A stretch of 31,455 nt of DNA from a virus: positions 1-31,455 of the IMG/VR virus record IMGVR_UViG_3300028595_000045; one strand, written 5' to 3'. Each line of letters starts with the position of its first letter. The first letter of the stretch is position 1. Shown here in pieces: positions 1 to 31,455 of this stretch. The notes beneath the pieces are model-generated. The model was not told the DNA's origin. It was given only the letters and a program-made list of their open reading frames with translations, and ran no database searches. The translations under genes were made by a program, and so were the position numbers.

Positions 1-2
1 GG

Positions 3-27
3 AACTATCCGGAAAAACCGGATAGTT
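3..27. other. Perfect 10-bp hairpin with A5 loop
   Basis: AACTATCCGG (3-12) and CCGGATAGTT (18-27) are exact inverted repeats around a five-A loop. The stem is stable enough for a terminator or a processing signal, but neither strand has a T-run after it, so it is not a canonical intrinsic terminator. It lies 6 bases upstream of the tRNA-like gene and could be a 5' processing element or the tail of an upstream gene outside the window. Confidence 0.55.
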
Positions 28-33
28 GAATAC

Positions 34-140
34 GGGCCAGTGATGGAAAAATCTCCGGAGATGGAGTGGTAGACATGCGCCAACAGAAGGTGTGCTTGAC
101 TGATCAATCAAGCGTCCAAGTTCGAACCTTGGCTGGCCCA
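34..140 (+). tRNA. Aberrant tRNA-Leu(CAG)-like gene
   Basis: A 7-bp acceptor stem (GGGCCAG 34-40 with CTGGCCC 133-139), discriminator A140, a perfect T arm (CCAAG 116-120, TTCGAAC, CTTGG 128-132), a 6-bp class II variable arm (94-99 with 108-113) and an anticodon stem 77-81/89-93 (two G-T pairs) all fold. The loop AACAGAA puts CAG (Leu) at 84-86. The D arm is ATG 43-45 with CAT 74-76 and has the Leu-like GGTAGA, but the loop is about 18 nt too long: GATGGA occurs at 42-47 and again at 60-65, and the extra sequence contains the palindrome ATCTCCGGAGAT. Position 33 is A, not the near-universal U, and CCA is not encoded (AACA follows). It may be a phage tRNA with an insertion, a decayed copy, or a tRNA-like structural RNA. 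Confidence 0.65.
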
Positions 141-147
141 ACAAAGA

Positions 148-161
148 GCTAACAGTTGAAA
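148..161 (+). repeat. Direct repeat GCTAACAGTTGAAA, copy 1
   Basis: This 14-nt sequence is exactly repeated at 885-898. Here it lies between the tRNA-like gene and the Shine-Dalgarno of the ASCH gene. In copy 2 the TAA is the stop codon of the second gene. The copies therefore bracket the first two genes. Confidence 0.7.
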
Positions 162-170
162 GGAGGGGGG

Positions 171-524
171 ATGCCAGCACTAAATTTTAAAAAACAATTC
201 GCAGATGCTGTTGAATCCGGCCAAAAGCGCCAAACAATCCGCGCAGACAGAAAAGACGGAAGAAACCCGAAACCCGGAGATAAGCTTTATTTATACACCG
301 GCATGAGGACCAAAGGTTGCCGGAAGTTAAAAGAGGCTGAATGCAAAAGCGTCGAAAGAATAGTGATAGAAGAATTCAATATTATTGTCGGGGTCAACGT
401 CCTTGATATCGATGAAAAATATGCATTGGCTAAGGCCGATGGATTCCATTACATAGACGACTTTCGAAACTTTTTCTTAAAAACTCATGACCTGCCATTC
501 TACGGTTTTTTGATCAAATGGTAG
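171..524 (+). CDS. ASCH-domain protein
   Basis: A 117-residue protein with the features of an ASCH/PUA-like beta-barrel, a family associated with RNA binding or modified nucleosides: an N-terminal LNFKKQF, a GQKRQTIR basic segment, PGDKLYLYTG in the middle (a PGD turn leading a barrel strand), then ADGF, and the closing FYGFLIKW. The ATG at 171 is preferred over the TTG at 156 because AGGAGGGGGG (161-170) directly precedes it. Such proteins are common small phage cargo; the substrate is unknown. It is the first gene of the integrase-side operon, just after the tRNA-like gene, so a link to tRNA or translation is possible but only inferred. Confidence 0.8.
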   Translation: MPALNFKKQFADAVESGQKRQTIRADRKDGRNPKPGDKLYLYTGMRTKGCRKLKEAECKSVERIVIEEFNIIVGVNVLDIDEKYALAKADGFHYIDDFRNFFLKTHDLPFYGFLIKW

Positions 525-553
525 CAATAAAGGATAACCCGAAAGGAGGGGGG

Positions 554-889
554 ATGAATGAAGATTGGGTAAGCGACCTAAAGCCCGGTGATAATGTTGT
601 TGTTTGTTCCGGTGGCTGGAGGTCTTACATGCGGGTAGAAACCGTCACCCGGACAACCCCAAAACAAATTATCATCAAATCAAATCGCTATTGGAAACAA
701 AACGGGCGTGAAGTCGGGAACCATTACGGGTCGAGGTTGGAGCAAGCTACACCTGAACTCATACAAGAAATAAAAGAAAAAATTTATCGCAGTAAATTAA
801 TAAATTATCTGTCCGGTTATAATGTCAATCACTGGAACAAGCTCAGTACAGAGCATTTGGAACGGATCGTTAAGGTGGTGAAGGGCTAA
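554..889 (+). CDS. Small beta-barrel-like phage protein, function unknown
   Basis: A 111-residue protein starting at the ATG at 554, preceded by a Shine-Dalgarno identical over 16 nt (GAAAGGAGGGGGGATG) to that of the gene before it. The N-terminal half (LKPGDNVVVCSGGW, then alternating hydrophobic strands) looks like a small KOW/SH3-type barrel. The C-terminal half is helical and charged, ending in HLERIVKVVKG. I do not recognise a specific family. It ends 75 bases before the integrase start, and its stop codon lies in the second copy of a 14-nt direct repeat. It may act in nucleic-acid binding, but nothing in the sequence proves this. Confidence 0.7.
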   Translation: MNEDWVSDLKPGDNVVVCSGGWRSYMRVETVTRTTPKQIIIKSNRYWKQNGREVGNHYGSRLEQATPELIQEIKEKIYRSKLINYLSGYNVNHWNKLSTEHLERIVKVVKG

Positions 890-898
890 CAGTTGAAA
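885..898 (+). repeat. Direct repeat GCTAACAGTTGAAA, copy 2
   Basis: Exact 14-nt copy of 148-161. It contains the TAA stop of the preceding gene and its last two bases form the start of the left arm of the integrase leader stem. Confidence 0.7.
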
Positions 899-960
899 AC
901 TCCCCCTATATATAGTAACTCCCAAAATTGTCATGACAAACAATTTAATGGGGGGAGTTT
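897..960 (+). promoter_or_regulatory. Integrase leader: stem sequestering the Shine-Dalgarno
   Basis: AAACTCCCCC (897-906) and GGGGGAGTTT (951-960) are perfect inverted repeats of 10 bp. The right arm contains the only good Shine-Dalgarno (GGGGAG, 952-957) of the integrase ATG at 965. Nested in the loop are AAATTGT (925-931) and ACAATTT (940-946), and the 12-bp palindrome TTGTCATGACAA (928-939), which could be a dimer operator. The stem would hide the ribosome site in RNA; whether a protein or small RNA opens it is not visible here. Confidence 0.6.
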
Positions 961-964
961 CTTT

Positions 965-2062
965 ATGTCCGACTTGGGGCGCATTAGGCGCAAAAAAACC
1001 AAAAAAAGTTCAACGGGTTATACTTATTGTATAGACCTGGAATGGCAGGGGAAAAAGCATCAGTTCTCAAAATACGGGGGAAAGCATCGTTGCGAAACGC
1101 TTCAAATGGCTGAAGCTTTGAGGCGCGACATTAACCGTGAAATCGAAATGGGGATATTCAACCCTCTCAAGTACCGCAAATCATCACCGCTTTTAGTTCG
1201 GGAATATTTTAAAATCTGGATTAAGGCCCAGGCGCTTGAATGGGGGACCGAATACGATTACAGGAATTCATTCAATAATCATATCATCCCTGTTATTGGA
1301 GACGAATACATAACCGATCTGAACAAGGCCAAGCTTCAAGATTTAATGAAAAAAATCAAACGGGAGCCAAAAGGCAAAAAGAACGTCATGTCTGCATTGA
1401 AAACAATGATGCGGGATGCATGGCAGTCTGGACATATCCAACAGATGCCGTTTTTCCCTGAATTCAAAGGTAAAAACAAGATAGTTGAAAAAGAAATTGT
1501 TTGGATGTCCGAGGAAAATCAATGGAACGTAACCAACAAAATTCCCGAAAAACACAAGCCGATATTTATTTTCATGAAATTAACCGGCTGCCGGCCGAGT
1601 GAAGCAAGGGCGTTTAGAAAAACAGATATCAAAGACGATCATATCATTATAGCCAAAACCTTTGGCAGGGCGAAAAAAGGGAAGGGTGAAGAACTGAAAG
1701 ACGTTAAATCCAAAAAGGCCAGAGCGTTTCCTCTAACGGACGCATTGAGACAATTGTTTGCTGATTCGCCTGTTTATTTAAGTGAGTTTAGATTCCCGAA
1801 TCCGACAACAAAAAGACCGTATTCAAAGAACATTAACAAGATTTGGAACAAGGCAGTTAAGGACGCAGGGCTTGAATATGTGTCTCTAAATAATTCCATG
1901 CGACATTCTATGGGATGCCAGTTATTAAACAACCACCATGCGGATATGGAGGTTGTAAGACGGCTGTTAGGACATACAACAACCAAAATGACACAAAGAT
2001 ACGCTCAACACTCGACTGAGGCGTTGGGGGAGGTTTTGAATAATGTCCAGAAAATTAGGTAG
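965..2062 (+). CDS. int: Tyrosine recombinase (phage integrase)
   Basis: A 365-residue site-specific recombinase that would catalyse attP x attB integration. Residues about 1-70 form a basic N-terminal arm-binding-type region; about 75-170 are the SAM-like core-binding domain (VREYFKIWIKAQALEWG, then LNKAKLQDLMKKI); about 180-365 are the catalytic domain. Active-site candidates are Arg210 in LTGCRPSEAR, a Lys near 250 in VKSKKARAFPL, Arg313 in NSMRHSMG, His337 in LLGHTTTKM and nucleophile Tyr346 in QRYAQ. The first residue of the HxxR motif is Asn310 instead of His. The ATG at 965 is chosen over the upstream TTG at 893 because of the Shine-Dalgarno GGGGAG 7 bases before it. The tRNA-Ser attachment core lies about 790 bp downstream. 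Confidence 0.95.
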   Translation: MSDLGRIRRKKTKKSSTGYTYCIDLEWQGKKHQFSKYGGKHRCETLQMAEALRRDINREIEMGIFNPLKYRKSSPLLVREYFKIWIKAQALEWGTEYDYRNSFNNHIIPVIGDEYITDLNKAKLQDLMKKIKREPKGKKNVMSALKTMMRDAWQSGHIQQMPFFPEFKGKNKIVEKEIVWMSEENQWNVTNKIPEKHKPIFIFMKLTGCRPSEARAFRKTDIKDDHIIIAKTFGRAKKGKGEELKDVKSKKARAFPLTDALRQLFADSPVYLSEFRFPNPTTKRPYSKNINKIWNKAVKDAGLEYVSLNNSMRHSMGCQLLNNHHADMEVVRRLLGHTTTKMTQRYAQHSTEALGEVLNNVQKIR

Positions 2063-2072
2063 GGGGTGAGGG

Positions 2073-2387
2073 ATGAGAACGGAATTCATTTATGGTGGTT
2101 GGAAAGAAATCACTACGAAAGTTTTCAGGGTTCAAAAGGTATTTAAAGAACTCATGGCAATTAGCGATTGGTTGGCCTTCAACAAAAAACACCCATCCAT
2201 AGGAAGAAAGCGGACCCGTTGCAATGCCTGTAAGTTTAAATGGGAGGTTGTACCTGGAACTCATGTTTATTTAATTTTTACCGACAAGGGGAATAAGGTT
2301 GTTTGTAAAAAATGTTTTGATGGTTTTTCAAAAGAAATAGCGACAAAACCAGAGCGACAAAAAGGCGTGAAGGGGGAGGTTAAATGA
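2073..2387 (+). CDS. Zinc-finger-like small protein
   Basis: A 104-residue protein with two Cys pairs, C50-x2-C53 and C78-x2-C81, separated by a strand-rich segment containing VPGTHVYLIF. This spacing fits a treble-clef or zinc-ribbon fold. The N-terminal 45 residues are helical and the C-terminal tail is Lys-rich, which suits nucleic-acid binding. It starts 10 bases after the integrase stop behind GGGGTGAGGG, so it is probably cotranscribed with int. It could be an excisionase-type or accessory DNA-binding protein, but it lacks a recognisable winged helix, so the function stays open. Confidence 0.7.
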   Translation: MRTEFIYGGWKEITTKVFRVQKVFKELMAISDWLAFNKKHPSIGRKRTRCNACKFKWEVVPGTHVYLIFTDKGNKVVCKKCFDGFSKEIATKPERQKGVKGEVK

Positions 2388-2569
2388 GGTCCGTTTATGG
2401 CGAAGGTATCTTTCAAGATGGGATTACGGGTAAGGTTGTTTTGTCCGTTTCAATAACCTGCATCGATTGCACAATACAGTTTTCCGACGGTTCAAAGCTG
2501 ATAATAGACCAAATGTTTCAAGCAATCAGTTTTTTCGACAAAAACAACAATGAATCACATAAAAAATGA
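2384..2569 (+). CDS. Small hypothetical protein
   Basis: A 61-residue protein whose ATG overlaps the previous TGA (ATGA), indicating translational coupling. It is beta-rich, with a Cys pair in TCIDCTIQFSDG and a hydrophilic Asn/Lys-rich tail. I do not recognise a family. Its coding status rests on the ATGA overlap and on its position within a compact operon. Confidence 0.6.
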   Translation: MRSVYGEGIFQDGITGKVVLSVSITCIDCTIQFSDGSKLIIDQMFQAISFFDKNNNESHKK

Positions 2570-2587
2570 TTTAAAGGGAGAATGATT

Positions 2588-2776
2588 ATGATAAAAATAG
2601 TTGCAACACTTTCAGATTTTGGAGCGGCAGCGAATATTGGTGGTGATGTTGAAAATACTTCAGAAATTATTGAAATACCAACAAAAAACATACCGCCAAG
2701 ACTAAAAGCCTATATTGAAAACGGGGATACCGATAAATGGCGCACGGTGTCATTCTCGTTACTAAAGGAAGATTAA
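2588..2776 (+). CDS. Small hypothetical protein
   Basis: A 62-residue protein (MIKIVATLSDFG...). The ATG at 2588 sits 7 bases after AGGGAG and is preferred over the ATG at 2582, which is too close to it. The sequence is acidic with short predicted strands and no Cys or membrane segment. It is the last gene before the attachment region. Family not recognised. Confidence 0.6.
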   Translation: MIKIVATLSDFGAAANIGGDVENTSEIIEIPTKNIPPRLKAYIENGDTDKWRTVSFSLLKED

Positions 2777-2793
2777 TGCGACATTTTTCTAGC

Positions 2794-2812
2794 GACAAAA
2801 AGGAGACATTTT
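2794..2812 (+). repeat. Att-flanking direct repeat, copy 1
   Basis: GACAAAAAGGAGACATTTT matches 2990-3008 at 18 of 19 positions. A shorter related element, GACATTTTT, lies at 2780-2788 and AAAAAGGAGACA recurs at 3009-3020. The two long copies flank the tRNA-Ser fragment at unequal distances, as integrase arm-type sites do; that role is inferred. Confidence 0.6.
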
Positions 2813-2829
2813 TAGATATAATATCTAAA
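2811..2829. repeat. 19-bp near-perfect palindrome beside the att core
   Basis: TTTAGATAT (2811-2819) and ATATCTAAA (2821-2829) are exact inverted repeats around a single A. It abuts the first flanking direct repeat and lies about 24 bases before the tRNA-Ser-like segment. It is a plausible binding site for a dimeric regulator, excisionase or integrase; it could also form a small AT-rich cruciform. Confidence 0.6.
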
Positions 2830-2852
2830 GCCCGCGCCAATCGTGCCCCCAA

Positions 2853-2891
2853 GAGCAAGGCTCGTGGGTTCGAATCCCACCCTCTCCGCCA
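2853..2891 (+). other. tRNA-Ser 3' end: probable attP core
   Basis: The segment contains a 4-bp variable-arm hairpin (GAGC 2853-2856, GCTC 2860-2863), a perfect T arm (GTGGG 2864-2868, TTCGAAT, CCCAC 2876-2880), the acceptor 3' strand CCTCTCC (2881-2887), discriminator G and encoded CCA (2889-2891). This is the 3' end of a bacterial tRNA-Ser. No complementary 5' half (GGAGAGG, D arm, anticodon) precedes it; upstream is the palindrome instead. Tyrosine integrases typically use tRNA 3' ends, and the phage carries this piece to restore the host gene. Because phage genes lie on both sides, it looks like attP rather than attL or attR. Confidence 0.8.
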
Positions 2892-2989
2892 ATCCTTAAT
2901 AAAATTAAATACTTGCAAAAATACAGCTTTCCTTGCTATCCGTGCGTCTCCGCAATACACCCGCAATATCATCAATAATATCAACTCAG

Positions 2990-3008
2990 GACAAAAAAGA
3001 GACATTTT
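2990..3008 (+). repeat. Att-flanking direct repeat, copy 2
   Basis: GACAAAAAAGAGACATTTT, 18 of 19 identical to 2794-2812 and 196 bp downstream of it, about 100 bp past the tRNA-Ser CCA end. The neighbouring AAAAAGGAGACA (3009-3020) is related and also supplies the Shine-Dalgarno of the next gene. Confidence 0.6.
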
Positions 3009-3021
3009 AAAAAGGAGACAA

Positions 3022-3189
3022 ATGGACACACAAATATTAAAAGCACTGCGAAACATGGCATGGAGTCGAGCAAAGGGGGAAATTGATGCGATGATGCAAA
3101 CTTATTATGATGGTGACGTCTACGAAGAATTTGACAAACTGTGGCGAGAGTTTGTGAAGGAAGTTGAAGACAGGGGGCTGTGGGAATAA
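3022..3189 (+). CDS. Small acidic hypothetical protein
   Basis: A 55-residue, mostly helical and acidic protein (MDTQILKALRNMAWSR... ending in VEDRGLWE). The start is set by AAAGGAG 5 bases upstream of the ATG. A longer reading in the same frame from 2776 is not credible because it passes through the tRNA-Ser fragment. The gene stands alone between the attachment region and the convergent late operon. Family not recognised. Confidence 0.6.
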   Translation: MDTQILKALRNMAWSRAKGEIDAMMQTYYDGDVYEEFDKLWREFVKEVEDRGLWE

Positions 3190-3245
3190 CCCCACACAAA
3201 GGATGCAGGATGAAACACATATTTTTATCAGGATCGCTAAAGCCC

Positions 3246-3359
3246 CTATTCGCCTTTATCAAGGGTCTTCATATCTTTACGAAGGCCCTTGATTTCAACA
3301 ATCAGAGTAACAACAACCTCGATTAGTTCATCCATTTTTCTAATGACGTCTTTGAACAT
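3246..3359 (-). CDS. 37-aa coiled-coil peptide, last gene of the late operon
   Basis: The ATG shares one base with the previous stop (TAATG). The peptide begins MFKDVIRKMDELIEVVV and ends KDMKTLDKGE. Its hydrophobic residues are heptad-spaced (I, M, L, I, V, L, I, L), which suits an amphipathic helix or small coiled coil. It follows the lysis genes and may be a lysis accessory, but it is too short for a family call. An opposite-strand 38-codon frame overlaps it and is less convincing. Confidence 0.5.
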   Translation of the reverse strand: MFKDVIRKMDELIEVVVTLIVEIKGLRKDMKTLDKGE

Positions 3360-3538
3360 TAGTCGTTATCTGGAATGGCCAACAGGTTCCTAGCTGTGGC
3401 CGCCGCCTTAGCATATTTCGGCTTTTTATGTTTCGCCGCATAGTCTTCAATCATGTCAATGATCGCATCCACAACATACTCGAAATTATCTCTTGTTAAA
3501 AGAGTTGATAATGCCCAAATAATTAAACGTTCTTTCAT
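3359..3538 (-). CDS. Small lysis-cassette protein, hypothetical
   Basis: A 59-residue protein starting at the ATG that overlaps the endolysin stop (ATGA, 3535-3538). It opens with a moderately hydrophobic helix (MKERLIIWALSTLL) and continues as a charged helical protein rich in Lys and Ala. The first helix could be membrane-associated. It is coupled to the endolysin upstream and to the 37-aa peptide downstream. An upstream in-frame ATG at 3595 would only read through the endolysin gene in another frame. Confidence 0.6.
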   Translation of the reverse strand: MKERLIIWALSTLLTRDNFEYVVDAIIDMIEDYAAKHKKPKYAKAAATARNLLAIPDND

Positions 3539-3846
3539 TTCATACCTCCATGCTCCAATGAGAAGTGGTTCCCGTCTCCGAAGTCGCCCCCCCATGTTCC
3601 ACCAATCTCTTTCCAGAATTTGCCCAATTCGGATAATTGACGGGTTTTGTCTAAATACACACCGTTTTTAAACACGTTAAAATCAACAGCTAATCTCTGT
3701 CTATGTAATGACATTGGATGGCCGTGTGTGCATGATTCAGCCCTGAAACAGTCTCCAAATGTCAGTTCATACCCCTTCAAATACGCAAACTGAATCAACA
3801 GGCCGATCATATGGACAAACTGTGATTGTTTTTCTCTGAGAGTCAT
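3535..3846 (-). CDS. M15-family peptidase endolysin
   Basis: A 103-residue single-domain peptidase expected to cut peptide cross-bridges of the cell wall at lysis (L-Ala-D-Glu or D,D-type activity typical of M15). The VanY/Ply500-like motif SLHRQRLAVDFN supplies His48 and Asp55 as zinc ligands, and GDGNHFSLEHGG supplies His94 as third ligand with Asp91 as likely catalytic base. R35 lies in the conserved FRAE stretch. The ATG at 3846 overlaps the preceding stop (ATGA); a longer frame to 4008 overlaps the membrane-protein gene and is rejected. No wall-binding domain or signal peptide is present, so export would depend on a holin. Confidence 0.88.
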   Translation of the reverse strand: MTLREKQSQFVHMIGLLIQFAYLKGYELTFGDCFRAESCTHGHPMSLHRQRLAVDFNVFKNGVYLDKTRQLSELGKFWKEIGGTWGGDFGDGNHFSLEHGGMK

Positions 3847-4067
3847 TTTATCAGATCCTTCGCAATCCATACAGCCAAGCCCATTACAAACCCAACAAAG
3901 GTGTTTCGTATCCATACCACCGTCTTTTGTAGCCCGTTTATGTCTGACCTGTTCGTCGCGCATCTTGTAAAACCTTCTGCGCTGGCAGCCTTGTCTAATT
4001 TGCGGCATATGGCAACCAGCCGCTCGTCTATCCTCGCTAAGTGAATTTCAATCTTTTCATCGCTCAT
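3843..4067 (-). CDS. XhlA-like membrane protein, candidate holin
   Basis: A 74-residue protein: an N-terminal charged helix (about 1-50, coiled-coil potential) followed by one C-terminal membrane segment at about 54-70 (NTFVGFVMGLAVWIAK). This topology matches the haemolysin/holin XhlA type of small phage membrane protein. It sits directly upstream of the M15 endolysin with an ATGA overlap and downstream of a secreted FN3 protein, also with an ATGA overlap, so a holin or holin-partner role is likely from context. The assignment rests on architecture, not on a diagnostic motif. Confidence 0.65.
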   Translation of the reverse strand: MSDEKIEIHLARIDERLVAICRKLDKAASAEGFTRCATNRSDINGLQKTVVWIRNTFVGFVMGLAVWIAKDLIK

Positions 4068-4375
4068 AGGTTTTCAATCCTAAGATTTTTTACAGTTGGC
4101 CATTTCGGGGTTCCAAACACGCCGGGGGAAAGGGGGCTTTCTCCCGTGTCATTGTAACATGACACTTTAAAAAAATACTGTGTGTTCATCGTTAGCTCAG
4201 CAACCGTGAAAGCCGTCACGTTGCCAACATCCGTGATTGTGTCAAGCTGTTCCGGATTTGTCCCATAGTGCAATTTATATCCTGTCGCCTCTGCCACCGC
4301 GTCCCAGGACAATGATATTTCACCCGCCATGCAAATGGATGGGAATAGCAAAAATAGTAATACTAACCGCTTCAT
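4064..4375 (-). CDS. Secreted single fibronectin type III protein
   Basis: A 103-residue protein with a signal peptide (MKRLVLLFLLFPSICMA, cleavage near residue 18) and one FN3 domain at about 19-95, recognisable from ISLSWDAVAEATGYKLHYG, the TAFTVAEL turn and TQYFFKVSCYNDTGESPLS. FN3 domains bind carbohydrates or proteins and are common in phage virions, but here the signal peptide sends it to the periplasm or cell surface. It heads the lysis cassette (ATGA overlap with the candidate holin). It may aid lysis, or decorate the host surface or exclude other phages. Confidence 0.8.
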   Translation of the reverse strand: MKRLVLLFLLFPSICMAGEISLSWDAVAEATGYKLHYGTNPEQLDTITDVGNVTAFTVAELTMNTQYFFKVSCYNDTGESPLSPGVFGTPKWPTVKNLRIENL

Positions 4376-4383
4376 AAAACCTC

Positions 4384-4725
4384 CTATGCTCGATATTGCG
4401 AATAATAAATAACAACCTCACACGCGCCGCCGCATGTGATCTCATAAAAAATACCGCCCTTACAAGGTATATCAAACGCTGGCATGAACCCATTCAGGCC
4501 CAAAGCTGATGCGTCATAAGTAGTTGTGGGAACAACTTCATGATCTGTATTTGCAGTTCCATTATATATGGTAATTGTCGGATCATTCAGCCCATCCGTT
4601 TCCCCGATTAAAATACCTTTCAGATAGGCCGCGCCGGTCGCTATCTGCTGGGTCCCGTTACCAGCAGTTGATTTGTGGTACGGCGTCGCCTGTTTTTGCC
4701 TTAGAATTCGATTAAAGTCAGACAT
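4384..4725 (-). CDS. Small beta-rich virion protein
   Basis: A 113-residue protein with a beta-sandwich pattern: LKGILIGE, TITIYNGT, a central loop, then the glycine-rich close KGGIFYEITCGG and VVIYYSQYRA. The same pattern (ITLYNGT... FCDKGLYVALG) occurs in the protein at 10965-11321, so the two appear to be distant paralogues. Small proteins of this shape are usually fibre or decoration components. It starts behind GGGGT and overlaps the end of the preceding gene by 25 bases. Confidence 0.65.
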   Translation of the reverse strand: MSDFNRILRQKQATPYHKSTAGNGTQQIATGAAYLKGILIGETDGLNDPTITIYNGTANTDHEVVPTTTYDASALGLNGFMPAFDIPCKGGIFYEITCGGACEVVIYYSQYRA

Positions 4726-5144
4726 ACATACCCCGCGTTAATTAATGATAATATTGCTAAAATGGTCGAACCGGTTAATACCCGTTTGTACCTGGATTTA
4801 TATTTTAGGCTGGCTTTGACAAGCTCCAATTTGATTTGCTTGTTATTTTCTTTATCGGCCTGCAATAGTTTAATCATTGACCGTTGCCGCTTCACCGCGG
4901 TTTTCAACTCTGCTAACCGCTTACGCTTTTCGTCGTACTCAGTTGTCGCACAATCTCTGGCCATTTCCCAAATCTTCCAAACAATCTTGATATCTTTGAT
5001 ATCTAAGCCGTTTTGGATCCGCTGGTATAATTTCTCAGCGGCAACATAAACTTGTGCAGGCTTTATATCTGCTGGTCGTTTTTCCACCATCCGATTGACA
5101 TGGAGGTTTTTTTTAGCGTAAAACTCTTTTATTTTTTTATCCAT
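4701..5144 (-). CDS. Coiled-coil, tail-anchored membrane protein
   Basis: A 147-residue basic protein: an N-terminal helical region, a Lys/Arg-rich coiled-coil stretch at about 70-120, and a C-terminal hydrophobic segment at about 124-145 (STILAILSLINAGYVCLTL). The tail-anchor topology and its place between virion genes and lysis genes suggest a membrane-acting late protein, such as a holin- or spanin-related factor. There is no lipobox or N-terminal signal, so a standard spanin pair is not supported. Family not recognised. Confidence 0.6.
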   Translation of the reverse strand: MDKKIKEFYAKKNLHVNRMVEKRPADIKPAQVYVAAEKLYQRIQNGLDIKDIKIVWKIWEMARDCATTEYDEKRKRLAELKTAVKRQRSMIKLLQADKENNKQIKLELVKASLKYKSRYKRVLTGSTILAILSLINAGYVCLTLIEF

Positions 5145-5336
5145 TTAATAAACTCCCAATAAGAGCCCCTTTTTTCTGTTGACCGGGACGGCTGCCGCGC
5201 CTGGATCAATACCAGAATAAATACCAATCACATGCATTCGGTCATTGTCATCTATTGTTCCGTCCGGTTCCGGCATTGCTGTCGGTATCGGTAATCCAAT
5301 TGCTGACCGTCTTTTATTTTCTGTGTCAACTGCCAT
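5145..5336 (-). CDS. Small conserved phage structural-region protein
   Basis: A 63-residue protein, MAVDTENKRRSAIGLP..., with PEPDGTIDDNDRMHVIGIYSGI in the middle. This short type recurs in phage virion modules, where the middle segment (P-DGTID..DR.H..GIY.GI) is the conserved part; its role is unknown. The start overlaps the preceding stop by one base (TAATG), and it is followed immediately by the coiled-coil membrane protein. Confidence 0.7.
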   Translation of the reverse strand: MAVDTENKRRSAIGLPIPTAMPEPDGTIDDNDRMHVIGIYSGIDPGAAAVPVNRKKGLLLGVY

Positions 5337-5905
5337 TAGTCACCTGATGCGAATGTCCCTCGCGTAAATTTTGTTCCGTCATCACTAATCGTTGATGTGT
5401 GGTCTTTATTATCACCGGCATCATTATAAACGTGGATCTTTGTTGCTGTGACCTCGATTTTATTTCTTAAAAATTTGTAGATGTAATCAAGTTTTGTCAT
5501 GGCGTCCGGGTTTGCTGGAGGCGCTGTGTCGCCGGGTTCACTTCGTGCGTCGTCTAATAATGATAGGATGTTGTCAATATCGGTCCCGTCGCCTGTTATA
5601 GTAAATCCGTAACAAATTCCACCCGTATCTGAATCCACGGTTGCTTGAATATAAACAGTGTATGATTTACCCACTTCAAACCCATTTGCCGCAGTGCAAG
5701 CAATCGACTCAGTATAAAAACCCGTCGTGTCGTCGTCGTCTAATTTAGCCATTTCCCCGGTTAAAATAGGGGGGTCGGTTTCTTCCTCATATACTCTGTA
5801 TGCCGGGGCCGCATCCGCATCAGTCAAAACCCCTGTGTCTGGATCGTGGGTACATATCGAGAAAACACAGTTTTTTTCCAATTCAATTACTGATGGACAT
5901 CCCAT
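5336..5905 (-). CDS. Probable tail/fibre structural protein
   Basis: A 189-residue protein. Residues about 10-110 form a beta-sandwich-like domain (PAYRVYEEETDPPILTGEM, TTGFYTESI, GKSYTVYIQATVDSDTGGICYGFTI) of the type at the N-termini of phage baseplate or fibre-support proteins. About 115-160 is a helical linker containing LDYIYKFLRNKIEV, and the C-terminus has repeated small strands (THVYNDAGD-like, TISDDGTKFTRGTF). The start directly follows the previous stop (TAAATG). Together with its neighbours it looks like a virion attachment or fibre-assembly component. Confidence 0.65.
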   Translation of the reverse strand: MGCPSVIELEKNCVFSICTHDPDTGVLTDADAAPAYRVYEEETDPPILTGEMAKLDDDDTTGFYTESIACTAANGFEVGKSYTVYIQATVDSDTGGICYGFTITGDGTDIDNILSLLDDARSEPGDTAPPANPDAMTKLDYIYKFLRNKIEVTATKIHVYNDAGDNKDHTSTISDDGTKFTRGTFASGD

Positions 5906-6100
5906 CTATTTATCCTCCCGGAATTCTCCGCAAAAATCGTTTATGTCAACCAGGGGCCACCCCCCGTAATATTTTCCTTTATTCGCAAACACCACCGGCT
6001 TATGCTTCCGACAATACCCAAGGTCTTTATTCTCCAACTCGTCTAATGTTTTGTGCTGGTTATCAAACCACAAGCACCTATGACATCTATGTCCAATCAT
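5906..6100 (-). CDS. Small four-Cys metal-binding phage protein
   Basis: A 64-residue protein with Cys6, Cys9, Cys30 and Cys57, and His33 near the third Cys, in the order CHRC, GYCRKHKP, WPLV, DFCGEF. Phages often encode small proteins of this shape that probably bind zinc or an Fe-S cluster; the role is unknown. It is translationally coupled (ATGA) to the GalNAc-transferase-like gene upstream, so it is the last gene of the modification cassette. Confidence 0.7.
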   Translation of the reverse strand: MIGHRCHRCLWFDNQHKTLDELENKDLGYCRKHKPVVFANKGKYYGGWPLVDINDFCGEFREDK

Positions 6101-7023
6101 TTTTCATCCTCATGCCAATCTGGAATTGGCTTGAAATGGTCAATTATCCACGATAATGGCCTAACCGCCTTATCCCATTTGTCTTGATTCCAAAACTCTT
6201 GTGAATATTTGCGGGCATGGTTTATTTGTTGCTGTGAGATATCATATGGGAACGACCCATCACCCCCAAAGGCACCTCTAAAATTACCGGTTCTAAACAT
6301 ATGCCCGAACCATGTTTTTTTGGTAGTGATCATCTTTCCACCGGAAAGCCATGCCTTACACGCCAACTCGGTGCCAAACTGCCCCCATGAACCATGCCCG
6401 TTATCCATGCCGCCCAATTCGAAAAATCTCTCTCTAAGCATCAAAAAACATGCCCCTATGCATGACATGGTTTCAATTAGTTCTCCCTGGCACCTACGAA
6501 CATGCTTGCGCCAATATTGAAACTGCAAGTTTCTATCAAACCGCCATGAATAAGTGACCTTGTTCCCTCTCGGTTCCCACACAATTTTCATTTCATGGTC
6601 AGTGTTCCCGCATTTGCATTTATCCGGTTTTTTGCCCTGGTATGTGCGCTTTTTGCATTCGGTGCATTCCCAATCAAATGCATGGAGATTCCACATTTTA
6701 GGAATCATCGTCCAATCGGGTTGACAGTCTGCCATCATAATCCGATCAAAACCTTTACCCACAGCACAATGAGCGTCTAATTTCATAATGTATTTTGCTT
6801 GTGACAGCCGTGCGCCTTCGTTGGTTGCTTCACGCTGTCCAACCGGGGATGTATGATGGACAATCGTAACTCGGGGGTGATCGTTAATCGGTGGGGCTGG
6901 CCAGTACCCATCACATATGGCTATGATTTCCGTATCCGCTTCTATGTTCTCTAAAACATTATCAATCGTTTGTTTTAGGAATATTTCATTTCTCGCGGGT
7001 ATAATTACGCTTAATTCTCGCAC
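6097..7023 (-). CDS. Polypeptide GalNAc-transferase-like glycosyltransferase
   Basis: A 308-residue GT-A fold enzyme. SVIIPARNE (5-13) is the nucleotide-sugar strand. KLDAHC (81-86) gives a DxH metal motif (Asp83, His85), like the LDSHC/LDAHC of polypeptide GalNAc-transferases (CAZy GT27). GSWGQFGTELACKAWLSGG (211-229) corresponds to their WGGEN...WQCGG region, and His241 in FGHMFR matches their third metal His in VGHVFR. A four-Cys zinc-ribbon-like insert (C120, C123, C136, C138) breaks the catalytic domain. There is no signal peptide or lectin domain, so it acts in the cytoplasm. GTG start; it overlaps the upstream glycosyltransferase by 38 bases. Other GT2 specificities remain possible. 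Probable target: the SSTP-rich fibre encoded upstream. Confidence 0.82.
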   Translation of the reverse strand: MRELSVIIPARNEIFLKQTIDNVLENIEADTEIIAICDGYWPAPPINDHPRVTIVHHTSPVGQREATNEGARLSQAKYIMKLDAHCAVGKGFDRIMMADCQPDWTMIPKMWNLHAFDWECTECKKRTYQGKKPDKCKCGNTDHEMKIVWEPRGNKVTYSWRFDRNLQFQYWRKHVRRCQGELIETMSCIGACFLMLRERFFELGGMDNGHGSWGQFGTELACKAWLSGGKMITTKKTWFGHMFRTGNFRGAFGGDGSFPYDISQQQINHARKYSQEFWNQDKWDKAVRPLSWIIDHFKPIPDWHEDEK

Positions 7024-7759
7024 GTTCAGCCCTTTTTTGTTTGTTGGTTAATCTGCCTATATTTCTTTCGCGCGTTAAATTATGAAACAGCCCAAACGGG
7101 TTATAATCTTTATCCCCGCAATATTTCCCGTTCGGAATCATATAAATGGTTGGTTTTGTCTCATCCTGAAGAATGGATATTTCCCCCTTGTCCTCCAATG
7201 CTTTGAGCTTGGCTTTTAGGGGTACTTCCTCCCGGTTGGGATACTTACCTGTTCCAACATACCTTGTGTCTACACCGCCCAATCTAAGAAATAATTCCCG
7301 CTCCATAATATACGAATTGCCATGCGGGGCTATTTGCAACTTATCTCGATTAAACCCATACGCTCTTAAAACATCCCAATCTTGAGTAAACCTTCCTTTT
7401 TCGTCTATAACAGCGACCTCACGCTTGAACCGCACCACATCATATTTACAGTTTCTTGCTGTGTTAATAATCTCTTGTGTGACGATATGGTCAATATCTG
7501 TTAAAATTAAAAACTCACCCTTGGCTTGTTTGGCCCCGAAGTTTCGCGCCGCTGGTTGTGTCCACGGTCTAAAATCGTTTGTTTGGAACAGTCGGAAGCT
7601 GAAATTTATATCCAAACCATCCATATCAAGTGGCGGGTCTGATCCGTCATCAACAAAAACAACCTCCACATCGTCAGGTAAATTCATCCTGTTATAATGA
7701 TATATCTGCCTTTTTGCTACTTCAGGACTGTTTAGGATTGCATTAACAATTGAAATCAT
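6986..7759 (-). CDS. GT2-type glycosyltransferase
   Basis: A 257-residue GT-A glycosyltransferase. VEVVFVDDGSDPP (31-43) is the donor-binding Asp motif, QPAARNFGAKQAKGEF (68-83) the characteristic family-2 helix, and LILTDIDHIV (84-93) the DxD-like metal site. MERELFLRLGGVD (152-164) is the conserved acceptor-side segment. The C-terminus is strongly basic. The true start is the ATG at 7759, which overlaps the methyltransferase stop (ATGA); in-frame codons farther upstream only shadow that gene. It lies between the methyltransferase and the GalNAc-transferase-like gene, so it may extend or start the same glycan. Confidence 0.85.
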   Translation of the reverse strand: MISIVNAILNSPEVAKRQIYHYNRMNLPDDVEVVFVDDGSDPPLDMDGLDINFSFRLFQTNDFRPWTQPAARNFGAKQAKGEFLILTDIDHIVTQEIINTARNCKYDVVRFKREVAVIDEKGRFTQDWDVLRAYGFNRDKLQIAPHGNSYIMERELFLRLGGVDTRYVGTGKYPNREEVPLKAKLKALEDKGEISILQDETKPTIYMIPNGKYCGDKDYNPFGLFHNLTRERNIGRLTNKQKRAERARIKRNYTREK

Positions 7760-8355
7760 GGCTTCACCCAAAATGCTGTCGGTTCTAATTCCTTTGTTAC
7801 ATACCAAGGCCGTATGTCGTGACAAAAAGTATACGAATTCACAGCCTGAACAACTCCCGACCACCCGAACGCATAATAATCATGGCACCCAACGATCCCG
7901 CCCGGACGAACTTTTTTAGACCAAAAAATTATGTCCGGGGCGATGTAATCATACTTATGGTTTCCATCTATATAGACAAAATCTAATGATTCATCATCAA
8001 AGTCGCTTAACGCATCCATACTCGCTTTGCGTATCAAGGTTGCATTGTATGGAGATAGATTCGTTTTGGCTTCTTGATATATTTTTTCCTGTTTAGACAA
8101 TGGATATTTAGGGTCATAATCGTTCCAAGGATCAATACAATATAGTTTTAAATTAGGGTTGCACTTGCATAATTGTATGCTGTACCGGCCCCGCCTTACA
8201 CCTATTTCAGCGCCTTTATTATATTGCAATTCTCCCAATAACTCCGCTAAATGGTTTCGGTTGTATCTCCGTCCCGCTCCAAAGGGGAGGTTATCTACCC
8301 GCCGCTTAACATGAAACTTTTCTCTGATTCGCCTATGTAACTCTCGTCTATCCAT
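7756..8355 (-). CDS. Class I SAM-dependent methyltransferase
   Basis: A 199-residue Rossmann methyltransferase of the Methyltransf_24 type. GAEIGVRRGRYS (48-59) is motif I for SAM, LYCIDPW (71-77) holds the acidic residue that binds the ribose, DFVYIDGNHKYDYIAPDI (125-142) is the motif typical of sugar-linked methyltransferases, and VRPGGIVGCHDY (149-160) is the late loop. The start overlaps the mucin-like gene by 8 bases, and the stop overlaps the next glycosyltransferase (ATGA). Members often O-methylate sugars or are found with glycosyltransferases; I infer glycan methylation. It lacks the motifs of DNA methyltransferases. Confidence 0.85.
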   Translation of the reverse strand: MDRRELHRRIREKFHVKRRVDNLPFGAGRRYNRNHLAELLGELQYNKGAEIGVRRGRYSIQLCKCNPNLKLYCIDPWNDYDPKYPLSKQEKIYQEAKTNLSPYNATLIRKASMDALSDFDDESLDFVYIDGNHKYDYIAPDIIFWSKKVRPGGIVGCHDYYAFGWSGVVQAVNSYTFCHDIRPWYVTKELEPTAFWVKP

Positions 8356-10159
8356 TTATGATTTGTCTCCCTGTAACTAAACTATTGATTCCATTCGCTG
8401 AAATTATCGGTATAGCCGCCGCTGACCCCGCGCTCGGCGTACTACTCGGCGTTGAACTCGGTGTACTGCTTGGTGTTGAACTCGGTGTTGAACTTGGTGT
8501 CGAACTTGGCGTACTACTCGGCGTTGAACTCGGAGTTGACGACGGCGTACTTGACGGCGTTGAACTCGGGCTTGGTGTTGACGACGGAGTGCTTGATGGT
8601 GTCGACGACGGTGTTGAGCTTGGCGTCGAGCTCGGCGTACTTGACGGTGTGCTTGATGGTGTTGAGCTAGCCGTTGCCGTTGGCGTAGAGCTTGGTGTTG
8701 ACGACGGCGTACTGCTTGGCGTCGATGATGGTGTGCTACTTGGTGTTGAGCTCGGGCTTGGCGTCGAACTTGGTGTCGACGACGGTGTTGAGCTTGGCGT
8801 ACTGCTCGGTGTTGAGCTCGGTGTTGAACTTGGTGTTGATGACGGGCTCGGTGTGCTCGAAGGCGTACTTGACGGTGTACTCGATGGTGTAGAACTTGGT
8901 GTTGAGCTTGGCGTACTGCTCGGTGTTGAGCTCGGGCTCGGAGTTGACGACGGTGTAGAGCTTGGCGTTGAACTCGGAGTACTTGACGGCGTTGAACTCG
9001 GTGTTGAACTTGGAGTGCTCGACGGGCTCGGAGTTGATGACGGTGTACTTGATGGTGTAGAGCTTGGGGTGCTACTTGGCGTACTGCTCGGAGTACTCGA
9101 TGGCGTACTTGATGGTGTTGAGCTTGCCCCTCCAACCTCAATTTCAAAAGCCCCAACATCATAATTCGTATTCTGAGGTCTGCTCGTATCTACGATATCT
9201 GTCGTACCTGATATCGTCATTCCCTCTGCTGTTGCAGTAGCGTGAGCATCTTGAGCGTCGTTGTACGTATTGTCCTGTAAACGGTAATCCTCTGAGCCGC
9301 TTGCTGTCTCCTCAACGATTACCCAATCGCCGTCAGACGATTTAGAGTTATCATCTGTTAGATTATGAGATGCGAGGTTTCCTGCACCGCCGGAGTCTAC
9401 TGCTGCAATTGAGTTATCAGAATCTATGCAGTAGGAGATGTTCCATGCAGGGGTGCCAATATATGTTTTATAGTCGCCACCATCTGCATGACTGCCCATA
9501 CTGATAGTGTTAAAGCAATTTACTGTGATAGCGAGATTAGACTCAGCAATATTTATTCCACCACCCTCAAGTTCCCCTTCCGATCCACAGTTGATAATAG
9601 TACAAGATCGAACGTCAAGATCCCCGGTGCCGTTACCGCCCGAATAATTTTGGTAGTGTACGCCAGCACGTTGAAAGTTGTAGATAATACACTCACACAC
9701 AGATATACCAACACCGATATTCGCGATATACACGCCGTCCTGATCTGCTGTACTGTCGCCTGAATGTAATAAGCATTTTTCAACAGTAACAGTTGCACCA
9801 ATATCCGATATACGAATACACTCATCAGATGTTCCGGTGCTGGCCTGCTTAATGTCCAGTCCTCTAATCGTAACCCCGTCACCCGTTGTTATCTCGATGC
9901 AGTGATCACCATTGGTTGAACAGTAAAGTCTATAGTGAGTAGGTGAGCCAGATTCATTAGCATAGCCAGGATGCAACGAATCTCCGATACACTCGATCGT
10001 TAGGTTATCATCGGCAACAGTAACATTCGCAGTGTCGGGATTCGTCCACTCACCGGATATCTGTATGGTATCCCCAGCATTTGCGTTATCACACGCCTCG
10101 TCAAGCGTATCGTAATCATATGTTGGTGCGCCGGATTCGCCGACTGTGATAGTTGCCAT
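8348..10159 (-). CDS. Beta-helix fibre with mucin-like SSTP-repeat domain
   Basis: A 603-residue protein. Residues 1-345 are a right-handed beta-helix (pectin-lyase-like) domain with repeating short strands such as DTIQISGEW, NLTIECIG and VTIRGLDI. Residues 346-575 are 54 copies of SSTP interrupted by five SP pairs (Pro379, 409, 439, 469, 531) and one TATA (494-497). The last 28 residues are a small non-repetitive tail. About 160 Ser/Thr residues, each near Pro, make a mucin-like O-glycosylation substrate. No signal peptide, as expected for a virion protein. It directly follows a 175-aa gene (TAAATG), and the methyltransferase and both glycosyltransferases follow with overlaps. Likely receptor-binding or head/tail fibre. 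Confidence 0.8.
   Translation of the reverse strand: MATITVGESGAPTYDYDTLDEACDNANAGDTIQISGEWTNPDTANVTVADDNLTIECIGDSLHPGYANESGSPTHYRLYCSTNGDHCIEITTGDGVTIRGLDIKQASTGTSDECIRISDIGATVTVEKCLLHSGDSTADQDGVYIANIGVGISVCECIIYNFQRAGVHYQNYSGGNGTGDLDVRSCTIINCGSEGELEGGGINIAESNLAITVNCFNTISMGSHADGGDYKTYIGTPAWNISYCIDSDNSIAAVDSGGAGNLASHNLTDDNSKSSDGDWVIVEETASGSEDYRLQDNTYNDAQDAHATATAEGMTISGTTDIVDTSRPQNTNYDVGAFEIEVGGASSTPSSTPSSTPSSTPSSTPSSTPSSTPSSTPSPSSTPSSTPSSTPSSTPSSTPSSTPSSTPSPSSTPSSTPSSTPSSTPSSTPSSTPSSTPSPSSTPSSTPSSTPSSTPSSTPSSTPSSTPSPSSTPSSTPSSTPSSTPSSTPSSTPTATASSTPSSTPSSTPSSTPSSTPSSTPSSTPSSTPSPSSTPSSTPSSTPSSTPSSTPSSTPSSTPSSTPSSTPSSTPSSTPSAGSAAAIPIISANGINSLVTGRQIING
8435..9124 (-). repeat. 690-bp coding repeat, 12-bp unit (SSTP)
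   Basis: Fifty-four 12-bp units encode SSTP. The protein repeat is almost perfect, but the DNA is not: Ser is written with both TCN and AGY codons, and all Pro and Thr wobble bases vary between units. Four SP interruptions are exactly 30 codons (90 bp) apart at 9025, 8935, 8845 and 8755; the fifth is at 8569. Antisense frames here give spurious long open frames rich in LGVELG. Confidence 0.9.
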
Positions 10160-10687
10160 TTAGCTTAATTCCAACACGTTTTGGAGTTGTGTGAGAGTGA
10201 TAGTTGCTTCACCGATTTCGTTTGATACATAATTATCTATTACCGACTCACGAATCTTATACTTTCTGTGCTTTAAATAATCTCTGAACTTGTCTTTTAT
10301 TTCTTCAGTTAGTATCGTCTTTACTTTTTCCAAGCTTATACCGAGTTCCAATAGCTCAGACTTTAAAACGCTGATATTAGATGCGATATCTATATTCTGC
10401 AACACCGGATACCGAGCCAAAAAATACTCTTTTATCTTCTGCCTCTTTTCAGCAGAGCAATTAGACCAGATTTCTAAAACTGTATCTTTATCAAGCATAG
10501 TGTACTCTTCACGAACACCCGAAATATAAGGCTTTATACTGTCCATGTCTGCATCTGATACCGTCACACGGATATAATCAGGCAATACCATCTTATTGCC
10601 CCAACCGCGAGGATGCGGCTTCGCGGATGTAATCTCACCTTTATTATAACCCTTGCTATCTCTTGCTCTTACTGCGATATCAATCAT
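10160..10687 (-). CDS. Hypothetical late protein
   Basis: A 175-residue protein. The N-terminal 55 residues contain HPRGWGNKMVLPDYIRVTVSDAD, a short beta-rich part; the rest is helical and charged (EKRQKIKEYFLARYP, LKSELLELGISLEKVKTILTEEIKDKFRDYLKHRKYKI). ATGA overlap with the gene upstream, and adjacent to the mucin-like fibre gene downstream. It could be a structural or assembly factor for the fibre; no family recognised. Confidence 0.6.
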   Translation of the reverse strand: MIDIAVRARDSKGYNKGEITSAKPHPRGWGNKMVLPDYIRVTVSDADMDSIKPYISGVREEYTMLDKDTVLEIWSNCSAEKRQKIKEYFLARYPVLQNIDIASNISVLKSELLELGISLEKVKTILTEEIKDKFRDYLKHRKYKIRESVIDNYVSNEIGEATITLTQLQNVLELS

Positions 10688-10968
10688 CTACTCAACCTTA
10701 CCGCGACCGTATCTGTACCGTAATCGCCTGTTTTTACGCCCAATCTGTATAAAACATTCACCTCTGCATCATACATAATAAACTCTGTGTTAGTAATGTA
10801 CGAATCATAATCAAGCGCCGTTGACCCACCGTCAAATGATCGCTGTAGGGTGACTTCGGAATCGTCAACACCTGAAATAGACACGTTTAACTGACCGTTT
10901 TTTAGAGACGGAGTTATCCAATCTGTAAATGTGTTTTGTGCTGTTATGCTCTTTGTTACTGCTTTCAT
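10684..10968 (-). CDS. Small beta-sandwich virion protein
   Basis: A 94-residue protein with the pattern of phage decoration or fibre beta-sandwiches: FTDWITPSLKNGQLNVSISG, then VTLQRSFDGGSTA, EFIMYDAEVNVLYRLGVKTGDYGTDTVAVRLSR. The strand-FDGG-strand motif is common in domains that hang on capsids or fibres. ATGA overlaps on both sides couple it to its neighbours. Confidence 0.65.
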   Translation of the reverse strand: MKAVTKSITAQNTFTDWITPSLKNGQLNVSISGVDDSEVTLQRSFDGGSTALDYDSYITNTEFIMYDAEVNVLYRLGVKTGDYGTDTVAVRLSR

Positions 10969-11321
10969 GGGTCAATCCTATCTACATTATAATCAACATT
11001 TGATCCGGAATCTCCCAATGCTACATACAACCCTTTGTCACAGAAAATCGGAAAAGTGGTTTCTATTTCTAATTTTCCACCTGTCCCTAACGCTGTTATT
11101 GTCGGCCGTATTTTTACCCCGCTTGTATCCGTCCCGTTGTATAAAGTAATATCGCAGTTATCCGATCCGTTCGGCATTAATGTCGCTTGTACGAAATAAC
11201 AAGCGGTTGAAGATATAACACCGGATGCGGAGTGGTTAGAAGTCGTTACAGATTGCATGGCCCAAACAATACCAGACATGGTTAATAGGATTAATACTGT
11301 AAAGATTAGTTTTCTTGACAT
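10965..11321 (-). CDS. Secreted small beta-rich protein
   Basis: A 118-residue protein with a clear N-terminal signal (MSRKLIFTVLILLTMSGIVWA, cleavage near residue 21). The mature part has the pattern CYFVQATLMP, ITLYNGTD, LEIETTFPIFCDKGLYVALG, similar to the unsignalled protein at 4384-4725. An exported protein inside a virion operon is unusual; it may coat the host surface or act in the periplasm at entry or lysis. Coupled by ATGA to the next gene. Confidence 0.7.
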   Translation of the reverse strand: MSRKLIFTVLILLTMSGIVWAMQSVTTSNHSASGVISSTACYFVQATLMPNGSDNCDITLYNGTDTSGVKIRPTITALGTGGKLEIETTFPIFCDKGLYVALGDSGSNVDYNVDRIDP

Positions 11322-13523
11322 TTACCGAGCCTCCAATTTTTCTTGTTTGTCTTTGCCAAATTGCGTTTCTAAATATTTTTTGTACTCAAGAACTGATTTT
11401 TTTACATCTGCATCTTCTTTTGCCGCAATCGCCATTAACCTTGGTATGTGTGTTTTTATAGATGCAGGGTTTCTTTCTATTAATTTAGACCCTTGCGCCA
11501 ACCATCTAACAAATTTAGGATTTGTAATTAACTTTGCTGCGACCTTTGGTGGGATCGTCATGGCCCCAACTGTTCCTAACGTTGCCGCGATACCTGTACC
11601 AGCTCCCCCGCTTAATGCTCCTGCTGCTCCTGCGCCAACAGGGGCCAAGAATAAATTAGAAATTTGATTAAAAACAGATGTACGGGAAGTGTTTTTCACT
11701 CCTTCCACTTCTTTTTGCTTGCCTATAATTTTAACCAACCGATCCAACTCTGGCCGCAATTTTTCAAACTTGCCCCCGCTGAACAAGGTTCTTTTTGCGC
11801 CTGATGATAACTTGTTCCAACTTGTTAGAAAGGTGTTTACTGAAAAGGTTGTGCCTTCCTCTAAAATATCAGTACCTATTTTTTGAGCGCCGGGTTTAGC
11901 CAACCCCATTCTGTAAAGAGTTGTCCCGGCCATTTCCCCCCATTGCTCTTTTGTAGAGTTTTTCCGTAAAATTCTCAGTCTTGAATTTCCGTCTTTAGAA
12001 CCTGACATTGCATACTTATAAATAGATTCGTCTGGTCGGTCTTCTCGAAGCATTTTTCTTAAAGTTGGTAGTTCTTTCTCTGCCATGTGCCGCTGATACG
12101 CCATAGCCGAATCGAATGTTTTTAACGCTTCCGGGCTTTTATTCGCAGCCCCTTTTCTCAAGTCACGGGTTAAAGCGGCGTGAACCTGTTTTAATTTTCC
12201 GGCCGTGTCGCTGTCGGCCTTTTCAATTAAACCCCGGACATTTGTCCTCAACCCACGAATCGCATCATATGGGATTTCTCTTGCTTCGCTTGGATTTAGA
12301 ATAGATGTTTTTTTGTCTGCTTTTAGGCGGTCGAGCATTTTTATAAAAGTTTGGTTAATACCGGCCCCGGTCTTTTCTGCTCCCTCGAACTTGTCTATGA
12401 TTTTTTGAAGCGCCTTTTCTGTTTCTTCCGTACTAATAGGTGTTTTCGCACCAACCATTTCAGCGACTTTGTTTTCCAATGTTTCAACATTTTTTTCATA
12501 TGCTTCAACGGCTTTTTTTGCAGATGGCTTTAAAACCTTTGTGCCTAATGTTTGAACATCACTAACTTTACCGAATTTCGTTGCAAGCGCATTCGTTGCG
12601 TTTGCTGTGTCATCAAAAGATTTTACGGCTTTATTGTGAATGTTTTTATGCCCAGTAAGTGACCCTTCAAGCCATTCTTCTAATCTCTGAATAGACTTAT
12701 TACCTGTAACAGCGCCAGCAGTTGGTTCTATTTCTGTATTTATGAAATCGTTGTATAGTGTCTTTGATTCTTGTGTGGCAGGCGAAAGCCTGTTTATGCC
12801 TTTGTTTACAATTTGTTTTCCTGCATCAATTAAATTATCCGAAGCCTTGCCAATCCCGGCGTCTATCAAGATATCTTTTGCAGAATCAACCAACCTTTGA
12901 TGAAACTTTCTTTTATCTATTCGTCCGTAGAGTTCCATTAATGCGTCATCGGCAAGCCCGGTTGCTTCACCCAATAACGATTGAAACATATATGCCATTG
13001 GCGCTTCATCACCAGGTATAGGGGTTGCAAGCCCCGCCGTTGCTCCCAACCCTGCCCCCGTTGCCTGTCCAACCGCCTTTGCTAACGGTCTATGCTTTTG
13101 CATTAAATCTCCTATATCAAAACCGGATGGGTTAACCATCGTTCGTTCACCTGTTTCAGGATGGGTAAACGATATATTGTCGGTTTCATTCCCAAGCATG
13201 ATTGATTTTGGCTCTATTTTAGGTTTTGAATCAGGGTATCTGTTTTCCATTGTTTTTAACTGGTCGTTCATAGGCATATCACCTAAAAGCATTCTTGTTC
13301 CGTAATCAACTCCGGTGCTTCTATCTATATCTTTTGACCATTCAAGATCCTTTTCCATAAGGGTGCTCAGTATTTTTTCCTCTGAAAAGACCCTTTTGCC
13401 CTCTTTCATCACTTTTCGCGCAGCATCCAGATTAAATTTATGCTTACCTGCCAAAAATGAAATAATTTCACTGTCTGGAATGCCAGCTTTTCTTGCTTCT
13501 TCTAAATTTAAAACTTTCGGCAT
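11322..13523 (-). CDS. Large internal virion (ejection) protein
   Basis: A 733-residue mostly helical protein. Two glycine/alanine-rich hydrophobic stretches stand out: residues about 149-171 (KAVGQATGAGLGATAGLA) and about 640-672 (APVGAGAAGALSGGAGTG, then IAATLGTVGAMTIPPK). Long charged coiled-coil-like helices lie between them (TENVETLENKVAEM-like, FDSAMAYQRHMAEKELPTL). This composition, after three other internal-type proteins in a podovirus-like operon, fits a protein ejected with DNA that crosses the host envelope. No lytic transglycosylase motif is seen. Confidence 0.7.
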   Translation of the reverse strand: MPKVLNLEEARKAGIPDSEIISFLAGKHKFNLDAARKVMKEGKRVFSEEKILSTLMEKDLEWSKDIDRSTGVDYGTRMLLGDMPMNDQLKTMENRYPDSKPKIEPKSIMLGNETDNISFTHPETGERTMVNPSGFDIGDLMQKHRPLAKAVGQATGAGLGATAGLATPIPGDEAPMAYMFQSLLGEATGLADDALMELYGRIDKRKFHQRLVDSAKDILIDAGIGKASDNLIDAGKQIVNKGINRLSPATQESKTLYNDFINTEIEPTAGAVTGNKSIQRLEEWLEGSLTGHKNIHNKAVKSFDDTANATNALATKFGKVSDVQTLGTKVLKPSAKKAVEAYEKNVETLENKVAEMVGAKTPISTEETEKALQKIIDKFEGAEKTGAGINQTFIKMLDRLKADKKTSILNPSEAREIPYDAIRGLRTNVRGLIEKADSDTAGKLKQVHAALTRDLRKGAANKSPEALKTFDSAMAYQRHMAEKELPTLRKMLREDRPDESIYKYAMSGSKDGNSRLRILRKNSTKEQWGEMAGTTLYRMGLAKPGAQKIGTDILEEGTTFSVNTFLTSWNKLSSGAKRTLFSGGKFEKLRPELDRLVKIIGKQKEVEGVKNTSRTSVFNQISNLFLAPVGAGAAGALSGGAGTGIAATLGTVGAMTIPPKVAAKLITNPKFVRWLAQGSKLIERNPASIKTHIPRLMAIAAKEDADVKKSVLEYKKYLETQFGKDKQEKLEAR

Positions 13524-13524
13524 T

Positions 13525-14511
13525 TTATTGATCCATGTAAAAAGATTCTATTGATGGTGTGCTTTCTCCGACCTTGTATCCTGCATCTCTAAACCCTTGC
13601 TTTTTCGCTGTAAATATTTCATTCATGTACTCCATGAACTTATTTAGCTGTATGGCAAAGGCCTTGTCGTCAAGTTTCATTTGAGGCATCATATCTAGAG
13701 CGACTTGAAGTTCTTTGTCGCTTAACTGCTTACCCCGCATGGCGTACATAACGCCTGGCAATCTCGCCACAAGCGATCTCAATTCTATTCTTTGCTCATT
13801 AGGCATAATGCCCCAGTTATCCATAAGCTTCTTTATAACTTCAAAAGGGCCGGTATCCGCTTTGCCAGATTTCACAATATTATTGATCTGCTGTGTGGTG
13901 TCTCTATAAACCTTAAACTCGCTCATTTTTGAAACTTCACCCGCTGGCATGGTTTTTTTCTTTTCTGGAACGTCCCCCTGTGTTAATTCAAATGTGCCAT
14001 CGGGGTTTGTGGTTAGGCGCATACCCTTTTGGTTGGTAATCTTTTTTGTAATCGCTTGCTCATAAATATCTTGAATTGCGTCAGCATCAGTTATCCCGGC
14101 CCCTTTTATTAATTTCGCCAGTTCAGAAACATTTTCTGTCTTTGGGTTTTCAGCCACTTGCTCATTGTTTTTGTTATACCTTTTCGATCCGGGGGTTAGC
14201 GTGTAATCTTCATTTTTAGTTTCTTGATACTCGCTGAACCCTTTCATATTCTGTTTGTCACTTAACTCTTTCCCCAGTTTTGACAACGGTTCATACTGTT
14301 TATTATCTTCAGCAAACGCCTTAACAACGCCAAACAGCCCCCCGATCTGCCGCTCATCAAGCCCTTTCTCTTGCGCGAAGTTTAACAGCCCTTGCGCCGA
14401 CAAATCCCCGTTTTGAATGAACTGCTTGCCGAGATTGCGGTTTTTTATTTTATGATAAAGAGAGTTGTACCCCTCTGATGCCTGAAACATTGCTTGATTA
14501 TCGTATGGCAT
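13525..14511 (-). CDS. Internal virion protein, hypothetical
   Basis: A 328-residue hydrophilic protein. It has a helical N-terminus (FQASEGYNSLYHKIKNR), a Gln/Asn-rich centre, and a C-terminal helical region (IELRSLVARLPGVMYAMRGKQ..., FAIQLNKFMEYMNEIFTAKKQGF). The region around LVARLPGVMYAMRGKQLSDKE resembles helices of podovirus ejection proteins only in general character. It directly follows the upstream internal protein (TAAATG) and lies one base before the 733-aa gene. Confidence 0.6.
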   Translation of the reverse strand: MPYDNQAMFQASEGYNSLYHKIKNRNLGKQFIQNGDLSAQGLLNFAQEKGLDERQIGGLFGVVKAFAEDNKQYEPLSKLGKELSDKQNMKGFSEYQETKNEDYTLTPGSKRYNKNNEQVAENPKTENVSELAKLIKGAGITDADAIQDIYEQAITKKITNQKGMRLTTNPDGTFELTQGDVPEKKKTMPAGEVSKMSEFKVYRDTTQQINNIVKSGKADTGPFEVIKKLMDNWGIMPNEQRIELRSLVARLPGVMYAMRGKQLSDKELQVALDMMPQMKLDDKAFAIQLNKFMEYMNEIFTAKKQGFRDAGYKVGESTPSIESFYMDQ

Positions 14512-15333
14512 TTATCTACTCCAATATAAGCCGTTTAAATTGTTTGGATGCATTTGCCCGGTTGCCATGCCGGTTAATCCCCCCATATTCCCACCTGCCC
14601 CCATATTCCCACCTAAACCACTAAGCCAATTCATCCCCCCCGTTAACGGCCCCGATAAAGCATTGGACAGAGCATACCCCGCGTTGAAAAGTGATGGAGT
14701 ATTTGTGGTCGTGGTCGTTCCGTAGGAGGACGGTATTTGAAATCTTTGATCGTTGTAATGGTTCGCCAGGTTCCCTAAATAATCCATGTATTGAAAGTAT
14801 GATTGATTCGGGGTGAATGTGGAATCATGCCCCGCCTGCATTTGTGCCAATCCTGACAATGAATTTCGTTTATTACCGGCAAGGGTAGAATTGGCGTTAT
14901 ATGTCTTGCCTGACATATTCGCCAATTGATCCATTAAGTTAATGTTCCCCTGCGGGATAACCCCCAATGTCTGACCACCAACATTAATGTTAAACTTCGG
15001 GCTTGAATTCTGTTGGGTTATTCTATCAATATCCCCGGTGTATTTGTTTGTGGCAGACGTTAACGAATTGATCAGATCGTTTTCAATGCCGGTGGATTGA
15101 TTGACTAAGTTTTGAGATGCGTCTTGCCGGGCTTGGTTGTCTTCTGCAAGGTTTTCTTGATATGCGCTTCCCTTACCCATTATTCGGGATGCAATCGTTC
15201 CTTTGGCACCAAAAGCCCCTGAATACCACCGGTCAAAAATATCTTCTAAACGGGTATCGCCTAATCCGCGCCATCCTGCGGGTTGCATAACCTTTGAAGC
15301 AGTGGTTGTTGATTTTTGATCAAAAATTGCCAT
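14512..15333 (-). CDS. Internal virion protein, Gly/Asn-rich
   Basis: A 273-residue low-complexity protein rich in Asn, Gln, Ser and Gly, ending in a Gly/Met/Asn tract (GGNMGAGGNMGGLTGMATG). Such proteins are frequent in podovirus internal-protein clusters. It starts with a TAATG overlap on the 557-aa protein and is followed at once by the 328-aa protein. The function is inferred from position and composition only. Confidence 0.6.
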   Translation of the reverse strand: MAIFDQKSTTTASKVMQPAGWRGLGDTRLEDIFDRWYSGAFGAKGTIASRIMGKGSAYQENLAEDNQARQDASQNLVNQSTGIENDLINSLTSATNKYTGDIDRITQQNSSPKFNINVGGQTLGVIPQGNINLMDQLANMSGKTYNANSTLAGNKRNSLSGLAQMQAGHDSTFTPNQSYFQYMDYLGNLANHYNDQRFQIPSSYGTTTTTNTPSLFNAGYALSNALSGPLTGGMNWLSGLGGNMGAGGNMGGLTGMATGQMHPNNLNGLYWSR

Positions 15334-17006
15334 TATGCACCTATATATTGTCCGTAATTATAATTTTGCGCTTCAGACGCTTCGACGCTATCGCTTATGT
15401 CATTCCACGATCCGGTATTTTTAAACTCTAACCCTGTTTTCCAGAATTCCGGCTCTCCGAACCGTACCGCATCTGAATATGCCGCAAGCCTTAAATCAAA
15501 CGGGAGTTTTGCATATTTCAAAGCGTCCATGTCATTTTGTTCCATGTAGTCCTCAAGATAATCATAGGCTAAAAAATATTCTCCCGGTTCTATTATCCCT
15601 TTCACCGTATCGTTATAAACCGGCTGCCCGTCTGTTTTCTTCGTTCCGTCTATATGGGTCATAATTTTAAACTCCGGGATTTTCGCCTCTGCCGCTCTAC
15701 GTATATTCTCAGGGAGGGCCATATACCCCTCATACCCATTGGCTTCATAAATACTATCCGCATAGTCTCCGAAGTCAGAAGCGCCCGCCGCCTGAATCAT
15801 ATTGTAATCCTGCTGGCTGATAGGTATGGGTTCCCCATTCTCATCAACCAAGTTCTGATATTCAGTTGGCAATACAGCCTGTGGTGTAGCCGGAGCCGCC
15901 GCCGCAGGGTTGAAATTATATTGCCCTGAAGCCCAATCCTGAACCCCTGGAAGTCCAAGGATTTCATCTAAGGTCGCATTATCCCCGAATGTGTTCACTT
16001 GCCCGTTTGGTCCGGTATAGGTCATCAAATCGCCGGGGTTGTTTAATATACTCCCGCCTAACCAATCGTAAGACTGACCGGATGCCGCGCTGTTTAAAAA
16101 GTTCAACAAGTCCGTTTCAAATGCGCCGTATCCATCCCCCCCGGTTGGAGACCAAGGGGTTGTATTAGTTGTGTCGGTCGTGGTGGTATCAGTCGCGCCT
16201 GTGGTTGAATCCGTTCCATTGGTCAAAGCTAATGAGTTTAGCAGATAGTACGGTGCCAATGGATCAGTCGTCGTGCTGTTGCTCCCACCGAATCCGGTTG
16301 ACGTTCCGCTTGATTGTGAGCTTTGGCCTAATGTTGCTAACTGACCTAAAACTGATGGAATGTTAGCCGCCATCTGCGCCGCATTCATCCCCGCCTCATA
16401 TACCTTGTTCCCGGTATAATCGGAGATGTCTCGCCCTAATCCCCTTAAAGCGTCGGATGTAATCGTGCTGTCTAATATCCCCCTTCGGTTTAATGCGTTT
16501 AGATAATCCGGCATCTGCTGATTGAGCATCTGCCCGCCCATTTGCCCGTAAAGTTTAGCGGCATTATTCGTGTATTTATCAATTGTAGCCGGTAAACTTG
16601 AAATGGTCGTGTTTAACAGCGGCATTATGTTTTCAAGAAACGGCGTGATTGTGGATTGCGGCAACCCGCTATAAGATTGACTCTGAGAGTTTGATACGTT
16701 CGCGGATGTGCTGTTTGATTGTGGAATCTTGCTTAAAAGATCCTGTTGCCATTGTTGCTGTTGCAATGGAATTTTAAACGCATCCGCTCCATAGGCTTCA
16801 TCCCATGTGTTTTTAAATTGCTGAGGCGCACGTTCATACACTTTAAACGGGTCTTCTGATTTGCTCCAACTAAAGGTGTTACCTGTGTCCGGGTTCGTCC
16901 AATTGGCGTTGTTGGATGTCCAATTTAGGTTGCCTTGCTTCTGCTGCCCGGTTGACGCCATATCCCATCCGGCGTTATAATCGTTTAAAAATTGCGTGTA
17001 TGACAT
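15333..17006 (-). CDS. Internal virion protein, Ser/Thr/Asn-rich
   Basis: A 557-residue protein. Residues about 85-230 include Ser/Gln-rich and helical parts (DKYTNNAAKLYGQMGGQML, GILDSTITSDALRGLGRDI); 240-290 is a Thr/Ser tract (TDTTTTDTTNTT); the C-terminal third is acidic and folded-looking (IRRAAEAKIPEFKIMTHIDG). The N-terminal two-thirds resembles other phage proteins thought to be packaged in the head. It begins a run of four internal-type proteins (15333-17006 down to 11322). Coupled by TAAATG and TAATG. Confidence 0.6.
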   Translation of the reverse strand: MSYTQFLNDYNAGWDMASTGQQKQGNLNWTSNNANWTNPDTGNTFSWSKSEDPFKVYERAPQQFKNTWDEAYGADAFKIPLQQQQWQQDLLSKIPQSNSTSANVSNSQSQSYSGLPQSTITPFLENIMPLLNTTISSLPATIDKYTNNAAKLYGQMGGQMLNQQMPDYLNALNRRGILDSTITSDALRGLGRDISDYTGNKVYEAGMNAAQMAANIPSVLGQLATLGQSSQSSGTSTGFGGSNSTTTDPLAPYYLLNSLALTNGTDSTTGATDTTTTDTTNTTPWSPTGGDGYGAFETDLLNFLNSAASGQSYDWLGGSILNNPGDLMTYTGPNGQVNTFGDNATLDEILGLPGVQDWASGQYNFNPAAAAPATPQAVLPTEYQNLVDENGEPIPISQQDYNMIQAAGASDFGDYADSIYEANGYEGYMALPENIRRAAEAKIPEFKIMTHIDGTKKTDGQPVYNDTVKGIIEPGEYFLAYDYLEDYMEQNDMDALKYAKLPFDLRLAAYSDAVRFGEPEFWKTGLEFKNTGSWNDISDSVEASEAQNYNYGQYIGA

Positions 17007-17303
17007 TTATAACTCCAAAAAATTATTGGCCTGATTTTGTGTGAAAATCTCAGCCGTAACCATTGTGGCTATCCCTTCAAGGAACCATTGCGGTAAATTG
17101 TTTAAATCGACTTTTTTAAGCATCGGAAGGTTAAACACCCACATATTAATATCATCGTTTGTTTCGGCCGCTGCTTGGATCTCACGTATTTTAGCTTTAG
17201 GTATGAGAGCAATAAATTCATCAATACTGTAGATTGACTTCTGCGGTGGATCAGGTGTGCCGGTTTCAGTAAGTATTCCGTTATTCCATTCACGTATTAT
17301 CAT
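17007..17303 (-). CDS. Hypothetical late protein
   Basis: A 98-residue protein with an acidic helical core (SIDEFIALIPKAKIREIQAAAE, WFLEGIATMVTAEIFTQNQANNFLEL). The C-terminal helix resembles small tail-assembly chaperone-like helical proteins of some phages, but no family is diagnostic. It sits between fibre-like proteins and the first internal protein, 4 bases after the gene upstream. Confidence 0.55.
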   Translation of the reverse strand: MIIREWNNGILTETGTPDPPQKSIYSIDEFIALIPKAKIREIQAAAETNDDINMWVFNLPMLKKVDLNNLPQWFLEGIATMVTAEIFTQNQANNFLEL

Positions 17304-17307
17304 CTAT

Positions 17308-17901
17308 TTACCCCCTTATCATTATTGCGGGTGCAGTAGTGCTTGGCACAATAGTTCCTGCTGTCACTGGTAGCGCCGCCGCCGACTCTGCATAGATATC
17401 ATATAGCGGATCTTGCATCCGGCTTGAAGGCAGACCGTTATTAAAAAGGGTGGATGCGATAACATTCGATGTGTCGTACACATACCTAAGTAAATCTGAC
17501 GTGGTGTCTAACTCTATGCCTAAAAAGTATAACACTCCGGCTGTTAACTCTTGTGATATCGTTGCAGTATTAACAGCCTGAGACGCACCAAGCGTTACGT
17601 CTACCGCCGCAAAAAGCCTGTCATTAGGTATGTTACCAGTGGTAGAATCATAGATACTCATGTTAATCTGGTTCCCGCTGAAACTACCGTTAGGGTTGTA
17701 GATAGCCAAACCTGTAAACGTATGCGTGGTTATAGGCACAAAAGGCACATAGTAGACTGTGCCACTCGCTAAGCTTGCATCATCCATAGATGTTGGCACT
17801 ATGGATGCAGGATAAAACAGGTTAGCCACGTACCCTGTAAACTTTAACGGCTCCCCCCAATACGGTGGCAGACCACCAGTTGTTTTTGGAGTATTTATCA
17901 T
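17308..17901 (-). CDS. Lectin-like beta-sandwich virion protein
   Basis: A 197-residue protein dominated by a jelly-roll-like segment at about 45-140: HTFTGLAIYNPNGSFSG, INMSIYDSTTGNIPNDRLF, then TISQELTAGVLYFLGIELD. This resembles the carbohydrate-binding-like inserts used in fibres, and the same type of domain is inserted in the nozzle protein. ATGA overlap with the previous gene. Probably part of a fibre or fibre-tip complex. Confidence 0.65.
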   Translation of the reverse strand: MINTPKTTGGLPPYWGEPLKFTGYVANLFYPASIVPTSMDDASLASGTVYYVPFVPITTHTFTGLAIYNPNGSFSGNQINMSIYDSTTGNIPNDRLFAAVDVTLGASQAVNTATISQELTAGVLYFLGIELDTTSDLLRYVYDTSNVIASTLFNNGLPSSRMQDPLYDIYAESAAALPVTAGTIVPSTTAPAIMIRG

Positions 17902-18242
17902 GACGTAACCTTTTTATTCCCTTCTAAAACGAAAGATATTTTGTCTGCTACGCTTGCTTTAATTCTAACCGTTTCAGTTGCATTCGCATGGATGCTTATT
18001 TCATGGGTTGTATTCGCTTCAATGTCCGTATCGTAAGCGATAAAATCGTCACCGTCTGCCGCCGCGTCGCCATGAGCCGCTGTGCAATGAGCAACCCTGT
18101 AATTACGTGTGCTTGAGTCCTGGTTGCAGATCCTCAAAACCGCGTCAATTTCTGTGCTTGCCGGGACAACGTATAGTTGTGCTTCATCCGTATTTGCCGG
18201 TCTTGAGCTTGCTAATTTGCCTCTTGTGTATGTAATCGCCAT
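17898..18242 (-). CDS. Small beta-sandwich virion protein
   Basis: A 114-residue protein: LYVVPASTEIDAVLRICNQD (a strand pair common in phage decoration proteins), RNYRVAHC, FIAYDTDIEANTTHEISIHA and VRIKASVADKISFVLEG. The layout matches small beta-sandwiches beside adaptor and fibre genes. It follows the preceding gene directly (TAAATG) and overlaps the next by ATGA. Confidence 0.65.
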   Translation of the reverse strand: MAITYTRGKLASSRPANTDEAQLYVVPASTEIDAVLRICNQDSSTRNYRVAHCTAAHGDAAADGDDFIAYDTDIEANTTHEISIHANATETVRIKASVADKISFVLEGNKKVTS

Positions 18243-18629
18243 TTAAAAAGCCATCGTTTGGAAAAACGCCAAACCTAAAGCCTGTTCTACGGCTTGCTCA
18301 GCGTCTATGGTTAATGTTTCGTCCCCCCCGTCGTTCCCTTCTGTTAACCCAACTCCTTCGCCTGCAACAATCTTACCGTTTAAATACCCCGGCGTCGTAT
18401 CGTTCGAGCTAACTAAATTCCCGCTTCCTGCAACCGCCGCCGCTATCGCCGTTTCAATCGCTTCAAGCCTTGCGTCGATACTCGCATAATTAGTGCCGTT
18501 AACCGTCGAATTCCGGGCGTTTTCTTTCTCGGTTGTGTTGGCATCCATCAAATCAATGTTCGTATTATGCGACCCTAAAAAATACGTGCTTGCCTGATCG
18601 GATGATTGCGCTTTTGTCCCTGTTGTCAT
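18243..18629 (-). CDS. Short tail-fibre-type protein
   Basis: A 128-residue protein. Residues about 45-70 form a short coiled coil (IDARLEAIETAIAAAVA), followed by the segment SNDTTPGYLNGKIVAGEG and LTEGNDGGDETLTID, a sequence type characteristic of phage tail-fibre connector regions. Overlaps the nozzle gene upstream by ATGA. Probable fibre adaptor or short fibre linked to the tail. Confidence 0.7.
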   Translation of the reverse strand: MTTGTKAQSSDQASTYFLGSHNTNIDLMDANTTEKENARNSTVNGTNYASIDARLEAIETAIAAAVAGSGNLVSSNDTTPGYLNGKIVAGEGVGLTEGNDGGDETLTIDAEQAVEQALGLAFFQTMAF

Positions 18630-20956
18630 CGTATGCTTTTCCTAACTAACCCGACCATTAACCCGTTGGAATGGATCGGGTATCCTGCAATGGTTGTAAT
18701 TTTTATCGACACTGAAAATGTTCGTGCATTCATATTTATTCGTTGATAAAGCGGAGAAGACGACGCATCAAAAGAGAATTTCATGTCTCCGATGTCCATT
18801 ATTAACTCACCAATCGTTAGGCCGTCCGCAATCGCTAATGTCTTTGTTATCGCTGAATTCGACTGTAGATCATTAATGTAAAATGTGATTTCAACTTCGG
18901 CCCCTGCGTATGCGGACATATACAATTGGAAGTCGGTTAAATTAGCGTATGAAAACGGCATTGCGGGGTAGTGAGGTGCCCAAATCGGTTCCATTTGAAT
19001 GGAAGTCATGTCTTTGTATTCATCCGAATCATACGTGTAAATATAGCCATCTGAAGCGCCATAATATACTGTCCCGTCTGCCTTCCACGCGCAAGTCGGA
19101 ATTAGTACAGTTCGGATACTAACGCCGGTGGTGTCGGGGTCGCCGGATGCGTCTTTAATATAGACTGTGTTATACCCTAACGTGTCCTCATCCCCGTAAT
19201 ACCATTCATGGTCGTCTAAATTAGCGAATACCGTTATTTGGTCCATTTTCCGACCAGCCAGCATAACTGCATCGGGTTCTAATATGGAGGGGTCGCCACC
19301 GGTAGAAAGTTCGCAATAATATACATTCGCCGTTGCGCTCGCCGTCCATTTGTAAGTCGATGATGTCAATTCATACCGGTATAATTCATATTCAGACACG
19401 GGGAACCTTACCCCATTCCCATCAGGGTCTTGGACCGGGCATTTTGTATGAAAATTCATTATCCGGTGATACCCCTGCATGATTAATTGATATTGACCAT
19501 GCTCAGGATTATAAACCGCAAAGTCTGTGTCTGAATCAAAATAGTCTGTGATTCTATCGGATACAGGGTCAGACGCGGAGTAGGTTTCAACATCCGAATA
19601 CGTGTCTGTTGGGACTAACGGGTCAACCCCGTCATCTGAAGACGACCAAAGGTTATTCCCAACGGAAGTTAAGAGCTTGCTTGTCGTCCATATGGATTGA
19701 TACAAGGGTTCTTGCGCAAAGTCTGTTGGGTCTGCACCGGTAATCCTTGAAATATACGGTTGTGTCTGTTGGCCGTACAGCCATAAAACACCCAAGTAAG
19801 AAACTATCCCGCCTATCGGAAAAGAGTTGGCGTTTGAATCAATCGCGCCAATTTTCCCTGATAACCCAGAAGAACTCCAATCCAAATGTGTTAGTGCTGA
19901 ATAATGTATCTTTCCTGGTTCATCTGGGTTGACAATTATCAATCGTCCTTTATGGACACAGCAGAAATCCGCTTTCGGGGGTTTGCCAGGGCTTAACGAA
20001 AAGATTGGATCTTGAGTACTAGCATTAGACCAGGCAGCGCCATTATGAGTGTAAGCAACACCACCGGAAGCAACATCAGAGCAATGCACTTTAATATAGT
20101 GTGACGCGTCTCCATTGGCATATTCCAGGGACACATAATATGCCGTATTTGACGCCATCTCTGTTGTAATTTGTGCGCTTGTAAATGTTGCCGAATATTC
20201 AGTCGCGTCGGTATCAACATTTTCCGCAAGTGGCGCACTAACAAAAGCACGGGTAGCAATCGCCGCACCATCAGACACCTTCCGAATCACTACGTTTATG
20301 TTTACATTATCCGTACCGGTATATCCGTTCCCGTTTCTTGAAAGCTTCGCTGTTACTGTAACCGGGGGGATAGTATAACCGGCGTCCCATGTTTGGGATG
20401 TGAACTTGTACGCGGCCCGCTCTATCGTGCCATTGCCTAAGTCTATGTCTGAATCTGCGCTCCCGGCTGAATTGTCGAACTGAAAACCGGTGGAGCCGTC
20501 CCCATCATCGTAACAAAGTTTTATAGAACTTACAGCATCACAGTATTTTAGGTATGACCCATCACAGACAATCGCCACGCCGTTATACGTGTCTAAATGC
20601 GCCTTAGAACCAATCAATGTGCCGATGTTTGTAAAATTGCCTGAATTCTGGTAATCAAGTTTTTTATTGGCGTCTATCGTTAAGGTATACGCCGTTGACC
20701 CGATTAGTACCTTGGCACCGGCTTTTATTGACGCATTTGACGCAGTTGCTCCGGTGGAGGATTTATTTATGGGATCGCGGGTTTTTAACTTCCCGCCTTT
20801 TTGGATGATCTGATTTAATAAGACAGACGCTTCACCATTCTTTAAATCAAACGCCGGGGCCGCAGACCTCAAGCCATACACAGGAGGGTTAAACTCCATC
20901 AGAGTCTTTTGCCCCGTTCGCACGGTCCGTGCTGACTGTATTAATCCTTCAAACAT
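18626..20956 (-). CDS. Tail nozzle / tail-hub-like protein with inserted domain
   Basis: A 776-residue protein consistent with the beta-propeller nozzle of podoviruses (T7 gp12 / P22 gp10 type). Propeller-like signatures are FCCVHKGRLIIVNPDEPG (331-348), GGIVSYLGVLWLYGQ and TDFAVYNPEHGQYQLIMQ. The N-terminal part (MFEGLIQSARTVRTGQK... DPINKSSTG) is the portal/adaptor-facing end. Residues about 160-322 look like an inserted jelly-roll lectin-type domain (DAGYTIPPVTVTAKLSRNG, NINVVIRKVSDG, TAYYVSLEYANGD). It directly follows the adaptor gene (TAATG), as in short-tailed phages. No tail tube or tape measure exists nearby, which supports this call. Confidence 0.75.
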   Translation of the reverse strand: MFEGLIQSARTVRTGQKTLMEFNPPVYGLRSAAPAFDLKNGEASVLLNQIIQKGGKLKTRDPINKSSTGATASNASIKAGAKVLIGSTAYTLTIDANKKLDYQNSGNFTNIGTLIGSKAHLDTYNGVAIVCDGSYLKYCDAVSSIKLCYDDGDGSTGFQFDNSAGSADSDIDLGNGTIERAAYKFTSQTWDAGYTIPPVTVTAKLSRNGNGYTGTDNVNINVVIRKVSDGAAIATRAFVSAPLAENVDTDATEYSATFTSAQITTEMASNTAYYVSLEYANGDASHYIKVHCSDVASGGVAYTHNGAAWSNASTQDPIFSLSPGKPPKADFCCVHKGRLIIVNPDEPGKIHYSALTHLDWSSSGLSGKIGAIDSNANSFPIGGIVSYLGVLWLYGQQTQPYISRITGADPTDFAQEPLYQSIWTTSKLLTSVGNNLWSSSDDGVDPLVPTDTYSDVETYSASDPVSDRITDYFDSDTDFAVYNPEHGQYQLIMQGYHRIMNFHTKCPVQDPDGNGVRFPVSEYELYRYELTSSTYKWTASATANVYYCELSTGGDPSILEPDAVMLAGRKMDQITVFANLDDHEWYYGDEDTLGYNTVYIKDASGDPDTTGVSIRTVLIPTCAWKADGTVYYGASDGYIYTYDSDEYKDMTSIQMEPIWAPHYPAMPFSYANLTDFQLYMSAYAGAEVEITFYINDLQSNSAITKTLAIADGLTIGELIMDIGDMKFSFDASSSPLYQRINMNARTFSVSIKITTIAGYPIHSNGLMVGLVRKSIR

Positions 20957-21660
20957 TAAACCCCCGGTATAAGTCTTAGATCGTGTTTGCGTCTCCCTCT
21001 CATTAATTTCATGGCCCGTTCATTGAACATGGCCATTAGGCTCGCTTCGATGTTCGCGTTTTGTTCGTTCCTGGTTTTGGCGTAAAGCTTTATGCCTTCC
21101 CCAATTTCCAGGTTAAAAAGGTTTTTATACGGCATATTTGATGTTATTCCGGTCAAAGGAACATAATTGGGAAAGTACTTGTGTACTGTAATCGTATAGG
21201 CCGCATCAGGAACCGGCAGTAATCCGATGTTGTCCGAATCCAAATAAAAAGCAGTCGGGCGACCCCTGGAAGTTGACCCGGCCTGACGGTATGGAAACCG
21301 CTCCTTATATTCAATCATGTGCAGGGGAGGGTACACATTTGAACTAGAATCGGTTGCGTCAATCGCATAAATCGCACCGTCTCTGTCCGCGTCAATCTTA
21401 TATGGTTGCCAGAAGTCGCCCATACTGTTTGAACTGAGGTCATACGCCTCAGTCCCCGCTACGGTCGTTATGGTCCCGCTCCCCGTTGCTGCCAATTCAG
21501 AATTGCAATCAACAAGAATCTGATAAATCATTTCAACGCACTTTTTGACGTATTCAAACATCTCCGTGTCGTGGTCGAATTGAATGTCATCACTGTCAAA
21601 CAGCTCATATGCTATCTGATCTATAAAATTCTCGACTGTTACAGTTCTTGCATTGCCCAT
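20956..21660 (-). CDS. Head-tail adaptor protein
   Basis: A 234-residue protein. An N-terminal helical segment (VENFIDQIAYELFDSDDIQFDHDTEM) is followed by EAYDLSSN, a beta-rich middle with FYLDSDNIGLLPVPDAAYTITVHKYFPNY, and the C-terminal helices NLEIGEGIKLYAKTRNEQ and FNERAMKLMRGRRKHDLRLIPGV. The order helix bundle, ...PVPDAAYTI..., helix is typical of podovirus adaptors (P22 gp4-like) that join portal and nozzle. Its place just before the nozzle gene (one-base overlap) supports the role. Confidence 0.75.
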   Translation of the reverse strand: MGNARTVTVENFIDQIAYELFDSDDIQFDHDTEMFEYVKKCVEMIYQILVDCNSELAATGSGTITTVAGTEAYDLSSNSMGDFWQPYKIDADRDGAIYAIDATDSSSNVYPPLHMIEYKERFPYRQAGSTSRGRPTAFYLDSDNIGLLPVPDAAYTITVHKYFPNYVPLTGITSNMPYKNLFNLEIGEGIKLYAKTRNEQNANIEASLMAMFNERAMKLMRGRRKHDLRLIPGV

Positions 21661-21962
21661 TATTCGTGTTTATACCCTTCTTCATCAATACAATCAGAAC
21701 ACCGCATATACCCATCTGATTTGATTAAATGCGCCCGGCTTTTTACAGGAACACCGCAGATATCACACGCCACCCCTTTTGAAATAACCTCATCCTGGGC
21801 AGGCATAGACGTTTGAGTATCATCCTGGTTGTACGGTTGATGTCCTAAGTATGCCGCTGTATCACCTAATCTCAGTTCCCCGGCTTCTGGATAATTTACC
21901 GTGTCCCCGTTTAGGTCGGTGTAGGTGTTCCCTATCTGATCGTTTTTATAGGCCGTTAACAT
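21660..21962 (-). CDS. Small zinc-finger protein in the head-tail region
   Basis: A 100-residue protein with C66-x2-C69 and C88-x2-C91 (ACDICGVPV... YMRCSDCID), a treble-clef or LIM-like metal site. The N-terminal half is acidic with no clear fold. TAATG overlaps on both sides tie it to a beta-helix gene and the adaptor gene. It could help assembly or bind nucleic acid; no family recognised. Confidence 0.6.
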   Translation of the reverse strand: MLTAYKNDQIGNTYTDLNGDTVNYPEAGELRLGDTAAYLGHQPYNQDDTQTSMPAQDEVISKGVACDICGVPVKSRAHLIKSDGYMRCSDCIDEEGYKHE

Positions 21963-22876
21963 TATGCATCCGTTGAAGCGGTGATATTGGTTTCCATCCC
22001 GACCTCACCATCATTATTGACGATATAAATCGGCTGAAAAAATTCACAGTCAGCCCCGACAAACGCCTCGGTGATGTTCGCGGCGTGATCGTTAAGCCTC
22101 GCATTAAGGAACGGTCCCTGTGACCCTTTCGTGTCAGACTTGATCGCGGTAATAACGTCTGCACTGTTCCGGGTTCTCAAGTACGCCGGGAAATCCGCAC
22201 TTCCGTAAATATGGATGCTCCCTGCGGTTGTTGCCTGCTCGATACATGCGGTGGCAAAATCTCCGTCAATGCCTAACGGTTGGATTTCAATATCTTCTCC
22301 GCCGACAATGCTAATGGCAGTCTGAGCGCCGGTCTTCCCGCCATTGGCCCGGTGGATCCAGTTCAAAAGTTTGAATCTATCGGCCGCGTCAGTCGTTAAA
22401 ATGAAATCATCGCAGTGATAATTCGAATCATTATCTCTGGTTTCAACATTATTAAACGTAATATCAGATGCTTGAATCCCTATTGGAGATGTTAAATTGT
22501 CGATCCCATTAACGAACAAGACGTTTTCAAGATAGACGTTCGCGGCGGTAAAAAGAATGGTCGCCGTGGTTGCGGTGTCAAAGGTGAATGTCGGACGGGA
22601 TGCGCCCCAGCCTAAACCAATGATGTTAACCCCCGCTATGTCAACCGTAATGTCAGAAGCGGATGAAATTGACTCTGTATGATTTGGCATTAAATAAATG
22701 AATGAATGCTCGTTGGCCGTGCATTTACCAATAGCATAGTCAAGCGTCGCTAATGAATCCCAAGGGTATAAGCCGGTGTTGGTATCTTTCCCGTCTGATG
22801 ACGAGACAAACAGCGTCCGGCTGATACCGTTAGGGACAGTTCTGGTAAGTTGGTTTGGGTTTCGTGAATGTGCCAT
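21962..22876 (-). CDS. Beta-helix virion protein B (paralogue of the next gene upstream)
   Basis: A 304-residue right-handed beta-helix-type protein with repeating strand blocks (IYLMPNHTESIS, VNIIGLGWGASRPTFTF, LENVLFVNGIDNLTSPI). Large blocks are shared with 22885-23802: YHCDDFILTT, TGAQTAISIVGG, IDGDFATACIE and NITEAFVGAD, plus an almost identical tail ending in NIxASTDA. Start ATG behind GGAGGGAGC. It may be a capsid-attached or head fibre. It contains no obvious catalytic Asp cluster of polysaccharide lyases, so a structural role is preferred. Confidence 0.7.
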   Translation of the reverse strand: MAHSRNPNQLTRTVPNGISRTLFVSSSDGKDTNTGLYPWDSLATLDYAIGKCTANEHSFIYLMPNHTESISSASDITVDIAGVNIIGLGWGASRPTFTFDTATTATILFTAANVYLENVLFVNGIDNLTSPIGIQASDITFNNVETRDNDSNYHCDDFILTTDAADRFKLLNWIHRANGGKTGAQTAISIVGGEDIEIQPLGIDGDFATACIEQATTAGSIHIYGSADFPAYLRTRNSADVITAIKSDTKGSQGPFLNARLNDHAANITEAFVGADCEFFQPIYIVNNDGEVGMETNITASTDA

Positions 22877-22884
22877 GCTCCCTC

Positions 22885-23802
22885 CTATGCGTCCGTGCTT
22901 GCGGAGATGTTAGTTCCTACAGAACTTTCACCGTCCAAGTTGACAATTTCGATTGGTAGAAAAAATTCCATGTCAGCGCCGACAAACGCCTCGGTAATAT
23001 TCGCCGCATTGTCTGCCAAACGTCCGTATAGATGGGGGCCAATATGACCTTTTGTCGTTGCAACACACGTTACACAAACATCGGCTGAGTTTCTGTTTCT
23101 CAGATATCCGAGTCTGCTGGCTCTGCCGAAAACTCTAAGCGTGTCACAAGCCGTGGTAACATTCTCAATACAAGCAGTGGCAAAGTCGCCGTCAATGTGC
23201 TTGGGAATGATGATAATATCATTGCCGCCTACAATTGAGATTGCAGTTTGAGCGCCGGTGTTCCCGCCCGATGCCTGATGTACATGGTCGATGATTTGCA
23301 AACGGTTGGCCGCTGCGGTGGTCAGAATAAAATCATCGCAATGGTAACTTGCGTTGTCGTCTCTGCATTCGCAGTCTTTTATAACAACATCAGCCGCCGC
23401 AATATTGATAGGGTTGGTTAAGTTATCAATCCCGTTTACAAACAGAATGTTTTCCAACCAACAGCTTGCGGTAATCGTGATGCTTGCCGTAACCGCAGTG
23501 CTGAATGTGAATGTCGGCCGCGCCGCCCCCTTGCCTAATCCAACAACCTTAACGCCTGCGGTATCAAACGCAATCGCACCCGCAGAAGTTACGCTTTCAG
23601 CATGGTTTGGCATCAAGTAAATAATCGCACCCTCGTCTGCGGCACAGTTATTTATTGCATCGTCTAAGGATGCTTTAGGTTCGTGGGGGTCTGTTCCGTC
23701 ATAAGAAGAACTCCCCCTCACAGAATCAACAAATAGAACTTTCCCCACCATGCCGGGAGCATCCGCGACAAACTGATTGGGGTTTTTATATAATCTTGCC
23801 AT
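22885..23802 (-). CDS. Beta-helix virion protein A (tandem paralogue)
   Basis: A 305-residue protein, more than half identical by eye over its length to the downstream gene and nearly equal in length. N-terminus MARLYKNPNQFV is shared in form with MAHSRNPNQLT. The core has the same strand order, and the tail has the same NITEAFVGAD...FFxPIxIVN motif. The start follows GGAGGCGAA. Lying directly after the capsid gene, it may be a head decoration or fibre. A recent tandem duplication followed by divergence explains the pair. Confidence 0.7.
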   Translation of the reverse strand: MARLYKNPNQFVADAPGMVGKVLFVDSVRGSSSYDGTDPHEPKASLDDAINNCAADEGAIIYLMPNHAESVTSAGAIAFDTAGVKVVGLGKGAARPTFTFSTAVTASITITASCWLENILFVNGIDNLTNPINIAAADVVIKDCECRDDNASYHCDDFILTTAAANRLQIIDHVHQASGGNTGAQTAISIVGGNDIIIIPKHIDGDFATACIENVTTACDTLRVFGRASRLGYLRNRNSADVCVTCVATTKGHIGPHLYGRLADNAANITEAFVGADMEFFLPIEIVNLDGESSVGTNISASTDA

Positions 23803-23819
23803 TTCGCCTCCATATGTTA

Positions 23820-23864
23820 CCCCGTGAACTCCACCCGAACACGGGGGTTTAGTTTTTAACTAAA
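23820..23864 (-). other. Two adjacent hairpins after the capsid gene
   Basis: Read on the minus strand, TTTAGTT/AACTAAA (23848-23854 with 23858-23864, loop 3) overlaps the capsid stop codon, and CCCCGTG/CACGGGG (23840-23846 with 23820-23826, loop 13) follows. No U-run follows, so full termination is unlikely; RNA processing or partial attenuation between capsid and downstream genes is possible. Confidence 0.4.
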
Positions 23865-24761
23865 AGGTGGTACACCATAAATCTGACGGGGATCGTTGCA
23901 TTCATTCGACCATCTACCCTTGATCATAAAAATAACATCACCCGTATCAGGGTCTCCGTGCCGGGAGAGGGTGGGTTTTTTACGATCAAACCAAATGAGT
24001 CCAACATCCTCGTCTTTTTCCCCCTGGAGAAACCACCGGTTATCCGTGATTTCGGGATCAACAACCAACTTCAGGTTGTAATCTTTCAGCGGGTTAATCG
24101 CGTTGTTGTTGGTTTCCGGTTCCTGAGACGATTTCAAAAGCTTCTGAAAAGTGAATTTCCAGTTTCTTCCACACACAATGGTCTTGGCTTTTTGGTCGTA
24201 TCTTTTCCCGCGATGGTCCACGATGCCCTCAAAGTTGTTAATGGCTGCGGTTAAGCTGGCCTCAGTCGGGTCCGCTGCGCTTGCGACGTTTGACCACGTT
24301 GACCCATCCAAACGGGTATGATCGGACACGCATAGTGCTTTTCCATCACCACAAGTATGGTAAGTGGTCGCCGTGGCGTTCATCAGCATCCGTGCCGCCA
24401 GTAAATGACGGGTTGCCGCCGCACTGACCCCAAGGTCTTTCATTGCGCCTTTCATTGCACCGTAAAGGTCGTCGTCAATCGCTTCCTCAGTGATTCTACA
24501 AGCTAATGCCCACGTGCTGTGCGTCCATCTTTTGGTCGGGCCTTGGAACCGTGCGTCATACTGAACCGCTGTTCCTTCCGGTTTCTCTTGAAGATACCCG
24601 AATCCGCTGGAATAGCTTGATTCTTCATACGAGCGTTTAGACGTTCGGGTTGAATAATACTCTTTCCAATATTGCGGATATCTTTTAAAATTCTCTTTAG
24701 CCCACGCGAATAAACCGGGAGCCATAGCGTTATTAAATCTACTTCTTGTTTCAGTAGCCAT
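23856..24761 (-). CDS. Major capsid protein
   Basis: A 301-residue protein, probably HK97-fold. Features: an N-terminal helical arm with FKRYPQYWKEYY and SKRSYEESSY, AVQYDARFQGPTKRWTHSTW, a helix with ACRITEEAIDDDLYGAMK, TIVCGRNWKFTFQKLLKSSQEP, and the C-terminal strands VVDPEITDNRWFLQG and GLIWFDRKKPTLSRHGDPDTG. The DxEITDNRWFL pattern is typical of podovirus/Mu-like capsid C-termini. Position after scaffold and cement-like genes confirms the call. Start ATG behind AAAGGGGGC. Confidence 0.85.
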   Translation of the reverse strand: MATETRSRFNNAMAPGLFAWAKENFKRYPQYWKEYYSTRTSKRSYEESSYSSGFGYLQEKPEGTAVQYDARFQGPTKRWTHSTWALACRITEEAIDDDLYGAMKGAMKDLGVSAAATRHLLAARMLMNATATTYHTCGDGKALCVSDHTRLDGSTWSNVASAADPTEASLTAAINNFEGIVDHRGKRYDQKAKTIVCGRNWKFTFQKLLKSSQEPETNNNAINPLKDYNLKLVVDPEITDNRWFLQGEKDEDVGLIWFDRKKPTLSRHGDPDTGDVIFMIKGRWSNECNDPRQIYGVPPFS

Positions 24762-24774
24762 TTAAGCCCCCTTT

Positions 24775-25335
24775 CTATACCGGTGCGCCTACGGTGCCGA
24801 CTCCGTGTCTGTGGTAGTTTATTCTAACCTTCCACATGCAGTAATCGCCGTAAGCGTTGTTGACGGTTTTAATTTTTTCGATCAGTCGTAATTGCAGTGT
24901 TGCGCCGGTTCCAACAGTATCGGAATCTATCTGAAACCCGCTGATGCCGGTGGTCGTGTCTCCACTCCCTGCTACAACATCGGCCCCCGCACCCGCAGAA
25001 TTTGCGGCCAGGTCGGATGTGTCGCCATCTTCCTGCATTACGAATTCCTGATTTACATCGTCCGCAACCTCTGCGTACCAAGTGCCGGAAGATGAAGCGG
25101 GGAAGTAATTCTTCGGCCCTTCACCGTCTTTCCAGAATCCGACAATCGCGCCAAGAATCATGTTGCCCGCGCCTGCGGTTGCCCTCTCAATCGTTCCCGC
25201 GGCCACGCTGTCAACCGGATCGCCTATAAAAAGATCGGTCGCGTAGTCCGTCGAAATCGGATATCGAGTGCGTTTGATGGACCCGTAAGGGCTGTTTACT
25301 GGTTGAAGCCCTTGCGGAGTGTTGTCATTCGCCAT
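24775..25335 (-). CDS. Head decoration (cement)-like protein
   Basis: A 186-residue protein opening with MANDNTPQGLQPVNSPYGS, an opening common to capsid-associated proteins encoded just before the major capsid in podoviruses. It is beta-rich, with ADVVAGSGDTTTGISGFQID and LRLIEKIKTVNNAYGDY. It begins behind AGGAGG (clear Shine-Dalgarno) and ends 13 bases before the capsid start. Function inferred from sequence character and position. Confidence 0.7.
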   Translation of the reverse strand: MANDNTPQGLQPVNSPYGSIKRTRYPISTDYATDLFIGDPVDSVAAGTIERATAGAGNMILGAIVGFWKDGEGPKNYFPASSSGTWYAEVADDVNQEFVMQEDGDTSDLAANSAGAGADVVAGSGDTTTGISGFQIDSDTVGTGATLQLRLIEKIKTVNNAYGDYCMWKVRINYHRHGVGTVGAPV

Positions 25336-25337
25336 TT

Positions 25338-25898
25338 TTAACCTCCTGTGTCTCCGAAGTGATAATCACTTTCGGATGTTAGATTTTCCGGTTCTGTACC
25401 GGGTGTGACAGGGCCAACCTTGCCCTCTACTCGCTCTATTCGAGCGACCTCCTTGCCGCCTTCATTTCGTACCTTGCCGGGGTTTTGGATTTTGTCATCC
25501 GCTTTCAAATTAAAGTCTTCTATGGTTCTTTTCTGCACCACATCTGAAATCTGCCGGCGCGTGAAACACAGAATTAAATCGGTGCTGTACATAATCGCGC
25601 CGTTCGCTCTAAAGTCCTTCACGGGTATGTGTGAATGATTTGAGCGGGTAACGATTTCAAACAACCCCCCATTAGTGAACAACTCCCGGTCTATATTGTC
25701 TCTTGCAATCCACCGATAAGCGAATTCGGCCTTTTTGTAATGCTTCGGCACTTCCATTTCGATTCTCTGGAAGCGTTCTTCCAGATTCTCAATGATCGGC
25801 CCTTTTTCGCTCGCCGCATCTGCCAGCGATTTAATCCGCATTTCTTCCGGTGTCAGCATTACCAAGTCTTCTTTTTTCGATTCGTTTTTCTTGCTCAT
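25338..25898 (-). CDS. Hypothetical head-module protein
   Basis: A 186-residue hydrophilic protein, Lys/Glu-rich at both ends, with a folded-looking core (KHYKKAEFAYRWIARDNIDR, MYSTDLILCFTRRQISDVV). It lies between scaffold and cement-like genes, with an ATGA overlap on the scaffold stop. Possibly a head-assembly protein; no family recognised. Confidence 0.6.
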   Translation of the reverse strand: MSKKNESKKEDLVMLTPEEMRIKSLADAASEKGPIIENLEERFQRIEMEVPKHYKKAEFAYRWIARDNIDRELFTNGGLFEIVTRSNHSHIPVKDFRANGAIMYSTDLILCFTRRQISDVVQKRTIEDFNLKADDKIQNPGKVRNEGGKEVARIERVEGKVGPVTPGTEPENLTSESDYHFGDTGG

Positions 25899-26755
25899 GA
25901 TGCACCCCCAAGAACTTTTACAGCTTCTAAATATGCCTCATCACTCAACCCGAACATGTTTTGCACATTCCGCTGTTCAGGCGTTAGAACGATACCCGCT
26001 TGACCTCCACCCTTAGACCCGCCATGCATAACGCCCTGTGTGGCTCGTTCCTGCCGTGTCTTTTCAGCCGCAATACCTTCCGCTTTCGCCTGCGCTTTGG
26101 CTTCTTCAATCGGGTCCGGCTTGGACGGGTTAAAGAATTCTTTGGCCTCATCATAAAGCTGTTTTAGTTGGGAGAAATCGCCCCGTTGTGCGGCCATGCC
26201 CACCTGCTGTAATTTCGCAGGAGGTACGTTGTTGTGAACATATTCGTTTAATTTCGGTCCTACCGATTGAAACCCTTCCGGGTCGTGCATCATTAGAACC
26301 TGTTCGGCCGGGTTGACTTGATTCGACTCGTTCGGTTGCTTAAGCTTTTCCTCTACCCTGCGGTTGTGTTCCTCAATCGCGCCGATTTCTTTCATTCTCT
26401 GAACCGCGGCCGCTTTATTCTCAATAAAATCGTCCTCGGTCGGGTAGGGGGGTACTTGTTTAATGTCTAATTTTGTTTGCGTTTGCGCCTGTACCTGTTG
26501 AACCTGATTCAGCCTGTTTTCAATTGCTGCCAATTGCGCCGCGTGTGCTTCCCGTTCTTCCTTGATTTTCTTTTCAAGTTCGGCGGCAATGTCTATCTCT
26601 TTCTCCGGTTCCTTTTCTGGTTCTTTCTCCGGTTCTTTCTCGGATTCTGGCCCTTCCTGCTTTTCGATAGGATCTTCCGAAATTTCTGGAATGTCGTTAA
26701 ATCCACCGACTTCCGGGGTTTCTTCCTCAAAGGCCATTGCTAATAAATCAACCAT
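25895..26755 (-). CDS. Capsid scaffold protein
   Basis: A 286-residue highly charged, helical protein with a Glu/Lys/Pro-rich linker (EKEPEKEPEKEPEKEID), a coiled coil (AELEKKIKEEREAHAAQLAAIE) and a basic, hydrophobic C-terminus (MFGLSDEAYLEAVKVLGG) of the kind that contacts the shell. Size and position between portal and capsid match P22-like scaffolds (303 aa). Start ATG behind AAAGGGGGGG; overlaps the preceding gene by 8 bases. Confidence 0.8.
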   Translation of the reverse strand: MVDLLAMAFEEETPEVGGFNDIPEISEDPIEKQEGPESEKEPEKEPEKEPEKEIDIAAELEKKIKEEREAHAAQLAAIENRLNQVQQVQAQTQTKLDIKQVPPYPTEDDFIENKAAAVQRMKEIGAIEEHNRRVEEKLKQPNESNQVNPAEQVLMMHDPEGFQSVGPKLNEYVHNNVPPAKLQQVGMAAQRGDFSQLKQLYDEAKEFFNPSKPDPIEEAKAQAKAEGIAAEKTRQERATQGVMHGGSKGGGQAGIVLTPEQRNVQNMFGLSDEAYLEAVKVLGGAS

Positions 26756-27068
26756 TGTTCCCCCCCTTTACCATCTGCGCCGCCAACTCTCGCGCCCGCT
26801 GTTCAATCAATGCTTGAGGGTTAAACTGCCCGCCAAGAAAAGCCTTTTCCCGTGTGGCTTCTTCTCTTTTTCTGAGATACGCCATAATCTCCTTGGCTTC
26901 TTCGGGGCTGGCCAATGTCAGCATGTCCGAAATAAGTTCGTTGGCCGCTTCCGCTTTGGCCCTGAACTCAATAAGTTGTTGGGGTTCAATGGCATAATCC
27001 TTGGCAATTAACGCCCTGGTGCCGTACTCCTTTACACGGTCTAAAACTTTTTTAAGACTGATTCGCAT
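26748..27068 (-). CDS. Small helical head protein
   Basis: A 106-residue, helical, Ala/Glu/Arg-rich protein (VLDRVKEYGTRALIAKDYA, FRAKAEAANELISDMLTLA, LAAQMVKGG). The ATG lies inside the last codons of the portal gene behind GGGGAGGAC, so translation is coupled. Likely a head assembly component between portal and scaffold; no family recognised. Confidence 0.6.
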   Translation of the reverse strand: MRISLKKVLDRVKEYGTRALIAKDYAIEPQQLIEFRAKAEAANELISDMLTLASPEEAKEIMAYLRKREEATREKAFLGGQFNPQALIEQRARELAAQMVKGGNNG

Positions 27069-29097
27069 TTGATGTCCTCCCCATCATCATGGTTTCAATC
27101 GCTGGCTGAATCATCTTTCTTTTGGTTGATTCAACCACCTGATCCAATAGTTTCCTGTCTTCTAACGGGCCTCCCTGTTGGCCCTCTACTTGTCTTTCTA
27201 TTTCTTGCCTTTCGATGTTTGATTGTGCTTCGCCTGCGATCTCCTGGCGTCGCTGTTGTGCCATTTTGTTTTGCATGTATTGCTGGATAACTTGCGGCAA
27301 TTCGGGTGCCTGCTGCATGGCCTGGATGACCGTCAGCATGTTGGGTTCAATGTACTCGTCCGGCTTCTTCTTCCCGTATGATTGAAGAACGTCTTGAGTG
27401 AGCTTGTGTAGATTGATAATCGGATTGCCGCCCATTAATTGAGTGAGTTCAACCTTTTCTTTTCTATTGAGCATCTTGTTTGCGGATGCATCGGAGACTT
27501 GAACCCTAAAGTCGTAATTTCCTTGGATTGAAAGGGCGTCTAACGGCTCAAATACCCATTTGTCATCCTCAAAGACCCGTTTTTTGGCATCTAAGGGGAG
27601 GTATTGAGCATACAAAGAATGGATATCTTTTATTAATCCGTTGAATTGATCCCTTAAAGCAGACCCTTGGTATTGGTGCTTGATATTTCCTTCTTGTACG
27701 ATCAGCGCCATACCTGAATAGGTTTCCCCGCCCTTGGCGGCAGTGTTGGATTCTCTGCCTAAAGTATAATCCGACAGGCACAGCATACGCTCGAAAAACG
27801 AAAGGAGAAGTTCTATAAATGTAATAAATTGCTGCTGCGCCTGATCGAATCTCGGAATTGTTACGCTTGCACCTTTTGGGACAGGAATCCCCTTGCCAGG
27901 TATGAGCGTCATGTCTAACGACTCGTAGCCTGGAAAATCGCCTTGATTGTAAAAAAAGAACGGGAGTGTTTTTATTGTGGCAGAATCAACCATTGAATTA
28001 AATAAGTCATCCACACCGGTGGAATAGTGCATTATTTTTGTTGGGATGCCGACACCCATAGATTCATTGGATTCAGGGAAGATTCTAAACCGTCTTACGG
28101 GTTTCCGTCCGTGCCAATAAACCTCTGACATGGGTTGTCTGCGGATCTCTTTAAATCCCGCATCAACCGCAAAGCTAACAATCGTCCATTCGCCATCCCA
28201 TTTCACATAGCACTCTAAGACCTGGACCTCTTGGGAATAGTCAGAATATCTAACTTCTTTCCGTTCCGCATCCTCATCCATGTAATCAGCAGTTTGGCGT
28301 CCGTCCGTGGATGTTATCTGCTCTAAGTTCTTATAGGGTCCGTTCTCGCCGGATAATGATTTTAATTCCCTCAGTGTCGGCCAGATTCGTCTTAAATATG
28401 GTTGTTCTTCAAAGTCGTCTCCCGTGTCAGGGAAGAAACAGTCATTTAAGTTGACCATCTCTAAGTGAACCTTGAATTCAGACTCTCTTTTTTCTTCAAA
28501 GGTATCTTTCTCTCCGGCGGGCATGATGCCAAACTGCTGTAAGAATTGAGGCCCGAACTGTTGTAAATACGGCATGACAGATTCATAGGGGATTTCGGTC
28601 CCGTCTGCCCGCATGAACACCGGCACGGTTCTTCTGATCTTATTGATTTTTACTTCTTCTCTCCAAATGGGGATGACGTCTTTTGTGCCATCCAGCAATA
28701 AATCATGTATAAACGGCTTAATAACAGCCTCAATATCGACGTTGTTATGCAGCGCCCAATGGAGAAAATTCTTAACGCCCTGAGTTTTTTCAACATCTTC
28801 CGGCCCCGTGGGTATAACTTGGATAAACTCATCCTCTGCAATGAGTTGGTTTTTTATTCTCGGTTCTAAGTTGTCAACGGCGATTGCTTCCAAGCCCATT
28901 GTCTTATTCGAACAGCCCTCCCAAGGGAATGTTTTCTTAGGGATATCGCCGTGATACCGTTTTCTTCCGTCGTTGATTTCTTTTAGTTTTCTCTGCCGGT
29001 AAGATGAACTGGAATACTCGTTAAACAGATTGTAGCAATAGCTTTCTATCCCTGTTAGAACTTCTTTCTTCTCGGTCTGTTCGAGTTCGAGTTCCAT
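27052..29097 (-). CDS. Portal protein
   Basis: A 681-residue protein consistent with podovirus portals (P22 gp1 is 725 aa). N-terminus YCYNLFNEYSSSSYRQRKLKEINDGRKRYHGDIPKKTFPWEG, then VEAVIKPFIHDLLLDGTKDVIPIW, the crown-side HYSTGVDDLFNSMVDSATIKTLPFFFYNQGDFPGYESL, and a Gln-rich helical barrel tail (QQYMQNKMAQQRRQEIAGEAQ). Start immediately follows the LamG gene (TAAATG). It forms the ring at the vertex through which DNA is packaged and ejected. Confidence 0.88.
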   Translation of the reverse strand: MELELEQTEKKEVLTGIESYCYNLFNEYSSSSYRQRKLKEINDGRKRYHGDIPKKTFPWEGCSNKTMGLEAIAVDNLEPRIKNQLIAEDEFIQVIPTGPEDVEKTQGVKNFLHWALHNNVDIEAVIKPFIHDLLLDGTKDVIPIWREEVKINKIRRTVPVFMRADGTEIPYESVMPYLQQFGPQFLQQFGIMPAGEKDTFEEKRESEFKVHLEMVNLNDCFFPDTGDDFEEQPYLRRIWPTLRELKSLSGENGPYKNLEQITSTDGRQTADYMDEDAERKEVRYSDYSQEVQVLECYVKWDGEWTIVSFAVDAGFKEIRRQPMSEVYWHGRKPVRRFRIFPESNESMGVGIPTKIMHYSTGVDDLFNSMVDSATIKTLPFFFYNQGDFPGYESLDMTLIPGKGIPVPKGASVTIPRFDQAQQQFITFIELLLSFFERMLCLSDYTLGRESNTAAKGGETYSGMALIVQEGNIKHQYQGSALRDQFNGLIKDIHSLYAQYLPLDAKKRVFEDDKWVFEPLDALSIQGNYDFRVQVSDASANKMLNRKEKVELTQLMGGNPIINLHKLTQDVLQSYGKKKPDEYIEPNMLTVIQAMQQAPELPQVIQQYMQNKMAQQRRQEIAGEAQSNIERQEIERQVEGQQGGPLEDRKLLDQVVESTKRKMIQPAIETMMMGRTSNANQS

Positions 29098-30162
29098 TTA
29101 TCCGAATTGCCACCCAAAAGTTAAATCGGTTGCAGATGTCGTTTGTTCGTTTACGCACTTGACCCTTAACGCTACGTTCCGGCAGTTCTGGAGATATTGG
29201 GTCAAATCGTAGAACGTCCCCCCCGTAGTCGTGCCGGTTAATGTAAGCGTGTTTCCTGTCACTGGATCAATCAACTCTGCCCAACCGGGATAACCCTTGC
29301 CCATCAATGTGTTGTAGTTGTCCAAAACCTCGGCCGCAGATAGAGCCTTGTTGTAAATCCTTACAAAATAGATCGTGCCTGTGAGACAATCCCCCGCTGT
29401 ACGTGCCGCGTCGCCCCCGATACTGAGCCGGTTGCTTGCCCCGGTTGCTGGTAAGATTGTTTTTTCTTTTGACGAAATGTCGGTGGTTGCGTTGCTTGCG
29501 CCGTCAATGTAGGTAACGAGGTTCCCGTCTCGGTCGAATGAACACACAATGTGCTTAATCTCGTCATCTGCAATGTCTGTTGCGCCCTCTTGAGCCACTT
29601 GCCCGTCTGCGTCCTCGATGTGAACGTCAAGATATTCGTTGGCGTCCAATTGAAGTTGCCAGCCCACGCCATCCGCGCCCGTTCTACAAGATATGATAGT
29701 ATCACCCGCACCACCGGAGCCTGATGTTAAATCACACACAACCTCCACTGAGAAATCCCCCGTTGTCGGGAGAATCCCCGCAGGAATGTCTTGAACCAGC
29801 TTGTCAAACGCGTCCCCGGTGCCGTCGAACGCCAAACCGTTTCCCAATCCGGCTGTATCGGCACTCTCTTGGAATGTCGGGTTGCCCTGTTCGGTCATCT
29901 GGACGTTATTGACTTGATCGGTAATAGTATTTCCGTCCGCATCATCCATCCGCATTTCAAACACCACGTTGTTCGCCGCGTATCCTCCAGGGGTAGCGGG
30001 GTAGTTAAACGCATGATTTAATGGGGATATTTCAATATTGATTTCTGTCGCGTCGTTGACTTTCGGGATATGTAATCCGGCGACTTTAGCGCCAGGCGGG
30101 ACAGTGACCGCAGGAGTGACATATCTATCTCCGTTGGTGGTCATTGTTTTTTTAATAATCAT
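29098..30162 (-). CDS. LamG-like domain nested in a virion beta-sandwich protein
   Basis: A 354-residue protein. N-terminal part (VTVPPGAKVAGLHIPKVND, about 15-45) and C-terminal part (NTLTLTGTTTGGTFYDLTQYL ... NVALRVKCVNEQTTSATDL) look like two halves of one small phage beta-sandwich. Between them, residues about 65-280 form a concanavalin A/LamG-type jelly-roll (FEMRMDDADG, GNGLAFDGTGDAF, GDFSVEVVCDL, GVGWQLQLDANEYL, FVRIYNKALSAAEVLDNYN). LamG domains bind sugars or surface proteins. Start behind GGAGGC; placed between terminase genes and portal, an unusual site for an adhesin. Confidence 0.75.
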   Translation of the reverse strand: MIIKKTMTTNGDRYVTPAVTVPPGAKVAGLHIPKVNDATEINIEISPLNHAFNYPATPGGYAANNVVFEMRMDDADGNTITDQVNNVQMTEQGNPTFQESADTAGLGNGLAFDGTGDAFDKLVQDIPAGILPTTGDFSVEVVCDLTSGSGGAGDTIISCRTGADGVGWQLQLDANEYLDVHIEDADGQVAQEGATDIADDEIKHIVCSFDRDGNLVTYIDGASNATTDISSKEKTILPATGASNRLSIGGDAARTAGDCLTGTIYFVRIYNKALSAAEVLDNYNTLMGKGYPGWAELIDPVTGNTLTLTGTTTGGTFYDLTQYLQNCRNVALRVKCVNEQTTSATDLTFGWQFG

Positions 30163-30174
30163 GGAGCCTCCAAA

Positions 30175-30180
30175 ATTATA
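30175..30180 (-). promoter_or_regulatory. Candidate -10 element before the LamG gene
   Basis: On the minus strand TATAAT lies 13-18 bases before the start codon region's Shine-Dalgarno GGAGGC. No good -35 is found 17 bases upstream (TATAGT). The palindrome AACTATAGTT (30181-30190) overlaps the spacer and may be an activator or repressor site. The promoter call is weak. Confidence 0.35.
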
Positions 30181-30234
30181 AACTATAGTTCGTTTACACT
30201 ATAACCTATTGATTTTAGAGACTTACGTGTATTG

Positions 30235-30291
30235 CGGAATATTACGGAATATTACTGCTTTTTTACTGTTTTTTGTATGAATTTTACTGTT
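30235..30291. repeat. Phased operator-like repeats at the 3' end of the HTH gene
   Basis: CGGAATATTA occurs twice in tandem (30235-30254). TTACTG occurs at 30252, 30263 and 30284 and TTACGG at 30242, so offsets are about 10, 11 and 21 bp, near whole helical turns. TTTTACTGTT is exactly repeated at 30261-30270 and 30282-30291. The array overlaps the end of the HTH gene and the upstream region of the LamG gene. Confidence 0.5.
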
Positions 30292-30467
30292 GACAGGTTT
30301 TTAACTATATATTTTCTTTTCCACTCGGCTATGAGTTCCGTGTCCGACTCCCATATACCGCCAAGCCTGGTTGCAGGGAACCCGTGGTTTTTTATCAGCC
30401 TTAACACAATAGGCCATGAGCGCCCGGCTGCTTTTTCTATTTCTTCCCGGCCCCTGAGTGCTGTCAT
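30252..30467 (-). CDS. Helix-turn-helix DNA-binding protein
   Basis: A 71-residue protein with REEIEKAAGRSWPIVLRLIKNHGFPATRLGGIWES (6-40), a classic excisionase/MerR-type HTH in which the GIWES strand forms the wing. The C-terminus is basic (KRKYIVKNL, KTVKKQ). The ATG overlaps the preceding TGA (ATGA). Between terminase and portal it could be a late-operon regulator or a small-terminase-like DNA-recognition protein. The repeated 10-mers directly downstream are possible targets. Confidence 0.75.
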   Translation of the reverse strand: MTALRGREEIEKAAGRSWPIVLRLIKNHGFPATRLGGIWESDTELIAEWKRKYIVKNLSTVKFIQKTVKKQ

Positions 30468-30607
30468 ATGACCTTTTCCATTTTTTTAAGAGCGTCCCGG
30501 TATTGGTCCGTCATTTCGTCAACGAATTGCTTGTAAATGCTTTTATAGTACCAATGCAATGTCCATAAGCCTAGAAGCCATCCAAAGATAATCGCTAATA
30601 AAATCAT
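30464..30607 (-). CDS. 47-aa single-span membrane protein
   Basis: A short gene bounded by ATGA overlaps on both sides. The N-terminus is one membrane helix (MILLAIIFGWLLGLWTLHWY, residues 1-20), followed by a charged helix (KQFVDEMTDQYRDALKKMEKVI). The coupling on both sides supports real coding. Its role is unknown; a holin-like or head-assembly membrane role is possible. Confidence 0.6.
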   Translation of the reverse strand: MILLAIIFGWLLGLWTLHWYYKSIYKQFVDEMTDQYRDALKKMEKVI

Positions 30608-31239
30608 CTGTACCCCTCACCCCTCCCCGTATTTACCCGCTGCTTCTTCGGCTTCACCCAGGGAGACAAAATATAACTTGTTACTATATGCATGAACGCC
30701 GCCGCCGCATAAAACTTGCGCTCAACCCCCGACTTTAGGTCTTCCGCTTCTATCTCGTCCAGTTGCCTAAACAATACCGTTCGGTCTGGTATTTCTAACG
30801 CTTCAACCTCTAAAAGCGTGTGAACCCTCTGCATGGCCTCTTCGAAGCCGGACCATTCGCTTGCATCATGCACCTGTACTTTCGTGTTTCTCATTCTTCT
30901 TAGATACTGAGAGAGTTCATTCGCTGCCATCATTTCATCGGTCGTGTGCAGATTGGCGTACCAGTTCCGACACTTCCATTCTTCCGCGTCTCTGATTAGC
31001 TTCTGACACATTTTCTGCAAATCCTGCTCCTTTACCTCCACCATCATCGCAAGCGGTTTGTAAGTATGTGTTACGGATATGTCCTCTAATCCGAATATGC
31101 AGTAATAGCCGGGATTGTCTACTGTCGGCCATACAATCGCCCCGCGTCGGTCCATGAATATTCTCTGAATTGGCGCTCTATTCTTCCGGGGGATCTCAAC
31201 GACAAGGTTGTATCTGTCTAAAAACTTACTTGTTTTCAT
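30604..31239 (-). CDS. Hypothetical protein between terL and portal
   Basis: A 211-residue protein starting at the ATG overlapping the terL stop (ATGA). The N-terminal 60 residues are beta-rich (YNLVVEIPRKNRAPIQRIFMDRRG, YYCIFGLEDISVTHTY); the rest is helical, including KEQDLQKMCQKLIRDAEEWK and a C-terminal FYAAAAFMHIVTSYILSPW. No family recognised; the coupling to terL suggests a packaging or assembly role. Confidence 0.6.
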   Translation of the reverse strand: MKTSKFLDRYNLVVEIPRKNRAPIQRIFMDRRGAIVWPTVDNPGYYCIFGLEDISVTHTYKPLAMMVEVKEQDLQKMCQKLIRDAEEWKCRNWYANLHTTDEMMAANELSQYLRRMRNTKVQVHDASEWSGFEEAMQRVHTLLEVEALEIPDRTVLFRQLDEIEAEDLKSGVERKFYAAAAFMHIVTSYILSPWVKPKKQRVNTGRGEGYR

Positions 31240-31455
31240 TTCGCCGCCTTTCGGATGTTTGGGAATAGTTTTCGGGGTTGGTAGAATGTCATACACAACG
31301 CGTCGGCCCGGTCGGGTGAATCCACTCCACGTTTTTTCATATCGTCTTTTGACTCGATAACCACTCTCCCCGCTGAATCAAACTTATATTTCGGACTGGA
31401 TAATTGCCCGGTTAGCTCGTCGTCATCGCAGAGATCAAGCCCGTCAATAATTGCG
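31236..31455 (-). CDS. terL: Terminase large subunit, C-terminus (partial)
   Basis: The 73 codons in the window are the C-terminal end; the 5' end lies beyond the window. Visible: DGLDLCDDDELTGQL, then SSPKYKFDSAGRVVIESKDD, MKKRGVDSPDRADALCMTF and FPNIRKAAK. The pattern E-SK--MK-RG--SPDRADAL is the nuclease-side close of phage large terminases, which translocate and cut DNA. Not in the supplied start list because it has no start here. Coupled by ATGA to the next gene. Confidence 0.9.
   Translation of the reverse strand, partial: AIIDGLDLCDDDELTGQLSSPKYKFDSAGRVVIESKDDMKKRGVDSPDRADALCMTFYQPRKLFPNIRKAAK

Follow-up and report, generated by a model that had tools for sequence, protein, structure and literature searches.

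A candidate phage-encoded O-glycosylation cassette for a mucin-like Ser/Thr-Pro-Ser repeat protein

In many uncultured tailed phages, a gene resembling those of polypeptide GalNAc-transferases (GT27) lies beside genes for Ser-Pro repeat proteins, so these phages are probably self-glycosylating. The case described here comes from a 31,455-nucleotide stretch of viral DNA (IMG/VR record IMGVR_UViG_3300028595_000045; the window), in which a run of overlapping genes is likely to serve the phage in O-glycosylating a mucin-like protein that it encodes itself. The best reading of the data is that the cassette O-glycosylates the Ser/Thr-Pro-Ser array of this protein and probably methylates it as well. 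The features concerned are as follows.

8348..10159, minus strand: array-bearing protein, 603 aa, presumed acceptor and presumed fiber or spike
8435..9124, minus strand: SSTP array, 54 units, residues 346-575 (230 residues), presumed O-glycan acceptor
7756..8355, minus strand: SAM-dependent methyltransferase, PF13578 Methyltransf_24 (1.8e-18), presumed glycan O-methyltransferase
6986..7759, minus strand: GT2-type glycosyltransferase, PF10111 (3.3e-8) and PF00535 (7.5e-6), presumed chain extension
6097..7023, minus strand: GT27-like glycosyltransferase, 308 aa, PF00535 (4.1e-11), presumed initiating enzyme
5906..6100, minus strand: small ORF with a 4-base overlap with the GT27-like gene, relatives in L002 and L015 with order kept
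5336..5905, minus strand: downstream neighbor of unknown function, matched in 9 loci, the window among them

Successive genes from the array gene to the GT27-like gene share 8 bases (8348-8355), 4 bases (7756-7759, the GT2-type gene starting with ATG at 7759), and 38 bases (6986-7023), as a preliminary description of this DNA had reported. Pfam also bore out its naming of the three enzymes, as methyltransferase (PF13578), GT2-type glycosyltransferase (PF10111 and PF00535), and further glycosyltransferase (PF00535).

The array protein consists of a beta-rich N-terminal part of about 340 residues, the SSTP array, and a 28-residue C-terminal tail. Its ORF contains exactly 54 SSTP tetrapeptides, encoded by 37 different 12-mers with a mean nucleotide identity of 0.623, compared to 0.614 when codons are shuffled randomly within each residue. 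With this diversity, and an identity matching that of shuffled codons, the array is not a simple product of DNA slippage, and its peptide has been kept constant while the codons were randomized; it is a long Pro/Ser/Thr tandem repeat selected at the peptide level, as in a mucin-like domain. Like the tandem Pro-Ser-Thr repeats of mucins and mucin-like viral glycoproteins, it is predicted to be densely O-glycosylated; unlike them, it belongs to a bacterial virus, whose own enzymes would take the place of the Golgi pathway of eukaryotes. For the N-terminal part, there was no match in Pfam or the PDB and no relative in IMG/VR. NCBIfam choice_anch_Q matched at 6e-4, under the family cut-off, and structure prediction of the protein (pLDDT 36) was too poor for use. 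The preliminary description was accurate as to the gene and its 54 SSTP units over 230 residues; only its beta-helix assignment, which concerns the first 340 residues, has weak support, and both a beta-helix fold and a place in a virion fiber are putative.

Sequence and predicted fold both identify the 6097-7023 product as GT27-like. The top matches in a phmmer search of the PDB were GalNAc-transferases (GALNT7, 1.5e-8), a profile search of the PDB was led by GALNT2 (2.6e-11), and the best 50 folds returned by Foldseek with an AlphaFold model (pTM 0.82) were all GalNAc-transferases (E values of 4e-13 to 6e-11), placing the product as a GT-A fold nearest to GalNAc-transferase structures. The structure comparison proposed earlier therefore came out in favor of the GT27 resemblance, with sequence, profile, and fold all preferring GalNAc-transferases to the unrelated GT2 fold that had been named as the adverse outcome. 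The motifs that first suggested this resemblance, LDAHC, WGQFGTEL, and GHMFR, are all in the product, and D83-A-H85, H241, and R244 are invariant across 41 viral relatives, which supplies the DxH and distal His of a GT27 metal site. One motif had been misread: WGxxGTEL is not the GT27 motif WGGEN, which is visible in the aligned GalNAc-transferase chains, because the Glu of that motif is absent. Viral proteins have F, V, M, or Q at its position, and W213, G214, and E219 are conserved. In mouse GALNT1 the metal site is formed by Asp209, His211, and His344, and GT27 polypeptide GalNAc-transferases carry a C-terminal ricin-type lectin domain (PMC4202792). No Pfam match to such a domain was found in the 308-aa viral enzyme, which ends after the catalytic domain; many relatives carry another extension, of unknown family. 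As both the WGGEN Glu and the lectin domain are missing, we call the enzyme GT27-like, not proven GT27. Compared to GT27 enzymes (GALNT2, GALNT7, and Toxoplasma GalNAc-T3), it shares the GT-A fold, the best sequence and fold matches, the DxH with a third His, HxFR, and Pro-flanked Ser/Thr as the presumed acceptor. It differs in having ~18% identity over the fold alignment, no lectin domain, and a replaced Glu, and the viral family differs in a Cys-rich insert present in most members (zinc-ribbon-like and internal, residues 120-138, in this enzyme) and in arrays that are Ser-dominated.

Enzyme and repeat are strongly associated, and their pairing recurs in diverse viruses. Ser/Thr-rich arrays were found in 62/89 relative loci compared to 2/80 random viral loci (Fisher 5e-22) and in 49 of 63 relative clusters at 70% identity. 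When loci of at least 10 kb were matched for length, arrays were present in 70/81 relatives but in only 2/52 random viral loci (Fisher 3e-23); about 14% of relatives of at least 10 kb had no detectable array, several of these being fragments. The array nearest to the GT27-like gene was always on the same strand, at a median gap of 2.0 kb. The reverse test, in which records were picked by array pattern and then checked for the GT27-like enzyme, detected it in 5/9 S-x-S-P-S records compared to 1/87 records with other arrays (mostly Thr-Pro) and 0/50 random records; the remaining four S-x-S-P-S records, all 10-28 kb, lacked it. The co-occurrence of STP-rich proteins with this enzyme that the preliminary description had suggested looking for thus recurs in both directions.

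Arrays across the family are Ser- rather than Thr-dominated. Where an array is linked to the enzyme, Pro is followed by Ser in 95% of cases, and 62/66 loci have Ser-rich arrays, whereas arrays retrieved with an S/T-neutral pattern were mostly Thr-rich (72/82). A pattern with SSTP spacing mostly returned Thr-Pro arrays, a separate class without the GT27-like enzyme, and most frames retrieved with a TCN-only Ser-Pro pattern were short or spurious, only 5 being true long arrays. From this composition, the enzyme would be expected to prefer Ser-Pro-Ser to Thr-Pro-Thr acceptors (SSTPSSTPSSTP; SPSASPSA versus TPTATPTA), and an acceptor rule of Ser or Thr, Pro, Ser makes the cassette directly testable. 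The methyltransferase family follows the enzyme as well, occurring in 75/94 relative loci compared to 0/80 random and 0/56 Thr-Pro loci. Its relatives are sometimes fused to GT27-like paralogues, which strengthens the earlier suggestion that the glycans may be methylated.

In the model that we propose, the array protein would be cotranscribed with the GT27-like gene and modified in the host cytoplasm after its translation. The GT27-like enzyme would start the glycan on Ser/Thr of the Ser/Thr-Pro-Ser repeats by transferring a sugar, probably HexNAc, from a UDP-sugar donor, the GT2-type enzyme would lengthen the glycan, and the methyltransferase would act on a sugar hydroxyl. The product would be a stiff, densely glycosylated stalk, most likely on a virion fiber or spike. 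We infer which sugar is donated, which residues accept it, in what order the enzymes act, where the protein sits in the virion, and how the phage would benefit; gene order, GT27-like sequence and fold, conserved metal-site residues, the two-way Ser-Pro association, and the enzyme-methyltransferase fusions are observations.

One possibility is that the enzymes glycosylate other virion proteins, such as capsid or tail tube, and that the arrays are flexible linkers sharing the same fiber region by chance. In Corndogvirus, capsid and tail tube are indeed the targets of an O-methyltransferase and three glycosyltransferases (PMC11600133, PMC12619734), some GT27-like relatives have no array, and Thr-Pro array phages without the enzyme indicate that arrays can exist without it. 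We nevertheless regard this explanation as unlikely: the association is specific for Ser-Pro-Ser, holds in both directions and at close range, and mere co-location would not pick Ser over Thr. Similarity to peptide-acting GalNAc-transferases also suits an array substrate, and homology between the Corndogvirus enzymes and the GT27-like family was not detectable. That the repeat protein simply sits beside unrelated sugar enzymes is scarcely credible. Low-complexity arrays can expand neutrally, but the codons here are randomized under a constant SSTP peptide, and the counts of 70/81 versus 2/52 loci (Fisher 3e-23), together with the reverse test, largely refute a chance arrangement.

Temperate phages often carry serotype-converting glycosyltransferases, and this phage encodes an integrase (893-2062), so the cassette could block superinfection by altering the lipopolysaccharide, teichoic acid, or capsule of the host. 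Such a role seems quite improbable for mutually overlapping genes inside a structural operon, and the cassette showed neither a membrane flippase nor a membrane-anchored glycosyltransferase domain; it also predicts neither GalNAc-transferase similarity nor Ser-Pro arrays. Glycosylation of phage DNA bases has precedent in the diverse DNA-hypermodifying glycosyltransferases encoded by phages, according to the account of Pyle 2024 in PMC12619734. The GT27-like fold, the array association, the position in the structural operon, and the lack of any base-modification gene in the annotated part of the window make it very improbable here.

The preliminary description knew of no phage system with this exact pairing. 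A search of mainly open-access literature likewise found no paper on a GT27-like enzyme with a repeat array, but an analogue has been described in Corndogvirus (cluster O mycobacteriophage, represented in our comparisons by Firecracker), where an O-methyltransferase and three tandem glycosyltransferases (Firecracker gp33-gp36) act on proteins of the virion itself (PMC4351075, PMC11600133, PMC12619734). Overlapping genes, a Methyltransf_24-class enzyme, and the order of methyltransferase then glycosyltransferases are common to both (PMC4351075, PMC11600133, PMC12619734), and in the window, too, the methyltransferase gene precedes tandem glycosyltransferase genes within the structural operon. 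The Corndogvirus cassette, however, sits between portal and protease, and a Ser-Pro array is not reported as its substrate (PMC4351075, PMC11600133, PMC12619734). No homology was detectable between the enzymes of the two cassettes, whose overlap is confined to two broad families, Methyltransf_24 and Glyco_tranf_2_2. Corndogvirus gp35, annotated in GenBank as a polypeptide GalNAc-transferase, was rejected as an orthologue (hhalign probability 7%, no PDB GalNAc-transferase match).

Relatives of the GT27-like enzyme are encoded in 217 IMG/VR stretches but in only 4/84,980 genomes; among 50,697 phage records, none matched the window's enzyme. With the L092 relative as query, only weak partial matches were returned, in two unannotated faecal phage records. 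Shared virus ancestry is an unlikely cause of the association, as a portal protein match was found in 1/50 records in a test at BLAST level only. We lean toward a broader view in which mucin-type O-glycosylation is widespread in uncultured tailed phages, with a largely virus-specific GT27-like initiator and extending, methylating, and sometimes sulfating enzymes coating Ser-Pro-Ser arrays on otherwise unrelated proteins. If true, viruses of prokaryotes would possess a counterpart of mucin that needs no secretory pathway. Self-glycosylation has been described in a few mycobacteriophages, where capsid and tail tube are modified; here, in many uncultured phages, a dedicated enzyme family resembling animal mucin-initiating enzymes is associated with a repeat that would be its dedicated acceptor. 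Confirmation of the chemistry would mean that mucin-like proteins can be made without Golgi or secretion, would provide a simple way of producing mucin-like glycoproteins in bacteria with a soluble enzyme and its acceptor, and would offer an explanation for long Ser-Pro repeats in viral metagenomes.

Cassette neighbors in other phages include a sugar aminotransferase, a UDP-sugar dehydrogenase, a sulfotransferase, and MUCI70-like enzymes. The GT2-type enzyme has relatives in 31/94 loci, and a GT2 match to Tetraselmis viruses was also observed.

All features that the preliminary description had placed between positions 6097 and 10159 of the window were found, with the same coordinates. The window is an IMG/VR virus record of 31,455 bases with a long structural operon that runs leftward, and these features form a cassette at its distal end.

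893-2062, + strand, integrase
6097-7023, - strand, GT27-like glycosyltransferase (308 residues)
6986-7759, - strand, GT2-type glycosyltransferase
7756-8355, - strand, methyltransferase
8348-10159, - strand, protein of 603 residues with the SSTP array
23856-24761, - strand, Mu-gpT-like major head protein
27052-29097, - strand, SU10-type portal

Because integrase, head protein and portal genes accompany the leftward operon, the window is a temperate tailed phage, whole or in part. The 54 SSTP units (residues 346-575 of the array protein) are encoded by 37 different 12-mers, whose nucleotide identity is at the level expected from random synonymous codons, so the DNA has drifted under a peptide that stayed constant. 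This codon diversity argues against recent slippage as the origin of the array and for selection on the SSTP peptide.

The 6097-7023 product matches PF00535, and its best matches among all PDB sequences are polypeptide GalNAc-transferases (GALNT7, 1.5e-8, then fly PGANT9, GALNT1, 10 and 2); a profile of 12 relatives reached GALNT2 at 2.6e-11. An AlphaFold model built from the same 12 sequences (pTM 0.82) bore out the proposed structural comparison with GT27, as all 50 of its best PDB folds were GalNAc-transferases. D83 and H85 (DxH), H241 (the distal His) and R244 (HxFR) are invariant in 41 relatives, the first three being the counterparts of Asp209, His211 and His344, which bind the metal in mouse GALNT1 (PMC4202792). 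The likeness to GT27 first read from motifs thus held for DxH, the distal His, HxFR and the fold, but not for the Glu of WGGEN, which viral enzymes replace with F, V, M or Q while retaining W213, G214 and E219. Since the ricin-type lectin domain of GT27 is also absent from the 6097-7023 product, we call the enzyme GT27-like. Its glycosyltransferase domain contains a Cys-rich CxxC...CxC insert (window 6610-6666, residues 120-138; C120, C136, C138), present in most family members and missing from one subgroup, with a weak rubrerythrin-like zinc-ribbon match (NCBIfam).

Relatives are encoded in 217 IMG/VR stretches, the best 80 of which were taken for study. Among 84,980 prokaryote genomes there were four convincing relatives, each on a MAG contig, one of which (locus L095) has long ORFs resembling phage head and portal genes by appearance; tblastn of the window's enzyme against 50,697 annotated phages gave no match. 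Among 50 records of relatives, BLAST recognised the window's portal just once, indicating a family spread over diverse viruses.

The co-occurrence of repeats and enzyme, which the preliminary description suggested looking for, proved strong. Counting as an array any ORF with a 40-residue stretch of at least 70% Ser/Thr/Pro, we found arrays in 62 of 89 relative loci versus 2 of 80 random viral contig loci (Fisher 5e-22), or 7.6 versus 0.3 array ORFs per 100 kb. Clustering enzymes at 70% identity against duplicates left an array in 49 of 63 clusters, within 3.5 kb in 40 of these, and the nearest array was always on the enzyme's strand (median gap, 2.0 kb). With a looser Ser/Thr criterion for both sets, loci of at least 10 kb had arrays in 70 of 81 cases versus 2 of 52; in the other 11 relatives none was found in the sequence available.

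The association also holds in reverse. Viral records were selected at the DNA level, by a pattern matching repeat arrays, and the enzyme profile was then run against them: the family appeared in 5 of 9 records with long S-x-S-P-S arrays (four at 1e-109 to 1e-140; the viral record L513 at 2e-33), versus one weak match, confined to the general N-terminal part, among 87 records with other, mostly Thr-Pro, arrays, and none among 50 random records. Enzyme-linked arrays are Ser-rich in 62 of 66 loci, with Ser following Pro in 95% of cases, and arrays found with an S/T-neutral pattern are mostly Thr-rich (72 of 82). The enzyme is tied to one repeat type, which co-location in the tail region alone would not explain. 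Arrays of the Thr-Pro type (TPTxTPT) are very common in IMG/VR viral contigs and far commoner than Ser-Pro arrays in the S/T-neutral sample; the Thr-Pro contigs L338-L415 and L470-L577 lack a GT27-like enzyme, and their arrays may be substrates of some other modifying enzyme.

Relatives of the window's methyltransferase (PF13578) occur in 75 of 94 loci, versus 0 of 80 random and 0 of 56 Thr-Pro loci, and relatives of its GT2-type enzyme (PF10111/PF00535) in 31 of 94. Some phages fuse an RMNT_CmcI O-methyltransferase with the GT27-like enzyme, and five GT27-like paralogues are fused to a methyltransferase like the window's own; such fusions imply a shared product, so that the methyl group is most likely placed on the glycan. 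At least two GT27-like ORFs occur in 55 of 94 loci. A second paralogue, common among the phages with the enzyme, keeps DAHC with HLHKG or HWHKT instead of HMFRT. A conserved domain of 220-290 residues with YYTxN, ISVSxKP and E-x-D motifs (alignments A3 and A4) is joined to, or lies beside, many GT27-like enzymes; it has no Pfam or PDB sequence match and looks like an undescribed glycosyltransferase family. Further neighbours (DegT-type sugar aminotransferase, UDP-sugar dehydrogenase, sulfotransferase, MUCI70-like enzyme and radical-SAM enzymes) point to elaborate glycans.

Examples of genes in compared viral loci (L-numbers)
L053:4202-5419, second GT27-like paralogue
L056:5438-6157, second GT27-like paralogue
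L077:6251-7468, second GT27-like paralogue
L005:8916-9776, E-x-D domain
L054:5134-5808, E-x-D domain
L021:8699-9985, radical-SAM enzyme, B12-binding
L052:8844-9710, radical-SAM enzyme
L093:8775-9992, radical-SAM enzyme, judged by sequence appearance only

The analysis shows the order of the genes, the fold with its conserved site, the association in both directions and the fusions. In the mechanism we propose, the GT27-like enzyme would act in the cytoplasm, placing the first sugar, taken from a UDP-sugar donor, on Ser/Thr of the array; the GT2-type enzyme would extend the chain, and the methyltransferase would cap or protect it. Stiffened by its glycans, the array would then be the stalk of a binding or shielding fibre or spike. 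Assignment of the array protein to a fibre is the weakest step. The cassette's gene order resembles that of Corndogvirus phages, in which an O-methyltransferase gene accompanies three glycosyltransferase genes in tandem (PMC4351075); capsid and tail tube are the targets of these enzymes (PMC11600133 and PMC12619734, citing Freeman 2023). The window cassette may work by analogy with that system, although sequence comparison did not relate the two. Even gp35 of the Corndogvirus phage Firecracker (L583), named polypeptide N-acetylgalactosaminyltransferase in GenBank, lacks sequence support for that label: PDB gave it no GalNAc-transferase match, and it is not significantly related to the GT27-like family. 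In the literature searched, no paper reports a phage enzyme of the GT27-like kind together with mucin-like arrays. The system is real and recurrent, and would represent a new form of phage self-glycosylation with a mucin-like acceptor. A Laminin_G_3 (ConA-like lectin) domain protein, encoded at 29098-30162 on the - strand and adjoining the portal gene, is a possible second sugar-binding virion protein.
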